From Pseudooceanicola nanhaiensis (GTDB taxonomy: Bacteria > Pseudomonadota > Alphaproteobacteria > Rhodobacterales > Rhodobacteraceae), in assembly GCF_020171315.1 (NCBI RefSeq), contig NZ_JAIUZP010000012.1, positions 62,001 to 126,000 of the forward strand: a DNA stretch of 64,000 nucleotides, read 5' to 3'. The notes beneath the pieces are model-generated. The model saw only the letters and a program-made list of their open reading frames with translations. It ran no database searches and had not been told where the DNA came from. The first letter of the stretch is position 1. The number at the start of each line of letters is the position of its first letter. Of this stretch, positions 1 through 64,000 are shown piece by piece. The position numbers and the translations under genes were made by a program.

Positions 1-1385
1 ACCTCGACGCGGGCTATGCGCCTCAGCTGGCCGCCAGCTGGGACGTCTCCGAGGATGGCAAGACCATCACCTTCACCATGGCGGATGGCCATGTCTTCGC
101 CTCCGGCAACCCGGTGACGGCCAAGGACGCCGAATTCTCGCTGCGCCGCGCGGTGCTGCTGAACAAGACCCCCTCGTTCATCCTGACCCAGTTCGGCTTC
201 ACCGCCGACAACGTCGAGGACACGATCAAGGCGACCGATGACAAGACCCTCGTCATCACGCTCGACAAGCAATACGCGCTGTCCTTCGTGCTGAACTGCC
301 TGACCGCCACCATCGGCGGCATCGTCGACAGCGAAACCGTCATGGCGAACGAGACCGACGGCGACATGGGCAACGCGTGGCTGCGCACCAACACCGCCGG
401 TTCCGGCCCCTACAAGGTGCTGGACTGGAAGCCGAACGAGTCGGTCATGATGGACCTGAACCCGAACTACGGCGGCGACGAGCCGGCGATGAAGCGGGTG
501 ATCGTGCAGCACATCCAGGAATCCGCCACCCAGCGTCTGCAGCTGGAACGCGGTGACATCGACATCGCGCGCAACCTCTCGCCCGAAGACGTGGCCGGCC
601 TCGAAGGCAACGCCGACGTCAAGGTCGTGGACGAGCTGCGCGGCCGCCTGATGTACTGGTCCGCGAACCAGAAGGTCGAGGCGCTGACCGATCCCAAGGT
701 CCTCGAGGCGATGAAATACGCCGTCGATTACAAGGGCATGGCGGACAGCTTCCTCAAGGGGCAGTACACCGTCCAGCAGGCCTTCCTGCCGCTGACCTTC
801 CTCGGCGCGCTGGAAGACAAGCCCTTCGCCTTCGACATCGAGAAGGCGAAATCGCTGATGGCCGAAAGCGGCTATCCCGATGGCTTCGACCTGAAGATCT
901 CGGTGCGTGAAGCACAGGAGCGGATCGACATCGCGCAGTCGCTGCAGAACACTTGGGGCCAGATCGGCATCAACGTGGAACTGATCGTCGGCACCGGCGC
1001 CCAGACCCTCGACCGCTACCGCGCGCGTGAGCACGACATCTACGTCGGCGCATGGGGCCCGGACTATCCCGACCCCAACACCAACGCGGGCACCTTCGCC
1101 TACAACCCCGACAACTCCGACGAGGCTGGCGCCACCGGCCTGCTGGCCTGGCGGAACGCCTGGGGCATCCCCGAGATGAGCGAAGAAACCCTCGCCGCCG
1201 TGGTCGAGAACGACACCGAGAAGCGGAAAGAGATGTATCTCGCGCTTCAGAAGGAGTTCCAGCAGGTCAGCCCCTTCGGCGTCATGTTCCAGCAGATCGA
1301 ACAGAACGCCATGGCGTCGAGCGTCGAGAACTTCGTGGCCGGTGGGGCAACCACCGCCGTCTCCTACTGGGTCATCACCAAGTAA
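1..1385 (+). CDS. ABC transporter substrate-binding protein, peptide type (SBP_bac_5), 5' end missing
   Basis: The reading frame is open from the first bases of the window, so the true start and signal peptide lie upstream. The visible part (about 460 residues) has the look of the C-terminal lobes of family 5 periplasmic binding proteins, which bind peptides, opines or nickel for a Dpp/Opp-type importer. Residues such as the NTAGSGPYKV stretch and the AWGPDYPDPNT stretch near the C-terminus are typical of the family. It is followed after 12 nt by the first permease, so it is the first visible gene of a five-gene operon. The ligand cannot be read from the sequence. Family assignment is firm; substrate is unknown. 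Confidence 0.9.
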   Translation, partial: LDAGYAPQLAASWDVSEDGKTITFTMADGHVFASGNPVTAKDAEFSLRRAVLLNKTPSFILTQFGFTADNVEDTIKATDDKTLVITLDKQYALSFVLNCLTATIGGIVDSETVMANETDGDMGNAWLRTNTAGSGPYKVLDWKPNESVMMDLNPNYGGDEPAMKRVIVQHIQESATQRLQLERGDIDIARNLSPEDVAGLEGNADVKVVDELRGRLMYWSANQKVEALTDPKVLEAMKYAVDYKGMADSFLKGQYTVQQAFLPLTFLGALEDKPFAFDIEKAKSLMAESGYPDGFDLKISVREAQERIDIAQSLQNTWGQIGINVELIVGTGAQTLDRYRAREHDIYVGAWGPDYPDPNTNAGTFAYNPDNSDEAGATGLLAWRNAWGIPEMSEETLAAVVENDTEKRKEMYLALQKEFQQVSPFGVMFQQIEQNAMASSVENFVAGGATTAVSYWVITK

Positions 1386-1397
1386 GTCGCAGAGATA

Positions 1398-2456
1398 GTG
1401 GCACAGACAACATCCCAGAAGGGCGGGCAGCGCAGGCTGCCCGTCCCCTCGTGGCTCCGCAAGACGCTGACCACGTTCGCGACCGTGGCGATCACGCTGC
1501 TCGGTCTTCTTTTCGTGACATTCATGATCGGGCGCGTCATGCCGATCGACCCGGTTCTCGCCGTCATCGGCGAACGGGCCACACAGGCGCAATACGACGA
1601 GGCCTACCTCGCGCTCGGGCTCGACAAGCCGCTGCTGGTGCAGTTCGGCATCTATGTGACCGATGTGCTCCACGGTGACTTCGGCACCTCGATCCGCACC
1701 GGGAAGCAGGTGAGCGAGGACATCGCACGGGTCTTCCCCGCCACGCTGGAACTGGCCACGCTGGGCACGCTGATCGGCGTCGTCCTCGGCGTTCCGCTGG
1801 GCGTGCTGGCCGCGGTCTACCGCGGCAGCTGGATCGACCAGATCTCGCGCTTCGTCGGCCTCATCGGGTATTCCATGCCGATCTTCTGGCTGGGCATGAT
1901 GGGTCTTCTGATCTTCTACGGTATCCTCGGCTGGGTCGCGGGACCGGGCCGTCTGGGCGTCTTCTACCAGGGCCTCGTGCCGGACCGGACCGGGCTGCTG
2001 CTGCTCGACGCGATGATCGCGGGCGACTGGACCGTCTTCAAGGACGCGCTGTCGCACATCATCCTGCCGGCCTGCCTGCTGGGCTATTACTCGCTGGCCT
2101 ACATCAGCCGGATGACGCGGTCCTTCATGCTGGAACAGCTGAACGCCGAATACGTCACCACCGCGCGGGTCAAGGGCCTGAGCGAATGGGACGTGGTCTG
2201 GAAACACGCGTTCCGCAACATCTCCATCCAGCTGATCACGGTGATCGCGCTGGCCTACGCCAACCTGCTCGAAGGCTCGGTCCTGACCGAGATCATCTTC
2301 GCATGGCCCGGCATCGGCAGCTACATCACCACCTCGCTGCTTTCCAATGACATGAACTCGGTGCTGGGCGGCACGGTGGTCATCGGCACGGTCTTCGTGG
2401 CGCTGAACATCTTCTCCGACCTGCTGTACCGCTTCTTCGATCCGAGGGCGAAATGA
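1398..2456 (+). CDS. ABC transporter permease, DppB type
   Basis: Inner membrane permease of 352 residues in the DppB/OppB family. A first membrane segment lies near residues 25-45, further hydrophobic segments follow, and the EAA loop that contacts the ATPases (TTARVKGLSEWDVVWKHAF) is near residue 260. The start is a GTG 12 nt after the stop of the binding protein; no ATG fits better. A perfect 8-bp hairpin (CGGGCAGC / GCTGCCCG, 1424-1443) lies just inside the gene and could lower expression of the membrane part relative to the binding protein; this is inference. The last codons overlap the next gene by ATGA. Confidence 0.92.
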   Translation: MAQTTSQKGGQRRLPVPSWLRKTLTTFATVAITLLGLLFVTFMIGRVMPIDPVLAVIGERATQAQYDEAYLALGLDKPLLVQFGIYVTDVLHGDFGTSIRTGKQVSEDIARVFPATLELATLGTLIGVVLGVPLGVLAAVYRGSWIDQISRFVGLIGYSMPIFWLGMMGLLIFYGILGWVAGPGRLGVFYQGLVPDRTGLLLLDAMIAGDWTVFKDALSHIILPACLLGYYSLAYISRMTRSFMLEQLNAEYVTTARVKGLSEWDVVWKHAFRNISIQLITVIALAYANLLEGSVLTEIIFAWPGIGSYITTSLLSNDMNSVLGGTVVIGTVFVALNIFSDLLYRFFDPRAK

Positions 2457-3388
2457 CACAGCCCACAGCAAAACCCCAAGAGACCCTCGGCTGGCGTGCC
2501 TGGCTGACGGCGGATGTGCCCGCCTCTCGCGCGCAGGCGCGGGCGGCGGCCTGGTTCAACGGCTGGCTCCGCTTCCGGTCCAACACGCTGGCGATGGTCG
2601 GCCTGATCATCCTGCTCTTCATCATCCTCTGCGCGGTCTTCGCGCCGCTGCTGGCGACGCATGATCCCTTCGTGCAGAACCTCGGCAACCGGCTTCAGCC
2701 GCCGGGCGCGGACGGCCATATCTTCGGCACCGACAGCCTTGGCCGCGACATCTACTCGCGGCTGCTCTTCGGGGCCCGTATCTCGATCTACATCGTGCTG
2801 CTGGTGGCCCTCGTGGCGCCGCTGCTGGGGCTGATCGTGGGCACCATCGCGGGCTATGCCGGCGGCTGGGTCGACGTGACCCTGATGCGGTTCACCGACA
2901 TCTTCCTCGCCTTCCCGCGGCTGATCCTTGCGCTGGCCTTCGTGGCCGCGCTCGGCGCCGGGATCGAGAATGCCGTGCTGGCGATCTCGCTCACCGCATG
3001 GCCACCCTATGCGCGGATCGCCCGGGCCGAGACGCTGACCATCCGCAACTCGGACTTCATCCACGCGGTGCGCCTGCAGGGCGCGGGCCCGGTGCGGATC
3101 ATCACGCGCCACATCTGGCCGCTCTGCATCTCCTCGCTCGTCATCCGCGTCACGCTGGACATGGCAGGCATCATCCTGACCGCGGCGGGCCTCGGCTTCC
3201 TCGGCCTTGGCGCACAGCCGCCGAGCCCGGAATGGGGCGCGATGATCGCCGAGGGGCGCAAGTACATCCTCGACTACTGGTGGGTCGCCACGATCCCCGG
3301 TCTCGCCATCTTCTCGATCTCGCTGGCCTTCAACCTTCTGGGCGACGGTCTGCGCGATGTGCTGGACCCGAAGGAGGCCGGACGATGA
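2453..3388 (+). CDS. ABC transporter permease, DppC type
   Basis: Second inner membrane permease (311 residues) of the Dpp/Opp importer. It has the N-terminal extension before the first membrane segment that is usual for DppC/OppC, the GTDSLGRDIYSRLLFGARIS signature near residue 90, and an EAA loop (HAVRLQGAGPVRIITRHIWP) near residue 210. The start ATG overlaps the stop of the preceding permease (ATGA), and the end overlaps the next ATPase start in the same way, implying translational coupling. Confidence 0.93.
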   Translation: MTQPTAKPQETLGWRAWLTADVPASRAQARAAAWFNGWLRFRSNTLAMVGLIILLFIILCAVFAPLLATHDPFVQNLGNRLQPPGADGHIFGTDSLGRDIYSRLLFGARISIYIVLLVALVAPLLGLIVGTIAGYAGGWVDVTLMRFTDIFLAFPRLILALAFVAALGAGIENAVLAISLTAWPPYARIARAETLTIRNSDFIHAVRLQGAGPVRIITRHIWPLCISSLVIRVTLDMAGIILTAAGLGFLGLGAQPPSPEWGAMIAEGRKYILDYWWVATIPGLAIFSISLAFNLLGDGLRDVLDPKEAGR

Positions 3389-4242
3389 GCCATCTTCTGG
3401 ACGTTGAAAACCTCTGGGTGAAATTCCCCACCCGCAACGGCGTCTTCGACGCGGTGCGCGGCATCTCCTTCTCGCTGGGGCGCGAGCGCCTCGGCATCGT
3501 GGGGGAGTCCGGCTCGGGCAAGTCCATGACCGGGCGGGCGGTGCTGCAGCTGATCCGCAAGCCGGGCCGGGTCGAGGCCGACCGGATGGAGATGAACGGC
3601 ACCGACCTGCTGGGCGCCTCCGACAAGGCGATGCGCAAGATCCGGGGCCGCCATATCTCGATGATCATGCAGGACCCGAAGTATTCGCTGAACCCGGTGA
3701 TGACCGTGGGCCAGCAGATCATCGAGGCCCTGCGCACCCACGAGAAGGTCTCGCAAGCGGAAGCCCGCAAGCGCGCGCTGGAGATGCTGGACGCCGTGGC
3801 GATCCGCGATCCCGAGCGTGTCATGGGCCTCTACCCGCACGAGGTCTCGGGCGGGATGGGGCAGCGGATCATGATTGCCATGATGCTGATCCCGAACCCC
3901 GAGATCCTGATCGCGGACGAACCCACCTCGGCGCTGGACGTCTCGGTCCAGCTTCAGGTGCTCGAGATCATGGACAAGCTGGTGAAGGACCGGGGCATGG
4001 GGCTGATCTTTATCAGCCATGACCTGAACCTTGTCTCCAAGTTCTGCGACCGTGTCGTGATCATGTATGCCGGGCGGATCGTGGAGGTCTGCGAGGCCTC
4101 CAAGCTGCACGAGGCCAAGCATCCCTATACCCAGGGTCTGCTGAACTCGGTGCCCGATCTCGTCCATCCCCGCCCGCGGCTGGAGGTGCTGACGCGCGAT
4201 CCGGCGTGGCGCGAGGCCCCATCGGTGAGTGCCCTGCTATGA
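3385..4242 (+). CDS. ABC transporter ATP-binding protein, DppD type
   Basis: Cytoplasmic ATPase of 285 residues. Walker A GESGSGKS at residues 40-47, Q-loop at Q96, signature VSGGMGQ at 154-160, Walker B ILIADEP from 174 and the H-loop His at 212 are all intact. The signature is VSGGM rather than LSGGQ, which is common in DppD-type subunits. The start chosen is the ATG at 3385 that overlaps the permease stop; the frame stays open upstream but would run inside the permease gene. The C-terminal oligopeptide-transporter extension is short (the family is often 320-330 residues). Stop overlaps the next start. Confidence 0.92.
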   Translation: MSHLLDVENLWVKFPTRNGVFDAVRGISFSLGRERLGIVGESGSGKSMTGRAVLQLIRKPGRVEADRMEMNGTDLLGASDKAMRKIRGRHISMIMQDPKYSLNPVMTVGQQIIEALRTHEKVSQAEARKRALEMLDAVAIRDPERVMGLYPHEVSGGMGQRIMIAMMLIPNPEILIADEPTSALDVSVQLQVLEIMDKLVKDRGMGLIFISHDLNLVSKFCDRVVIMYAGRIVEVCEASKLHEAKHPYTQGLLNSVPDLVHPRPRLEVLTRDPAWREAPSVSALL

Positions 4243-4991
4243 GTGCGATCGACATCAACGCGCTGAACGTCTGGTTCGGCGAAGGCGACGACCGCAACCA
4301 CGCGGTCAAGAACGTCTCCCTCAAGATCGCCAAGGGCGAGAGCTTCGGCCTCGTGGGCGAATCCGGGTCGGGCAAGTCCACCGTGCTGCGCACGCTGGTC
4401 GGCCTCGTGGATGACTGGGACGGTCGGATGGAGGTCGACGGCAAGGTGCTGGGCCGCAAGCGGGACGGGGCCTTCTACAAGACCGTACAGATGGTCTTCC
4501 AGGACCCCTACGCCTCGCTGCATCCGCGCATGACCGTGGACCAGGTGCTGAGCGAAGTGCTCAAGCTCCACGGCTTCAAGGACGTGAACGACCGGGTGAA
4601 CCGCCTGCTGGAGCAGGTGGGCCTCGGCGGCGGGTTCCGCTTCCGCTATCCGCACCAGCTGTCCGGCGGGCAGCGGCAGCGGGTGGCCATCGCCCGGGCA
4701 CTGGCGCCCGAGCCGCGCATCCTGCTGCTGGACGAGCCGACCTCGGCGCTGGACGTCTCGGTGCAGGCGGAGATCCTGAACCTGCTGACCGACCTGCGGG
4801 CCGAGTTCGGGCTGACCTACCTGATGGTCTCCCACGACCTCGGCGTGATCGGCCACATGTGCGAGCGGATCGCGGTGATGCAGTTCGGCGAGATCGTCGA
4901 GGAACTGGACGTGGAGAACATGCGCAAGCTGAGCGCCACCCACGCCTATACCAAGCACCTGCTGGAAAGCTCGCTCGGCAGCGTCCGCTGA
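4239..4991 (+). CDS. ABC transporter ATP-binding protein, DppF type
   Basis: Second ATPase of the importer, 250 residues. Walker A GESGSGKST begins at residue 40, the signature LSGGQRQRVAIARAL is near 138, Walker B ILLLDEPTSALDV follows and the H-loop sits in MVSHDL. The ATG at 4239 overlaps the previous stop (ATGA); an upstream in-frame ATG at 4206 is rejected because it lies inside the previous gene. The protein lacks the long C-terminal oligo-HPY tail usual for DppF, so both ATPases of this importer are compact. It ends just before a strong terminator. Confidence 0.92.
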   Translation: MSAIDINALNVWFGEGDDRNHAVKNVSLKIAKGESFGLVGESGSGKSTVLRTLVGLVDDWDGRMEVDGKVLGRKRDGAFYKTVQMVFQDPYASLHPRMTVDQVLSEVLKLHGFKDVNDRVNRLLEQVGLGGGFRFRYPHQLSGGQRQRVAIARALAPEPRILLLDEPTSALDVSVQAEILNLLTDLRAEFGLTYLMVSHDLGVIGHMCERIAVMQFGEIVEELDVENMRKLSATHAYTKHLLESSLGSVR

Positions 4992-5010
4992 GCGGCGCAG
5001 AGAGACACCG

Positions 5011-5044
5011 AAAGGGCCGTCCGGGAAACCGGGCGGCCCTTTTG
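5011..5044 (+). terminator. Rho-independent terminator of the peptide ABC operon
   Basis: A GC-rich stem (AAAGGGCCGTCCGG paired with CCGGGCGGCCCTTTT, loop GAAA) is followed by T residues, 20 nt after the last ATPase stop. A G-T pair and a GNRA tetraloop are visible. Confidence 0.9.
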
Positions 5045-5407
5045 CTTTGGCGTCGTGGCCTGTGGCGCGACATGTGAGGTCCTCCTCCGCTACAGGCCTG
5101 CCGCCTGACCCCTTCCTGCCTGTTCCTGTCCGGACACGGCCCGCCGGGCCCTGCACCTAGGGCCATCTACCCCGCTCTAGCGGGCCGCGCGGCAGCGCAT
5201 AGCCGAACCTCCTAAAGTTCCACGCAAAATTCGCCTGCGCGCACTCCCGCCTGTTTTCGCCCTTCCCGTCAGCGTCTCCCCGCCTGAGCGCCCTTCCCGC
5301 CGAAAAAGGGGGGAACAGACCTCGCCCCTCGCGGTTCTCTCCCCACGATGCCGGCGGCGAGGAGGCCCCGGCCAGCCAACGAAGACTTGTCTGAAGAGGA
5401 GACACCC
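5045..5407. other. Intergenic stretch without a recognisable gene
   Basis: About 360 nt between the operon terminator and the SH3-domain gene. Open frames here read as Arg/Pro-rich shadow protein and have no ribosome binding site. It must hold the promoter of the 5408 gene, but I see no convincing -35/-10 pair. A purine-rich ribosome binding site (GAAGAGGAGA) sits at the right edge. Confidence 0.5.
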
Positions 5408-6070
5408 ATGTTCGGTAAACTCGTTACCCTCACCACCGCCGGCGTTCTGGCGACGACCACCGCAGCCTTCGCAGCCACCGATGCGACCGCCGTCACCGAC
5501 CTGAACCTGCGTGCAGGCCCCTCGACGCAATCCGCCGTCATCGGCGTGATCCCGAACCAGTCCGCGGTGTCGATCACCGAATGCTATGGCACCGGCGAAT
5601 GGTGCGAGGTCAGCTACAACGGTCAGGAAGGCTGGGCCTACAGCCCCTATCTGACCGCAGCCCTGAGCGGCACGCCCGAGCCCGTGGTGGTCTATGACAA
5701 CCGTCAGGCGCTCGACATTCAGACGGTCGAGAAGAAAGGCACCAAGGAAGAAGGCGCGCTTGTCGGCGGTGCCGCAGCCGGTGCACTTGCCGCCTCGCTG
5801 GCCGCAGGCCCGATTGGCGTGGCCGGTGCCGCCATCGCCGGTGCCGTGGCGGGCTCCGCCTCGCAGCCCGGTGACGAGGTGACGACCTATGTTCGCCAGA
5901 ACCCGACCCAGCCGGTCTACCTGAACGGTGAAGTGGTCGTGGGCGCAGGCGTGCCGCAGGAAGTCACCCTCCAGCCGGTGCCGGAGAGCGATTATTCCTA
6001 CGTCTACATGAACGGCGTGCCGGCGATCGTGAACCCGGCGGACCGGACGGTGGTTCAGGTCGTCCGCTAA
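5408..6070 (+). CDS. Exported SH3-domain protein with C-terminal DUF1236 domain
   Basis: A 220-residue secreted protein. A signal peptide covers roughly residues 1-21 (cleavage near AFAA-TD). Residues about 25-75 form a bacterial SH3 domain (DLNLRAGPSTQSAVIGVIP, then W/C and GWAYSPYL). A Gly/Ala-rich segment about residues 115-150 (GGAAAGALAAS, GAAIAGAVAGS) looks like a glycine-zipper membrane segment. The last 50 residues match the DUF1236 pattern (YLNGEVVVGAGVPQEVTL, then VNPADRTVVQVVR). ATG 5408 is chosen because a GAAGAGGAGA ribosome site precedes it and it gives a proper signal peptide. The likely place is the cell envelope; the SH3 domain may bind peptidoglycan or protein. Exact role unknown. 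Confidence 0.85.
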   Translation: MFGKLVTLTTAGVLATTTAAFAATDATAVTDLNLRAGPSTQSAVIGVIPNQSAVSITECYGTGEWCEVSYNGQEGWAYSPYLTAALSGTPEPVVVYDNRQALDIQTVEKKGTKEEGALVGGAAAGALAASLAAGPIGVAGAAIAGAVAGSASQPGDEVTTYVRQNPTQPVYLNGEVVVGAGVPQEVTLQPVPESDYSYVYMNGVPAIVNPADRTVVQVVR

Positions 6071-6362
6071 CGACCCGCGAAGGCCCGAATGAGGGGCGGC
6101 CCTGCGCACAGCGCGCCCGGCCCTCGCGATAGCCTGACCCCGACGACCCGCGCGTCCCTCCCGGATGGCGCGCGTGGCCCGGTCCGCATCGCGGGCCGGG
6201 CCTTTGTCCATCCAGCCCCATGCCGGTTCCGTGTTGCCGCCGGGCAAACCCGCGTGAGCGGCATGCTGTCCCCTTGACCCGCGTGGCCCCGCCCTGCATG
6301 ACAGCCGCGGACAGGCGGGCGGGGGCGTCCTCCTGTGCCCAGTAGCAGGGGAGACAGTGAAT

Positions 6363-8159
6363 ATGGCGCGCAGACCCGTGGACCCGGCCGCAGCTGACCG
6401 GGACAAGTCCCGCAACGTGGGCGCGCTGCGCGAGCTCTGGCCCTACCTTGCCCCCTATCGTCGCCTGATGGCCGGCGCGATCCTCGCCCTCGTGCTGACG
6501 GCCTGTGTCTCGCTGATCCTGCCCATGGCCGTGCGCCGGGTGATCGACAACTTCGGCGCGGGCGAGACCCAGATCCTCGACATCTACTTCGGCGCGGCCA
6601 TCGGCATCGCCGCGCTTCTCGCGCTTGGCACCGGGCTGCGCTACGCGCTTGTCACCCGGCTGGGCGAACGGGTGGTGGCCGATATCCGCAAGGCCGTCTT
6701 CGGCCGGGTCATCTCGATGAGCCCCACCTTCTACGAGAGCCACATGACCGGCGAGGTCCTCAGCCGGATCACCACGGACACGACGCTGATCCAGTCGGTC
6801 ATCGGCTCCTCCGTCTCGATCGCGCTGCGCAACATGCTGATCTTCGCGGGCGGCATGGTTCTGATGCTCTTCACCTCGGCCAAGCTGACCGGGCTGGTCC
6901 TGCTGATCGTGCCGCTGGTGATCGTGCCGATCCTCGTGCTCGGCCGTCGCCTGCGGGCGCTCAGCCGCGAGAACCAGGACTGGATCGCGCAATCCTCCGG
7001 CAATGCCTCCGAGGCGTTGCTGTCGGTGCAGACGGTGCAGGCCTTCACCCACGAGGCGCCCACGCGCACGGCCTTCGACACGGTGACGGAGCAGAGCTTC
7101 GACGCCGCCCGCCGCCGCATCTCGACCCGGGCGCTGATGACGGTGATCGTGATCTTCCTGATCTTCACCGGCGTTGTCGGCGTGCTCTGGATCGGGGCCC
7201 ATGACGTGCGCGCGGGCACCATGTCCTCGGGCGCGCTGGTGCAATTCGTGATCTACGCGGTCATGGTCGCGGGCGCGGTCGGCGCGCTTTCCGAGATCTG
7301 GGGCGAGTTGCAGCGCGCCGCCGGTGCGACCGAGCGGCTGGTGGAACTGCTGCGCGCGCAGGACAGCGTCACCGATCCGGTGGCCCCCGTTTCGCTGCCC
7401 GCGCCGGTGCGCGGCGGCCTGCGGTTCGAGAATGTCAGCTTCCGCTACCCCTCGCGTCCGACGCAATCGGCGCTGGAGGACATCGACCTGACGATCCAGC
7501 CCGGCGAGACGGTGGCCTTCGTCGGCCCATCGGGGGCGGGCAAGTCGACGATCATCCAGATGATCCTGCGCTTCTACGATCCGGCGGCAGGGCGCATCAC
7601 CCTCGACGACACCGACATCTCCGAGATCACCCGCCACGATCTGCGCCAGTCTCTGGCGCTGGTGCCGCAGGACCCGGTGATCTTTGCCGCCTCCGCGCGG
7701 GAGAATATCCGTTTCGGCAAGCCCGGCGCCTCGGACGAGGCGGTCGAGGCCGCTGCCAAGGCCGCCGCGGCCCATGACTTCATCGTGGCCCTGCCGCAAG
7801 GCTACGACAGCCCGGTGGGCGAGCGCGGCGTGATGCTGTCGGGCGGCCAGAAGCAGCGCATCGCCATCGCGCGCGCCATCCTGCGCGATGCGCCGGTGCT
7901 TCTGCTGGACGAGGCGACCTCGGCACTGGATGCGGAGAGCGAGCGGCTGGTGCAGCAGGCGGTGGACGAACTGTCGAAGGGCCGCACGACGCTGATCGTC
8001 GCGCACCGCCTCGCAACGGTGAAGAAGGCCGACCGCATCGTGGTGATGGAAGAGGGCCGCATCGTGGCGCAGGGGTCGCACGATCAGCTGGTCACGCAGG
8101 ACGGTCTCTATGCCCGGCTCGCGCGGCTGCAGTTCACCGACGGTATCGCCGCGGAGTGA
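6363..8159 (+). CDS. ABC exporter, fused membrane and ATPase domains (MsbA-like)
   Basis: A 598-residue half-transporter of the exporter type. An N-terminal six-helix membrane domain (residues about 30-320) is followed by a nucleotide-binding domain with Walker A GPSGAGKST, signature LSGGQKQR, Walker B VLLLDEATSALD and the H-loop in IVAHRLATV. It would act as a homodimer pumping lipids or drugs out of the cytoplasm. ATG 6363 is preferred over GTG 6357 because AGGGGAGA is 8 nt before the ATG. It stands alone and ends at a bidirectional terminator. Whether it moves lipid A precursors cannot be decided from sequence. Confidence 0.9.
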   Translation: MARRPVDPAAADRDKSRNVGALRELWPYLAPYRRLMAGAILALVLTACVSLILPMAVRRVIDNFGAGETQILDIYFGAAIGIAALLALGTGLRYALVTRLGERVVADIRKAVFGRVISMSPTFYESHMTGEVLSRITTDTTLIQSVIGSSVSIALRNMLIFAGGMVLMLFTSAKLTGLVLLIVPLVIVPILVLGRRLRALSRENQDWIAQSSGNASEALLSVQTVQAFTHEAPTRTAFDTVTEQSFDAARRRISTRALMTVIVIFLIFTGVVGVLWIGAHDVRAGTMSSGALVQFVIYAVMVAGAVGALSEIWGELQRAAGATERLVELLRAQDSVTDPVAPVSLPAPVRGGLRFENVSFRYPSRPTQSALEDIDLTIQPGETVAFVGPSGAGKSTIIQMILRFYDPAAGRITLDDTDISEITRHDLRQSLALVPQDPVIFAASARENIRFGKPGASDEAVEAAAKAAAAHDFIVALPQGYDSPVGERGVMLSGGQKQRIAIARAILRDAPVLLLDEATSALDAESERLVQQAVDELSKGRTTLIVAHRLATVKKADRIVVMEEGRIVAQGSHDQLVTQDGLYARLARLQFTDGIAAE

Positions 8160-8202
8160 TCCCCGGCGCCCTGCCGGATCCTGCCATCGAAGACGTGAAA
8201 AG

Positions 8203-8229
8203 AGGCTGAGGGGAGACCCTCAGCCTTTT
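8203..8229. terminator. Bidirectional terminator between convergent genes
   Basis: Perfect 10-bp stem AGGCTGAGGG / CCCTCAGCCT with loop GAGA, followed by TTTT on the plus strand and preceded by AAAAG, which gives a U tract on the minus strand. It serves the ABC exporter and the UbiH-like gene, and its right arm includes the stop codon of the latter (8220-8222). Confidence 0.9.
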
Positions 8230-9419
8230 GCGCCAAGGCCCATCTGCATCAGCATGCGCCGCACCGGGGCCGCGCCATAGAGCGCCCCCAGCGTCGCCGC
8301 CCGCAGGTCGCGCAGGGGCTGCGCGTGGATCTGCGACGCGCGGTTCAGCATGTCGATGCCTGCCGCCCGCAGCGTCACCTCGCCATGGCGGGCGTTGTGG
8401 TAGTCCTCCATCATCTGCCGGTCGCCCAGACCCGCCGGGCGCGCCACCGCAAGGTCGCGCAGGCAGCGCAGGTCGCCGAGGCTCATGTTCAGCCCCTGCG
8501 CCCCGATGGGCGGCACCACGTGGGCGGCCTCGGCCATCAGGGCGACCCGCTGGCCCGACATGCGGTCCGCCACCTGAGAGATAATCGGCCAGACCGAGCG
8601 CCGCGTCAGCAGCGTCAGCGGCCCGAGGATGCCGGTGGAGCGTTCCATCATCGAGGCCTCGAAGGCCTCGACCGGCAGCTGTGCCAGCCGGTCGACCTCG
8701 GCCCCGTCCTCCATCCAGACAATGGCCGAACAGGGGCCGCCGTCGCGGTCAGGCAGGGGGACCAGCGTGAACGGCCCGCCGGAGCGGTGCACCTCGGTCG
8801 AGACATTCTCATGCGGGATGGGATGCGACACGGCGAAGGCGAGGGCCTTCTGCCCGTAGCGGATCGTCTTCGCGCCGATGCCTGCCGCCTGCCGCATGGG
8901 CGAGTTGCGCCCGTCCGCGGCCAGCACCAGCTTCGTGCGGATGCGGCTGCCGTCGGTCAGGCGCACGAAGGCTTCCGTTTCGCGGGTCAGCAGGCTCTCG
9001 GTTCCCGTGCCGGGGCGGAAGGTGACGCTGTCGAGGTCCTCGATCCGGGCGAGCATCTCGCGCCGCAGCAGCCAGTTGGGCAGGTTCCAGCCAAAGGGCA
9101 GGTCGCCGATGTCCGAAGCCTCGAAGTCGCGCACGAGGCGGGCCGTCGGCTCCGCGCCGCCGGCATCCACGATGCGCATGATCTGCAAGGCCGCCGCATG
9201 GGGATCGAGCCGGGCCCAGAGGCCCGCCTCTTCCAGCAGGGAGCGTGCGGGTTGCAGGAAGGCGGTGGTGCGCAGGTCCGCGCCCTCGGCCCCGCCATCG
9301 GTGACGGGCGGGGCGGGATCGACGCAGAGCACGGAGAACCCGGCCGCGCCCATGACGCAGGCCGCGGTCAGGCCCGCGACGCCGCCGCCGGAGATGAGAA
9401 TGTCGTAACGCTGGTCCAT
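8220..9419 (-). CDS. FAD-dependent monooxygenase, UbiH/UbiF/COQ6 family
   Basis: A 399-residue flavoprotein probably hydroxylating the ubiquinone ring. An N-terminal dinucleotide fold (ILISGGGVAGLTAACVM, residues 8-24) binds FAD; the internal AADGRNSPMRQ motif matches the DG motif of aromatic hydroxylases. The third FAD motif, usually GDAAH, reads LMAEAAHVVPPIGAQGLNMS, so the usual Gly-Asp is Ala-Glu; the downstream PIGAQGLN is intact. The start ATG has no close rival. It is a single gene convergent with the ABC exporter. The family is clear; the exact ring position is not. Confidence 0.88.
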   Translation of the reverse strand: MDQRYDILISGGGVAGLTAACVMGAAGFSVLCVDPAPPVTDGGAEGADLRTTAFLQPARSLLEEAGLWARLDPHAAALQIMRIVDAGGAEPTARLVRDFEASDIGDLPFGWNLPNWLLRREMLARIEDLDSVTFRPGTGTESLLTRETEAFVRLTDGSRIRTKLVLAADGRNSPMRQAAGIGAKTIRYGQKALAFAVSHPIPHENVSTEVHRSGGPFTLVPLPDRDGGPCSAIVWMEDGAEVDRLAQLPVEAFEASMMERSTGILGPLTLLTRRSVWPIISQVADRMSGQRVALMAEAAHVVPPIGAQGLNMSLGDLRCLRDLAVARPAGLGDRQMMEDYHNARHGEVTLRAAGIDMLNRASQIHAQPLRDLRAATLGALYGAAPVRRMLMQMGLGAKG

Positions 9420-9539
9420 CGGCGCTGCCTCCGCTTGGCGCCCCTGATGCGGGCGCAGGTGGCCCCGCCCCCTGACGGGGCGGCTTGGCCCCTATCTAGG
9501 GCGCGGGGCGGGGAGGGGAAAGCGGCAAAGCGGCGCGGG

Positions 9540-9779
9540 CTACTTGCCCACGGTGATGAGGATCAGGATCGTGAACATCACCGGCACCATCGCGAGCGCG
9601 GTGAGCCCGAGGGCGACGAGGCCCCAGGTCTTGATCGCGAGGATCAGCAGCGTCGCGAGGATGACGAGCAGGTAGGGCGCATTGCCCTTGAAGTCGCGGG
9701 CGAGGTCACGGGCGAACCAGCCGATGACGGGGATCGAATAGACGAGGCCACGGGGGGCCGGGCGGGAGGCGTCGGTCAT
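9540..9779 (-). CDS. Small membrane protein of unknown function
   Basis: A 79-residue protein I do not recognise. Residues 1-33 are polar with a GLVYSIPVIGWFARDLARDF stretch; two hydrophobic segments follow (about 36-48 and 53-77). The open frame extends upstream but only this part has natural composition, and the ATG at 9779 begins a plausible protein. It lies between the UbiH-like gene and the repeat-rich stretch upstream of the ileS terminator. Confidence 0.7.
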   Translation of the reverse strand: MTDASRPAPRGLVYSIPVIGWFARDLARDFKGNAPYLLVILATLLILAIKTWGLVALGLTALAMVPVMFTILILITVGK

Positions 9780-9964
9780 TGAGGGCTCCGGAATGAGAAG
9801 GTGTGGGAGAGATGGGTGTTTCCGCCGCGTCGTGCAAAGCGACATTCCGTCCCGCTGCGGCGGCGCGCCGCAGGGAGGCGAGGACGTGGGCGGAGGTTTG
9901 CCGGTGTGGGGGGCGAGGCTGCGCCATCTGGCTGTGGACGCCCCGGGCGTCGAGCGACATGTCT

Positions 9965-10030
9965 CCCCGAGACCCCGAGACCCCGAGACCCCGAGACCCC
10001 GAGACCCGAAACCCGAAACCCCGAGACCCC
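9965..10030. repeat. Short tandem repeat, 8-bp unit CCCCGAGA with 7-bp variants
   Basis: Five head-to-tail copies of CCCCGAGA (9965-10004), two copies of the 7-bp variant CCCGAAA (10005-10018), one more CCCCGAGA (10019-10026), then CCCC. Because units of 8 and 7 bp mix, it cannot be a coding repeat. Replication slippage would make it length-variable. Confidence 0.9.
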
Positions 10031-10148
10031 GCGCGGGCGAGGTGGCCCGCCGGATGTGAGATGCGTTCCTGGGATAAGGCTCGCTTGCTTCGGCACCCGC
10101 ACTCCCGCCAGCGTTGCCGGTCAAGGTGCCGTCCCCTCTAGAGGTCCC

Positions 10149-10226
10149 GCCCGGCCGCAGGCCGGGCAGCGCCGTCCCGCCCCCATGGGGCGGCGCTATG
10201 CGCCACCCCGCGGGACGGCGCTGCCC
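10149..10226. repeat. Nested inverted repeats (REP-like structure)
   Basis: A 17-bp perfect inverted repeat has arms at 10164-10180 (GGGCAGCGCCGTCCCGC) and 10210-10226. Inside the loop lies the 10-bp palindrome CCCCATGGGG (10181-10190). Overlapping the left arm is another perfect hairpin, GCCCGGCC / GGCCGGGC (10149-10167). No T tract follows, so it does not look like a simple terminator. Confidence 0.8.
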
Positions 10227-10267
10227 TTCGTGGCAATGCGGGCCGTGGAAGGGGAAGGCACGTGGGC

Positions 10268-10299
10268 TAAAAAGAAAAACCCCGCCGAAGCGGGGTTTT
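10268..10299 (-). terminator. Rho-independent terminator of ileS
   Basis: Read on the minus strand the stem AACCCCGC / GCGGGGTT encloses a TTCG tetraloop and is followed by a run of T residues (the A run at 10269-10279 on the plus strand). It lies about 75 nt after the ileS stop. Confidence 0.9.
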
Positions 10300-10373
10300 C
10301 GATCTCGTCTGATCGGTCCTTTGCGAGGGGCCCGATTGCGGGCCCTGATCACTGGTCCCGGTCACCGGCCCTG

Positions 10374-13268
10374 TCAGCCGAGCGCCTCGTCGCAGCGCTT
10401 GCAGACATGGGCGTGGGCGTGGGTCCCCACGTCCGGCAGGATCTTCCAGCACCGCTGGCATTTCTCGCCATCGGCCTTCTCGAAGACCACGCCGACGCCC
10501 GGCACCTCGGAGAGGCGGAAGGCCTCGGCCGGGGCCGCGTCGCCCGTCAGCGACAGGGCGGAGGTGATGCAGATGTCCTCGAAGGACACCGACTTCAGCG
10601 CCGCCAGCATCTCTGCCTCCTCGACGTGGACCACCGGGGCGGCCTCCAGCGAGGCGCCGATCACCTTGTCGGTGCGCTGCACCTCCAGCGCGGCGGTCAC
10701 CACGCGGCGGGCGGCACGGACCTTGGCCCATTTCGCCGCCAGTGCATCGTCACGCCAGTCGGCGGGCGTCTCGGGCATGTCCTGCAGGTGGACCGAGTTG
10801 TCCTCGCCCGGGAAGCGGGACAGCCAGACGTCCTCCATCGTGAAGACCAGCACCGGCGCCAGCCAGGTGGTCAGGCGGTGGAACAGCAGGTCCAGCACGG
10901 TGCGGGCCGCATGGGCGCGGGTCGTCTCGCCGTCGCAGTAGAGCACGTCCTTGCGCACGTCGAAGTAGAAGGCCGACAGCTCCACGGTGCAGAAGTTGAA
11001 CACCGCCTGGAACACGCCCTGGAAGTCGAAGCTGCGGTAGCCCTGGCGCACGACCTCGTCGAGCTCCGACAGGCGGTGCAGCACCCAGCGTTCCAGTTCC
11101 GGCATGTCGGCGGCGGCCACGCGGTCTTCCTCGCGGAAGTCGTTGAGCGAGCCGAGCATGAAGCGCATCGTGTTGCGCAGGCGGCGGTAGCTGTCGGCGG
11201 TCCCTTTCAGGATCTCCGGGCCGATCCGCTGGTCGGCGGTGTAATCGGCCTGCGCGACCCAGAGCCGAAGGATGTCCGCACCGTATTGCTTCACGACCTC
11301 CTCGGGGACGATCGTGTTGCCGAGCGATTTGGACATCTTGTTGCCCTTCTCGTCCAGCGTGAAGCCATGGGTCACGACGTTGCGATAGGGCGCGCGGCCG
11401 GTGGTGCCCACCGATTGCAGCAGGGAGGAGTGGAACCAGCCGCGGTGCTGGTCGGTGCCCTCCATGTAGACATCCGCGATGCCATCCTCGGTCCCGTCGG
11501 GGCGGTCGCGCAGCACGAAGCTGTGGGTCGAGCCACTGTCGAACCACACGTCCAGCACGTCATAGACCTGCTCATAGGCCTCGGGATCGGCGGCATCGCC
11601 GATGAAGCGGGCCTTGGCGCCGTCCTCGTACCAGCAATCCGCGCCCTCGACCTCGAAGGCCTCGGCGATGCGGGCGTTGACCGCCGGATCGCGCAGCAGG
11701 AAGTCCGCGTCGGTCGGCAGCGCGCCCTTCTTGGTGAAGCAGGTGAGCGGTACGCCCCAGGCCCGCTGGCGCGAGAGCACCCAGTCGGGGCGGCTTTCCA
11801 TCATCGAATAGAGGCGGTTGCGGCCCGATTGCGGGGTCCACTTCACCTGATCGATGCAGGTCAGCGCCCGCTGACGGATCGTCTTGCCGTTCTGGTCCTG
11901 CCCGTCGTTCACGTCGCGGTCGATCGAGGCGAACCACTGCGGCGTGTTGCGGAAGATCACCGGCGCCTTGGAACGCCAGGAATGCGGGTAGGAGTGCTTG
12001 ACCCGGCCGCGCGCGATGATGCCACCGGCCTCGACCAGCTTGGCGATCACGGCGGTGTTGGCCTTGCCTTCCTTGCCCTTGTGATCGAACACCTGAAGCC
12101 CCGCGAAGAAGGGCACATGGGGCAGGAACTCGGATTCCTCACCCACGTTGTGGGTCATCCGGTCGATCCAGTTGCGCTTGACGAAGCACTCGTAGTCGTC
12201 GGCACCGTGGCTGGGCGCGGTATGGACAAAGCCCGTACCCGCGTCATCGGTCACATGGTCGCCGTCGATCATAGGGACCTCGTAGTCCCAGAAGCCGTCC
12301 GCGCCCTCGATCCCGGCGAAGGGGTGCTTCATGACCGAGGAGGCGAGGTCCTCGACCGCCACATCGCCCACGCGGGTCCACTGGCCTGCTTCCAGCCGCG
12401 CCTTGCCCAGCGTCTCCTCGGCCAGCGCATCGGCCAGCAGGTAGCGGTCGCCCACGGCGCACCAGCATTCCTCGGGCGTGCCGGTGACCTCATAGAGGCC
12501 ATAGGCGATCTTGGGGTTGTAGGCGACGGCCTTGTTGGACGGGATGGTCCAAGGGGTCGTGGTCCAGATCACGGCCTTGGCGCCGGAGAGCGGGCCCGAG
12601 ACCACCTCGAACGGCACCCAGATCGTGTGGCTCTGGTGATCGTGGTATTCGATCTCGGCCTCGGCCAGCGCGGTCTTTTCGACCGGCGACCACATCACGG
12701 GTTTCGAGCCCTGGTAGAGCGTGCCGTTCATGAGGAACTTCATGAACTCCTCGGCGATCACCCGCTCGGCATGGAAGTCCATGGTCAGATAGGGATCGTC
12801 CCAGTTGCCGGTGATGCCGAGGCGCTTGAACTCCTCGCGCTGGATCTCGACCCAACCCTCGGCGAACTTGCGGCATTCCTGCCGGAAGTCGACGATGTTC
12901 ACCTCGTCCTTGTTCTTGCCCTTGGCGCGGTACTGCTCCTCGATCTTCCACTCGATGGGCAGGCCGTGGCAGTCCCAGCCGGGGACATAGCGGCTGTCGT
13001 GGCCCATCATCTGGTGCGAGCGGACGATCATGTCCTTGATCGTCTTGTTCAGCGCATGGCCGATGTGCAGGTGGCCGTTGGCATAGGGCGGGCCATCGTG
13101 CAGCGTGAAGGGCGTGCGGCCCTCCTTCTCGCGCAGGCGGTCGTAAACGCCGATCCGGGCCCAGCGGGCCAGCCATTCCGGCTCGCGCTTGGGAAGCCCT
13201 GCGCGCATCGGAAAGTCGGTTTCGGGGAGGTTCAGCGTGGTCTTGTAGTCAGGCGTCTCGGCGGACAT
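10374..13268 (-). CDS. ileS: Isoleucine--tRNA ligase
   Basis: Class I aminoacyl-tRNA synthetase of 964 residues that charges tRNA-Ile. The HIGH motif is in PPYANGHLHIGHALNK (about residues 61-75) and KMSKS in KGNKMSKSLGNTI near residue 640. The editing domain lies between. The C-terminus keeps the zinc finger of the bacterial long form: CQRC and, about 20 residues later, CKRC. The length is normal for the bacterial enzyme. It ends at a strong terminator and has a promoter-like pair about 145 nt upstream. Confidence 0.97.
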   Translation of the reverse strand: MSAETPDYKTTLNLPETDFPMRAGLPKREPEWLARWARIGVYDRLREKEGRTPFTLHDGPPYANGHLHIGHALNKTIKDMIVRSHQMMGHDSRYVPGWDCHGLPIEWKIEEQYRAKGKNKDEVNIVDFRQECRKFAEGWVEIQREEFKRLGITGNWDDPYLTMDFHAERVIAEEFMKFLMNGTLYQGSKPVMWSPVEKTALAEAEIEYHDHQSHTIWVPFEVVSGPLSGAKAVIWTTTPWTIPSNKAVAYNPKIAYGLYEVTGTPEECWCAVGDRYLLADALAEETLGKARLEAGQWTRVGDVAVEDLASSVMKHPFAGIEGADGFWDYEVPMIDGDHVTDDAGTGFVHTAPSHGADDYECFVKRNWIDRMTHNVGEESEFLPHVPFFAGLQVFDHKGKEGKANTAVIAKLVEAGGIIARGRVKHSYPHSWRSKAPVIFRNTPQWFASIDRDVNDGQDQNGKTIRQRALTCIDQVKWTPQSGRNRLYSMMESRPDWVLSRQRAWGVPLTCFTKKGALPTDADFLLRDPAVNARIAEAFEVEGADCWYEDGAKARFIGDAADPEAYEQVYDVLDVWFDSGSTHSFVLRDRPDGTEDGIADVYMEGTDQHRGWFHSSLLQSVGTTGRAPYRNVVTHGFTLDEKGNKMSKSLGNTIVPEEVVKQYGADILRLWVAQADYTADQRIGPEILKGTADSYRRLRNTMRFMLGSLNDFREEDRVAAADMPELERWVLHRLSELDEVVRQGYRSFDFQGVFQAVFNFCTVELSAFYFDVRKDVLYCDGETTRAHAARTVLDLLFHRLTTWLAPVLVFTMEDVWLSRFPGEDNSVHLQDMPETPADWRDDALAAKWAKVRAARRVVTAALEVQRTDKVIGASLEAAPVVHVEEAEMLAALKSVSFEDICITSALSLTGDAAPAEAFRLSEVPGVGVVFEKADGEKCQRCWKILPDVGTHAHAHVCKRCDEALG

Positions 13269-13411
13269 GGATGGTCTGTCCTTCGTCGAATTGGGAAAAT
13301 GAGGATGAGGGCGGCGCGGCAGCCCATGCGCCTTGTCCCGGCCGCTCCGAGGTCTCAGAGCGCCGGGCGACTAATTCGAATGATCAGCGCCGGTATCCGT
13401 GTCATGGGCGC

Positions 13412-13440
13412 CTTATAGGCAAAGCCCCTGCGATGGTCCA
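13412..13440 (-). promoter_or_regulatory. Candidate sigma-70 promoter of ileS
   Basis: On the minus strand TGGACC (13440-13435) is separated by 17 nt from TATAAG (13417-13412). The -10 matches five of six consensus bases and the -35 four of six. Transcription would start near 13405, giving a leader of about 137 nt before ileS. No T-box features were recognised in the leader. Confidence 0.45.
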
Positions 13441-13504
13441 GCACCCAGCGGGGGGCATAGGGGCAACCCTTCATCTTTCCCCAAATCCTCCGGGGGAGCC
13501 CGCC

Positions 13505-14557
13505 TCAGGTGTCCCGGTCGAAAAGCCCGGTCAGCGCCCGTTGCAGCACGTTCGTCACCCGCGGCTTGCGCAGCCTGTCGAAGGGCAGCGGGCGGCAGAC
13601 CTCCATGGCGGCGATGCCCACGCGGGCGGTCAGCGCGCCGTTCACCACGCCCTCGCCGAAGCGGCGCGACAGTTTCGTCAGCAGGTGCCCGCCCGCGACC
13701 GAGCCGATCAGGTCATCGCCCACCGCCACGGCGCCGGTGGCCACCAGATGGGTCATCACCGCCCGCGTCAGCCGCAGCGAGCCCAGCGTACCCGACCGCC
13801 CGCCATAGATCTCGGCAATCCGCCGGATCATCCGCAGGTTCGCGGTCAGCGCCGTCGCCACGTCGGCCAGTGCCAGCGGCAGCAGCGCGGTCACCGTGGC
13901 GACCTGACGTGCCGCGGCCTCGACCTCGCGCCGGGCGGCGGCGTCGAGCGGGGCCATCAGCTGCGCCTCGGCCAGCCCCAGCAGGGCGGCGGCATCGAAC
14001 TGTTCCGGCCCCTGCCGGGCGAGTGTCTCACGGGCGAGGCTCAGCTCGGGCCGGTGGCCATAGGTGCCTTCCAGCTGTTTCACCAGCTTGCGGGCGCGGC
14101 CCAGATCGGCCTCGGCCAGCGTGGCGACGGCCTCCTCGTGGAGCCGGTCCATCCGCGCGAGGCGCGAGAAGGCGGCGACTTCCTTCACCGCGATCGCCAG
14201 CAGCACCAGCACGAAGGCGGCAAAGAGCACCGCCACCGCCATGCCGAGCAGGGGCACCTGTGCGATCAGCCCGGTGACAAAGTTCCACGCCGCGACCGAG
14301 ATCACGACGCCGACCAGCGAGACCAGCAGCGACCAGAACCAGCGCGCCAGCCGTGACGGACGCCGCGCGGCCAGCGTGGCGACGGTCTGCATCGCGCGGC
14401 CCTCAGGGGCGGGGGCCACGGGGTCGGGCACCGGCGGCGCGCTGTCGGGGCCGGGCCGGGCCTTGCCCTCGTCCAGCTCGAAGAGTCGCGGTGCGCGGCG
14501 CGGCGTCTCGCGGTCGCTGGTATCGTCGCTCATGTCGTCACGCTTCTCGGGGCTCAT
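13505..14557 (-). CDS. TIGR01620/DUF697 membrane protein (YcjF-like)
   Basis: A 350-residue inner membrane protein resembling E. coli YcjF. The first 80 residues are acidic, Pro-rich and disordered. Two adjacent hydrophobic hairpins (about residues 75-125, including ARWFWSLLVSLVGVVISVAAWN) anchor it, and an alpha-helical DUF697-type domain follows. The start ATG at 14557 overlaps the stop of the upstream GNAT gene (ATGA); an internal ATG at 14533 is possible. It is the last gene of a YcjX-GNAT-YcjF operon. YcjX/YcjF homologues are associated with envelope stress in enterobacteria; the role here is inferred. Confidence 0.85.
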   Translation of the reverse strand: MSPEKRDDMSDDTSDRETPRRAPRLFELDEGKARPGPDSAPPVPDPVAPAPEGRAMQTVATLAARRPSRLARWFWSLLVSLVGVVISVAAWNFVTGLIAQVPLLGMAVAVLFAAFVLVLLAIAVKEVAAFSRLARMDRLHEEAVATLAEADLGRARKLVKQLEGTYGHRPELSLARETLARQGPEQFDAAALLGLAEAQLMAPLDAAARREVEAAARQVATVTALLPLALADVATALTANLRMIRRIAEIYGGRSGTLGSLRLTRAVMTHLVATGAVAVGDDLIGSVAGGHLLTKLSRRFGEGVVNGALTARVGIAAMEVCRPLPFDRLRKPRVTNVLQRALTGLFDRDT

Positions 14558-15048
14558 TCCTGCGCCTCCCTCGTCCAGACCATCTTGATGTCGGGCAGCG
14601 CCTCGTCATTGCCCTCGCCATTGCCGCGCCCGGCCTCGGTGAACCCATGGGCGGCATAGAAGGCGCGCGCCGCGGCATTGGCCTCCAGCGTCCAGAGGAT
14701 CAGCCGGTCGCTCTCGCGCTTGGCCTCCTCCAGCAGGCGCCCGCCCAGACCCCTGCGGCGGGCGCGGGGATGGACGTAGAGCGCGTGGATCACCTCGCCC
14801 TGCCGTGCAATGAAGGCGGCCACGCCACGGCGGTCGCGGATATGGCGCACCCAGCCGTCGCGGACGATCTTGTGCATGACGCGCAGATCAGTCCGGCGGC
14901 TGCGCACCTGTGGCAGCCAGGGCGTCGCGCGGGTGAAGGACCACAGCACGCGGGTCAGCGCGGGCGTATGCCAGACCCGCGCGCGGCGCGACGTGCCGGG
15001 ATCGCGCAGGACCTTGGACGCGCCTTGCGGCCGCGCGGGCCGGGTCAC
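14554..15048 (-). CDS. GNAT family N-acetyltransferase
   Basis: A 164-residue acetyltransferase. The acetyl-CoA loop RRRGLGGRLLEEA is near residues 97-109, preceded by the strand ALYVHPR and followed by the typical LEANAAARAFYAAHGF element. Substrate unknown. Its start overlaps the YcjX stop and its stop overlaps the YcjF-like start, both as ATGA, so it is translated together with those two proteins. That position suggests modification of a component of this pathway, though the sequence does not show it. Confidence 0.85.
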   Translation of the reverse strand: MTRPARPQGASKVLRDPGTSRRARVWHTPALTRVLWSFTRATPWLPQVRSRRTDLRVMHKIVRDGWVRHIRDRRGVAAFIARQGEVIHALYVHPRARRRGLGGRLLEEAKRESDRLILWTLEANAAARAFYAAHGFTEAGRGNGEGNDEALPDIKMVWTREAQE

Positions 15049-16460
15049 AGCCGGTCCCCGATCAGGAACTGCGCCGCCTGATCAAGGCGAATGTGCGGTG
15101 GCCCCTCGCCGGGTTTCAGCCTGAGCGGAGCCGGGGCAAAGCCCATGATCTGGTAATCTCCGTCGAGCCACTGCGCCTCGCCCGCCCGCGCCGGGTTTAG
15201 CAGGCGGGCGGGGTCCTCCGGCAGCTCACCGGGATAGAGCGCGGCCAGCTTGCCGGTCTCCATCAGCCGCCCGCGCACGCAGTCGAGGCTTTCGCCCTCG
15301 TAGGTCATGGTCTCTTCCACCGTGGCGCGCAGGGCGGCGATGGCCATGGCATGGGTCTTCGCGCCCGCGAAATTCGCCCGGTCCGCGGCATCGCGCACCA
15401 GCGCCTGCATGATCCCGGTCAGACGGCCATGCTGGGAATGGTGCAGGTGATCGGCCTTGGTGGCGGCAAAGAGGATCTTCTCCACCCGCTTGCCCATGAG
15501 GATGCGGGACAGGAAGGCATTCCGCCCGGGCCGGAACGCCCCGAGGATGTCGGCCATGGTGCGCCGCAGGTCCTCGACCGTCTGCGGCCCCTTGTGGATC
15601 GCGCCAAGCGCATCGACCAGCACGACCTGCCGGTCGATCCGGGCGAAGTGATCGCGGAAGAAGGGTTTCACCACCTTGGACTTGTAGGCCTCGTAGCGCC
15701 GCTCCATCTCGCGCCAGAGCCCGCGGCGGGGGGCGTCGCGTTCGGGCGGCAGCGGCGCGAAGGTCAGGACCGGAGAGCCCTCCATCTCGCCCGGCAGCAG
15801 GAACCGGCCCGGCGTCAGGTCAGAGAAACCCGCCTTGCGCGCGCCCTCGAGGTAGGCGGTGAACCCGCGGGCGAGGGCCTGCGCATCGGCTTCCTCCCAG
15901 TCGCGCCGGCCCGACATCTGGGCGGCCTGCGTGCGGAAATCCTCTGCCACGGGGCGGGAGGCGATCCGGTCCAGCACCTCCTGCGACCACTCGGCATAGG
16001 ATTTCTCCAGCAGGCCGAGGTCGAGCAGCCATTCGCCGGGATAATCCACGATGTCGAGGTGCACGGTGCGCGGCCCGGAGAGGCCGCCAAGCAGGCCGGT
16101 GGGGCGCACCTTGAGTGAGAGCCGCAGCTGGCTGACGGAGCGGGTGCTGTCGGGCCAGTGCGGCTCGGCGCCCGTCAGGGCGGCCATATGGGTCTCGTAG
16201 TCGAAGCGAGGCATCGTGTCGTCGGGCTGCGGTTGCAGGTAGGCGGCGGCGATGCGCCCGTCACCGGCGGCGGCCAGCTGCGGCATCCGCCCGCGGTCCA
16301 GCAGGTTGGCCACCAGCGAGGTGATGAAGACCGTCTTGCCGGAGCGCGCCAGCCCCGTGACCCCCAGCCGGATCACCGGCTCGAAGAAGGTCTCCGAGAC
16401 CCGGTCGCCCACTGCCTCGACCGAGCGGCTCACGCCCTCGGCCATTGCCCCGATCACCAC
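15045..16460 (-). CDS. YcjX family P-loop protein (DUF463)
   Basis: A 471-residue GTPase-like protein. The P-loop GLARSGKT is at residues 36-43, followed by [11 protein letters not shown]; the downstream [13 protein letters not shown] stretch fits the Walker B/switch region. The GTG at 16460 is used because AGGG lies about 8 nt upstream; an ATG at 16445 is also possible. It is the first gene of the three-gene operon with a GNAT protein and a YcjF-like protein. YcjX-type proteins are linked to phage-shock/envelope stress responses in other bacteria. Confidence 0.87.
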
Positions 16461-16619
16461 TTGCCGTACCCTGCCGTCCTGTCCATGGATCTCAAGATAG
16501 GGGCGCAGCCGCCGCGTGACCAGTGTCAGGACCCGCAGCAGGCGCCGGAGGCCGGGATGGGCAGGGCCGAAGGGGCCATGGCCCTTGCCGGGCAGGGGCG
16601 CTTCGCGCTATCGGGCGCC

Positions 16620-17387
16620 ATGCCCAGATATGCCCTGAAAGTCGAATACCACGGTGCGCCCTTTGCCGGATGGCAGAGGCAGGCCGACCAGCCCTCGGTG
16701 CAGGGGGCGATCGAGGCCGCGCTTGCGAAGCTGGAGCCGGGGCCGCACACGATTGCCGCCGCCGGGCGGACCGACGCGGGCGTCCATGCCACGGGGCAGG
16801 TGGCCCATTGCGATCTGCAGAAGGACTGGGACCCTTTCAAGCTGGCCGGGGCGCTGAACTACCACCTGAAGCCCGCGCCGGTGGCCATCGTGGCCTGCGC
16901 CGAGGTGGAGGAGGACTGGCACGCCCGTTTCTCGGCCATGGAGCGGCGGTATTTCTTCCGGCTGCTGATGCGCCGCGCGCCGGCCACGCTGATCGACGGG
17001 CTGGTGTGGCAGGTGTCGCAGCAGCTGGATGCGCAGGCGATGCGCGCGGGCGCGGCGCATCTGATCGGGCATCACGACTTCACCACCTTCCGCAGTTCCA
17101 TCTGCCAGTCCGCCAGCCCGGTGAAGACGCTGGACGAGATCACCATCGAGGAGGTCGAGGGCCAGTGCGGGCCCGAGCTGCACTTCCGCCTGAGGGCGCG
17201 CAGCTTCCTGCACAACCAGGTCCGCTCCATCGTGGGCACGCTGGAGCGTGTGGGCGCGGGCTCTTGGGCGCCGGACAGGGTGAAGGACGCGCTTGAGGCG
17301 GCGGACCGCAGCCGCTGCGGCCCGGTCTGCCCGCCGCACGGACTTTACCTTGCGGGAGTGGGCTACCCCGACGATCCCTTTGCCTAA
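16620..17387 (+). CDS. truA: tRNA pseudouridine(38-40) synthase
   Basis: A 255-residue enzyme that isomerises uridines at positions 38-40 in the tRNA anticodon arm. The catalytic Asp is D52 within [12 protein letters not shown] (residues 49-60); the C-terminal [19 protein letters not shown] motif is also present. The frame is open well upstream, but that part is antisense to the YcjX gene; the ATG at 16620 begins the conserved [12 protein letters not shown]. The last four bases overlap the 3' end of the convergent rutR gene, and no terminator separates the two. Confidence 0.95.
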
Positions 17388-18004
17388 GGTTTAAGCGCCA
17401 GCATCCGGGTGAAGAGCGTGATCACGTACTCCTCGGCCTCGGGGAAGGGGTCCGTGTCGCCGCTGCCAAGCACCGCGCGCACCTGCACGTCGAAATCCGC
17501 GTAGTGCTGCGTCAGTGACCAGATCGAGAAGATCAGGTGGTAGGGATGCACCCGCTGAATGCGGCCTTCCTCCATCCATCTGCTCAAAACCTTGGCTTTT
17601 TCGTCCACCAGATCCTTCAGCTCGCCCTCCAGCGTGGGCAGGATATGAGGCGCGCCCTGCACGATCTCATTGGCGAAAAGCCGTGATTCGCGGGGAAAGT
17701 CGCGGCTCGCCTCCAGTTTGCGGCGGATATAGGCGAGGATTTCCTCCATCGGATCGCCCTCCGGGTCCATCTCGCGCAGCGGATCGAGCCATGTGTCCAT
17801 CAGCGTGGCCAGCAGGTGCTGGTGGATGGCCTCCTTGGAGGGGAAATAATAGAGCAGGTTGGGCTTCGACAGGCCCGCCGCCTTGGCGATCTGGTCGACG
17901 GTCGCGCCGCGGAACCCATTGGCGGAAAACACTTCCAGGGCGGCTTCGGTGATGGCCGCTGTATTGCGCCGCTGGATACGCGTGGTGCCGGCGGTTTGGT
18001 TCAT
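17384..18004 (-). CDS. rutR: TetR family regulator, RutR-like
   Basis: A 206-residue repressor closely resembling E. coli RutR: the HTH and following helix read [24 protein letters not shown] (split here), and the ligand domain keeps the [12 protein letters not shown] and STQHYADF-type elements (here SLTQHYADF). In E. coli RutR senses uracil/thymine and represses pyrimidine-use genes. Here it is divergent from a pyrimidine-degradation operon and a RutR-type operator lies between them. Its 3' end overlaps truA by four bases. Confidence 0.9.
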
Positions 18005-18072
18005 GAAAACTTGTCTCGTCTTCTAATCTTAGTGTGAGCAATTGTTCCGGGCGGGGAGGGGCTTGTCCAGAC

Positions 18073-18089
18073 TGATCACAAATTGATCA
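18073..18089. promoter_or_regulatory. Paired TGATCA half-sites upstream of rutR
   Basis: Two TGATCA palindromes (18073-18078 and 18084-18089) are separated by five bases, about 70 nt before rutR. They could be a second protein-binding site, or chance. Different in sequence from the RutR operator. Confidence 0.25.
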
Positions 18090-18135
18090 CTTCCCCCGGT
18101 GTCGGGACGTTCCGCCGGGCGCGGCGGCGATTTTC

Positions 18136-18163
18136 TTGACTGGCTACTGCCCTTTGATAGCGT
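18136..18163 (+). promoter_or_regulatory. Candidate promoter of the pyrimidine operon
   Basis: TTGACT (18136-18141) is followed after 16 nt by TAGCGT (18158-18163), a weak -10. If used, transcription would begin within the RutR operator just downstream, fitting repression by blocking. The -10 is poor, so this is tentative. Confidence 0.35.
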
Positions 18164-18166
18164 GAC

Positions 18167-18184
18167 TTTGACCGTTTGGTCAAA
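18167..18184. promoter_or_regulatory. RutR operator
   Basis: The 18-bp site TTTGACCGTTTGGTCAAA has perfect 7-bp arms around GTTT. The E. coli RutR consensus, from memory, is TTGACCANNTGGTCAA; the match is complete except for one central A to G. It lies 58 nt before the hydrolase gene and between it and the rutR homologue. Confidence 0.85.
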
Positions 18185-18241
18185 TGCGACAGGCTGGCGT
18201 ACCTTTGCGGGCGACCGGCCGGAACGACAGGAAGGACGATC

Positions 18242-19492
18242 ATGCCAGCCCCCGGTGAGAATTTCAGGATCAATGCTGACAGGCTGTGGGACAGCCTCAT
18301 GGAGATGGCGAAGATCGGCCCCGGTGTCGCGGGCGGCAACAACCGCCAGACCCTGACCGACGAGGATGCCGAGGGCCGTGCCCTGTTCCAGAAATGGTGC
18401 GAGGACGCAGGCTGCACCATGGGTGTCGACAAGATGGGCACCATGTTCATGACGCGTCCGGGCACCGACCCCGACGCGCTGCCGGTCTACGTGGGCAGCC
18501 ACCTCGACACCCAGCCCACGGGCGGGAAATACGATGGCGTTCTGGGGGTGCTGGCCGCACTGGAACTGGTGCGCACGCTCAACGACATGGAAGTCCAGAC
18601 CAAGCATCCGATCGTCATCACCAACTGGGCGAACGAGGAAGGCGCGCGTTTCGCCCCGGCGATGATGGCCTCGGGCGTTTTCGCGGGCGAGATCGACATG
18701 GACTATGCCTATGGCCGCACCGACCTCGAAGGCGCGTCCTACGGGGATGAGCTGGAGCGCATCGGCTGGGTCGGTGACGAAGAGGTCGGCGCGCGCAAGA
18801 TGCACGCCTACTTCGAATACCACATCGAACAGGGCCCGATCCTCGAGGCCGAGGAGAAATCCATCGGTGTCGTGACCCACTGCCAGGGCCTCTGGTGGCT
18901 GGAATTCACCCTGACCGGGAAAGAGGCGCACACCGGCTCGACCCCGATGGAGATGCGGGTGAACGCGGGCCTCGCCATGGGGCGGATCCTCGAGATGGTG
19001 CAGGAGGTGGCGATGGCCGCCCAGCCCGGCGCCGTGGGCGGTGTCGGCCAGATGAAATTCACCCCGAACTCGCGCAACGTGCTGCCGGGCAAGGTGGTCT
19101 TCACCGTCGATATCCGCACCCCCGATCAGGCCAAGCTGGACCGGATGCGGGCCGAGATCGAGACCCGCGGGGCGGCGATCTGCGAAGAACTGGGCGTGGG
19201 CTGCGCGATCGAGCCGGTCGGGCATTTCGACCCGGTGACCTTCGCGCCGGAACTGGTGGGCCGCGTGCGCAGCGCCGCCGAGACGCTGGGCTATAGCCAC
19301 ATGGATATCATCTCGGGCGCGGGGCACGATGCCTGCTGGGCCGCCAAGGTGGCACCGGCGACGATGATCATGTGCCCCTGCGTGGGCGGGCTCAGCCACA
19401 ACGAGGCCGAGGAGATCAGCAAGGACTGGGCCGCGGCGGGCGCCGACGTGCTGCTGCACGCGGTGGTCGAGACGGCGGAGATCACCGCCTGA
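18242..19492 (+). CDS. Zn-dependent amidohydrolase, beta-ureidopropionase / N-carbamoyl amino acid hydrolase type
   Basis: A 416-residue M20-type hydrolase. Metal ligands fit H87 and D98 (VGSHLDTQPTGGKYDG), E132/E133 (NWANEEGARF), a His in EYHIEQGP and the C-terminal GAGHDA. In context it would open N-carbamoyl-beta-alanine (or its methyl form) to beta-alanine, CO2 and ammonia, the last step of reductive pyrimidine breakdown. ATG 18242 starts a normal N-terminus and is preceded by GGAAGGAC; the upstream frame extension crosses the operator and is rejected. First gene of the RutR-controlled operon. Confidence 0.9.
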   Translation: MPAPGENFRINADRLWDSLMEMAKIGPGVAGGNNRQTLTDEDAEGRALFQKWCEDAGCTMGVDKMGTMFMTRPGTDPDALPVYVGSHLDTQPTGGKYDGVLGVLAALELVRTLNDMEVQTKHPIVITNWANEEGARFAPAMMASGVFAGEIDMDYAYGRTDLEGASYGDELERIGWVGDEEVGARKMHAYFEYHIEQGPILEAEEKSIGVVTHCQGLWWLEFTLTGKEAHTGSTPMEMRVNAGLAMGRILEMVQEVAMAAQPGAVGGVGQMKFTPNSRNVLPGKVVFTVDIRTPDQAKLDRMRAEIETRGAAICEELGVGCAIEPVGHFDPVTFAPELVGRVRSAAETLGYSHMDIISGAGHDACWAAKVAPATMIMCPCVGGLSHNEAEEISKDWAAAGADVLLHAVVETAEITA

Positions 19493-19504
19493 GGGAACGG
19501 GGGA

Positions 19505-19570
19505 GGGGGCTCTGCCCCCGCCGCCTGACGGCGGCCCCCCGGGATATTTGGAGCAAGAAAATGGGAGGGG
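19505..19570. repeat. Intergenic hairpins plus one copy of a dispersed GATATTTG...GCAAGAAAATG repeat
   Basis: Between the hydrolase and dihydropyrimidinase genes lie two perfect hairpins (GGGGGC/GCCCCC at 19505-19519 and GCCGCC/GGCGGC at 19520-19535), then GGGATATTTGGAGCAAGAAA ATGG from 19541. The latter resembles both arms of the inverted repeat at 32085-32186, so it is a dispersed element. Confidence 0.75.
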
Positions 19571-19605
19571 CCCGCGTGCCCTGACCCCAGCGTGGGAGAG
19601 ATGTG

Positions 19606-21066
19606 ATGAGCAAGGTGATCAAGGGCGGTATCGTCCTGACCGCGGACCGGCAGCGCGCAGCGGATGTGCTGATCGAGGGCGAGACCATCAAGGAGATCGG
19701 CGAGGACCTGAAGGGCGATGAATATATCGACGCCTCGGGCGCCTATGTGATTCCGGGCGGGATCGACCCGCATACGCACCTCGAGATGCCCTTCATGGGC
19801 ACCACGGCGGCGGAGACCTTCGAGACCGGCACCTGGGCCGCTGCCGTGGGCGGGACCACGATGCTGATCGACTTCTGCCTGCCGGGCGAGGACGGCTCGA
19901 TCAAGAACGCGATCCAGGAGTGGCACCGCAAGTCGGCACCGCAGATCTGTTCCGACATCGGCTATCACATGGCGATCACCGGCTGGAACGAACAGATATT
20001 TGCCGAGATGAAGGATGCCGTGGACGCGGGCGTGAACTCCTTCAAGCACTTCATGGCCTACAAGGGCGCGCTGATGATCGAGGACGACGAGATGTTCGCC
20101 TCCTTCGCGCGCTGCAAGGAGCTGGGCGCGCTGCCCATGGTCCATGCCGAGAACGGCGACCTCGTGGACCTGATGCAGAAGAAGTTCCTTGCCGAGGGCA
20201 AGACCGGGCCGGAATGGCATGCCCGCTCGCGTCCCGCCGAGTTCGAAGGCGAGGCCGCGAACCGCGCGATCACCATCGCCGATGCCGCGGGCGTGCCGCT
20301 TTATATCGTGCATGTCTCCTGCGAGCAGGCGCATGAGGCGATCCGGCGTGCGCGCCAGAAGGGGATGCGCGTCTACGGCGAGCCGCTGGCGCAGTTCCTG
20401 ACGCTGGATGACGACGAGTATCTGAGCGAAGACTGGTTGCATTCCGCCCGCCGGGTGATGTCGCCGCCGTTCCGCGGCAAGGAACATCAGGACGGTCTCT
20501 GGGCGGGTCTCCAGTCGGGCTCGCTCCAGGTGGTCGCCACCGACCACGCGGCCTTCTCCTCGAAGCAGAAGATGATGGGGCTCGACGATTTCACCAAGAT
20601 CCCCAATGGCACCAACGGGCTGGAGGAGCGCCTCGCCGTGCTCTGGACCCGCGGCGTGGAGACCGGCCGCCTGACGCCCGAGGAATTCGTTGCCGTCACC
20701 TCGACCAACGTGGCGAAGATCCTGAACATCTATCCCAAGAAGGGCGCGATCGTCGAAGGCGCGGATGCGGACATCGTGGTCTGGGATCCGAAGATCACCA
20801 AGACGATCTCGGCCTCGAACCACCATTCGATCCTCGATTACAACGTCTTCGAGGGCATGGAAGTCACGGCGCAGGCGCGGTTCACCCTCTCGCGCGGCGA
20901 AGTGATCTGGGCCTGGGGCCAGAACTCGCAGCCGCAGCCGGGCCGGGGCCGTTTCGTGCCGCGTCCGGCCTTCCCCTCGGCGCACAAGGCGCTGTCGAAG
21001 TGGAAGGAGCTGAACTCGCCCCGCTCGGTGAAGCGCGACCCGATGAACATCCCGGCCGGTATCTGA
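19606..21066 (+). CDS. hydA: Dihydropyrimidinase (hydantoinase)
   Basis: A 486-residue cyclic amidohydrolase opening dihydrouracil/dihydrothymine. Binuclear metal site: HxH at H56/H58 (GGIDPHTHLEMP), probable carboxylated Lys K153 in FMAYKGALM, H180 (MVHAENGDL), a later His in YIVHVSCEQ and the Asp in VVATDHAAF. ATG 19606 has GGGAGAG 6 nt upstream; the GTG at 19603 directly before it is less likely. It follows the ureidopropionase-type gene by 113 nt containing a repeat, and precedes an ABC importer in the same direction. Confidence 0.94.
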   Translation: MSKVIKGGIVLTADRQRAADVLIEGETIKEIGEDLKGDEYIDASGAYVIPGGIDPHTHLEMPFMGTTAAETFETGTWAAAVGGTTMLIDFCLPGEDGSIKNAIQEWHRKSAPQICSDIGYHMAITGWNEQIFAEMKDAVDAGVNSFKHFMAYKGALMIEDDEMFASFARCKELGALPMVHAENGDLVDLMQKKFLAEGKTGPEWHARSRPAEFEGEAANRAITIADAAGVPLYIVHVSCEQAHEAIRRARQKGMRVYGEPLAQFLTLDDDEYLSEDWLHSARRVMSPPFRGKEHQDGLWAGLQSGSLQVVATDHAAFSSKQKMMGLDDFTKIPNGTNGLEERLAVLWTRGVETGRLTPEEFVAVTSTNVAKILNIYPKKGAIVEGADADIVVWDPKITKTISASNHHSILDYNVFEGMEVTAQARFTLSRGEVIWAWGQNSQPQPGRGRFVPRPAFPSAHKALSKWKELNSPRSVKRDPMNIPAGI

Positions 21067-21085
21067 GCCGGACGCAGTGCAATAT

Positions 21086-21109
21086 CCGGGTCCGCCTGCG
21101 CGGGCCCGG
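21086..21109 (+). other. Intra-operon hairpin before the ABC importer genes
   Basis: A 10-bp stem (CCGGGTCCGC with GCGGGCCCGG, one G-T pair, loop CTGC) lies 20 nt after the dihydropyrimidinase stop. There is no T tract, so it is more likely an mRNA-stability or processing element than a full terminator. Confidence 0.6.
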
Positions 21110-21163
21110 CAAGAACCGACCGGCCAGACTCGCAGGGGCATTGCCGGCACAAGGGAGACGGGC

Positions 21164-21946
21164 GTGAGCCAAGCCACTGTCATAGAAGCAAAACATCTCG
21201 ACCTGACGTTCCAGACCGCCGATGGGCCGGTGCAGGCGCTGCGGGACGTGAACCTCTCCATCGCGCAGGGGGATTTCGTCAGTTTCATCGGGCCCTCGGG
21301 CTGCGGCAAGACCACCTTCCTGCGCTGCGTGGCAGCGCTGGAGACGCCTACCGGCGGGACCCTGACGGTGAACGGGATGACCCCGGACGAGGCGCGGCGC
21401 AAGCGCGCCTACGGCTATGTGTTCCAGGCCGCGGGCCTCTACCCGTGGCGGACCATCGCCAAGAACATCAAGTTGCCGCTGGAGATCATGGGCTTCTCGA
21501 AGGCCGAACAGGAGGAGCGCGTGGCGCGTGTCCTCGACCTCGTGGACCTCTCGGGGTTCGGCGGCAAGTTTCCGTGGCAGCTGTCGGGCGGGATGCAGCA
21601 GCGGGCCTCGATCGCCCGGGCACTGGCCTTCGACGCCGACCTCCTGCTGATGGACGAACCTTTCGGCGCGCTGGACGAGATCGTCCGCGATCACCTCAAC
21701 GAGGAGTTGCTGAAGCTCTGGGCCCGCACCGGCAAGACCATCGGCTTCGTCACCCATTCGATCCCCGAGGCGGTCTATCTCTCGACCAAGATCGTGGTCA
21801 TGTCGCCGCGCCCGGGCCGGATCACCGACGTGATCGAGAGCCCGCTGCCGAAGGAGCGCCCGCTCGACATCCGCGACACGCCGGAATTCCTCGAAATCGC
21901 CCACCGCGTCCGCGAGGGCCTGCGCGCGGGGCATGCCTATGACTAA
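21164..21946 (+). CDS. ABC transporter ATP-binding protein (nitrate/sulfonate/taurine class)
   Basis: A 260-residue ATPase with Walker A GPSGCGKTT, Q-loop FQAAGLYPW, signature LSGGMQQRASIARAL, Walker B LLLMDEPFGALDE and an H-loop in FVTHSIPEA. This class energises importers with NMT1/THI5-like binding proteins, such as the one at the end of this operon. The GTG at 21164 is chosen because AAGGGAG precedes it; the upstream frame has no good start. Probable substrates are pyrimidines or hydantoin-like compounds, judged from operon context. Confidence 0.9.
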   Translation: MSQATVIEAKHLDLTFQTADGPVQALRDVNLSIAQGDFVSFIGPSGCGKTTFLRCVAALETPTGGTLTVNGMTPDEARRKRAYGYVFQAAGLYPWRTIAKNIKLPLEIMGFSKAEQEERVARVLDLVDLSGFGGKFPWQLSGGMQQRASIARALAFDADLLLMDEPFGALDEIVRDHLNEELLKLWARTGKTIGFVTHSIPEAVYLSTKIVVMSPRPGRITDVIESPLPKERPLDIRDTPEFLEIAHRVREGLRAGHAYD

Positions 21947-22015
21947 GCAGGCTGTCATGTCACCTCCGGGCCGCCCTGCGGCGTGCCTGCGTGTCGCCGG
22001 GATGGAGGGCCGCTG

Positions 22016-22933
22016 ATGCGCTCCATCGTTCCCGTTCTCACCGTCGTGGCGGTGATCATCGCGCTCTGGTACGCGGCCTGCGTGCCGATGAACATCAAGT
22101 TTGCACTGACCATGGCCGAGCGTGAGGGCGCCGTCATCGAACCTGAGGGGGCCGCCGCGCGGCGTGACCTCTCGGCCATCGGGCTGGCGCTGCGCAACCC
22201 GGATCAATGGGGCGACACGCTGGCACAGGACAAGCCGCGGCTGCCCGCCCCGCACCAGGTGCTGGTGGAGCTTTATGATACGGTGATCGACAAGAAGATC
22301 ACCTCTAAGCGCAGCCTTGTCTTCCACGGCTGGATCACGCTGTCGGCCACGCTGCTGGGCTTTGCCATCGGCACGGTCGGGGGCATCGTGCTGGCGGTGG
22401 GTATCGTGCACAGCCGGGCGATGGACATGTCCGTCATGCCCTGGGCTATTGCCAGCCAGACCATCCCGATCCTCGCCATCGCGCCGATGATCATCGTGGT
22501 GCTGAACTCCGTCGGCGTGCAGGGGCTGCTGCCCAAGGCGCTGATCTCGGCCTACCTGTCGTTCTTCCCGGTGGTCGTGGGCATGGTTAAGGGGCTGCGC
22601 AGCCCGGACCAGATGCAGCTCGATCTGCTCAAGACCTATTCCGCCAGCAAGGGCGAGGTGTTCTGGAAACTGCGGCTGCCGGCCTCGGTGCCCTATTTCT
22701 TTGCCTCGCTGAAGATCGGCATCGCGGCCAGCCTCGTGGGTGCCATCGTGGGCGAACTGCCCACCGGCGCGGTGCGGGGCCTCGGTGCGCGACTGCTGAC
22801 GGGCAGCTACTACGGGCAGACGATCCAGATCTGGTCGGCGCTTTTTGCGACTGCGATCCTCGCGGCGCTGCTGGTGGCGGTGATCTCGGGCCTTGAGCGC
22901 GGCACGCTGAAGCGGATGGGGCTGGGCCGATGA
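22016..22933 (+). CDS. ABC transporter permease
   Basis: Inner membrane permease of 305 residues (binding-protein-dependent, SsuC/TauC class). An N-terminal membrane segment is followed by a periplasmic region and a C-terminal five-helix core with the EAA-type loop (TYSASKGEVFWKLRLPASVP). ATG 22016 has GGAGGG about 6 nt upstream. The stop overlaps the next permease (ATGA). The two permeases are probably a heterodimer. Confidence 0.88.
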   Translation: MRSIVPVLTVVAVIIALWYAACVPMNIKFALTMAEREGAVIEPEGAAARRDLSAIGLALRNPDQWGDTLAQDKPRLPAPHQVLVELYDTVIDKKITSKRSLVFHGWITLSATLLGFAIGTVGGIVLAVGIVHSRAMDMSVMPWAIASQTIPILAIAPMIIVVLNSVGVQGLLPKALISAYLSFFPVVVGMVKGLRSPDQMQLDLLKTYSASKGEVFWKLRLPASVPYFFASLKIGIAASLVGAIVGELPTGAVRGLGARLLTGSYYGQTIQIWSALFATAILAALLVAVISGLERGTLKRMGLGR

Positions 22934-23775
22934 CACTTGTGATTGCTGCCTTCCTCCTCTGGGCGCTTGCCTGGGCGCTGAACGTGAAACTGGCCAACGG
23001 CCCGGGCGCGCAGAGCGCGGGCGTGCGGCTGGCCGTGCCGGTGATCTTCGGGCTGACCCTGCTGGCGGTCTGGGAACTGCTGGTGCGGGGCCTCGACATC
23101 CCGCTGGTGATCCTGCCTGCGCCCAGTGTCATCGCCGCCCGGTTCCTGAGCGAGATCCCGACACTCTGGGCCGATTTCGTGCAGACCTTCGTGAAGGGCG
23201 CGCTCTCGGGCTATGTCATCGGCTGCCTTGCGGCCTTTGCCACCGCGATCCTCGTGGACCGCAGCGATTTCCTGCGCCGGGGGCTGCTGCCTGTGGGCTC
23301 CTTCGTGGCGGCGCTGCCGATCGTGGGCACCGCGCCGATCCTCGTGATGTGGTACGGCTTCGACTGGCAGTCCAAGGCGGCGGTGGTCGTCGTCATGGTC
23401 TTCTTCCCGATGCTGGTGAACATCGTCGCCGGGCTGAACGAGACCTCTGCCATGCAGCGCGACCTGATGAAGACCTATGCCGCCTCCTACTGGCAGGGCT
23501 TCTTCAAGCTGCGCCTGCCGGCGGCCATGCCCTTCCTGTTCAACGGGCTGAAAATCTCATCGACGCTGGCGCTGATCGGCGCCATCGTGGCGGAATTCTT
23601 CGGATCTCCCATTGTGGGGATGGGCTTCCGCATCTCAACATCCGTGGGGCAGCTCGCGCTCGACATGGTCTGGGCCGAGATCGTGGTGGCCGCCATTGCC
23701 GGCTCTGCCTTCTACGGGACCGTGGCCCTGATCGAGAAAAGGGTCACCTTCTGGCATCCCTCGCAAAGAGGGTAA
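22930..23775 (+). CDS. ABC transporter permease
   Basis: Second permease (281 residues) of the pyrimidine-operon importer. The EAA loop reads TYAASYWQGFFKLRLPAAMP and the C-terminal helices follow. It overlaps the previous gene by four bases. A perfect hairpin stands between its stop and the binding-protein gene, so the binding protein may be expressed at a different level. Confidence 0.88.
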   Translation: MTLVIAAFLLWALAWALNVKLANGPGAQSAGVRLAVPVIFGLTLLAVWELLVRGLDIPLVILPAPSVIAARFLSEIPTLWADFVQTFVKGALSGYVIGCLAAFATAILVDRSDFLRRGLLPVGSFVAALPIVGTAPILVMWYGFDWQSKAAVVVVMVFFPMLVNIVAGLNETSAMQRDLMKTYAASYWQGFFKLRLPAAMPFLFNGLKISSTLALIGAIVAEFFGSPIVGMGFRISTSVGQLALDMVWAEIVVAAIAGSAFYGTVALIEKRVTFWHPSQRG

Positions 23776-23780
23776 CGACA

Positions 23781-23796
23781 CCCCGCAAGAGCGGGG
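23781..23796 (+). other. Hairpin between permease and binding-protein genes
   Basis: Perfect stem CCCCGC / GCGGGG with loop AAGA, 5 nt after the permease stop and 24 nt before the binding-protein start, without a T tract. Such elements can protect downstream binding-protein mRNA from 3'-5' decay of the upstream part or impede read-through; which applies is unknown. Confidence 0.6.
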
Positions 23797-23820
23797 GACT
23801 AGACCAAACATGGGAGTAAC

Positions 23821-24813
23821 ATGATGAAGACGTTTCTGACTGGTGCCGCGACGGCGCTCGCCCTGGCCGCGCCGGGCATGGCCTTCGCCGCCGACGAGGT
23901 GAAACTGCAACTGCAGTGGGTCACCCAGGCCCAGTTCGCAGGCTATTACGTGGCGCTGGAGAAGGGCTATTACGAAGAGGAAGACCTCGACGTGACGATC
24001 CTGCCCGGCGGCCCCGACATCGCACCGCCGCAGGTGCTGGCAGGCGGCGGCGCCGACGTGATGCTGAACTGGATGCCCTCGGCCCTGGCGGCCCGTGAAA
24101 AGGGCCTGCCGGTGGTGAACATCGCGCAGCCGTTCAAATCCTCCGGCCTGATGCTGACCTGCTGGAAGGACACCGGCATCACCGGCCCGCAGGACTTCAA
24201 GGGCAAGACCATCGGCGTCTGGTTCTTCGGCAACGAATACCCCTTCCTGTCGTGGATGAGCCAGGAAGGCATCTCGACCGACGGCGGCGACGATGGTGTG
24301 ACCGTGCTGAAGCAGGGCTTCAACGTCGATCCGCTGATCCAGCGTCAGGCGGACTGCATCTCGACCATGACCTACAACGAGTACGGTCAGGTTCTGGATG
24401 CGGGCGTCTCCGAGGATGAACTGGTGACCTTCAAGTACGAAGATCAGGGCGTCGCCACGCTGGAAGACGGCATGTACGTGCTGGAAGAGAACCTCGCGGA
24501 CCCTGCCTTCAAGGACAAGATGGTCCGCTTCGTGCGCGCCTCCATGAAGGGCTGGAAATGGGCCGAGGAGAACCCGACCGACGCGGCAGAGATCGTGCTC
24601 GAATATGACGAGACCGGCGCCCAGACCGAGGCCCACCAGGTCCGGATGATGGGTGAGATCGCCAAGCTGACCGCGGGCTCCACCGGCGCGCTGGACGTGG
24701 ACGACTACCAGCGGACCGTCGACACGCTGCTGGCGGGCGGCTCGGACCCGGTCATCTCGAAGGCTCCGGAGGGCGCCTACACGCTCGACATCACCGACGA
24801 AGCGCTGAAGTAA
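23821..24813 (+). CDS. ABC transporter substrate-binding protein, NMT1/THI5-like
   Basis: A 330-residue periplasmic binding protein. A signal peptide covers about residues 1-24 (ending GMAFAA-DE). The mature protein starts KLQLQWVTQAQFAGYYVALEKG, the classic NMT1/THI5 opening, and contains the GGPDIAPPQVLAGGGADVML segment that lines the ligand pocket. This fold binds pyrimidine-like ligands in several systems, which fits its place after dihydropyrimidinase. A GGGAG site lies 5 nt before the ATG. Last gene of the operon; followed by a terminator. Confidence 0.9.
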   Translation: MMKTFLTGAATALALAAPGMAFAADEVKLQLQWVTQAQFAGYYVALEKGYYEEEDLDVTILPGGPDIAPPQVLAGGGADVMLNWMPSALAAREKGLPVVNIAQPFKSSGLMLTCWKDTGITGPQDFKGKTIGVWFFGNEYPFLSWMSQEGISTDGGDDGVTVLKQGFNVDPLIQRQADCISTMTYNEYGQVLDAGVSEDELVTFKYEDQGVATLEDGMYVLEENLADPAFKDKMVRFVRASMKGWKWAEENPTDAAEIVLEYDETGAQTEAHQVRMMGEIAKLTAGSTGALDVDDYQRTVDTLLAGGSDPVISKAPEGAYTLDITDEALK

Positions 24814-24840
24814 TCCGGTCTCGTCTAAGGGGCTGAGTGA

Positions 24841-24868
24841 ACGGGCCGGGGCATTCCCGGCCCGTTTT
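24841..24868 (+). terminator. Terminator of the pyrimidine operon
   Basis: Perfect 10-bp stem ACGGGCCGGG / CCCGGCCCGT, loop GCATT, followed by TTT; 27 nt after the binding-protein stop. Confidence 0.9.
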
Positions 24869-25005
24869 GCATGTTAGGCGCGCAGCCCGTGCGTTGATGC
24901 CGAAGTGAGCCGTGTGCCTTGGCCCTGTCTCATTTTCGGGTCCCGGGACTGGATCGAAACCGACCGCCGCGCTACGCTGCCTCAGGTTTTGCGAGGGAGG
25001 GGGCG

Positions 25006-25503
25006 ATGGTTTCACGCCGGTGGATAATGGTGGCGGCTGCCGCGTTGGCCTGTGTCGGGGTCACGGGATGCAGCGGATCGGGGCCGTCCCGGATGGCCCC
25101 GGACAGCCGGTTGATCCTGACCCGCCACGCCGACCGGCTGGGGGACGAACTGACCGCGGAGGGCCAGGCCCGGGCCCGGGCGCTGGTTCCCGCGTTGCAG
25201 GGGGTTCCGGTCGATGCGATCTATACCCCCGGCATCCACCGCAATGAACAGACAGCCGCGCCGCTGGCGGCGGCCCGTGGGCTGACGCTTCAGACGCTCG
25301 GGGTCGAGAACCCGACCGCGGATCTTGTTCGGCAGGGTGCCGGCAAGAGCGTGGTCTGGGTCGGCAACAAGAACAACCTCACCGCGATCTGGGAGAGCCT
25401 TGGCCTGCCCGCGCCCGCGCCGGTGGAGTACGGCGACCTCGCGATCGTCGAGACCGACGCACAGGCCCGGATGACGATCAAGCGCCGGACGGTGGCGCCA
25501 TGA
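25006..25503 (+). CDS. Histidine-phosphatase-like lipoprotein, probably catalytically altered
   Basis: A 165-residue envelope protein. The signal sequence ends in a lipobox-like VTGC (Cys20), so it is probably lipid-anchored. The phosphoglycerate-mutase-like fold is indicated by the first catalytic motif LTRHADRLGDELTAEGQARA and by YTPGIHRNEQTAAPLA. The second catalytic His, usually in a VGHSN motif, is replaced: the sequence reads VVWVGNKNN. A phosphoenzyme can still form on the first His, but turnover may be lost. ATG 25006 has GAGGGAGGGG upstream. It stands alone after the terminator. Confidence 0.75.
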   Translation: MVSRRWIMVAAAALACVGVTGCSGSGPSRMAPDSRLILTRHADRLGDELTAEGQARARALVPALQGVPVDAIYTPGIHRNEQTAAPLAAARGLTLQTLGVENPTADLVRQGAGKSVVWVGNKNNLTAIWESLGLPAPAPVEYGDLAIVETDAQARMTIKRRTVAP

Positions 25504-25585
25504 GGGCAGGGGGCGCCGAGGTGACGCATGGGAAGGGCGCATCGGGGTTCTTGCCCCGCCCCCGCGCCCGGCGTAACGCTGTGGC

Positions 25586-26398
25586 ATGAGACTTCTATTC
25601 CTGGGTGACGTAATGGGCCGGGCAGGCCGCGCGGCGGTGGTCGAAAGACTGCCGAAGCTGCGCGAGGACTGGCGGCTCGACTTCGTGGTGGTCAACGGCG
25701 AGAACGCCTCGAACGGGGCCGGGCTGACCGGGGACCACGCCAAGCTGCTTCTGGACGCGGGCGCCGACTGCCTGACGCTGGGCGATCATGCCTTCGACCA
25801 GAAGGACATGCTGCAGTACATCGAGAAGGAGCCGCGCATCATCCGGCCCCTGAACTACGCCAAGGGCGCACCGGGCAAGGGCTTCCGCGTCTTCGAGGCG
25901 CGGGGCGGACGCAAGGTGCTGGTGACGCAGGTGCTGGGGCAGGTCTTCATGAAGCGGCCCTTCGACGATCCTTTCTCGGCGATGGAGACGGTGTTGAAGA
26001 CCCACCCGCGCGGTGGGCTTGTGCAGGCCTCCATCGTGGATGTGCACTGCGAGGCGACCTCCGAGAAGATGGCGATGGGCCACTACTGCGACGGCAAGGC
26101 GAGCCTCGTGGTGGGCACCCATACACACGTACCGACGGCGGACGCGCAGATCCTGCCCGGCGGCACGGCGCTGCTGTCCGACGCGGGCATGTGCGGCGAT
26201 TACGACAGCGTCATCGGGATGGAGAAGGCAGAGCCCCTGCGCCGCTTCATCACCGGCATGCCCAAGTCCCGCTTCACCCCCGCCGCGGGCGAGGCGACCC
26301 TTTCGGGCGTCTATGTCGAGACCGACGACCGGACCGGCCAGGCCACGCGCATCTGCATGGTGCGTCAGGGCGGACGGCTGGAACAATCGGGCCCCTGA
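25586..26398 (+). CDS. YmdB family metallophosphoesterase
   Basis: A 270-residue calcineurin-like phosphoesterase of the TIGR00282/YmdB type, known elsewhere to hydrolyse 2',3'-cyclic nucleotides. Metal-binding motifs are visible: FLGDVMGRAGR at the N-terminus, VVNGENASNGAGLT, LTLGDHAFDQ, and the C-terminal GTHTHVPTADAQI. The length is normal. It starts 82 nt after the histidine-phosphatase-like gene with no obvious terminator between, so co-transcription is possible. Confidence 0.9.
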   Translation: MRLLFLGDVMGRAGRAAVVERLPKLREDWRLDFVVVNGENASNGAGLTGDHAKLLLDAGADCLTLGDHAFDQKDMLQYIEKEPRIIRPLNYAKGAPGKGFRVFEARGGRKVLVTQVLGQVFMKRPFDDPFSAMETVLKTHPRGGLVQASIVDVHCEATSEKMAMGHYCDGKASLVVGTHTHVPTADAQILPGGTALLSDAGMCGDYDSVIGMEKAEPLRRFITGMPKSRFTPAAGEATLSGVYVETDDRTGQATRICMVRQGGRLEQSGP

Positions 26399-26664
26399 GG
26401 CGCCGGCCGGCATGGCAGCGGCGGCCCGCGGTGACTGTGACGCGCCGGTCGTGTCGCGGCGCGCCCGTGAGGCCGCCGGTTCGCGCCCCCTTCGGCAGGG
26501 ATCGCACCTGTCCGGCGCGGCAGGAGAGGGGGCGCCGTTCATCTGGGCGACCGTTGCGTGGTCCCCTCGCGGGAAGGTGCCGGTTGGCGATCAACCGAAA
26601 TGCCCGCTTGAAAATCGCCCCTCGTGAAACATAGAACCGGCAGGCGGGTTTCCGGAGCATTGCC

Positions 26665-28443
26665 ATGAATTTATTCGAATTGTCCCAGACCGGAGAGGCG
26701 ATCCTCGCCCTGCTTGTCGTGGGGGCGATGTTTGTCCTGTTCGTGCGCGAGGTCTATCCGACCGAAGTCGTCGCGATCGGCGGGGCCTGCGTTCTGATGC
26801 TGACCGGTGTGCTGCCTTACGATGACGCGGTGGCCGTCCTGTCGAACCCGGCGCCCTGGACCATCGCGGCGATGTTCATCGTCATGGGGGCGCTCGTGCG
26901 GACCGGCGCGCTGGATGCCTTCACCCGCACCACCGAACGTTACGCCGAAACCCACCCGAGGCTGGCCATCGTGGCGATGATGACTTTTGTCGTCGCCGCC
27001 TCTGCCGTGGTGTCGAACACGCCGGTCGTGGTGGTGATGATCCCGGTCTTCGTGCAACTGGCGCGCAAGCTGGATGTGGCGGCCTCGAAGCTCCTGATCC
27101 CGCTGAGCTATGGCGCGATCATGGGCGGGACCCTGACGCTGATCGGGACCTCGACCAACCTGTTGGTGGACGGCGTGGCGCGCGGGCAGGGGATGGAGCC
27201 CTTCTCGATCTTCGAGGTGACCCCGCTGGGGATCATCGTGGTCTGCTGGGGCATGCTCTACCTGATGGTCGTCGGGCGCTGGCTGCTGCCGAACCGCGAC
27301 AGCATGGCGAACCTGCTGTCGGACAAGTCGAAGATGAAGTTCTTCACCGAGGCCGTGATCCCGCCGGAATCCAACCTGATCGGCCGCGAGGTGACCTCGG
27401 TCCAGCTGTTCAAGCGCGAGGGCGTGCGCCTGATCGACGTGGTGCGCGGGGACGAGTCCCTGCGCCGCAACCTGCAGGGCGTGACCCTTCAGGTCGGTGA
27501 CCGCGTGGTCCTGCGGAGCCGGATCACCGAACTGCTGAGCCTTCAGCGCACCAAGGGCCTCAAGCGGGTCGATCAGGTGTCCGCCGTCGAGACGACGACC
27601 GTGGAAGTGCTGATCGCGCCGGATTGCAAGATGGTGGGCCGGACGCTGGGCGCGATGCGCCTGCGCCGCCGCTTCGGGGTCTATGCGCTGGCCGTGCACC
27701 GGCGGAACCAGAACATCGGTCGCCAGCTCGACGACATCGTGGTGCGCGTGGGCGACACGCTTCTGCTGGAAGGCGCTCCCGAGGACATCCGGCGGCTGTC
27801 GCAGGAGATGAACATGGTCGACGTGACCCGTCCGACCGTCCGCGCCTTCCGCCGCGGGCACGCGCCGATCGCGGTGATTGCCCTGCTGGCCATCGTGGGC
27901 CTCGCCGCCTTCGGCGTCGCGCCGATCCTGATGCTGGCGGTCTTCTCGGTGGCGGCTGTCCTTCTGACCCGCTGCATCGACGCGGACGAGGCGTTTTCCT
28001 TCGTGGACGGACGGCTCCTGTCGCTGATCTTTGCCATGCTGGCGATCGGGGCGGCGCTGGATGCCTCAGGCGCGGTGGAGCTGATCGTGAGCGCGGTCGC
28101 GCCGCTGCTGTCGAACCTGCCCGGCGTGGTGGTGATCTGGGCGATCTACCTGCTGACCTCGGTCCTGACGGAACTGGTGTCGAACAACGCCGTCGCCGTG
28201 GTGGTGACGCCCATCGCCATCGGGCTCGCACAGGCCATGGGGATCGACCCGCGCCCGCTCGTGGTCGCGGTGATGATCGCGGCCTCTGCCTCCTTCGCCA
28301 CGCCGATCGGCTACCAGACCAATACGCTGGTCTACGGGCCGGGCGGCTACAAGTTCTCGGACTTCCTGAAGGTCGGCATTCCGCTCAACCTCTCGATGGG
28401 CATCGTCGTCTCGGCGCTGATCCCGGTATTCTGGCCGCTCTGA
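26665..28443 (+). CDS. SLC13-family permease with two RCK_C (TrkA_C) domains
   Basis: A 592-residue anion/sodium symporter-like protein. The N-terminal membrane half carries the SNTPVVVVMIPVF and GTSTNLLVDG signatures, the centre holds two cytoplasmic RCK_C domains (about residues 220-300 and 305-385), and a second membrane half ends with VSNNAVAVVVTPIA and GYQTNTLVYGPGGYKF. Likely an importer of sulfate or dicarboxylates; the ligand is not evident. Its stop is 4 nt from that of a homologous gene on the other strand. The preceding 266 nt hold no gene that I can see. Confidence 0.88.
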   Translation: MNLFELSQTGEAILALLVVGAMFVLFVREVYPTEVVAIGGACVLMLTGVLPYDDAVAVLSNPAPWTIAAMFIVMGALVRTGALDAFTRTTERYAETHPRLAIVAMMTFVVAASAVVSNTPVVVVMIPVFVQLARKLDVAASKLLIPLSYGAIMGGTLTLIGTSTNLLVDGVARGQGMEPFSIFEVTPLGIIVVCWGMLYLMVVGRWLLPNRDSMANLLSDKSKMKFFTEAVIPPESNLIGREVTSVQLFKREGVRLIDVVRGDESLRRNLQGVTLQVGDRVVLRSRITELLSLQRTKGLKRVDQVSAVETTTVEVLIAPDCKMVGRTLGAMRLRRRFGVYALAVHRRNQNIGRQLDDIVVRVGDTLLLEGAPEDIRRLSQEMNMVDVTRPTVRAFRRGHAPIAVIALLAIVGLAAFGVAPILMLAVFSVAAVLLTRCIDADEAFSFVDGRLLSLIFAMLAIGAALDASGAVELIVSAVAPLLSNLPGVVVIWAIYLLTSVLTELVSNNAVAVVVTPIAIGLAQAMGIDPRPLVVAVMIAASASFATPIGYQTNTLVYGPGGYKFSDFLKVGIPLNLSMGIVVSALIPVFWPL

Positions 28444-28447
28444 GCGG

Positions 28448-30223
28448 TCAGAACCCCCAGACCAGCAGGATCGTCGGGATCGAGACCGCCACGACGAGGA
28501 TTTCCAGCGGCAGGCCCATGCGCCAATAGTCCCCGAAGTGGTAGCCCCCGGGGCCGAGGATCAGCGTGTTGTTCTTGTGCCCGATGGGCGTGAGGAAGGC
28601 CGAGGAGGCCGCCACCGCCACCGCCATGAGGAACGGATCGGGCGAGACGTTCAGCGCCTGCGCCATCTGGATGCCGATGGGGGCCGCGACGATGGTGGTG
28701 GCCGTGTTGTTCAGCACGTCCGACAGCGTCATCGTCACCAGCATCAGCGCGGTCAGGATCGCCCATGCCGGCCATCCCTGCGTCAGCTGCACCAGCCAGC
28801 CTGCGATCAGCTGCGTGCCGCCCGAGTCCTCCAGCGCAGACCCCAGCGGGATCATCGACCCCAGAAGGACCACCACCGGCCATTCGATGTGGTCGTAAAG
28901 CTCGTTGATCGGCACGATGCGCAGCAGGATATAGCTGATCACCACGAGGCCGAGGGCAATGGGCAGGCTCAGCAGGCCGAAGCTGGCAATCGCCACGGCG
29001 CCCGCGAACAGCCCGATGGCCGCCCATGTCATGCGATCCTGCGTCACGGCAAGGCCGCGGCTGGCCAGCGTCAGGCAGCCCAGCCAGTCGATCACGTCGG
29101 GGCCGGTGTCCTTGGGCACCAGCAGCAGCAGGATGTCGCCCGGCTCCACCTCGGTCTTGCGGACCTGTTCGGTGATCCGGCGGCCCTGCCGCGAGATGCC
29201 AAGGAGGACGGCCCGCTGGCGCCAGCTCAGCCCGATCTCCTGCGCGGTGCGCCCGTTGATCCGCGCCTCGGCAGGGACCACGACCTCCAGCATGTCGAGA
29301 CCCTCGCCATCGGCGCGCAGCAGTTCCTCGCGCTTCTCGTCCGAGAAGGTCAGGGCCAGCGCCGAGCGGAATTCCTCCAGCGCGCCGGGGGTGGCCTCCA
29401 GCACCAGCGCGTCACCGGCCTGCAGCAGGTTGTGGCGCGCGTTGCCATAGAGCCGCCGGTCGTTGCGGATCAGGCCGATGATGGCCACGTCGGCCTTGTC
29501 GGCGGTCTCGGTCAACTCCGCCACGCGCTTGCCGATCTGCTTGTTGCCCTCGGGGATCGTCAGTTCGGCCACGTAGGGCTTGAGGTCGCCGCTGCCTGCG
29601 GCGCTTGCGTCTTCGCGGTTGGGGATGAACCTCCAGCCGATCAGCGCCACGAAGGCGAGGCCCGCAAGCGCGGTGATGCCGCCCACGGGCGCGAAGTCGA
29701 ACATGCGGAAGGACTCGCCCAGGGCTTTCTCCCGGTAGGAGGCAATGATGATGTTGGGCGGGGTGCCGATCAGCGTGGCCATGCCGCCGAGGATCGTGGC
29801 GAAGGAGAGCGGCATCAGGCTGAGCCCCGGGGACCGCCCTGCCTTGCGCGCGGTCTGGATGTCCACAGGCATCAGCAGCGCAAGGGCCGCCACGTTGTTC
29901 ATGAAAGCGGAGAGGACGCCGCCGATGCCCCCCATGATCGCGATATGGGTGCCGAGGCGGCGGGAGCTGTCCACCAGCGTGCGGGTGATCAGGTAGACCG
30001 CGCCGGAGCGCACCAGCCCGGCCGAGACCACGAGGACAAGTGCCACGACGATGGTCGCCTCGTGCCCGAAGCCGGTGAAGGCCTCTTCCTCCGGGACCAC
30101 GCCGAGGGCCACCCCGGCCATGAGCGCGGTGAAGGCCACGAGGTCATAGCGCCAGCGGCCCCAGAGCAGCAGGGCGAAGACGGCGGCGAAGATGGCGAAA
30201 AGCGTGATCTGTTCGTAGGTCAT
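28448..30223 (-). CDS. SLC13-family permease with RCK_C (TrkA_C) domains
   Basis: A 591-residue paralogue of the facing gene. Motifs: FMNNVAALALLMPV and GTPPNIIIASYREKALG in the first half, central RCK_C domains, and LNNTATTIVAAPIG with GHKNNTLILGPGGYHF in the second half. The ATG at 30223 begins a hydrophobic helix directly; 24 extra upstream codons in the frame lack support. The motifs differ in detail from its neighbour (GTPPN versus GTSTN), so the substrates may differ. No terminator fits in the 4-nt gap between the two. Confidence 0.88.
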   Translation of the reverse strand: MTYEQITLFAIFAAVFALLLWGRWRYDLVAFTALMAGVALGVVPEEEAFTGFGHEATIVVALVLVVSAGLVRSGAVYLITRTLVDSSRRLGTHIAIMGGIGGVLSAFMNNVAALALLMPVDIQTARKAGRSPGLSLMPLSFATILGGMATLIGTPPNIIIASYREKALGESFRMFDFAPVGGITALAGLAFVALIGWRFIPNREDASAAGSGDLKPYVAELTIPEGNKQIGKRVAELTETADKADVAIIGLIRNDRRLYGNARHNLLQAGDALVLEATPGALEEFRSALALTFSDEKREELLRADGEGLDMLEVVVPAEARINGRTAQEIGLSWRQRAVLLGISRQGRRITEQVRKTEVEPGDILLLLVPKDTGPDVIDWLGCLTLASRGLAVTQDRMTWAAIGLFAGAVAIASFGLLSLPIALGLVVISYILLRIVPINELYDHIEWPVVVLLGSMIPLGSALEDSGGTQLIAGWLVQLTQGWPAWAILTALMLVTMTLSDVLNNTATTIVAAPIGIQMAQALNVSPDPFLMAVAVAASSAFLTPIGHKNNTLILGPGGYHFGDYWRMGLPLEILVVAVSIPTILLVWGF

Positions 30224-30320
30224 GGCGGCCCTGGTATTGCAACCGTCTGCGGCAGGACGGCATCCAGAGCGTAGCGCGGCCCGTCCCACCGGCAAGGGCG
30301 GCTGGCCGCGCAGGCGGGGC

Positions 30321-30962
30321 TCAGCCCATGGTGCCCATGAGGCCCGCGATCGCGTCGATGATGTTGTCCACAGCCACCGCTGCGAGGATCATGCCCATGA
30401 CGCGGCTGACGATGGCGGCCCCGCTGGGCTTGATGATCTTGAGGATCGGCGCGGCCATGCGCATCAGGAAGTAGGCCACCGCCAGCACAACCAGCATCAT
30501 CGCCGCCGTCACCGCCTGTTCGGGGATCGAGAAGCGGTTGTTGTCGGTCAGCAGCACAATCGCCAGCATCGCGCCCGGGGAGGCCAGCGAGGGCACCGCC
30601 AGCGGGAAGACCGCGGGGCTGTCGTGCTTGTCGGAGCGGTCACCCTTCTCGCGCTTGAGGCTGTCGGGATTGTTCGGCGCCTGCGCCGTGCCGAAGATCA
30701 TCGTCAGCGCGAAGAGGAACAGCACGATGCCACCGGCGATCTGGAACGAGGGCAGGGTGATGCCGAGCGCGTCGATCAGGAATTGTCCGAGCACGAGGAA
30801 GAAGAGCAGCACCGCCGCAGCAAAGATCGCGGCCTGTCGGGCGATCCGTTTCTGGCTTGAGATCGTCAGGCCGGCCGTGGCCGCGACGAAGACGGGAATG
30901 GTACCGATTGGGTCGATCACGACCCAGAGAAGGACAAATTGCTCGAACAGGCCGGAGTGCAT
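30321..30962 (-). CDS. MarC family integral membrane protein
   Basis: A 213-residue protein with about six membrane helices and the family opening (FEQFVLLWVVIDPIGTIPVFVAAT) near the N-terminus; the AVPSLASPGAMLAIVLLT repeat half is also present. The function of the MarC/UPF0056 family is unsettled. The ATG at 30962 is chosen over upstream codons because conserved sequence begins there. It is divergent from the YebC gene, and 97 nt separate its stop from the SLC13 start, with both on the minus strand. Confidence 0.88.
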   Translation of the reverse strand: MHSGLFEQFVLLWVVIDPIGTIPVFVAATAGLTISSQKRIARQAAIFAAAVLLFFLVLGQFLIDALGITLPSFQIAGGIVLFLFALTMIFGTAQAPNNPDSLKREKGDRSDKHDSPAVFPLAVPSLASPGAMLAIVLLTDNNRFSIPEQAVTAAMMLVVLAVAYFLMRMAAPILKIIKPSGAAIVSRVMGMILAAVAVDNIIDAIAGLMGTMG

Positions 30963-31231
30963 ATGCGTGGGCGCCTCATGTGAATTGTTGCAGGGACAGG
31001 GGACAGGTGGGGCCTGCCTAGCCCAAGGCAAGGCCACCGGCAAACCGAACCGGCAGTATGACGCGGGCGTGATCGCCGGGCCGGTTTCATGTCGAAATAT
31101 GTCAGTTTTCGCGGGGTCCGGGGCCGCTCCGCCGCCCAGGGGATATTGCAGGCCTGCCCCCGCATGGGATATGGACGCGCGAACTGCACGACAATCCTGA
31201 TACCAGATCTAACAGACGACGGAGGGCAGCC

Positions 31232-31972
31232 ATGGCGGGCCATTCTAAGTGGGCGAACATCCAGCACCGCAAGGGGCGGCAGGATGCTGCCCGGTCGAAG
31301 CTCTTTTCCAAGCTCTCGAAAGAGATCACCGTGGCCGCCAAGATGGGCGACCCCGATCCCGACAAGAACCCGCGCCTGCGCCTCGCGGTGAAGGAAGCGA
31401 AGTCGAGCTCGGTCCCCAAGGACGTGATCGAGCGCGCGATCAAGAAATCGCAGGCGGGCGACGGCGACGACTACGAGGAAATCCGCTACGAGGGCTATGG
31501 CCCCAACGGCGTGGCGATCATCGTCGAGGCGATGACCGACAACCGCAACCGGACCGCCTCGAACGTGCGCTCGACCTTCTCCAAGAACGGCGGCAACCTC
31601 GGCGAGACCGGCTCGGTCGGCTTCATGTTCGAACGCAAGGGCGAGGTGGTCTACCCCGCCTCCGTGGGCGATGCCGATGACGTCATGATGGCGGCCATCG
31701 AGGCCGGCGCCGAGGACGTGGAAAGCTCCGAGGAAGGCCACGTGGTCTACTGCGCGGACACCGACCTCGCGGCGGTGGCCAATGCGCTGGAGGAACAGCT
31801 GGGCGAATCGGACTCGACCAAGCTGATCTGGAAGCCGACCACCACCACCGACATGGACCTCGAGAGCATGCAGAAGCTGATGAAGCTGATCGACGCGCTC
31901 GAGGACGACGATGACGTGCAGCGCGTCACCGCGAACTTCGAAGCCTCCGACGAGGTGATGGAGCAGCTCTGA
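31232..31972 (+). CDS. YebC/PmpR family protein
   Basis: A 246-residue protein with the family opening [18 protein letters not shown] and the segment [20 protein letters not shown]. Members act as transcription regulators or, as shown more recently for some, ribosome-associated factors. GGAGGG is 5 nt before the ATG. Single gene, followed by a 311-nt gap with a large inverted repeat before aspS. Confidence 0.95.
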
Positions 31973-32084
31973 GGGCTGCTCCGGACCGGCCCGTCGCCCC
32001 GCGGGGCAGCCGGGTCTGACCCGACGGCGCGCCTGCGGCGCACACGATGTTTTGCCCGGCCCCTCCTGCGGAGGGACCGGGCGG

Positions 32085-32186
32085 CCTCCGGCGGGGATAT
32101 TTGACGCAAGAAAATGATTTCGGCGTCCTTGCGCCCTTCGAGGCGGGCTCCCCTCATTTTCTTGCCGCAAATATCCCCGCCGGAGG
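32085..32186. repeat. Large inverted repeat, 33-nt arms, dispersed element
   Basis: The left arm (32085-32117) begins CCTCCGGCGGGGATATTTG and ends CAAGAAAATGA; the right arm (32154-32186) is its reverse complement with two mismatches. The 36-nt spacer has no gene. A third, single-arm copy is at 19541-19564. The rest of the 311-nt gap between yebC and aspS holds nothing else apart from the aspS promoter candidate and more G/C-rich short hairpins. Confidence 0.85.
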
Positions 32187-32207
32187 CTTGGCCCGCAGGG
32201 CCAATCC

Positions 32208-32236
32208 TTGACTTTCCGCGCGCATCCATGTGTATC
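32208..32236 (+). promoter_or_regulatory. Candidate sigma-70 promoter of aspS
   Basis: TTGACT (five of six consensus bases, 32208-32213), 17-nt spacer, then TGTATC (three of six, 32231-32236). Placed about 48 nt before the aspS ATG and just after the inverted repeat. Confidence 0.4.
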
Positions 32237-32283
32237 GGCCCCTGTTCCGAACCGCGTTTCGCGCCATCCCGAAGGAAGAGACC

Positions 32284-34065
32284 ATGCACGCCTTTCGCAG
32301 CCATACCTGCGCCGCTCTGACCAAAGCCAACGTGGGCGAGACCGTCCGCCTTTCGGGCTGGGTGCACCGGGTGCGCGATCACGGCGGTATCCTCTTCATC
32401 GACCTGCGCGACCACTACGGCACCACGCAGGTGCTCTGCGATCCCGACAGCCCGGTCTTTGCCGAGGTGGAGAAGGTACGCTCGGAGTGGTGCATCCGGA
32501 TCGACGGCGAGGTGAAGGCCCGCGCCGCGGACCTCGTGAACCCCAAGCTGCCCACCGGCGAGGTCGAGGTTTTCGTCCGCGACATCGAGGTGCTGGGCGC
32601 CGCGAAGGAACTGCCGCTGATGGTCTTCGGCGATCAGGAGTACCCGGAAGAGACCCGGCTGCGCTATCGCTACCTCGACCTGCGTCGCGAGGTGATGCAG
32701 AAGAACATGACCCTGCGCTCGGATGTCGTCGCCTCGATCCGCAAGCGGATGTGGGACAAGGGCTTCCGCGAGTACCAGACGCCGATCATCACCGCCTCCT
32801 CGCCGGAAGGCGCGCGCGACTTCCTCGTGCCCTCGCGTCTGCACCCGGGCAAGTTCTACGCGCTGCCGCAGGCACCGCAGCAGTTCAAGCAGCTGCTGAT
32901 GGTCTCGGGCTTCGACAAGTATTTCCAGATCGCACCCTGCTTCCGCGACGAGGACCCGCGCGCCGACCGGTCGCCGACCGACTTCTACCAGCTCGACATG
33001 GAGATGAGCTTCGTCACCCAGCAGGACGTGTTCGACACGATCTCGCCGGTGCTGGCAGGCGTCTTCGAGGAATTCGGCGGCGACAAGAAAGTCGACGCCC
33101 CCGAGAGCTGGCCGCAGATTTCCTATGCCGATGCCGCCCTGTGGTACGGCACCGACAAGCCCGACCTGCGCAACCCGATCAAGATGCAGGTCGTGAGCGA
33201 GCATTTCGCCGGTTCCGGCTTTGCGATCTTCGCCAAGCTGCTGGAGCAGGAAGGCACCGAGATCCGCGCGATCCCCGCGCCGACCGGCGGCAGCCGCAAG
33301 TTCTGTGACCGCATGAACGCCTTCGCCCAGAAGGAAGGTCTGCCGGGCATGGGCTATATCTTCTGGCGTGACGGCGCCGACGGCATGGAAGCCGCAGGCC
33401 CGCTGGCCAAGAACATCGGCCCCGAGCGCACCGAGGCGATCCGCCAGCAGCTGGGTCTGGGCGTGGGCGATGCGGCCTTCTTCCTTGGCGGCAAGCCGAA
33501 GTCCTTCCAGACCGTCGCGGGCAAGGCCCGGACCGTCATCGGCGAAGAGCTGGGCCTGACCGATCCGAACCGGTTCGCCTTTGCCTGGATCGTGGACTTC
33601 CCGATCTACGAGAAGGACGAGGAAACCGGCAAGCTCGACTTCGAGCACAACCCCTTCTCGATGCCGCAGGGTGGCATGGAGGCGCTGCAGGGCGATCCGC
33701 TGGAGGTGAAGGGCTTCCAGTACGACCTCGCCTGCAACGGCTACGAGCTGGTCTCGGGCGCGATCCGGAACCACAAGCCGGAGATCATGTTCAAGGCCTT
33801 CGAACTGGCGGGCTACCCGAACGAGGAAGTGATCAAGCGCTTCGGCGGCATGGTCAACGCCTTCCAGTACGGCGCGCCCCCGCACGGCGGCTGCGCCACC
33901 GGTATCGACCGCGTCGTCATGCTGCTGGCCGAGGAGCAGAACATCCGTGAGGTGATCCTCTTCCCGATGAACCAGCGGGCCGAGGACCTGATGATGGGCG
34001 CTCCCTCCGAGCCGACGCCGGAGCAGCTGATGGAACTGAACCTGCGGGTCATCCCGCAGGAGTGA
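32284..34065 (+). CDS. aspS: Aspartate--tRNA ligase
   Basis: A 593-residue class II synthetase of the bacterial type. An N-terminal OB fold ([25 protein letters not shown]) binds the anticodon; motif 2 lies in [15 protein letters not shown], the bacterial GAD insertion follows, and motif 3 is in [24 protein letters not shown] is 4 nt before the ATG; an upstream extension in the frame is rejected. Whether it also charges tRNA-Asn cannot be read here. Ends at a strong terminator. Confidence 0.96.
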
Positions 34066-34107
34066 TCCGCGCGGTGGCGCCAGGCGCCCGTTGAGGATTA
34101 AAGTCTC

Positions 34108-34142
34108 AAGGCCGGCCCCGATTTCGCGGGTCGGCCTTTTTC
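34108..34142 (+). terminator. Terminator of aspS
   Basis: AAGGCCG pairs with CGGCCTT around an inner CCCG/CGGG stem, followed by TTTTT; about 40 nt after the aspS stop. Confidence 0.9.
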
Positions 34143-34173
34143 ACAGGATTTGCACCACGCGCGGGGACAGCCC

Positions 34174-34944
34174 ATGTTCGATGCCCTCCGGGATGCCGGG
34201 TTCGACGTTCTGACCAAGAACCACGCCGAGGCGATCCTCAGCGTGGATTTCCCCACCGAGACGGCGGAGCTGATCGGTGCCCTGATGCGGGTCTCGATCC
34301 CGGCGGCGGAGCTGATCGCCTCGGGCGGGGGCGAGGCGAAATCGACCCAGCGGATGCGGCGCGAGCTGTCTGCGGCGGGCTGGGCCAAGCACAACTTCCG
34401 GATCGAGACCACGGTGGACGGCGTGCCCGTCGGCGATGGCACCAGCCACGAGATCGATCACATCCGCCGCGGACCCAAGGGGCTGCTGGCGCTGGAGATC
34501 GAATGGAACAACAAGGACCCGTTCTTTGACCGCGACCTCGAGAACTTCCAGCGGCTGCACGCGCAGTCGATCATCTCGGTTGGGATCATCGTGACCCGGG
34601 GGGCGGCGCTTCAGGCCGCCATGGCGGGCACGGTGGAGAGTTTCCTCAGGCGGGCGGGCCTCACCTCGGAGGAAGGGCTGCTGGCCTATGGCATGAAGGA
34701 ACGCACCGCCCGGCAGCGCAACTTCGTCGCCAAGGCGCAGGCGCAGGGCGATGACTTCGCCACGGCCTTTGCGCGGTTCTTCGTCATGGACAAATACGGG
34801 CCGTCCTCGACCCATTGGTCCAAGCTGGAGGCCCGGGTGGCGCGCGGCGTGGGCAATCCCTGTCCGCTGCTGCTGATCGGCCTGCCCGAGGGCACGGTGC
34901 GCGACGCGGGCGAGGCCCCGGAAGAAGAGCCGCGCTTGTTCTGA
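34174..34944 (+). CDS. Restriction endonuclease, BglII/BstYI family-like
   Basis: A 256-residue protein resembling BglII/BstYI-type type II endonucleases. The active-site region reads HEIDHIRRGPKGLLALEIEW with D95, E108 and E110, followed by NNKDPFFDRDLENFQRLH; an acidic D...ExE/Q motif is the family's metal site, and many PD-(D/E)xK enzymes would have Lys where E110 stands. BglII and BstYI cut sites with a GATC core; the site here is unknown. ATG 34174 follows GGGGAC at normal spacing. It faces an MT-A70 methyltransferase gene 85 nt away, which supports a restriction-modification pair. Confidence 0.75.
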   Translation: MFDALRDAGFDVLTKNHAEAILSVDFPTETAELIGALMRVSIPAAELIASGGGEAKSTQRMRRELSAAGWAKHNFRIETTVDGVPVGDGTSHEIDHIRRGPKGLLALEIEWNNKDPFFDRDLENFQRLHAQSIISVGIIVTRGAALQAAMAGTVESFLRRAGLTSEEGLLAYGMKERTARQRNFVAKAQAQGDDFATAFARFFVMDKYGPSSTHWSKLEARVARGVGNPCPLLLIGLPEGTVRDAGEAPEEEPRLF

Positions 34945-35029
34945 GGCCCGGGCTCTGTGCTGTGGGGCTTGAAATACGCGCATGTCACCGACCCCGCAGG
35001 CGGGGCAGCGTGATCCGGCGCGGGCGGGT

Positions 35030-35662
35030 TTATTCCGCCGCCACGCCCGAGTTGTAGGAATAGGTCTTCCAGTTCGGCTTGTAATCCGCATCGGCCTGGT
35101 TGCCCCAGACCGTCCAGCCGTCGCGCACACCCCGGCCGAAGAGTTCGAGGTAGGGCCCCCAGGAGCAGCTCTCGATCAGTTCGTACTGTTCGTCCGGCTT
35201 GCGCGAATGTTCGCGCTTGCGGGTCTGGAGCATGTTCACCTGACTGCGGCCCGGCGGAAGGGTGCGGGCGTTCTTGCCCCGGGTGCCGAAGAGCAGCAGC
35301 TCGGTCACGTTGCGGAAGTAGAAGCCGACGCCACGCCCGTCAGAGCCGCCATCCTTGCGGATCTTGTGCCAGACGATGTTGGACTTGTACTCGAACCCCC
35401 AGGCGGAAAGCACCTGAAGCCCTTCGGGCAGCAGGGCATTGGGCACCCACATGTAGCAATGCGCCCGGTCTTCGAGGTAGTCCTCGACCGGGAGGGCGCA
35501 GATGTCCTCCAGCGTCATCGTCGGATAGCGCGACAGCCGCTTGTGTTCCGGAGCGACCTTGCCGGTCCGGTTGGCGAACCGCCACGGCGGATCGGCCATG
35601 ACGCAGGCGAACCGATCCTTGCCAAGGAAGTCGCGCAAATCTTGAGAGGGGGTGCTGGACAT
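35030..35662 (-). CDS. MT-A70 family DNA methyltransferase
   Basis: A 210-residue methyltransferase. Motif IV is DPPW at residues 24-27 (MADPPWRFA), characteristic of N6-adenine enzymes of the MT-A70 class; TELLLFGTRGK and ELFGRGVRDGWTVWGNQ follow in the expected order. The protein is short, consistent with a catalytic domain with little target-recognition material. It is convergent with the BglII/BstYI-like gene; a weak CCCCG/CGGGG hairpin (34992-35005) lies between. Probably the protecting methylase; an orphan role such as cell-cycle methylation is an alternative. Confidence 0.85.
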   Translation of the reverse strand: MSSTPSQDLRDFLGKDRFACVMADPPWRFANRTGKVAPEHKRLSRYPTMTLEDICALPVEDYLEDRAHCYMWVPNALLPEGLQVLSAWGFEYKSNIVWHKIRKDGGSDGRGVGFYFRNVTELLLFGTRGKNARTLPPGRSQVNMLQTRKREHSRKPDEQYELIESCSWGPYLELFGRGVRDGWTVWGNQADADYKPNWKTYSYNSGVAAE

Positions 35663-35861
35663 GTCCTAGATATAGCCCGGCCTTGGGGAAGCTGTCATCC
35701 GGGAACAATAGGGGAACGTGTCGCTTCGGGCAACAGGCTTGGGCCGTCGCGGGGCACTTGTCCTGCAAAAAGCAGTGGAAAACTCGGCGCGCCGCCCGAT
35801 CCGCCCGGCAAAGTGCGATCCTCCGGCCCCTGCGGGCCGGAGATGTTCGCGGGCCGGCCGC

Positions 35862-36341
35862 TCAGTCGTCGTGCAGCGCGTCTTCGCGCTTTTCTTCGAC
35901 GAGCTTCTCCTCGGTCGCCTTGTGGTCGAGGAATCTCTTGCCGAAGGCGTCGTTGTGCTCGGCCCCGATCACCTTCTTGGCGCGGGTGAAGACCTCGTCT
36001 TCCTCCTCGTCCATGTGGTGTTCATAATCGTGCTTGAGGGTCTTGAAGCGGGTCAGCCAGCCGGGCGAGGACATGTCCATCTCGCGCAGCTCTTCGAGGA
36101 TCTCGTCGATCTCGGCATGTTCGTGGACCGAGTGGCGGGCGGCATCCTGGCCCCAGGTGTCCTGCATCAGCTTGGAATAGAAGGTCTCTTCCTCGGCGGC
36201 CGAGTGGGACTTGATGTCGTTGTAGAACGCATCCCATGCCTCGCGGCGGTCTTTGCTGTCACCGGAGGTTTCGGCGATCTTGTTCAGCCACTCGCGATGG
36301 CGGTCGTGGTCTTCCTTGATGGCGTCGTAGATGGACGGCAT
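35862..36341 (-). CDS. Hemerythrin-domain protein
   Basis: A 159-residue four-helix bundle with the di-iron ligand pattern: H12 in KEDHDRHREW, H46 and E50 in KSHSAAEEETFY, a cluster HSVHEHAEIDE, and KHDYEHHMDEEEDE later. It may bind O2 or NO, or buffer iron in the cytoplasm. The start has no rival. Strongly charged C-terminus (EEKLVEEKREDALHDD). The 199 nt upstream towards the methyltransferase gene hold no gene. Confidence 0.88.
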   Translation of the reverse strand: MPSIYDAIKEDHDRHREWLNKIAETSGDSKDRREAWDAFYNDIKSHSAAEEETFYSKLMQDTWGQDAARHSVHEHAEIDEILEELREMDMSSPGWLTRFKTLKHDYEHHMDEEEDEVFTRAKKVIGAEHNDAFGKRFLDHKATEEKLVEEKREDALHDD

Positions 36342-36466
36342 AGGCCCCTCCTGTCGGTTGCTGTCTGTCGGGCAACGGGGGAGGGCAGTCTTCGGTTCCG
36401 GAAAAAAAGGCGCGGCGTGGGCATTCTGCCCGCGGTGTCTTCTGAACAGGCCGGCCTTGCTCCGGG

Positions 36467-36583
36467 TCAGGTCTGGCTGAGCAGCACGATGGCGTAGATC
36501 AGCGAGAGTGCACCGGCAGCAAGGATGATCGTGTCGATCCCGATACGGGGGAGACGACGCGAGTTGCTGCCAAAATACTTCAT
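36467..36583 (-). CDS. Small membrane protein, 38 residues
   Basis: A short frame with a basic N-terminus (MKYFGSNSRRLPR) and one hydrophobic helix (about residues 15-35). AGAGGA lies 7 nt before the ATG, which supports translation. Not recognised as any family. It lies upstream of the hemerythrin gene on the same strand, 125 nt away, and is divergent from the acetyltransferase gene. Confidence 0.6.
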   Translation of the reverse strand: MKYFGSNSRRLPRIGIDTIILAAGALSLIYAIVLLSQT

Positions 36584-36778
36584 AACAAGGTCCTCTTTTA
36601 ATATCACAGGCCGCTTATCGGCGTGCATTGTGGCGGCATTGGGGAGGATTTGGGCCGTGGGTCGCGTCTTTTGCGGGCGGGGGCACGCGGGGCCCTTTCG
36701 CCCGGTCGCGGCGCTGCTAGGGTGGCGCGACATGCGCCCGCCGAGGGCCCGAACCTCCAGCAGAAGGATGCCGAACAT

Positions 36779-37498
36779 ATGAGCGAGGAGCGCCCCCGCG
36801 GGCCGGTCGTCGAGGGCTGGCAGGTACCACCCGCCCCGCCTGCCGATCTGGTGCTGGACGGCAATTGCGTCCGGCTGGAGCCGCTGCAGGCCGAACGTCA
36901 CGCGGCATTGCTGCATGACCAGTTCGACGGGCACGACTGGATCTGGGACTACATGGGCTATGGCCCGTTCCATTCCGCCGCCGCCTATCACCGCTGGATG
37001 CACGGGGTCGAAGACGGGACCGATCCGAAGTTTTTCGCGCTCTGGGACCTCGAGACGAAGGCCTGCGTCGGCGTCACCTCCTACCTGCGGATCACGCCTG
37101 CGGCGGGCTCCATCGAGGTGGGCAACATCCATTATGCGCCTGCCCTGCAACGCACCCGCGCCGCGACCGAGGCGATGGCGCTGATGATGCAATGGGCCTT
37201 CGACGCGGGCTATCGCCGCTATGAATGGAAATGCGATGCGCTGAACATGCCCTCGCGCCGGGCGGCACAGCGGCTGGGGTTCAGCTACGAGGGCACCTTC
37301 CGCAAGCATCTGATCGTGAAGGGCCGCAGCCGCGACACCGCGTGGTTCGCCATCACCGATGACCAGTGGCCCGCGCTGAAGGAGGCCTATGATGTCTGGC
37401 TGTCGCCCGCGAATTTCGACGCGCAGGGCCGCCAGCAGGAGAGGCTGGGCGATCTGACCCGCCTCGTGCGCGTCTCGGGCGATCCGCTTCAGGGCTAG
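36779..37498 (+). CDS. GNAT family acetyltransferase, RimJ/RimL-like
   Basis: A 239-residue acetyltransferase. The RimL-type opening LVLDGNCVRLEPLQ is near residue 22, the core runs through GVTSYLRITPAAGSIEVGN, and the C-terminal element RRAAQRLGFSYEGTFRKHL matches the family well. It could acetylate a protein N-terminus or a small molecule. The ATG at 36779 has AAGGA about 10 nt upstream. It ends at a terminator shared with ilvE. Confidence 0.85.
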   Translation: MSEERPRGPVVEGWQVPPAPPADLVLDGNCVRLEPLQAERHAALLHDQFDGHDWIWDYMGYGPFHSAAAYHRWMHGVEDGTDPKFFALWDLETKACVGVTSYLRITPAAGSIEVGNIHYAPALQRTRAATEAMALMMQWAFDAGYRRYEWKCDALNMPSRRAAQRLGFSYEGTFRKHLIVKGRSRDTAWFAITDDQWPALKEAYDVWLSPANFDAQGRQQERLGDLTRLVRVSGDPLQG

Positions 37499-37532
37499 AG
37501 GCCGGGCCGAGGCTCCGGTCTGACGAAATGAA

Positions 37533-37564
37533 AACGGCCCGCGTCTGGCGAGACGTGGGCCGTT
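37533..37564. terminator. Bidirectional terminator between GNAT gene and ilvE
   Basis: Stem AACGGCCC-GCGTCT paired with AGACGT-GGGCCGTT, loop GGCG. A run of A precedes it (37530-37534), giving T residues for the ilvE direction; the plus-strand tail is TTCT. Confidence 0.85.
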
Positions 37565-37584
37565 CTGTCGTCGAGGGGGCGGGA

Positions 37585-38460
37585 TCAGACCTTCAGGTCG
37601 CCCTGCGCCCAGTCCCAGTAAAGCTCCCGCGCGCGTTTGGTCACCGGGCCGATCTGGTACTGGCGATCCTCGAAGGCGCTGACCGGGGTCACCTTGTTCA
37701 GGTTGCCCGAGAGGAAGACCTCGTCCGCCGCTTCGAAATCGGCGTAGGACAGGACGGCCTCGGTCACGGTGAAGCCATCGGCGCGCAGGTTGGCGATGTG
37801 CCGTGCGCGGGTGATGCCCGACAGGAAGGTGCCGTTGGCGATCGGGGTGAAGACCTCGCCGTCGCGCACCATGAAGACGTTGGCGGTGGCGCTTTCGGCC
37901 ACGTTGCCCATGGCATCGGTCACGAGGGCATTGGCAAAGCCGCGTGCGCGGGCCTCGCGCAGCATCCGCCCGTTGTTGGGGTAGAGCGCCCCGGCCTTGG
38001 CGTTGCAGACCGCGTCGGCCAGCACGGGACGGCGGAAGGAGGTCTTGCACAGCGTCGTGGCGGCCTCGGCAGGCGCCATGGGGATCTCTTCCAGCGCGAT
38101 GGCAAAGCCGGTGGCGTCTTCGGTGTGCTTGGGCACCAGAACGGTCTCGTCGCCATCGGTGGCCCAGTACATCGGCCGGATGTAGACGGCGGCACCCTTT
38201 GGATAGGCGCGCAGGCCTTCCAGCGCGATCTCGACCATCTCCTCGGGGGCGACGGTGGGCTTGATCCACATGGATTCCGCCGAGCGGTTCACCCGGGCGC
38301 AGTGCTTGGCGAGGTCCGGGGTCAGCCCGTCGAAGAGCCGCGCGCCGTCGAAGACGCTGGAGCCCTGCCACATCGCGTGATCGCTCGCGCCCAGGACGCG
38401 CACGTCGCCTTCGTGCCAGGTGCCGTTGTAGTAGGTGCGGATACCGGTTCCGGCTGCCAT
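37585..38460 (-). CDS. ilvE: Branched-chain amino acid aminotransferase, fold type IV PLP enzyme
   Basis: A 291-residue aminotransferase acting in leucine, isoleucine and valine metabolism. The probable PLP Lys is in CNAKAGALYPNNGRML; the family's AESATANVFMV and FLSGITRARHI elements and the ELYWDWAQ end are present. ATG 38460 follows AAGGAG at 8 nt, so longer upstream frames are rejected. D-amino acid or 4-amino-4-deoxychorismate lyase relatives share the fold, but the length and motifs favour BCAT. Confidence 0.85.
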   Translation of the reverse strand: MAAGTGIRTYYNGTWHEGDVRVLGASDHAMWQGSSVFDGARLFDGLTPDLAKHCARVNRSAESMWIKPTVAPEEMVEIALEGLRAYPKGAAVYIRPMYWATDGDETVLVPKHTEDATGFAIALEEIPMAPAEAATTLCKTSFRRPVLADAVCNAKAGALYPNNGRMLREARARGFANALVTDAMGNVAESATANVFMVRDGEVFTPIANGTFLSGITRARHIANLRADGFTVTEAVLSYADFEAADEVFLSGNLNKVTPVSAFEDRQYQIGPVTKRARELYWDWAQGDLKV

Positions 38461-38836
38461 CGTCTTGCTCCTTCTTGTCGCGCGACCCTTATGACAAGAG
38501 GCGGCGGCAGGGGAAAGCCCCCCGGGCGGGAGGCCGAATTGCCCCCGGCGCGGGGCCGGGGGCATTCGATGATGAAATCGGCAGCAAGAATGGTCGGGGG
38601 CCACCGGGCGCGGCGGCCGGAATGGGCCGGCAAGCACCTGCGGGCCCTGCCGTATTTGTGCTGGGGACACGAGCGCGGGGCAGGACAGGGCGGGGCAGAG
38701 GCATGCAGGCCACCGGCACGCTAGGGGCGTTTCATGACGGATCGGTGGCAGACCGGTAACGGCAAGATGAACGTTTCATGTCAGGCTTTTGGCCCGCTGG
38801 CGCCCACGGGCGGTCCATCGGGTGCCTCACCTGACG
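38461..38836. other. Intergenic stretch with one strong hairpin
   Basis: About 375 nt with no supported gene. At 38540-38564 a perfect 10-bp stem TGCCCCCGGC / GCCGGGGGCA with a 5-nt loop lies between the VOC gene end and the ilvE start. No T tract follows on either strand. The ilvE promoter must be here, but I could not assign it. Confidence 0.5.
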
Positions 38837-39325
38837 TCAGTCCGCCTCGGCCAGAAGCGTGTCGAGGTCGAGGCGCCGGGTGAACATCACCAGCTCGCCG
38901 GCCTCGTCCCGGGGCCAGTCGGCCTGCGGGCGGTCCCAGTAGAGTTCCACGCCGTTGCCATCGGGATCGTGGAGGTAGAGCGCCTCGCTCACCCCGTGGT
39001 CGGAGGCACCGTCGAGGGTGACGCCCTTGGCCCGCAGCTGTTTCAGCACATTGGCGAGGTCACGCCGCGTGGGATAGAGGAAGGCCGAATGATAGAGGCC
39101 CGGATAGTGAACCGGGGCCGGTTCGCTGCCTTCGCTGTGCCAGGTGTTCAGGCCGATATGGTGGTGGTAGCCCCCGGCCGACAGAAAAGCGGCCTTGGCG
39201 CCATAGCGCTGTTGCAGTTCGAACCCCAGCACGTCGCCGTAGAAGGCAATCGCGCGGTCGAGGTCCGAGACCTTGAGGTGGACATGGCCGACGCGGGCGC
39301 CGGCGGGAGCGGTATAGGTGGTCAT
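38837..39325 (-). CDS. VOC family (glyoxalase/dioxygenase-like) protein
   Basis: A 162-residue vicinal oxygen chelate protein of the CatE-like type. It opens with VGHVHLKVSDLDRAIAFYGDVLGF, carries HHHIGLNTWHSEG in the middle and ends with YLHDPDGNGVELYWDRP, where the final Glu is a metal ligand. Substrate unknown; extradiol dioxygenase or glyoxalase-type chemistry is possible. AAAGGA is 8 nt before the chosen ATG. Confidence 0.85.
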   Translation of the reverse strand: MTTYTAPAGARVGHVHLKVSDLDRAIAFYGDVLGFELQQRYGAKAAFLSAGGYHHHIGLNTWHSEGSEPAPVHYPGLYHSAFLYPTRRDLANVLKQLRAKGVTLDGASDHGVSEALYLHDPDGNGVELYWDRPQADWPRDEAGELVMFTRRLDLDTLLAEAD

Positions 39326-39577
39326 CGTCGTGTCCTTTCTCGGGCGGGCGCCGCGGCCTCTGTGGGGGCGCCCTGTCGTTGACGCAAAGGTAGGCGTCTG
39401 TCCCCCGTGGCACCATTCCGCAATTCCGGACCTATTCTGTGCAGGACCGCGCGAAGCGGGCCCGCGCCGATGACGCCGGTTTGAGGCCGCAAAGCCCCGC
39501 CCGCGCTTGACCTTCCGGCCCTCAGGCGACACCTTCCGCCCGGATCAAGCACCAGACCCGGCGGAGCCACGGACCAG

Positions 39578-40856
39578 ATGCAGAGCAGAGTTTCCCCCTT
39601 CGCCCCCTTCGAATGGCTGATCGCTTGGCGCTACCTGCGGGCCCGGCGCTCGGAAGGGGGTGTCAGCGTGATGACATGGATCTCGCTGATCGGGATCACG
39701 CTGGCGGTCTGGGCGCTGATTGCCACGCTGGCAGTGCGCTCGGGCTTCCGCGAGGAATTCGTCGATACGATCCTCGGCGCCAACGCCCATGTGACGGTCT
39801 ATTCCGCCGGGGTCCGCTCCGACACGGGCTACATCGACCGGACGCTGCATGACTACGAGGCGATGGCCGACCGCGTGCGCGCGGTGCCGGGCGTCAGCCG
39901 CGTGGCGCCCCTCGTGCGCAGCCAGGTGATGGCCAATGTGCGGGGCCGCAACGCGGGCGTCGAGGTCTTCGGCATCACGCCGGAAAACCTCTCGACCGTG
40001 CCGCGCATCGCCGAACCTCTGGAGTCGCGCGGCGACTTCTCCCGCTTCGGCGAGGGGATCGCCATCGGCTCCGGCGTGGCGCGGGAGCTGGGCGTGGACG
40101 TGGGGGGCAAGGTCAAGCTGATCTCGCCCGACGGGGTCAAGACGGCCTTTGGCACCTCGCCCCGGACGCAGGTCTACGAGGTCACCTACATCTTCACCGC
40201 CGGGCGCTATGACATCGACCGCACGCGGGTCTACATGCCCTTCGCCGAGGCGCAAACCTTCTTCAACCGCGATGGCGTGGCCGATGAGCTGGAGGTCATG
40301 GTGGACGACCCCGAGGATGTCGACAAGCTCGACACCGCGCTCTTTGCCGCGGCCGGGGACAATGCGCTTCTTTGGACGTGGCGCGATGCGCAGGGCGGCT
40401 TCCTGCGCGCCCTTGATGTGGAGGACAACGTAATGTTCATCCTCATGTCGATCCTCGTGCTGATCGCGGCGATGAACATCGTTTCGGGGCTGATCATGCT
40501 GGTGAAGAACAAGGGCCGCGACATCGGCATCCTGCGCACCATGGGCCTGACCGAGGGCTCGGTCCTGCGGGTCTTCTTCATCTGCGGCGCCTTCACCGGG
40601 CTGATCGGCACGGCGGTGGGCGTCGTGCTGGGCTGCCTCTTCGCGATCTACATCGACCAGATCTTTGCCGTGGTGAACTACATCGCCGGGGGCGGGGTCT
40701 GGGATCCGGCGATCCGTGGCATCTACGAGGTGCCCGCCAAGCTGGAGCTGAACGACGTGCTCTCGGCCGTTGGCCTGTCGCTTGGGCTGTCCTTCATCGT
40801 TACCATCTTCCCCGCGCGCCGCGCCGCCCGGATGAACCCCGTGGAGGCCCTGCGCT

Positions 40857-40864
<8 letters not shown>
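39578..40864 (+). CDS. Lipoprotein-releasing ABC transporter permease (LolC/LolE family)
   Basis: A 428-residue inner membrane protein that helps detach lipoproteins from the inner membrane for transport to the outer membrane. The N-terminus [21 protein letters not shown] and first membrane helix are typical, a large periplasmic domain follows, then three helices with the FtsX-like core ([21 protein letters not shown]). The end [14 protein letters not shown] is the family signature. One permease gene instead of separate lolC and lolE suggests a homodimeric LolF-like form. It overlaps lolD by eight bases. Confidence 0.93.
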
Positions 40865-41537
<673 letters not shown>

Positions 41538-41589
41538 TCCGGGTTTCTGTTCGGGGCCCGGCCCCGGGCGCGCACCACGCCCAAAGAGA

Positions 41590-41680
41590 AGCGCCCCGCC
41601 AGAGGCGGAGCGCCAAAATTCTTCGAAGAATTTTGCCAAGAATTTTCGAAAATTCTTGGGTGCCCCGCCGCGGGGGCACC
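41590..41680. repeat. Array of four adjacent inverted repeats between convergent lolD and parE
   Basis: In order: a GCGCCCCGCC/GGCGGAGCGC hairpin (41590-41612); a 22-bp perfect palindrome at 41614-41635 with core AAAATTCTTCGAAGAATTTT; a 24-bp perfect palindrome at 41636-41659 with core AAGAATTTTCGAAAATTCTT; and a GGTGCCCC/GGGGCACC hairpin (41659-41680). The two central ones are AT-rich islands in GC-rich DNA. T runs occur on both strands, so the array can work as a bidirectional terminator. Confidence 0.9.
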
Positions 41681-41682
41681 GC

Positions 41683-43641
41683 TCAGAGGTCGAGGTCTTC
41701 GACGAAGCGCGCGTTTTCCTGGATGTACTGGAACCGCAGCTCGGGCTTCTTGCCCATCAGCCGCTCCACGAGGTCGCCGGTCTCGCCCGGTTCGTCCTCG
41801 TCGATCGTCACCCGGATCAGCGTGCGCGAGCCGGGGTCCATCGTGGTTTCCTTCAGGTCCTTCGCGTCCATCTCGCCCAGACCCTTGAAGCGCTGCACGT
41901 CGATCTTGCCCTTGCCGCCAAGGCCGATCTCCATCATGCGCTCCTTCTCGGCGTCGTCCGCCACGTAGATGCGCTTGTCGCCCTGGGTCAGCCGGTAGAG
42001 CGGCGGGCAGGCGAGGTAGAGGTGTCCGTGGTCGATCAGCGGCCGCATCTGGGTGAAGAAGAAGGTCATCAAGAGCGCGGCGATATGCGCGCCGTCGACG
42101 TCTGCGTCAGTCATGATGATGATCTTGTCATACCGCAGGTCGTCGATGTTGAACTTGGTCCCCAGTCCCACGCCCATGGCTTGGCACAGATCGTTGATCT
42201 CCTGGTTGGAGCCGATCTTGTTCGAGGCCGCGCCAAGCACGTTGAGGATCTTGCCCCGCAGCGGCAGCAGCGCCTGTGTCTTGCGGTCCCGCCCCATCTT
42301 GGCAGAACCCCCGGCCGAGTCACCCTCGACAAGAAACAGCTCGGTCCCGTCGCGGGTGTTGGTGGAACAGTCGGTCAGCTTGCCGGGCAGGCGCAGCTTC
42401 TTGGTCGCCGACTTCCGCTGGGTTTCCTTTTCCTGGCGGCGGCGCATCCGCTCCTCGGCGCGCAGCACGAGGAAGTCGAGGATCGCGCCTGCCGACTTGG
42501 TGTCGGAGGCCAGCCAGTTGTCGAAGTGGTCGCGCACCGCGCCTTCCACCAACTTCTGCGCCTCGGTGGTGGCCAGCCGGTCCTTGGTCTGGCCTACGAA
42601 CTCGGGCTCGCGGATGAAGCAGGAGACGAGGGCACAGCCCCCTGTCAGCAGGTCGTCCCGCGTGATCTGCTGGGCCTTCTTGTTGTTCACAAGCTCGCCG
42701 TAGGCCTTGATCCCCTTCAGGATCGCCGACCAGAAGCCCGCCACGTGGGTGCCGCCCTCGGGCGTGGGCACGGTGTTACAGTAGGACTGGATGAACCCGT
42801 CGCGCGACGGCGTCCAGTTGATCGCCCATTCCACCCGGCCCGGCACGCCGAAGCGTTCCTGAAACTCGACCCGCCCGCCAAAGGGCGCGTCGGCATAGGT
42901 CGAGGCGCCGTTCAGCGTCTCGTTCAGGTAGTCCGACAGGCCGCCGGGGAAGTGGAAGGTCGCCTCGGTCGGGGTCTGGCCGTCGTCGATGGCGGTCTTC
43001 CAGCGGATTTCCACGCCGGAGAAGAGGTAGGCCTTGGACCGGATCGAGGCGAAGAGCCGCGCCGGCTTGAATCGGTGCGAGCCGAAGATCTCGGGGTCGG
43101 CGTGGAAGGTCGTCGTGGTGCCGCGCCGGTTGGGGGCGGCGCCGATTTCCTGCACCGGACCCAGCGGGATGCCGCGCGAGAAGCGCTGTTCCACCAGCTT
43201 GCGGTCGCGGGCCACCTGCACGACCATCGAATCCGACAGCGCGTTCACTACCGAGGCGCCCACGCCGTGCAGGCCGCCCGAGGTCTCGTAGGCCTTGCCG
43301 CCGAACTTGCCGCCCGCGTGCAGGGTGCACAGGATCACCTCCAGCGCCGACTTGCCGGGGAACTTGGGGTGCGGGTCGAAGGGCATGCCGCGACCGTTAT
43401 CGCGCACGCTGATCGAGTAATCGTCGTGAAGCTCGACCTCGATGCGGTTGGCGTGGCCGGCGACGGCCTCGTCCATCGAGTTGTCGAGGATCTCGGCCAC
43501 CATGTGGTGCAGGGCGCGCTCGTCCGTGCCGCCGATGTACATGCCGGGGCGCTTGCGGACGGGCTCCAGCCCTTCCAGCACTTCGATCGAGGATGCGTCG
43601 TAGGTATCGGCCGCTGTGGCGGCCAGAAGGTCGTCGGCCAT
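41683..43641 (-). CDS. parE: DNA topoisomerase IV subunit B
   Basis: A 652-residue GHKL ATPase subunit that with ParC unlinks daughter chromosomes. ATP site: EILDNSMDEAVAGHA, DNGRGMPFDPH and TSGGLHGVGASVVNALS. The TOPRIM domain holds EGDSAGGSAKMGRDRKTQAL and PLRGKILNV, then DADVDGAH. The length and lack of a GyrB-type insertion favour ParE. The ATG at 43641 is preferred; the frame extends 27 codons upstream without support. Confidence 0.93.
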   Translation of the reverse strand: MADDLLAATAADTYDASSIEVLEGLEPVRKRPGMYIGGTDERALHHMVAEILDNSMDEAVAGHANRIEVELHDDYSISVRDNGRGMPFDPHPKFPGKSALEVILCTLHAGGKFGGKAYETSGGLHGVGASVVNALSDSMVVQVARDRKLVEQRFSRGIPLGPVQEIGAAPNRRGTTTTFHADPEIFGSHRFKPARLFASIRSKAYLFSGVEIRWKTAIDDGQTPTEATFHFPGGLSDYLNETLNGASTYADAPFGGRVEFQERFGVPGRVEWAINWTPSRDGFIQSYCNTVPTPEGGTHVAGFWSAILKGIKAYGELVNNKKAQQITRDDLLTGGCALVSCFIREPEFVGQTKDRLATTEAQKLVEGAVRDHFDNWLASDTKSAGAILDFLVLRAEERMRRRQEKETQRKSATKKLRLPGKLTDCSTNTRDGTELFLVEGDSAGGSAKMGRDRKTQALLPLRGKILNVLGAASNKIGSNQEINDLCQAMGVGLGTKFNIDDLRYDKIIIMTDADVDGAHIAALLMTFFFTQMRPLIDHGHLYLACPPLYRLTQGDKRIYVADDAEKERMMEIGLGGKGKIDVQRFKGLGEMDAKDLKETTMDPGSRTLIRVTIDEDEPGETGDLVERLMGKKPELRFQYIQENARFVEDLDL

Positions 43642-43791
43642 GGGCTGCTCTGGTCTCTCTTGATTGCCGGACACTATGGCAGGCTCACGCCCCGGAGAAA
43701 AGGGGGCAGCCCGGTTATCCACAGCTATCGACCACTGCAGGTGGTAGCCGTCCCGGCGGAAGGCGCGAAATCGGCCCCGTCAGGCGGCCTT

Positions 43792-45159
43792 TCAGGCGGC
43801 CAGACCGGCCTGACGGGCGGGCAGGACGGTGCGCCAGAATCGGCTCATCATCAGGGCCGCCGCCGAGGCGAGGCCCGAGGCGAGGCCCAGCCAGACGCCC
43901 ACGCCGCCCATCTCCAGCACGAAGCCCAGCAGGTAGGCCATCGGCGCGCCGATCCCCCAGTAGGAGAGCGCGGCATAGAGCATCGGGCGCCGCGTGTCCT
44001 GCACCCCGCGCAACAGGCCGAGCGCCATGACCTGGCCCGCGTCCATCAGCTGGAAGAAGGCCGCCGCCGCCAGCAGCACCTTGCCCATGGCGATCACCGT
44101 GGCGCGCTGCGGATCGTCGGGCGACAGGAACAGGCTGACCAGCGTTTCGGGCAGCAGCAGGTAGAGCGCGATGGTCAGCACCACGAAGCCCGCCGAGAGC
44201 GCAAGCGCCACTTCGGCCCCGCGTTTCACCCCCAGCCAGTCGCCCGCGCCCTGCGCCCGCCCGGCGCGGATCGTGGCGGCGTTGGAGAGGCCGAGGTGCA
44301 CCATGAAGGTGATCGAGGTCACCTGCATCGCGATCCCGTGGGCCGCCAGCGGCACGGCCCCCAGCCAGCCCATCATCACCGCGGAGGCGGCGAAGAGCCC
44401 GACCTCGGCCACGACTGTGATGCCGATCGGCCAGCCCAGCTTGAAGACACCCGCGAGCGCCTCCACATCGGGGCGCCAGATGCGGCGGAAGAGCTCTGCC
44501 TCGGGTGTCACGACCTGCACGTAGACGATGAGGCCGAGGAAGCTGAAGGCATGGACCGCGACCGAGGAAATTGCCGCCCCGCGCAGGCCCAGTTCCGGGA
44601 AGCCCCAGTTGCCGAAGATCAGCAGCCAGTTGCCGAAGGCGTTCACGGCGACGGCGGCCAGCGTCACCCAGAAGACCACGCGCGTGCGCTCCAGCGCGGC
44701 GAGGTAGTTGCGCAGCACGGTGACCCCGAGGGCCGGGAAGATCGCCCAGCCGGCGATCCGCAGGTACTCGCCCGCGCCCTGCGCCACTTCCGGCGTCTGG
44801 CCGAGGGCCGCCAGCACGCTGTCCGCCGTCAGCAGCAGCGGCATCACCGCGACGCCGTAGAGCGCCGAAAGCCAGAAGGCCATCCGGGTCAGCCGGCGCG
44901 AGCGGGTGAGGTCACCCTGGGCTTCGGCCTCGGCCACCAGCGGCGACAGCGCGAAGGCAAAGCCCGAGCCGAAGAGCAGCAGCACGACGAACATGGAGTT
45001 GGCGAGGACCTCTGCGGCGAGCGCCGCCACGTCGTACCAGCCGAGCATGGCCGCATCGGTGATCCCGATGAGCATCTGCGCCACCTGGCTGCCGATCAGC
45101 GGCAGGCCGAGAACCAGCACCGCGCGGGCGTGCTGGGTGTATGTGAGGTCTCTTCCCAT
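43792..45159 (-). CDS. MATE family efflux transporter (NorM-like)
   Basis: A 455-residue inner membrane protein with about 12 helices. The family opening VLGLPLIGSQVAQMLIGITDAAMLGWYD is near residue 17, and the QVTSITFMVHLGLSNAATIRAGRA element marks the second half. It probably exports cationic drugs or metabolites in exchange for Na+ or H+. Single gene downstream of nothing co-directional; parE follows on the same strand 150 nt away. Confidence 0.92.
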   Translation of the reverse strand: MGRDLTYTQHARAVLVLGLPLIGSQVAQMLIGITDAAMLGWYDVAALAAEVLANSMFVVLLLFGSGFAFALSPLVAEAEAQGDLTRSRRLTRMAFWLSALYGVAVMPLLLTADSVLAALGQTPEVAQGAGEYLRIAGWAIFPALGVTVLRNYLAALERTRVVFWVTLAAVAVNAFGNWLLIFGNWGFPELGLRGAAISSVAVHAFSFLGLIVYVQVVTPEAELFRRIWRPDVEALAGVFKLGWPIGITVVAEVGLFAASAVMMGWLGAVPLAAHGIAMQVTSITFMVHLGLSNAATIRAGRAQGAGDWLGVKRGAEVALALSAGFVVLTIALYLLLPETLVSLFLSPDDPQRATVIAMGKVLLAAAAFFQLMDAGQVMALGLLRGVQDTRRPMLYAALSYWGIGAPMAYLLGFVLEMGGVGVWLGLASGLASAAALMMSRFWRTVLPARQAGLAA

Positions 45160-45278
45160 GGGAAAGGGCCATAGAGCCCGGCCCCGATCCGGGCAAGAGC
45201 GCCGGGCCCGGTGCCGCGCACCATGCCGCTACGTCTCTGAGCGCTATCGCACGGATGGGGCAGGGAGGCCGGCGGGCT

Positions 45279-45304
45279 GGTCCCGCCCGACGAGGGGCGG
45301 GACC
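45279..45304. other. Perfect 10-bp hairpin downstream of the NicO gene
   Basis: GGTCCCGCCC pairs with GGGCGGGACC around GACGAG. It lies about 100 nt after the NicO stop and upstream of the MATE gene, without a T tract. Short direct repeats of GGCTCAGTTCGG also follow the NicO stop (45379-45408). Confidence 0.5.
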
Positions 45305-45405
45305 CTTCGGCCGCAGCGGGGGCAATGTCGTGGTGCGGCACGTGGGCCGGGCAGCCTGTCGTCGCGGCGTGGCTCCGCGGCTCAGTTCGGGGCTCAGTTC
45401 GGGCC

Positions 45406-46512
45406 TCAGAGGGAGGGCAGCAGCATCTGCAGCGCCAGCAGGGCGATCATCAGCCCGGCGGCCAGTTCCAGCGTGGCGAGGGCGCGGGCGCCGTGGCGGG
45501 CGTCGGGCAGGGCCTCGGCCAGCCGGGCGCGGGTGCTGTCGCGCAGCGCGACCGAGATCAGTGCCACCGCCACGGTCAGGCTGGCGGTGCCGAGCCCCAT
45601 GACGAAGGCCCCCGCGATGCCCGCGCCGGTCAGCCCCATGCGCCACGTCAGGATCAACAGGAAGAGCGCCCCGGTGCAGGGCCGGATCGCGATCGCGCCC
45701 ACCAGAAGGACGGCATCGCGCAGGCCGTGGACCTTCTCGGCGTCCTCGGGGGAGGGGCCGTGGACATGCCCGCAGGAACAGGTCGCGCCATGGGTATGGT
45801 CGTGGGCATGATCGTGGACATGCGCATGGGCGTGAGGGGACGTACGGGGCGTTGCCTCCGCCGCCTCGGGGGGATGCGCTTCGTGGGCGTGGGCGTGGGC
45901 GTGGGCGTGGGCGTGGGCGTGGGCGTGGGCGTGGGCGTGGGCGTGGGCGTTCCGCGCGCCGCGCAGGCTCCGCCACAGGTGCCGCAGGCCGCGCAGCGCC
46001 AGCCAGAGGCCGATCATCCCCACGGCGGCGTAGGAGGCGGGGGCGAGCCAGTCCTCGGCCAGTCCCACGGTTTCCTCTCGCCCCCAGCCCAGCACGGTTA
46101 GCGCGCCATAGACCACCAGCACCGCCATGGCGGCCTGCCCGAGGCTCGACAGGACGGCCAGCAGCGACAGTCGCAGCGCGGCCACGGGCCGTCCGAGGCC
46201 ATAGCCTCCGAGCAGCAGCTTGCCGTGCCCCGGACCGGCGGCGTGGAAGAACCCATAGGCAAAGCAGAGCGTCATCAGCCCGGTCATCGCCGCCGGATCG
46301 CCGCCTTTCAGCCGCCGGATCGTGCCGGCCATGGCGTTCTGGACGTCGCGCTGGTTGGCCGCCGCCCAGCGGGAAATCCGCTCCGCCCCGCCAAAGCCCC
46401 AGAGCCAGAGCGCGACACCGGCGCAGGCCAGCGGCACCAGCAGCCAGAGCCACCGCATCCACCGCATCCGGGGCCGCGAGGTGGGCGCGCGGAACGTGTC
46501 GTGCAGGCTCAT
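45406..46512 (-). CDS. NicO-family nickel/cobalt transporter with His-Ala repeat loop
   Basis: A 368-residue inner membrane protein. The family motif GFFHAAGPGHGKLLLGGYGLG is near residue 90. Between membrane segments lies a loop with an uninterrupted run of about 12 His-Ala pairs followed by HVHDHAHDHTHGATCSCGHVHG, an evident metal-binding region. The second half has the AIRPCTGALFLLILTW element. It overlaps the DUF1007 gene by ATGA, a common pair in proteobacteria. Transport of Ni, Co or another divalent metal is likely; the direction is not clear. Confidence 0.88.
   Translation of the reverse strand: MSLHDTFRAPTSRPRMRWMRWLWLLVPLACAGVALWLWGFGGAERISRWAAANQRDVQNAMAGTIRRLKGGDPAAMTGLMTLCFAYGFFHAAGPGHGKLLLGGYGLGRPVAALRLSLLAVLSSLGQAAMAVLVVYGALTVLGWGREETVGLAEDWLAPASYAAVGMIGLWLALRGLRHLWRSLRGARNAHAHAHAHAHAHAHAHAHAHAHEAHPPEAAEATPRTSPHAHAHVHDHAHDHTHGATCSCGHVHGPSPEDAEKVHGLRDAVLLVGAIAIRPCTGALFLLILTWRMGLTGAGIAGAFVMGLGTASLTVAVALISVALRDSTRARLAEALPDARHGARALATLELAAGLMIALLALQMLLPSL
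45883..45950. repeat. Hexanucleotide microsatellite inside the NicO gene
   Basis: Eleven tandem copies of GTGGGC plus two bases; on the coding strand this is GCCCAC, i.e. Ala-His. Since the unit is 6 bp, gain or loss of copies keeps the frame and changes the number of His residues. Confidence 0.95.
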
Positions 46513-47159
46513 GAAGCCTCCGCGCAGGTCAGGCGGATGGTGTCGGCGAAGGCCTCGCCCACCTCGGGGAAATCGTCGGTCTCGGCGGGGCGCCCGTCGA
46601 GGGCCGCGTTCATCTGGGCCGTGGCCGCGTCGAGGTCCACCTTGGTCACCGCCACGGCGCAGCCTGCGCCCGCGCTCAGCGGGCGGGTCAGGTCATAGGC
46701 GGTGTAGAAGGTGGGATCGTAGGCCTTGGCGGTCAGGGCCGCGCCGTTGAGCGCCAGCGGACCCTCCGCGAGCGGGCGGAAATGCCGGGTCTCGATATGC
46801 GGTCCGTCCATCCGGGTGGACAGCGGCTGCGGCGGGCCCAGCTTCACCGGGGTGCCATCCACCGAGAGGTAGAGATCGCCCGCGTAGCCCTCCATCCACT
46901 GCATGTCGAAGCCCTGCAGCTGCGCCTGTTCCGCCTCGGTCAAAACGCCGTCGTAGTCCGCGTCCAGCGACATGTCCTCGAGGATCAACAGGGAATAGAG
47001 CTCGTCGTAGGACCAGAGCACCTCGACCCCGGTCAGACGCCCTGCGTCATCGGTGACGAAGGTCAGCCCGGTGTCCACGAAGATATGAGGATGCGCCCCG
47101 GCCATGGCAGGCCAGAGGGTACAGGCGGCAAGCAGGAGAGGGCGCAGGCGAAGAGGCAT
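46509..47159 (-). CDS. DUF1007 family exported protein
   Basis: A 216-residue exported protein. The signal peptide (about residues 1-22) ends in AGA before HPHIFVDTGLTF, placing a His-Pro-His at the mature N-terminus, a likely metal site. An EF-hand-like acidic stretch (DADYDGVLTEAEQ) is near residue 70. It is paired with NicO through an ATGA overlap; the two probably act in the same metal uptake or export route. Downstream 237 nt (47160-47396) hold no gene. Confidence 0.87.
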   Translation of the reverse strand: MPLRLRPLLLAACTLWPAMAGAHPHIFVDTGLTFVTDDAGRLTGVEVLWSYDELYSLLILEDMSLDADYDGVLTEAEQAQLQGFDMQWMEGYAGDLYLSVDGTPVKLGPPQPLSTRMDGPHIETRHFRPLAEGPLALNGAALTAKAYDPTFYTAYDLTRPLSAGAGCAVAVTKVDLDAATAQMNAALDGRPAETDDFPEVGEAFADTIRLTCAEAS

Positions 47160-47396
47160 GGCAGATGTCTAGCCCGCCTGCCCGCGCCGAGAAAGCCCCG
47201 CAGTGCAAGGGCCGATCACGATGGCGCCAAGCCGCCCATAGGGAGGGGGCGGTGCCTCGGGGGAGGGCACCGGCACTGCGTGCGGGCCGTCCCCCGCAGG
47301 GCGCGGGAGGCGTGACGACAGAACCGGGACGATGGGTGCGTCGCGGCGGGGCGATCCCGGCCACGGGCGCAGGGGGGGCAAGGACCGGCTGCCGGA

Positions 47397-47810
47397 TCAC
47401 TCGTCCCGGCGTTCCTTCATCAGTCGCTCGGCCTTGCGGCGCACGAGGACCGAACGCAGGTCGTGCATGGCCATGAGAAGCTGGTCGGTCACCGCCTCCA
47501 GCTGCAGGTCGCCTGCCTTGGACTGCGCCCATTGCGCGGTCAGGTTCAGGTGATCCACGGTGCGCAGGATGTCGTCCAGCTCCCGCGCGGCGAGGAGTTC
47601 GGCGCGGTCGGTCATCCAGTCGCGGATGGCCTCCTCGTCGGCCTCGGTCAGTTTGCGATCCCCGTGGGCCCGGATCTCGCCGTTGCGCAGGTTGGCGATG
47701 GCGATCTGCTCCATCTCGATCCGGCGTTGCCGGTCATCCGGGTCGATCCGGAAGACGAAGGCCCCGTTGTCCCGGACGCGAAAATAGTACTCGGGCAGAT
47801 CGCCAGCCAT
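47397..47810 (-). CDS. Conserved hypothetical cytoplasmic protein
   Basis: A 137-residue soluble, mostly helical, charged protein (starts MAGDLPEYYFRVRDNGAFVFRI). I do not recognise the family with certainty; no signal peptide or membrane segment is present. Its ATG is 1 nt after the stop of the aspartate aminotransferase, so it is co-transcribed with it. The C-terminal half (LTAQWAQSKAGDLQLEAVTDQ to KAERLMKERRDE) is likely a long helix. Confidence 0.75.
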   Translation of the reverse strand: MAGDLPEYYFRVRDNGAFVFRIDPDDRQRRIEMEQIAIANLRNGEIRAHGDRKLTEADEEAIRDWMTDRAELLAARELDDILRTVDHLNLTAQWAQSKAGDLQLEAVTDQLLMAMHDLRSVLVRRKAERLMKERRDE

Positions 47811-47811
47811 G

Positions 47812-49071
<1,260 letters not shown>

Positions 49072-49101
49072 TCAAGCCCGTGAGCGGCGGAAAGGACCAT
49101 G

Positions 49102-49500
49102 ATGACAAGCGACAGCGACAGCGACTGGTACAGCCCCGAGAACGCCACCTTCGGGGACCGCGTGGCCGGGGCCCGCGAAGCTGCTGGCATGACCCAGCCC
49201 GAACTGGCCCGCCGCCTCGGCGTGAAGCTCGCGACCCTGCGCGGCTGGGAAGACGACGTGGCCGAACCGCGCGCCAACAAGCTGCAGATGCTGGCGGGGC
49301 TGCTGAACGTCTCGCTCACCTGGCTGCTCAACGGCGAGGGCGACGGCGTGGCCGCACCGGAGGAGATGGGAGAGATCTCGCCCGGCGTGAATGACATCCT
49401 GTCGGAGATCCGGGACGTGCGCGGACAGATGAACCGCTTGACCTCCCGCCTCGGTCTGCTGGAAAAGCGGCTGCGCACCGCTTTGAAGGAGGAAGCATGA
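49102..49500 (+). CDS. XRE family HTH protein
   Basis: A 132-residue cytoplasmic protein with an HTH_3 domain (residues about 15-70: FGDRVAGAREAAGMTQPELA, then RRLGVKLATLRGWEDD) and a C-terminal coiled-coil-like tail (ISEIRDVRGQMNRLTSRLGLLEKRL type). AAAGGA is 5 nt before ATG 49102; an ATG at 49099 is too close. It overlaps sdhE by ATGA, which suggests it belongs with succinate dehydrogenase maturation or its control, though no target is visible. Confidence 0.85.
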   Translation: MTSDSDSDWYSPENATFGDRVAGAREAAGMTQPELARRLGVKLATLRGWEDDVAEPRANKLQMLAGLLNVSLTWLLNGEGDGVAAPEEMGEISPGVNDILSEIRDVRGQMNRLTSRLGLLEKRLRTALKEEA

Positions 49501-49781
49501 TCCCCGTTCCCCAGCCCCCCGCCGACGAAACCCGCGAACACCGTCTCAAGCGGCTCTACATGCGGTCGATCCGGCGGGGCATCAAGGAGATGGACATCGT
49601 CTGCACCCGCTTCGCCGATGCAGAGCTCGAGACCATGTCCGAGGCCGACCTCACGCTCTACGATCAGCTGCTGGGGGAAAACGATCAGGACCTGCTGCTC
49701 TGGGTCACGGGCAAGGAGCCCGCGCCCGCACCCTACACGCTGATGATCGATCGCATGGTCGCGGTGATGGGCAAGGCCTGA
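49497..49781 (+). CDS. sdhE: Succinate dehydrogenase assembly factor, FAD insertion (SdhE/SDHAF2)
   Basis: A 94-residue soluble protein that helps attach FAD to the flavoprotein subunit of succinate dehydrogenase. The conserved RGxxEMD motif is RRGIKEMDIVC at about residues 26-36, and the YDQLLGENDQDLLLWVTG block follows. Overlap with the XRE gene by four bases. Followed by a terminator-like hairpin. Confidence 0.93.
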   Translation: MIPVPQPPADETREHRLKRLYMRSIRRGIKEMDIVCTRFADAELETMSEADLTLYDQLLGENDQDLLLWVTGKEPAPAPYTLMIDRMVAVMGKA

Positions 49782-49809
49782 GAGCGTCGCGCCCTGCGCA
49801 CGCTTCGCT

Positions 49810-49831
49810 AAGGAGCGCTTAACGCTTTTTT
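49810..49831 (+). terminator. Probable terminator of the XRE-sdhE operon
   Basis: AAGGAGCG pairs with CGCTTTTT (two G-T pairs), loop CTTAA, inside a T run. It lies 28 nt after the sdhE stop. Confidence 0.55.
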
Positions 49832-49847
49832 CGCCTTTCTGGGCGAA
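49830..49847. promoter_or_regulatory. Inverted repeat upstream of ldtR
   Basis: TTCGCC and GGCGAA arms with a 6-nt loop, about 34 nt before the ldtR ATG. It may be an operator for LdtR itself, but I cannot compare it with a known site. Confidence 0.3.
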
Positions 49848-49880
49848 TGTCCCGTCCGAGCAGATCGGACGGAGACAAGA

Positions 49881-50381
49881 ATGAGCATGCACAATCCGGT
49901 GGCCCCCGGATACGGGCAGCAGGGCTTCATGACGAGCTACCTGGAGGCATTGTCCCTCGTGGAACGCCTGCACAGGCTCCTGCTGGATGTCATCAAGGAT
50001 GAGTTCGAGCGCGTCGGCGTGCTGGAGATCAACGCGGTACAGGCGCTCTTGCTCTTCAACATCGGCGATCACGAGGTGACCGCGGGCGAGTTGAAGAGCC
50101 GCGGCTACTACCAGGGGTCCAACGTCAGCTACAACCTGAAGAAGCTGGTGGAGATGGGCTACATGCACCACCAGCGCTGCGAGATCGACCGCCGCTCGGT
50201 CCGGGTCCGGCTGACCCAGCAGGGGCGCGACATCCGCGACGTGGTGCGGGAACTCTTCGCCCGTCACGCCGTCGGGCTGGAGTCCAAGGGCGTGCTGGGC
50301 CCGGAGGGGATCGAGGAGATCACCCATGCCCTGAAGCGTGTCGAGCGCTATTGGACCGACCAGATCCGCTACATCTACTGA
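49881..50381 (+). CDS. ldtR: MarR family regulator, LdtR-like
   Basis: A 166-residue winged-helix protein closely like the LdtR regulators of alphaproteobacteria. Recognition segment: TAGELKSRGYYQGSNVSYNL, wing near HHQRCEIDRRSVRVRLTQQG. In Liberibacter LdtR controls an L,D-transpeptidase and stress genes; the targets here are unknown. A weak CCTTCG/CGAAGG hairpin follows the stop (50384-50400). Confidence 0.88.
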   Translation: MSMHNPVAPGYGQQGFMTSYLEALSLVERLHRLLLDVIKDEFERVGVLEINAVQALLLFNIGDHEVTAGELKSRGYYQGSNVSYNLKKLVEMGYMHHQRCEIDRRSVRVRLTQQGRDIRDVVRELFARHAVGLESKGVLGPEGIEEITHALKRVERYWTDQIRYIY

Positions 50382-50516
50382 CGCCTTCGACCTGCGAAGG
50401 ACAGGCGGAGCGGCGGGTAGAGGGGAGCGCGCGGTGCATGTCCGCGGCCTAGACCAGGGTGGTGCTGTGAGGGCCGCGCCCGGGGCAGCCGCTGCGGAAC
50501 GGTCGGCGCAGGGTGG

Positions 50517-51308
50517 TCAGCGCGCCGCGGGCTCCGCCCGGGAAACCGCAAGGACTTCCATCTCGCGCAGCAGTTTTCGCACCATGGCGGCCTCGAAGCT
50601 CTGGAAGCCGATGGCACTTTCGACAAAGGCACCGGGCCCGTGCAGCACGTAGGCGCGGAAATAGGCCTGCAATCCATCGGGCGGGTCCATCGCATCCCCG
50701 ATGACGAGGCCGTTGACCGTGATACCCGCCCGGTCAAGCGTGGGGCCGATCTGGCGCGGGTCGGGTCCGGTGTTGGACTTGCCGTCGCCCGAGAGGTCGA
50801 TCACCTCGCGCCAGCAGCGCGGGGCGCCCTGCATCAGCGCCTGACCGGCCTGCAGGGCCGCGCCGATGGCGGTGGATGGGTCGCTGCGTTGCCGCAGGGT
50901 GGCCCGAAGCTGCGCCGCCACCGCATCCACTGCCTCGGGCCCGGTGATCCGCCGCCAGTCCACCAGCAGGCGCTGGAACTCCGGCCCGCTCCATTCGTAA
51001 ATCGCCAGGGCGACGGGTGCTTCGGGGATCGCCGCGAAAGCGGCCCGCACCTGCGGATTCTGCAGCGCCGCGGCCACCCCATCGAGTTGCAGCCGGTATT
51101 CACGCGGATCGACCGAGCCGGAGACGTCAAGCGCAAGGGCGAGCGCCAGCCGGCAGTCCTGCGCCGCGGCCGGGCCGGCAAAGAGCAGCGCCAGCAGCAG
51201 GGCAGGCAGGCGGCGCGTGGCAGGGGTCTTGCCACGACGGGGCGGAGCGGGACGGCTGCGCCATCGCCCCCCCGGATCGGCCGTGCGAGGCAGTTTCAGG
51301 CGGCTCAT
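50517..51308 (-). CDS. DUF1194 exported VWA-like protein (copy A)
   Basis: A 263-residue exported protein. The N-terminal region is basic and then hydrophobic (LPALLLALLFAGPAAAQDC), consistent with a signal peptide ending near residue 50. The mature part carries a MIDAS-like DVSGSVD and a second EVIDLSGDGKSN motif of the von Willebrand A fold. It overlaps copy B by ATGA. Tandem DUF1194 genes are recurrent in Rhodobacterales; function unknown, possibly a periplasmic or surface metal-dependent adhesion protein. Confidence 0.82.
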   Translation of the reverse strand: MSRLKLPRTADPGGRWRSRPAPPRRGKTPATRRLPALLLALLFAGPAAAQDCRLALALALDVSGSVDPREYRLQLDGVAAALQNPQVRAAFAAIPEAPVALAIYEWSGPEFQRLLVDWRRITGPEAVDAVAAQLRATLRQRSDPSTAIGAALQAGQALMQGAPRCWREVIDLSGDGKSNTGPDPRQIGPTLDRAGITVNGLVIGDAMDPPDGLQAYFRAYVLHGPGAFVESAIGFQSFEAAMVRKLLREMEVLAVSRAEPAAR

Positions 51309-52054
51309 CCGGGGTCTCCCGAAGGGGCCGCCTTTCCGGCGCCCATCTGCAACAGGTTGATCTCGCGATAGAGCTTGCGGGTCATCGCCTCACGGAACTC
51401 GGCAAAGCCCCGGGCCACTTCAAGAAAAGCCCCCGGTCCGCGCAGGACCTCGCGCCGGTAAAATTCTTCCACGGTGCTGTCCTGCCCGAGGATCACCAGC
51501 CCGTTCACCACGACGCCCTCGAAGGGGAAATTGGCATAGGCCCGATCCGGCCCGAAGCCGTCGTTGTTGATCCCGTCACCGGAGAGATCCAGCACGCGCC
51601 GGTCACAGGTGGGCGCACGCGAGAGCACCCCGGCCCCAAAGCCGAGGCCATAGCCCATCGCCGTGGGGAACCGATCGTGGGAGCGTTGGGTGCCTGCCAG
51701 CCGTGCCACAGCGCGGTCGATCGCGGCGGGCGTGTTCAGAACGGTCCAGTCGAGGATCACCTGTTGCTGGTAGCGGCCCGACCATTCGTAGGCCGCCAGC
51801 ATCACCTCGCCGGTGTCGGGCAGCCCGGCAAGGATCGCATGCCGGACCTCCGGCGCATCCAGCGCAGCGGCAAGGCCATCGCGCTGAAGCGTATATTCGG
51901 CGCTGTTCACCGAGGTGGACACATCCACCGCCAGCACCAGCGCAAGACGGCAATAGGCCTGCGCCGCGCCGCCCGTCAGCATCAGCCCGAGGGCGAGCGC
52001 GGTTGCCAGCGCCTGGCCCGCAAGGGGGCGGCGGCGCTGGCGGGCACTTACCAA
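51305..52054 (-). CDS. DUF1194 exported VWA-like protein (copy B)
   Basis: A paralogue of copy A with MIDAS-like DVSTSVN and RVLDLSGDGINNDG. The signal peptide (ATALALGLMLTGGAAQAYC) is hydrophobic and near residues 15-35. The start is uncertain: the only reasonable codon is a TTG at 52054, overlapping the end of the VOC gene; the long open frame upstream reads antisense. It overlaps copy A by four bases. Confidence 0.75.
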   Translation of the reverse strand: MVSARQRRRPLAGQALATALALGLMLTGGAAQAYCRLALVLAVDVSTSVNSAEYTLQRDGLAAALDAPEVRHAILAGLPDTGEVMLAAYEWSGRYQQQVILDWTVLNTPAAIDRAVARLAGTQRSHDRFPTAMGYGLGFGAGVLSRAPTCDRRVLDLSGDGINNDGFGPDRAYANFPFEGVVVNGLVILGQDSTVEEFYRREVLRGPGAFLEVARGFAEFREAMTRKLYREINLLQMGAGKAAPSGDPG

Positions 52055-52476
52055 TGGCCCGTGTTTTCCATGCTGGCCCAGGGCTCGGCGGGGGCAAGCG
52101 CATCGCCTTCCTGCAGCAGTTCGATGGAGATGTTGTCGGGCGAGCGCACGAAGGCCATGTGCCCGTCGCGCGGCGGACGGTTGATCGTCACGCCGTTGTC
52201 CATCAGGTGCTGGCACAGCTCGTAGATGTTCTCGACCCGGTAGGCGAGGTGGCCGAAGTGACGGCTGTCGGAGGGCAGCCCCTCGTCCCCGTCCCAGTTG
52301 TAGGTCAGCTCCACCGGGCAATCCTCGTTGCCTTCCGCGGCCATGAACACCAGCGAGAACCGGCCCTTTTCGTTGTCGATCCGGCGGGTTTCCTTCAGGC
52401 CGAGCAGGCTGAAGAAGGCCATGGTCTTCTCAAGATCGAGAACCCGGACCATGGTGTGGAGATACTTGACGCGCAT
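52048..52476 (-). CDS. Glyoxalase I-like VOC protein
   Basis: A 142-residue VOC protein of the lactoylglutathione lyase type (VKYLHTMVRVLDLEKTMAFF at the start; CPVELTYNWDGDEG and SIELLQEGD provide the Glu ligands). It likely detoxifies methylglyoxal as the glutathione adduct. AAAGGA is 7 nt before ATG 52476. The gene runs into DUF1194 copy B by seven bases; 116 nt separate it from the Slam-like gene upstream. Confidence 0.87.
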   Translation of the reverse strand: MRVKYLHTMVRVLDLEKTMAFFSLLGLKETRRIDNEKGRFSLVFMAAEGNEDCPVELTYNWDGDEGLPSDSRHFGHLAYRVENIYELCQHLMDNGVTINRPPRDGHMAFVRSPDNISIELLQEGDALAPAEPWASMENTGHW

Positions 52477-52592
52477 CGTGCATCCTTTCCGTTCGCTTCC
52501 CCCGGCAAGATAGCTGCCGCCGTGGCGCTGTCGAGGGGACCTTCGGGTCAGGCTCGCCCCCGTACTGCCCCCGTACCGGGCCCCGAACAGGA

Positions 52593-54053
52593 TCAGTATG
52601 CGGTACGAATGCCGATCTGCACACCCATCCTGTCGATGTCGAAGAGATCGACGCTCGACCATTGCTGGGCAGAGCGGAAGGTCACGCTGGGATTGAAGCC
52701 GAAGTAGTCGACCTTGCGGAAGGTGAAATCGGCGTAGAGGTCATAGGCCTCGTCCTGCCGGCCTTCGCCGGGCGCATAGGCCGACAGCGGGTAGTCGCGC
52801 CACCGCCAGTTGAGACCCAGCTGCGGCTCGGCCCCGAACCAGAGCCCGTCGGGCGCGAAGCTGACGCCCACGCGGACCTCGGAGTAGTCGGCGACGTCGA
52901 TCTTGCTGGTGCTCTCGGTCAGGTTGACGGACAGGCCGACGACCGCGCCGGTGGACAGCCGGTGCGAAACACCGCCGTTGATCCGCCAGGCCGTCGCATG
53001 GGGCGCGCGCGGCCCGGTGGTGCGGTCCGCCTGCAGGCCGAGCGACAGCGCCGTGACCCGCGACAGCGCGATCCGCGCGCCGAGGTTGCCGCGCAGGAAG
53101 TTGGCGTAGTGGTCGCCGCCATAGGTGCTGGCCCCCGCGGCGGCGCCGAGGCTGTATTCGACGCGCCCCGTCCCGGGCATCATGCGATGTGCCACCCCCA
53201 CGAGGACGGTGTTGGTGGCATAGTCGCTGCCCTTGGCGCCGGGGGCGAGGTCCTTGGCCTCTTCGCTCAGCTCGTACTGATGGGTGTCGGCCTGAAGGTA
53301 GAGGTCGGTGGCGTGGCGGCGGCTTTCGGAGGCGCGGTAGCGGGTGGTGATGCCAAGCGCCAGTTCGACCCCGGACAGCGCCTGCGCCGCGCCGGGCAGG
53401 GCGACTTCGAAGGGCAGGCCGTAGAGTTCGGCCGCGTTGTTGACCGACCCGTTGTTGATGTTCGAATGCGGCGCGATGGTGAAGCGCAGGTTCGTGGACC
53501 AGCGGTTGCGGCTGCGCAGGTACTGGAAGTCCCGCACGGCCAGGGCGCGGGATTCCGCGTCAGGGGCCGATTGCGCGGCGCGGCGCAGCCAGAGCTGGCC
53601 CCATGTCCGGCGGCCCTCGGTGCTGAGCGCCTGCGCCATGGCCATCGAGGCCGCATGGCGCAGCGCCGCTTCCTGCTCGGGGGTCTGGGAGGCCAGCTTG
53701 AGGACCCGCCGCGCATCGGCCTTGGCCTCGTCGGTGCGCCCGATGTTCCGGGCCGCGCGGGACCGCAGCAACAGCGCCTGCACGTCGTCGGGATCGCGCT
53801 TCAGCAGGGCGGTCGCCATGTCGTAGGCGACCTTGTCCTGTCCGATGGCCAGCATCTGGCCTGCGGTGGTGCGCATCTCGTCCGGGGTCAGGATGCGACC
53901 CTCGGCCCGTGCAGGCGTGGGGGCAAGCAGCGGCGGCAGCGCGGCAAGGCCCGCGCCAAGCGCGATGCCAAGCGCCATGGTAGAACGGCGCAAACCCCCG
54001 CCCCAGCCGGCCAGCCGGGGGGCGGGGCGGTTCGGGACGGGGGGCAAGGTCAT
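52593..54053 (-). CDS. Slam-like outer membrane lipoprotein translocon (TPR + DUF560 beta-barrel)
   Basis: A 486-residue protein. After a signal peptide ending near APARAEG (about residue 50), the region to about residue 190 looks like TPR helices (AYDMATALLKRDPDDVQALL, ARNIGRTDEAKADARRVL). From about 200 to the end alternating amphipathic strands suggest a beta-barrel, ending in aromatic Tyr as outer membrane proteins do. This order is that of Slam/DUF560 proteins, which move lipoproteins to the cell surface (type XI secretion). Its ATG overlaps the stop of the upstream lipoprotein gene. Internal ATG 53978 is an alternative start. Confidence 0.8.
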   Translation of the reverse strand: MTLPPVPNRPAPRLAGWGGGLRRSTMALGIALGAGLAALPPLLAPTPARAEGRILTPDEMRTTAGQMLAIGQDKVAYDMATALLKRDPDDVQALLLRSRAARNIGRTDEAKADARRVLKLASQTPEQEAALRHAASMAMAQALSTEGRRTWGQLWLRRAAQSAPDAESRALAVRDFQYLRSRNRWSTNLRFTIAPHSNINNGSVNNAAELYGLPFEVALPGAAQALSGVELALGITTRYRASESRRHATDLYLQADTHQYELSEEAKDLAPGAKGSDYATNTVLVGVAHRMMPGTGRVEYSLGAAAGASTYGGDHYANFLRGNLGARIALSRVTALSLGLQADRTTGPRAPHATAWRINGGVSHRLSTGAVVGLSVNLTESTSKIDVADYSEVRVGVSFAPDGLWFGAEPQLGLNWRWRDYPLSAYAPGEGRQDEAYDLYADFTFRKVDYFGFNPSVTFRSAQQWSSVDLFDIDRMGVQIGIRTAY

Positions 54054-55144
54054 TGACGGTAGAGGATGAAGCCGCCGGTTTCCTGTGCGGTGACGCCGTC
54101 AATACGGGGGTCTTCGCTCTCGACCACGAGCACACCCACGACTTCCTCGGCGTTCTGGCCGGAGAGGATCGCGTAGTAGTTGCCGGATTCGAGTTCGGTC
54201 ACCGTGCCATCGGAATTGCGGACATCCGACAGGATCGAGCCGACGATCTCGCCGTTCGCATCCGCGTTGTCGGGCGAGATGACCGACCGCAGCGCGGGCA
54301 TGTAGGCGCCGCCACCGGTGTTGGTGATCGTGGTGCTGTCGTCCACGGCTTCGAGCGCGGTCATGTAGGCCGCCGTCACGTCGTTGCCGCTGATGTCGTA
54401 GATCCGGCGGTTGTAGACATAGAGGGCGACGCCGCTCTGGCCGTCGTTGAAGTCCTCGAAGTCGATGTACATCTCGGCATCGCCCTGGGTGTATTCCAGG
54501 CCGCCCGAGCCGCTGAAGACACGGATGCCCGCGTAATCGCCGGTGTACTGCGCCGTGCATTCGCCCGAGCAGGTCGGCACCACGAGGCTGACGGCATCGC
54601 CGTTGCTGTCGGTGGCGTTCCGTTTGTAGATGAAGCCGCCGAAGCCGTAATCGCTGTAGCTGGCCGAGCGGACGATTGCGAACTGCGTCTGGCCGCTGGT
54701 GCTTTTGCCGTAGATCGCCCGGTAGGTCATCGTCGAGACGGTCGTCCCGGTCGACGGGTCGGTGGTCGTCGGCGCGCTTTCATAGACCGCGTAGGACCCG
54801 GCCGTGCCGAGCGAGGACACAGCGGTGCCGCGCGAATAGACGTTGTCCGCGTCGAAGGGCAGGTTGTCGACGTAGAATTCGTCCTGACCGGAATCGTTGC
54901 GATACTCGTAGTTCAGCGCCGTGCCGCCACCCGTCTCGGTCTCCGCCTCGGAGCGCGTGATCGACGTGTTGGGCGAGGGGCTCGTTGTGCCCGGCGGCAG
55001 GCCGCGATCGTCGATCGTGGTGCCGTCGTCGTCCGTTGTCGTATCGTCGGTGGTGGTGTCGTCGTCGAAGGGGTTGGTGCCGTCGCCGCTGCATGCCGAA
55101 ACGGCAAGCGCAATCGCAAGCGGAAAGACCACGCGATGGATCAT
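54050..55144 (-). CDS. Putative surface lipoprotein, candidate cargo of the Slam-like protein
   Basis: A 364-residue lipoprotein. The lipobox is VSAC with Cys18, followed by an Asp/Thr-rich tether (about 26-46), then a Gly/Tyr/Ser-rich predicted beta domain. Near the C-terminus the stretch [17 protein letters not shown] resembles the GPNAxExGGxF pattern of Slam-dependent lipoproteins such as TbpB. Its binding partner is not evident; it does not look like transferrin- or haem-binders known to me. GAGG is 7 nt before the ATG. It is translated with the Slam-like gene through an ATGA overlap. Confidence 0.7.
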
Positions 55145-55356
55145 TTGTCTGCCTCGTGCCTCTGGTGTCGTCCGGCTATCCTGCCGGTTTTGTGGAAGTT
55201 TCCGCAGGGCGTGATCAAAAGTCAATGTTCGTGAAGGACGCCCCGCGGGTGCGAGGGGAAGTGCGGCGGAAATGCCGCTACACGATCTTGTCGTTCCATC
55301 GGTTGGCGACCCCAGATAAGGTGGTGCTCGATTCATCTGGTAGAAGGATTCGCCCC

Positions 55357-56262
55357 ATGGCCGTGACCCCCGAACAGCAGGCAGAGATCGACGCCCTGCG
55401 TGAAACGCCCCGCCAGACCCTGCGCGCGGTGTCGGAGGGGATGGAGGCGCATCTCTACAACGCGATCCCGGTGCTGGATCACGGCTTTGTCCGCGTCGTG
55501 GACTACATGGGCGACGATGCGGCCATCTGTCAGGCGGCCCGCGTCTCCTACGGGCGCGGCACCAAGTCGGTGCAGAACGACGAGGGGCTGATCCGCTACC
55601 TCATGCGGCACTGGCACTCGACCCCCTTCGAGATGTGCGAAGTGAAGCTCCACGTGAAGCTGCCGGTCTTCGTGGCGCGCCAGTGGATTCGCCACCGCAC
55701 CGCCAACGTGAACGAATACTCGGCCCGCTACTCGATCCTCGACCGGGAGTTCTACATCCCCGCGCCCGAGCATCTGGCCGCCCAGTCCGTGGTGAACAAC
55801 CAGGGCCGGGGCGAGGTGCTGGAGGGCGAGGAAGCCGCGCGCGTGCTGGAGATGCTCAAGCGCGACAGCAACCTCGCCTATGATCACTACGAGGAAATGA
55901 TCTCGACCGAGGACCAGCAGGGGCTCGCGCGGGAACTGGCGCGGATGAACCTGCCTGCCAACATCTACACCCAGTGGTACTGGAAGGTGGACCTGCACAA
56001 CCTGCTGCACTTCCTGCGTCTGCGCGCCGATGCCCATGCCCAGTACGAGATCCGCGTCTATGCCGATGCGATCTGCAAGGTCGTGGCGGACTGGGTGCCC
56101 TTCGCCTACCGCGCCTTCGAGGACTACCGCCTTGGCGCCGTCACTTTCTCGGCGCAGATGGTGGACTGCATGAAGCGGATGCTGGCCGGCGAAGAGGTCA
56201 CCGAAGAGAATTGCGGGATGAGCAAACGCGAATGGCGTGAGTTCCGCGCAAACTTCGAGTGA
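55357..56262 (+). CDS. thyX: Flavin-dependent thymidylate synthase
   Basis: A 301-residue enzyme making dTMP from dUMP with FAD and methylene-tetrahydrofolate. The ThyX signature [15 protein letters not shown] is complete, and the [21 protein letters not shown] block precedes it. AAGGA lies 8 nt before ATG 55357; the frame open upstream crosses the intergenic region and is not coding. Divergent from the lipoprotein gene; 212 nt lie between them. Confidence 0.95.
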
Positions 56263-56416
56263 TCGCGATCCGGGAATTGGGCATTCGCCGTCGTCCCTAA
56301 TCGGCAATACGCCCCATCGCGATATGATGCATTTTTCGGTCCCGTTTCGGCGGGGCCGATGATCCATCCCGGCGCCTCGTCCGTATCCCGGTCAAACAAC
56401 CCTCGGACCTGGCCCC

Positions 56417-56815
56417 ATGCAAACTCTCTCCGTCTACCTTGTCACCGCCGTGCTCTTCCTTGGGCTCGACGCGGTCATGCTCAAGACCGTCATTCGCCCG
56501 GTCTTCGAAAGCCGCCTGCAGGACCAGTTGCTGGAGGACCTGCGGATCGGGCCGGCGGCGGTGTTTTATCTCTTCTACGTGGCCGGGGTGGTCTGGTTCG
56601 TCTCCCTCCCCGCCCTGCGCGACGGCGCGCCGATGCAGGCCCTGCTGAATGGCGCGATCCTCGGAGCGCTGGCCTATGGGACCTACGAGTTCACCAACTA
56701 CGCCACGCTCAAGGCGTGGGACCTGCGCATGGTGGCGCTGGACGTGAGTTGGGGCACGGTGCTGACCGGCGTCTCGGCCGCGCTGGGCGTCCTGATCGTG
56801 CGGGCGTTCCAATAG
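56417..56815 (+). CDS. DUF2177 family membrane protein
   Basis: A 132-residue protein with four membrane helices (LSVYLVTAVLFLGLDAVML, AAVFYLFYVAGVVWFV, LLNGAILGALAYGTYEFTNYATLK, and VSWGTVLTGVSAALGVL). The GTYEFTNYATLKAWD block matches DUF2177. Function unknown. It is 154 nt after thyX. Confidence 0.85.
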   Translation: MQTLSVYLVTAVLFLGLDAVMLKTVIRPVFESRLQDQLLEDLRIGPAAVFYLFYVAGVVWFVSLPALRDGAPMQALLNGAILGALAYGTYEFTNYATLKAWDLRMVALDVSWGTVLTGVSAALGVLIVRAFQ

Positions 56816-56915
56816 GGCCTCCAATAGCGCCCCTGAGCGGCAGAAAGATTGTCAGAACGCCGGAGCCTGCTACACTCCTCCCCAGACTTTGATTTCATTG
56901 CATTGGGGGCTGAAG

Positions 56916-57197
56916 ATGTTCCGCACTTTGACTGCCGCAGGTTTTGGTCTGCTGGTTCTGGCCGCGCCCGCCATGGCGCAATCCATCAACACCTATCCCT
57001 ATCCGGCCTCGGCCAATTACTGTCCGCAGGGGCTTCAGCCCGTGGCGGTTGGCGGGGATATCTCCTGCGGGGTGCCGGATCAGGCGCAGACCTATGACGA
57101 AATGAAGCGTCATCCGGTGCAGCGTCGCAGCTATTACACCAGCTACCGCCGGATCGACCCGGAACTCTACGGTTCGAAGTCCCCGGGCGGGTATTGA
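56916..57197 (+). CDS. Small exported protein, unknown function
   Basis: A 93-residue protein. Signal peptide about residues 1-21 (GFGLLVLAAPAMAQ). The mature part is Tyr/Pro/Cys-containing (two Cys, NYCPQG and DISCGVP), rich in Arg and Tyr near the end. GGGGG precedes the ATG by about 6 nt. Not recognised. Ends before a terminator. Confidence 0.75.
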   Translation: MFRTLTAAGFGLLVLAAPAMAQSINTYPYPASANYCPQGLQPVAVGGDISCGVPDQAQTYDEMKRHPVQRRSYYTSYRRIDPELYGSKSPGGY

Positions 57198-57222
57198 GCC
57201 TGCGTGAGGAAGACGAGGAAAG

Positions 57223-57247
57223 AGGGGCGCCGCAGGGCGCCCTTTTT
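57223..57247 (+). terminator. Terminator after the small exported protein gene
   Basis: GGGCGCC pairs with GGCGCCC around GCAG, followed by TTTTT. Confidence 0.9.
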
Positions 57248-57311
57248 ACATGGTTGTCGCGTCATCGTCATATAACTGTTACACTGCGTTCAGGCAGACA
57301 ACAGGCACAAG

Positions 57312-57647
57312 ATGCGAAATACCACGACGACCCGCAGGGCAGGGCGCGCCATCGCGCCGCTGATGCTCGTCTCTCTGACGGTGATGTCGGGTGTGCCGGG
57401 CCTGCTGCACGCGCAATCCCCAATCGCAGAGGTGATCTGCGACAGTCCCGACCGGATGCGGGACAGGCTGGAGCGCCGCAACGGCGCCGCGCCGCGCGCC
57501 ATCGGGCTACGCGGGCCAGATGAACTGGTCGAGCTCTGGACCGATCCCCGCGGGGACTGGACCATGGTGATCACCTACGCAGAGGGGCGATCCTGCATCG
57601 TGGCCATGGGAGAAGACTGGCAGTCCTTCGAACAGGATCCTGCCTGA
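57312..57647 (+). CDS. Exported hypothetical protein
   Basis: A 111-residue protein with an N-terminal signal-like segment (APLMLVSLTVMSGVPGLLHA) cleaved near HAQS. Mature part has two Cys (VICDSP and SCIVAM). The WTDPRGDWTMVITYAEGRSC stretch is conserved-looking. Family not recognised; not a lipoprotein. Confidence 0.75.
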   Translation: MRNTTTTRRAGRAIAPLMLVSLTVMSGVPGLLHAQSPIAEVICDSPDRMRDRLERRNGAAPRAIGLRGPDELVELWTDPRGDWTMVITYAEGRSCIVAMGEDWQSFEQDPA

Positions 57648-57683
57648 GGCACCGCGCGTGCGGGCCCTCCCTCCCTGTGGGGT

Positions 57684-57706
57684 GCGGACCGGCGGGACCG
57701 ATCCGC
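57684..57706. other. Hairpin between convergent genes
   Basis: GCGGACCGG / CCGATCCGC with one mismatch and loop CGGGA, 10 nt downstream of the cold-shock gene end and 36 nt after the exported protein gene. It may terminate both, though T tracts are short. Confidence 0.45.
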
Positions 57707-57715
57707 AGCCAATGT

Positions 57716-57922
57716 TCAGAGCAGCTTGAGGTCGCCGGCCATCTTGCGGCCGTCGCGTCCTTCCAGAAGCTCGTAGCCGACCTTCTGATTGTCGGCGAGG
57801 CCCGTCAGCCCCGAGCGTTCTACCGCGGAAATATGCACGAAAACGTCTTTGCCGCCTTCTTCGGGCTCGATGAAGCCGTAGCCCTTCGTCGTATTGAACC
57901 ATTTCACGGTGCCAATCGGCAT
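57716..57922 (-). CDS. Cold-shock domain protein (CspA family)
   Basis: A 68-residue single cold-shock domain that binds single-stranded nucleic acid. RNP1 is KGYGFIEP and RNP2 is VFVHIS. AAGGAGAG lies 6 nt before the ATG. The promoter must lie in the 211 nt shared with the divergent arsC-like gene. Confidence 0.95.
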   Translation of the reverse strand: MPIGTVKWFNTTKGYGFIEPEEGGKDVFVHISAVERSGLTGLADNQKVGYELLEGRDGRKMAGDLKLL

Positions 57923-58053
57923 TCCGTCTCTCCTTTTGCCGTACGTTCCCCGAAAATGCGGGGATCATGCGCCATGGCTCCGGCCCCCCTGCAGTTCCAG
58001 CGTACAGGCAGCCCGGCACTCTCCATGCCGCACAACCAGCATTTTATGGGGCA

Positions 58054-58081
58054 TTGTAAAAATCAAGCTAAACTGGTTAAT
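58054..58081 (+). promoter_or_regulatory. Candidate promoter of the ArsC-like gene
   Basis: TTGTAA (58054-58059), 16-nt spacer, GTTAAT (58076-58081). This AT-rich patch is unusual for the window and lies 53 nt before the ATG. Confidence 0.35.
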
Positions 58082-58133
58082 CCATGCGGGCCCTGCACAG
58101 TATTTAATCTTGGGCCAAAACAGGAGGCGCGCA

Positions 58134-58451
58134 ATGAAGCTTTACGGTCTGAAAACCTGCGACACCTGCCGTAAGGCGCTGAAATCCTTGGAGGGCGCAG
58201 ACTTCGTCGATGTCCGCTCCGAGGGCGTGCCCGCGGAGATCCTGCAAAAGGCCCACGCAGAATTCGGCGCATCTCTGCTCAATACGCGGTCGACCACGTG
58301 GCGGGGTCTTGCCGAGGAGGAGCGCAGCCGTCCGCCGCTGGACCTGCTGGCCGATCACCCCACGCTCATGAAGCGGCCCCTTATAATCGACGGGGATCGT
58401 CTCTATCTGGGATGGGGACCCGATGTGCGGGCGGCTCTCGGCGCCGCCTGA
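58134..58451 (+). CDS. ArsC/Spx family protein
   Basis: A 105-residue thioredoxin-fold protein. C9 and C12 form a CxxC (LKTCDTCRKAL), and LLNTRSTTWRGL and KRPLIIDGDRLYLGW follow. It may be a glutaredoxin-coupled reductase; arsenate is not assured because the classical arsenate Arg triad is not obvious. AGGAGG lies 6 nt upstream of ATG 58134. Confidence 0.88.
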   Translation: MKLYGLKTCDTCRKALKSLEGADFVDVRSEGVPAEILQKAHAEFGASLLNTRSTTWRGLAEEERSRPPLDLLADHPTLMKRPLIIDGDRLYLGWGPDVRAALGAA

Positions 58452-58485
58452 TCCGGGGCCGGACGGGTAACGCAGGAGGGCGCGG

Positions 58486-58854
58486 ATGCGCAACGCGGCA
58501 TTGATCCTCGGGTTGATCGGGGGCCTCATGGGACTGGTGGTCGGGCTGGCCAGCTACGGCTACACCGCCTTCATCGACGTCTTTGGCGAGGTCGACGGGC
58601 TGTTCTACCAGGTCAACGACGTGGAGCTGATCCGCACCATGTCCGTGCTCTCGCCCATGCTGGCGATCGCCGGGGCCGGGATGGCGCGCGCCCGTGCGCT
58701 CTGGTCCGGGGTGCTGCTTCTGCTGTCGGCGGGGGGCATGTACTGGGCCTTCGGCATGGGGTTCTTCACCATTTTCCCGCTGTTCTTCTGCGGCGTGGCC
58801 GGGCTTATGGCGCTGGCTGCCGGGAAGCCGGACGAAGAGCGGGCGCACTTCTGA
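58486..58854 (+). CDS. Small membrane protein, unknown function
   Basis: A 122-residue protein with about three to four membrane helices (ILGLIGGLMGLVVGLASYGYT at the start, AIAGAGMARARALWSGVLLLLS, then GMGFFTIFPLFFCGVAGLMALAA). Family not recognised. It follows the ArsC-like gene by 34 nt on the same strand, and its last 50 nt overlap the end of the convergent bufD gene. Confidence 0.75.
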   Translation: MRNAALILGLIGGLMGLVVGLASYGYTAFIDVFGEVDGLFYQVNDVELIRTMSVLSPMLAIAGAGMARARALWSGVLLLLSAGGMYWAFGMGFFTIFPLFFCGVAGLMALAAGKPDEERAHF

Positions 58855-59377
58855 GCAGCGCGTCGAGGGAGAGGGGCCCGGCGCCCCGATCCACCAGCGT
58901 CAGAAGCAGGATGATCCACAGCATTCTCTGATCGAGGATCGCCCCGTCCGGGGCGCGGTCGAACCATGCGCCCAGCGTCTGCGCATGGGCCAGAACCCCG
59001 TGGCCGAAGAGATCGGTAAAGGTCTGCACCGCGACGAAGCCGATCATGCCGAGCGCCGCCGCCCGGGTGTAGAGGCCCACAACGATGGCCAGCGGTAGCA
59101 GGAATTCCGCCCACATGCCCCCCACGGCCACGGCCCAGTGAAAGACGGTCAGCTGGCTGGGGTCATAGCCTGCCGCCTCGAACCCGTTGGGAAAGATCTG
59201 CGCATAGGCGCCGGCAGAGGGTTTGAACAACCCCAGCGGGCCATCGCCCACCTTGGTCAGGGCAGAGCCCCAGTAATAGCGCAGCAGCACCGCGGCAAAG
59301 GTCAGCCGCGCCAGCAGGGGCAGGGCGGTCGCAATGGTGCGGGCAAAGAGCGGAGGGGATGTGGTCGTGTCGGTCAT
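58805..59377 (-). CDS. DoxX family protein of the bufferin operon (BufD-like)
   Basis: A 190-residue inner membrane protein with four helices (ARLTFAAVLLRYYWGSALTKV; VAVGGMWAEFLLPLAIVVGLY). DoxX proteins accompany bufferin operons and are thought to act in the membrane. Its ATG overlaps the stop of the upstream HvfC/BufC-like gene. It overlaps the convergent small membrane gene by 50 nt. Confidence 0.88.
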   Translation of the reverse strand: MTDTTTSPPLFARTIATALPLLARLTFAAVLLRYYWGSALTKVGDGPLGLFKPSAGAYAQIFPNGFEAAGYDPSQLTVFHWAVAVGGMWAEFLLPLAIVVGLYTRAAALGMIGFVAVQTFTDLFGHGVLAHAQTLGAWFDRAPDGAILDQRMLWIILLLTLVDRGAGPLSLDALLRSAPALRPASRQPAP

Positions 59378-60141
59378 TGGGTCGTCTCCAGTCCGGTCAG
59401 CGCCCGGCGCGCGATCAGGAGGGAGAGCAGCGGCGTCGGGTCGGTGCCCGTCTCCTCCAGTGCCGCGCCGAGGGTGTCGCCCGCCATCAGCCGATCCAGC
59501 AGGGCGGCATCGGCCTGCGGTAGGGGATCGGCCACGGGGTCAAATTCGGGCCGGGTAACAAGGGCGCATTGGCCACGGGTGCCGATGCTCTGCCCCAGTC
59601 CGAGGGCACGGTTGCGGATGTCGATCACCGGGTAGGGCGAACGCACCACCTGCAGCGCGGGCGCAAGGCGCAGCCGGGTGCGCGGCAGGTCCCCGGTGGC
59701 CAGCGAGGTCAGCGCCTCTGGCGACAGGGGCTCTGCGTCCGCGGCGTGGTAGGCCTGCCGCAGCGCATATTCGAGCCGCGCCACGTCTCCGAGGTAGGGC
59801 CAGCGGGCGAGTGCCTCTGCGGTCTCGAGGAAGGCGGCGAACCCTGCACCATAGAGCGGCATGACCGGAGAGGTCGGCGGATGGCGGCGCAGGTAGATGC
59901 CCGCAACCATGCGGAAGTTCTGCGGCCCCAGCAGCCCGGCCACGGCGGGAAAGCCGCTTTCCAGCGCCTCGCCAAGGGCCACGGCGACGTTGTTGCGATA
60001 AACGGCATAGCGCCGCCCGGCAGGCTGGCCTGCGCCGTCGCTCAGGCCCGCGGGTACCGGCATGTCGCTGTCGAGGAGGGCGGCGCGGAAGGCCTCCTCC
60101 ACCTCCGAGGCAGCGGGCAGGAAGAGCGGCGGCGCGTTCAT
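59374..60141 (-). CDS. HvfC/BufC-family protein (DUF2063)
   Basis: A 255-residue soluble protein of the DUF2063/HvfC family, the usual partner of an MNIO (DUF692) enzyme. Conserved features are [20 protein letters not shown] with [22 protein letters not shown], and [21 protein letters not shown]. It probably helps the MNIO enzyme recognise the precursor peptide. It overlaps both neighbours by ATGA. The ATG at 60141 is preferred over a longer frame. Confidence 0.88.
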
Positions 60142-61004
60142 GAGGGCACCCCGCTTGCGATCCGGTCGAGGGCCCGGGCCGCGCGGGCGGCCTCGGCCTC
60201 CAGCACCGGCCAGTCGGGCACGTCGGTGTCCCATTCGATGAGCACCGGCTTCGGCCCGCCACGGGCCAGCGTCAGGTCCAAGAGCGCCCAGACCGGATCG
60301 GCGACGGGGCGGCCGTGGCTGTCGATCAGCAACGGCGCGCCGTGGTCGTCCGCATCCTCGTCATGGCCGCCGAGGTGGATCTCGCCCACCTTCTCCAGTG
60401 CGAAGCCTTCGATATAGGCGCGGGGATCGAGGCGCAGGTTCACCGCGCTGACGAAGACATTGTTCACGTCGAGCAGCAGGCCACAGCCGGTCCGGCGGCT
60501 GATCTCGGCAAGGAAGCCGACCTCGTCCCAGGTGCTCTCGTCAAACGCGAGGTAGGAGGAGGGGTTTTCCAGCAGCATCCTGCGGCCCAGCACCGCCTGC
60601 ACCTCGTCCACGTGGTCGCAGACCCGGGCGAGGGTGGCATCGGTATAGGGCAGGGGCAGCAGGTCGTTCAGGTAGGCCCCGTCATGGGTGGACCATGCGA
60701 GGTGTTCGGAAAAGCTCTGCGGGTCGAGCCAGTGGCAGAGATCGCGCAGCCGGGCGAGGTGGTCCGCGTCGAGCCGGTCGGGCCCGCCGATGGAGAGGCC
60801 GACGCCGTGCACGGAGATCGGGAAGCGCTCGCGCAGGGCGCGCAGTTGCGCCAGCGGGCGGCCGCCCTGTCCCATGTAGTTCTCGGCGTGGATTTCGAGC
60901 CAGCCGACACAGCCCGGGTCCGCGGCGAGCGCGGTGTAATGCTGCGCCTTGTAGCCGACGCCGGGGGCGGCGGGCAGGGCTTGCATCTGTCTTCGGTCCA
61001 GCAT
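60138..61004 (-). CDS. MNIO family enzyme (DUF692, BufB-like)
   Basis: A 288-residue TIM-barrel multinuclear non-haem iron enzyme. Probable metal ligands are in [52 protein letters not shown] and [15 protein letters not shown]. Homologues oxidise Cys residues of a small partner peptide to thiooxazole-type rings in bufferins. GGAGGA is about 7 nt before the ATG. It lies between the bufferin gene and the DUF2063 gene, with a strong hairpin separating it from the former. Confidence 0.9.
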
Positions 61005-61040
61005 CGCGGTCTCCTCCGGCTGTGGTCAACGGGTGGGGAC

Positions 61041-61066
61041 GGGCGCGCCCGGCAGGGGGCGCGCCC
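61041..61066 (-). other. Strong hairpin between bufA and bufB
   Basis: Perfect 10-bp stem GGGCGCGCCC / GGGCGCGCCC with a 6-nt loop, 14 nt after the bufA stop, without a T tract. It could let the precursor peptide be made in excess over the enzymes. Confidence 0.75.
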
Positions 61067-61079
61067 GATCCGGGATGGG

Positions 61080-61388
61080 TCAGCCGCCCATCGGGTGGTC
61101 ACGCTCCAGCGGCTCGAGCGAGCCCATGCGCGCCATGCCGTGATCGTCCTTGGGCAGGTCGATGGACAGGCAGGTGCCTTCCTCGACCAGCTTCCAGGAA
61201 TTGCCCTGGTAGTCGACTTTCGAGGTGCCGGCGCAGGTGGTGCCGGGGCCCGCCGCGCAGTCGTTCTCGCCCGCCATGGCAACGCCGAAGCACTTCTCCA
61301 TGGTGGCGGCACCCGCTGCAGGGGCCTGGGCGGCGAGGGCCGCGGCGAAGGCGCTGGCAAGGGTCACTGCGGTGGTCTTGGTGGTCAT
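61080..61388 (-). CDS. bufA1: Bufferin precursor, DUF2282 (BufA1-like) RiPP
   Basis: A 102-residue small exported protein. Signal peptide about residues 1-27 ([20 protein letters not shown]). The core has four Cys: [19 protein letters not shown] and GTCLSI, the pattern seen in bufferins that bind copper after modification. The C-terminal tail is His/Met-containing ([13 protein letters not shown]). GGAGG is 7 nt before the ATG; the longer frame upstream crosses the promoter. The first gene of the bufABCD operon. Confidence 0.88.
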
Positions 61389-61438
61389 CTTCGGTCCTCC
61401 GATGTCTGGGAGCGCCGTTGTGGCGTCCATGCTATACC

Positions 61439-61465
61439 CTTCGCCGGTCTCTCCCGGACCGTTAC
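61439..61465 (-). promoter_or_regulatory. SigF-type promoter of the bufferin operon
   Basis: On the minus strand GTAACG (61465-61460), exactly 16 nt, then CGAAG (61443-61439). The Caulobacter SigF promoter, from memory, is GTAACC-N16-CGAA. Transcription would start near 61432, about 44 nt before the bufA ATG. Confidence 0.75.
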
Positions 61466-61523
61466 GGGGCATTTCAGACTATCACGCATCGGTGATCTGA
61501 TTTCGGATTTTCGCGAAAAGGTT

Positions 61524-61550
61524 GTAACGTTTCCGCAGAGCCTCGCGAAT
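61524..61550 (+). promoter_or_regulatory. SigF-type promoter of sigF-nrsF
   Basis: GTAACG (61524-61529), 16 nt, then CGAAT (61546-61550), the same element as in front of bufA but on the other strand. This suggests autoregulation. Start of transcription is expected near 61557. Confidence 0.75.
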
Positions 61551-61560
61551 GGACCCTCAG

Positions 61561-62094
61561 ATGACGACGCGCGACGAACTCTGGTCTGACCTCCTACGCC
61601 GCGCCCTAGCGGGCGACGGTCCCTGCTATGCGCGCTTCCTGCACGAGGCGACGCCGGTGATCCGCAAGATCGCGCGCGCCCGTTGCACGGTGGAGGCCGA
61701 GGTGGAGGACATCGTTCAGGAGGTCCTACTGGCCGTCCATGCCAAGCGCCACACGTGGCGCAGCGATCAGCCCGTCTCGCCCTGGCTCTATGCCATTGCC
61801 CGCTACAAGGCCGCGGATGCCGCGCGCCGGCGGCGGGTGGCCGTCCCGATCGAGGACGTGGTCGAGACGCTGGAGGACGAGGCCGCGGGCGACGTGACCG
61901 CGGCGCGGGACCTTGCCCGCCTGCTGGACGGGATCGACCCGCGGGCCGCGGGCATCGTGCGCGCCGTGGGCGTCGAGGGCGAAAGCGCCGGAGAGGTCGG
62001 CGCGCGCCTTGGAATGAGCGAGGGGGCGGTGCGTGTCGCCTACCATCGCGCAATGACGAAACTGCGCCGGATGGCGGAGGCGGAAGATGACTGA
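61561..62094 (+). CDS. sigF: ECF sigma factor, SigF-like (ECF16 type)
   Basis: A 177-residue sigma-70 family factor. Region 2 includes VEDIVQEVLLAVHAKRHTW and PWLYAIARYKAADAARRRR; region 4 includes EGESAGEVGARLGMSEGAVR and the recognition-type end YHRAMTKLRR. It opens with MTTRDELWSDLLRRALAGD. An ATG at 61549 would add four residues but overlaps the -10 of the predicted promoter, so 61561 is preferred; this leaves a very short leader of about 4 nt. It overlaps nrsF by eight bases and is divergent from the bufferin operon. Confidence 0.87.
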   Translation: MTTRDELWSDLLRRALAGDGPCYARFLHEATPVIRKIARARCTVEAEVEDIVQEVLLAVHAKRHTWRSDQPVSPWLYAIARYKAADAARRRRVAVPIEDVVETLEDEAAGDVTAARDLARLLDGIDPRAAGIVRAVGVEGESAGEVGARLGMSEGAVRVAYHRAMTKLRRMAEAEDD

Positions 62095-62740
62095 GAAGAC
62101 CACAACCGACGACCTGATCGCCAAGCTCTCGGCCGAGCCGGCGCCTGCGCCCACGGCCTCGCCCGAGGCGATGTTGCTGCGCCGGATGGCGCTTGGCTTC
62201 GGGGGCACGCTGGTCCTGTTCTTCACGCTGCTCGGTCCGCGCCCGCAGCTGGGGCTGGCGATGACCGATCCCGTGGTGCTGGCCAAGACGGCGCTGCCCT
62301 TCGTGCTGGCGCTGCTGGCGCTGCCGCTGGCGTTGAACGCGGCCCGGCCTGCCGCCCCGCGCGGCTGGCAGGCACAGGCGATCTGGGTCCTGCCCATGGC
62401 GGCGCTCTCGCTCTTCATGCTGGCCTATGCCACCCATGCGCCCGCCGATCGGCTGCGGCTCTTCGTGGGGCATTCGATCCCGGTCTGCATGCCCGCCATC
62501 GTGACCCTGTCGCTGCCGGTGACGGCGGCGCTGATCTCGATCCTGCGCCGGGGGGCACCGCTGAACCCGCCCGTCTGCGGGGCGCTGGCCGGGCTGGTGG
62601 CGGGGGGCCTCGCCACCACGGTCTACTCGACCTTCTGCACCGAGGATTCGCCGCTTTTCTATTCCGTCTGGTACAGCCTCGGCATCGCCATGGCCGCGGG
62701 CGTGGGCGCCTGGGCCGGGCGCCGCTGGCTGACCTGGTGA
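62087..62740 (+). CDS. nrsF: NrsF-like membrane anti-sigma factor (DUF1109)
   Basis: A 217-residue inner membrane protein with six helices and a cytoplasmic N-terminus that would bind the sigma factor. Cys134 (IPVCMPAI), Cys164 and Cys184 (TFCTEDSPL) are in the membrane/periplasm part; the 50-residue spacing of C134 and C184 matches the two key Cys of Caulobacter NrsF (C131 and C181, from memory) that sense metals or thiol stress. It overlaps sigF by eight bases. Confidence 0.85.
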   Translation: MTEKTTTDDLIAKLSAEPAPAPTASPEAMLLRRMALGFGGTLVLFFTLLGPRPQLGLAMTDPVVLAKTALPFVLALLALPLALNAARPAAPRGWQAQAIWVLPMAALSLFMLAYATHAPADRLRLFVGHSIPVCMPAIVTLSLPVTAALISILRRGAPLNPPVCGALAGLVAGGLATTVYSTFCTEDSPLFYSVWYSLGIAMAAGVGAWAGRRWLTW

Positions 62741-62848
62741 AGACTGGCCGCCGCGCGGGGCGCCCTTGCGGGCCCTGCGCCGCAGGCTGTGATCCCTCTA
62801 CGCCTCGCGCCGTGCTAGCATCGGTCTTCCGCAACCGGAGGGACGATC

Positions 62849-63283
62849 ATGGAGGCACTTGGCCTCAGCTGGCAATTCTGGGCACTTCTCGCGGCGGTCT
62901 TCGCCGCACTCACGGCGATCTTTGCCAAACTCGGCGTCACCGACATCAACAGCGATTTCGCCACTTTCCTGCGCACGCTGGTGGTGCTGGTGGTGCTGGG
63001 CACGATCCTGGTGGTCACCCGCAAATTCGAGAGCCTGCGCGGCATCCCGCCCCGCAGCGCGCTTTTCCTGCTGCTCTCGGGGCTGGCCACGGGGGCGTCC
63101 TGGGTCTGCTACTTCCGGGCGCTGAAGCTGGGCAACGCCAGCCAGGTGGCCCCGGTGGACAAGCTCAGCGTCGTGCTGGTCGCGCTGTTCGGGGTGCTCT
63201 TCCTGGGCGAAAGCCTCTCGACCACGGGCTGGATCGGCGTGACGCTGGTGGGGGCGGGCGCTGTGCTGATGGCGCTCGGCTGA
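62849..63283 (+). CDS. EamA family half-size transporter
   Basis: A 144-residue membrane protein with four to five helices and the EamA/DMT signature (VFAALTAIFAKLGVTDINSD; GLATGASWVCYFRALKLGNA; VALFGVLFLGESLSTTGWIG). Half-size members work as dimers and resemble EmrE-like or undecaprenyl-linked transporters. CGGAGGG precedes the ATG by about 6 nt. Substrate unknown. Shares a terminator with thrS. Confidence 0.88.
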   Translation: MEALGLSWQFWALLAAVFAALTAIFAKLGVTDINSDFATFLRTLVVLVVLGTILVVTRKFESLRGIPPRSALFLLLSGLATGASWVCYFRALKLGNASQVAPVDKLSVVLVALFGVLFLGESLSTTGWIGVTLVGAGAVLMALG

Positions 63284-63288
63284 ACGGA

Positions 63289-63314
63289 AAAGGGCAGCCC
63301 GAGGGCTGCCCTTT
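63289..63314. terminator. Bidirectional terminator between EamA and thrS
   Basis: Perfect 12-bp arms AAAGGGCAGCCC and GGGCTGCCCTTT separated by GA. T residues are available on both sides (TTT; AAAA on the plus strand). Confidence 0.9.
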
Positions 63315-63332
63315 GATCGGTCGGATGCGCGT

Positions 63333-64000
63333 TCAACGCTTGTCCGGCGGGGTCGTGACCGAGGCCAGTTCGGCCACGATCTCGTCCATGGTCTGCGTCT
63401 TGGTCTGCTTCTCGCCAAGGCGGCGGGTCGAGACGGTGCGCTCTTCCACTTCCTTCATCCCGCAGGCGAGGATGTAGGGCACCTTGCCGACGGAATGCTC
63501 GCGGACCTTGTAGTTGATCTTCTCGTTGCGCAGGTCGGCCTCGGCGCGGATGCCCTTGGCCTTCAGCGCCTCGACGACCTCGAGGCAATAGGCGTCGGCG
63601 TCCGAGACGATCGAGGCCACGACCACCTGACGCGGGGCCAGCCAGAGCGGCAGCTTGCCTTCCGAGTTCTCGATCAGGATGCCGATGAACCGCTCGAACG
63701 AGCCGAGAACGGCGCGGTGCAGCATGATCGGGCGGTGCTTGTCACCGTCCTGACCGATGTAGTTCGCATCCAGACGCTCGGGCAGGTTCGGGTCCACCTG
63801 AAGGGTGCCGCACTGCCATTCCCGGCCGATGGCATCGGTCAGGGTGAACTCCAGCTTGGGACCGTAGAAGGCGCCTTCGCCCTCCTGGATCTCGTAGTCG
63901 TAGCCGGCGGCCTTGCAGGCGTTGCCAAGCGCCGCCTCGACGCGGTCCCAGCTCTCTTCCGACCCGATGCGCTTCTCGGGCCGGGTGGAGAGCTTGATCG
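63333..64000 (-). CDS. thrS: Threonine--tRNA ligase, C-terminal part (gene cut by window end)
   Basis: The frame is open to the right edge of the window; about 221 residues of the C-terminal part are visible. Motif 2-3 region: [17 protein letters not shown], then the class II motif 3 [23 protein letters not shown]. The anticodon-binding domain follows ([17 protein letters not shown]). The enzyme charges tRNA-Thr. Start and N-terminal editing domain lie outside. Confidence 0.95.

Follow-up and report, generated by a model that had tools for sequence, protein, structure and literature searches.

How is a bufferin operon switched on together with the sigma factor that may control it? The question is raised by a 64-kb stretch of DNA (the window), in which a bufferin operon and a pair of sigma and anti-sigma genes stand head to head. 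An earlier note on this DNA had placed between them a divergent pair of SigF-type promoters, and had supposed that one stress signal, chromate or cadmium, acts through the anti-sigma factor NrsF on both sides. Related systems have been described. The Caulobacter SigF promoter, GTAACC-N16-CGAA, was defined by 5'RACE and primer extension, and the SigF regulon of that organism includes DUF2282-DUF692-DUF2063-DoxX operons (PMC3511200). RpoE7 of S. meliloti has the divergent layout, and mapping of the start sites was the basis on which both of its promoters were assigned (PMC6180224). Sigma and NrsF genes occur within Buf1 clusters (PMC12452194), and a Brucella pair of the same sigma group, ECF16, has the consensus (T/C)GTAAC-N17-CGAA (PMC8315932).

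Genes of the locus

Profile matches bear out the gene identities proposed in the earlier note, a bufferin operon on the left and sigma and anti-sigma genes on the right. On the minus strand, bufA (61080..61388) codes for a Buf1/DUF2282 bufferin precursor of 102 aa with four cysteines (PF10048, E 4.6e-24), and its start is preceded in the sequence by a Shine-Dalgarno-like GGAGGA (61395..61400). It is followed by bufB (60138..61004), coding for the MNIO bufferin maturase (NF050167, 371.8 bits, above the equivalog cut-off of 310) and the sole match to PF05114 in the genome, by bufC (59374..60144), coding for the DUF2063 partner protein (PF09836, E 1.1e-21), and by a gene for a DoxX family membrane protein (58805..59377; PF07681, E 4.4e-6). 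The four genes are codirectional and have the composition of a Buf1 cluster.

On the plus strand, sigF (61561..62094, 177 aa from its probable start at ATG 61561) codes for an ECF sigma factor with regions 2 and 4 only (Sigma70_r2/r4), and the adjacent nrsF (62087..62740) for a DUF1109-family anti-sigma factor (PF06532, E 3.7e-50, 171 bits with a cut-off of 26.8), both as in group ECF16. The cysteines that mark this group are also present: NrsF C134 and C184, the counterparts of Caulobacter C131 and C181, are invariant in an alignment of 15 sequences. NrsF is a member of the PF06532 family and lies outside the narrow NCBIfam equivalog NF042994 (AntiSigF_NrsF), for which it reached 103.5 of the 300 bits needed.

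A divergent pair of sigma-F promoters

The two boxes with 16-nt spacers are where they had been claimed to be. On the minus strand, the bufA-side promoter reads GTAACG (-35 box, 61465..61460), 16 nt, CGAA (-10 box, 61443..61440) and then G; on the plus strand, the sigF-side promoter reads GTAACG (61524-61529), 16 nt, CGAA (61546-61549) and then T. The -35 boxes lie back to back on opposite strands, 58 bp apart, and the base 5' of GTAAC is C on the bufA side and T on the sigF side, in agreement with the published ECF16 form. These two sites, 61440-61465 (-) and 61524-61549 (+), are the only exact matches to GTAACG-N16-CGAA in the window, for which the mean in 100 dinucleotide shuffles was 0.01, no shuffle having two matches. 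Genome-wide (4.82 Mb), the 6+4 motif had 5 exact matches vs 7 for a reversed control, and the 5+4 form, GTAAC-N17-CGAA, 7 vs 20. Since neither frequency exceeds that of the control, the genome search suggested by the earlier note defines no regulon, and prediction of regulon members from the motif alone was given up as unusable.

What sets the pair beyond chance is its pairing, its position and its conservation. NrsF matches (E 0.001) were obtained in 42 of 147 genomes of relatives, 59 of 394 of the family and 80 of 385 of the class, and loci were taken for the best matches; another 41 loci from GTDB contigs and 20 regions fetched directly completed a set of 138 (L009-L146). In 64 distinct loci of this set, a DUF2282 gene stands next to sigF-nrsF and diverges from it. 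Among these 64, GTAAC-N17-CGAA is present on the bufA side exactly in 48 and with at most one mismatch in 57, and on the sigF side exactly in 35 and with at most one mismatch in 42. When the spacing was relaxed (GTAAC-N15..18-CG[AT]A), the sigF-side motif was found in 60 of the 64 loci (base shuffles: mean 0.19, maximum 4). Both promoters are exact in 25/64 loci and within one mismatch in 37/64; in 13 of these 37 the promoter starts are 73 bp apart, and in the window and its sister locus (L025 = L039, Maritimibacter alkaliphilus) 84 bp. A perfect palindrome, TTTTCGCGAAAA, lies just upstream of the sigF -35 box (61508-61519); among the spacers compared it was present only in the window's copy and in the sister L025, and it was set aside.

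Two other readings of the promoter pair have to be weighed. The genome-wide frequency of the motif, no higher than that of the control, would fit a chance occurrence without function; however, the motifs stand in the same places in most of the 64 loci, and the orthologous promoters were assigned from mapped starts (PMC3511200, PMC6180224), so that chance appears extremely improbable. A different view is that the working sigma-F switch is confined to the bufA promoter, sigF being driven mainly by other means and its motif giving weak feedback. The Caulobacter sigF promoter, only partly sigma-F dependent, active without sigma-F and weakly induced by Cr or Cd (PMC3511200), would agree with this, as does the lower count of exact motifs on the sigF side. 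Against it stand the relaxed sigF-side motif in nearly all loci, the rise of Caulobacter sigF under copper by log2 2.2 to 4.7 over four conditions (PMC8224329) and the autoregulation of Brucella bcrS (PMC8315932), and we regard a switch confined to bufA as unlikely. The claim of SigF-type promoters is supported.

The arrangement itself is already known in kind and ordinary for the family: an identical divergent pair is found at S. meliloti RpoE7, and the model case is Caulobacter SigF. We located both published promoter sequences in the sequence of the S. meliloti locus, where rpoE7-ecfR7 and SMb20530-SMb20527 diverge as in the window and both promoters have the form GTAAC...CGAA (PMC6180224). 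Compared by genes and promoter, C. crescentus SigF/NrsF and its Buf1 operon CC3254-CC3257 share with the window the promoter, the DUF2282-DUF692-DUF2063-DoxX target and the NrsF cysteines; the C. crescentus regulon differs in having two bufferin operons and also an MsrPQ-like pair, whereas the window's genome has one MNIO gene.

Transcription starts and the sigF start codon

In the rows covered of Table 1 of the S. meliloti study (PMC6180224), five lower-case letters, standing for starts found by two methods, each end their sequence; by our own reading of this table, in which bold type was lost, rpoE7 and SMb20530 start 10 nt after CGAA. Independently of this, 58 of 59 bufA leaders have a purine as the 10th nucleotide after CGAA and 55 have a pyrimidine as the 9th, and the position of this purine coincides with the start mapped in S. 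meliloti. A pyrimidine followed by a purine is the usual look of a transcription start site. From the S. meliloti mapping and this signature, the bufA mRNA is predicted to start at A61430, with a predicted leader of about 42 nt that would begin with a stem-loop and end with a good ribosome site.

On the other side, the sigF -10 box runs into the first in-frame ATG (61549), whose A is also the last letter of the box. The equivalent of this ATG is absent in 30 of the 42 loci with a sigF-side motif of at most one mismatch, and the distance from CGAA to the start codon is 11 nt in 19 of the 42 and 8-12 nt in 27. This comparison, and the overlap of the -10 box with the first ATG, suggest that sigF translation probably starts at ATG 61561 and not at 61549. 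If the transcript starts 6-10 nt after CGAA, the sigF mRNA is probably nearly leaderless, with about 1-5 nt before ATG 61561. A similar case is EcfF-OsrA of B. japonicum (ECF16), in which the mapped start, 6 bp after the -10 box, overlaps the annotated ATG and a distal start codon was proposed (PMC3420878); that system differs in responding to reactive oxygen and in its shorter spacer, GTAAC(g,a)-N14-15-(c,t)CG(t,a).

A conserved dyad next to the bufA promoter

Between the two promoters, 16 bp from the bufA -35 box and 28 bp from that of sigF, lies a dyad, TCACGCATCGGTGA (TCAC-N6-GTGA, 61482..61495), a candidate operator. It is the single TCACG-N5-GTGA site in the window, where 0.44 are expected, so that taken alone it is not significant. 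Across loci, TCAC-N6-GTG[AT] occurs at most 45 bp upstream of the bufA -35 box in 45 of 60 loci (500 dinucleotide shuffles: mean 0.06, maximum 2). This set leaves out L032, L036, L038 and L134, in which the bufA side has no motif within two mismatches, and keeps L136, whose motif is probably misplaced and which was left out of the set of 59 leaders. As some of the dyad's information content follows from the pattern used to find it, we relied instead on its spacing and on a base that the pattern leaves free. Spacing is fixed, with 45 matches at N6 and 0 or 1 at each spacing of 3-5 and 7-11, and 44 of the 45 dyads have G directly after TCAC. In 36 loci thinned to less than 65% identity, a slightly wider form of the dyad is present in 26 (shuffles 0.10).

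In 49 loci (scoring at least 6 of 8) the dyad lies 4-6 bp from the -35 box, and in three, including the window and its sister, 15-16 bp. These offsets suggested strict helical phasing, which was dropped since Rhizobiaceae plasmids added later have 11-12 bp. The S. meliloti locus also has a dyad (ACACG-N4-CGTGA), 11 bp from the -35 box vs 16 bp in the window. Of 14 plasmid loci fetched, 10 with a bufA promoter of at most one mismatch were scored. Among the plasmid loci, the dyad is present in 5 of 6 with an exact promoter and in none of the 4 with CCGTA as the -10 box. The four unscored loci, judged by eye, have GTAAC-N16-CGAA and the dyad (L192, L196), GTAAC and the dyad (L187), or no GTAAC (L186).

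Other sites of the dyad did not lead to its regulator. There are 14 distinct TCACG-N5-GTGA sites in the window's own genome. In 22 genomes of the genus, TCACGAACNNGTGA has 20 sites, of which 12 are at bufA, 7 inside a DedA-like frame (identified by eye) and 1 inside another frame. An intergenic dyad before a ccoN-like gene (by eye) is exact in the window's own genome and in the sister G005, and has 3 mismatches in one other of the 22, and was set aside as not conserved. A search of the 385 class genomes for GTTAC-N4..6-TCAC-N6-GTGA gave 18 matches vs 17 for the reversed control.

Adjoining the bufA -35 box and conserved as it is, the dyad suggests a second DNA-binding input, and it probably binds a second regulator. 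An activator strictly required at bufA is disfavoured, because CC3254 is reported to be solely sigma-F dependent in Caulobacter (PMC3511200). An unknown second regulator was proposed in 2012 for Caulobacter sigF, and was mapped to -37 to +37 of that gene; it need not be the same as the regulator of the dyad, which lies in a different stretch. We found no description of the conserved dyad in the titles, abstract openings and passages covered from the accessible literature on ECF16 promoters and bufferin, a weak negative, as subscription papers are mostly outside that literature.

A predicted stem-loop at the 5' end of the bufA mRNA

From nucleotide 3 of the predicted bufA mRNA, the leader folds into a stem-loop, GGACGCC-ACAAC-GGCG-C-TCC (61409..61428, minus strand). 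Relative to shuffles, the fold of the window's own leader is moderately better (z -1.56 over 56 nt); the case for the element rests on the leader set, in which 49 of 59 leaders begin with a stem-loop. Segments of 30 nt at +4 and +8 after CGAA have mean z values of -2.23 and -2.31 relative to dinucleotide shuffles, 80% and 83% of them being below -1.5; the same scan gives about -1.1 at offsets 0 and 12, and +0.04 to +0.4 from 16 on. In 42 sigF-side leaders the mean z ranges from about -0.5 to about +0.5, whatever the offset. For the 36 thinned leaders the mean is -2.26, with 28 below -1.5. Furthermore, ten plasmid bufA promoters that were obtained once the element had been recognised served as a held-out set, and at +8 the z value was below -1.5 for 9 of 10 (mean -2.35). 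The stem-loop is present in 4 of 16 divergent ECF16 targets that are not bufA (mean z -0.40); three others, which have a 16-base spacer, give no uniform result, with good folding of the two MsrB-like targets at one of two offsets.

In most leaders the stem is predicted to begin at the very end of the transcript. When +1 is placed at the 10th nucleotide after CGAA, pairing sets in at mRNA nucleotide 1 or 2 in 46 of the 59 leaders; the same count is 17-21 with +1 at nucleotides 6-9, 50 at nucleotide 11 and 45 at nucleotide 12. S. meliloti agrees, in that the first pair of its stem-loop includes the mapped +1, the first base of the transcript being paired in the fold. The element is unlike a terminator, since TTTT occurs at nucleotides 25-45 in 1 of the 59 leaders. 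Rfam gave no match at E<=1 in the window between 61300 and 61650, and none at the gathering score in 5 loci.

An inverted repeat at the predicted 5' end of the bufA mRNA is present by computation, and it may act as RNA. The repeat, at about +1 to +20 of bufA, could instead be a DNA operator for a repressor, forming no RNA stem-loop, and several results would accord with that. Folding is as good for the antisense as for the sense strand (mean difference 0.09 kcal/mol; of 59 leaders, 22 fold better as sense and 37 as antisense; Wilcoxon p 0.34). In gapless 6-bp stems, A-C mismatches exceed G-U pairs by 27 to 7, although much of this comes from one clade with an apparent bulged A. RNAalifold found no consensus structure in a MAFFT alignment of 40 thinned leaders, and in an arm-swapping comparison the leaders' own arms paired better than foreign ones by 2.16 pairs of 6, no more than the 2.18 of a shuffled control. 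However, the arms pair above control (5.25 of 6 vs a maximum of 4.83 in 100 shuffled sets, with at least 5 pairs in 35 of 40) while drifting in sequence (0.3-1.2 bits per position), and the loop varies from 3 to 6 nt in the 36 thinned leaders, whereas the upstream dyad keeps one spacing. The repeat also tracks bufferin genes, as the held-out plasmid promoters and the other sigma-F targets show, and it begins at the first or second nucleotide of the predicted mRNA in most leaders. A DNA operator seems the less likely reading.

Our preferred reading remains the RNA stem-loop, which would probably protect the mRNA 5' end and raise the output of precursor. In E. coli, 5'-terminal stem-loops stabilise mRNA, as in ompA and papA. 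The bufA element resembles these in its place at the extreme 5' end, with little unpaired sequence before it, and differs in being a short GC-rich stem, shared by bufferin leaders of many Alphaproteobacteria and known here from sequence. The titles, abstract openings and passages covered from the accessible literature on bufferins and DUF2282 contain no description of it, which is again a weak negative, subscription papers being mostly outside.

Signal and mechanism

The motifs, the genes, their conservation, the dyad and the inverted repeat are features of the DNA, and as a whole they are very probably best explained by a Buf1 bufferin operon with an attached sigma-F/NrsF control cassette of group ECF16. 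We infer sigma-F dependence, release from NrsF, the copper signal and the start sites from the orthologues. At rest, sigma-F would be held at the inner membrane by NrsF; metal stress at the envelope, most likely by copper, would act on NrsF, in whose Caulobacter orthologue the two conserved cysteines are involved. Sigma-F would then be released, and RNA polymerase carrying it would fire the two divergent GTAAC-N17-CGAA promoters, so that bufferin operon mRNA is made to the left, and more sigma-F and NrsF to the right. A structured bufA leader with a good ribosome site and a minimal sigF leader would together tend towards much product and little regulator. By cluster membership, the Buf1 product is predicted to be a copper-binding thiooxazole peptide.

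Chromate or cadmium as the physiological signal gained no support. Caulobacter sigF is dispensable for resistance to either (PMC3511200), and S. meliloti promoter fusions gave no response to Cr, Cd or H2O2, no inducer being found in that study (PMC6180224). Copper is better supported: in C. crescentus it induces nrsF and both DUF2282-DUF692 bufferin operons as well as sigF, and a sigF::Tn5 mutant is copper-sensitive (PMC8224329). This induction, together with the S. meliloti orthologue (PMC6180224), supports joint control of the bufferin operon and the sigma gene as the earlier note had proposed. Its idea of one signal through NrsF appears incomplete in view of the conserved dyad.

These results extend the known sigma-F/bufferin scheme to a Maritimibacter relative, and suggest that bufferin control has two further layers, a widespread candidate operator and a leader stem-loop. 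The promoter pair is ordinary; the dyad and the stem-loop are what is added here and the testable part, being short exact sequences that can be mutated, and the dyad can serve as bait for its regulator. We lean, by a modest degree, towards a general proposal for alphaproteobacterial bufferin mRNAs, in which a 5' stem-loop beginning at the sigma-F start would set mRNA life or translation, and a TCAC-N6-GTGA operator for a second regulator would integrate NrsF with another signal.

Related loci with other arrangements

Among 46 ECF16 loci without a detected bufA, the dyad is present somewhere in 260 nt in 11, and in 3 of these a divergent GTAAC stands 4-5 bp away from it, in front of CcdA/DsbD-like and MsrB-like genes (by eye). 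Ten loci with ECF16 sigma and NrsF genes and no detected bufA (L131, L132, L091, L092, L093, L104, L073, L141, L143 and L144) have as divergent neighbours MsrB-like, CcdA/DsbD-like, DUF1223-like and NPCAA-repeat proteins (by eye), some with the dyad. Three rhizobial plasmid bufferin operons (L191, L192 and L196) have a GTAAC-N16/17-CGAA promoter and the dyad but lack an annotated sigma gene in the stretch covered, and may therefore answer to a sigma factor encoded elsewhere. In Rhizobium sp. L51/94 (L197:1817-2412), two tandem DUF2282 precursor genes precede one MNIO gene, and on a Paracoccus aestuarii plasmid (L195:2127-5771) the bufferin operon is followed by sigma and DUF1109 genes that are codirectional with it and not divergent.
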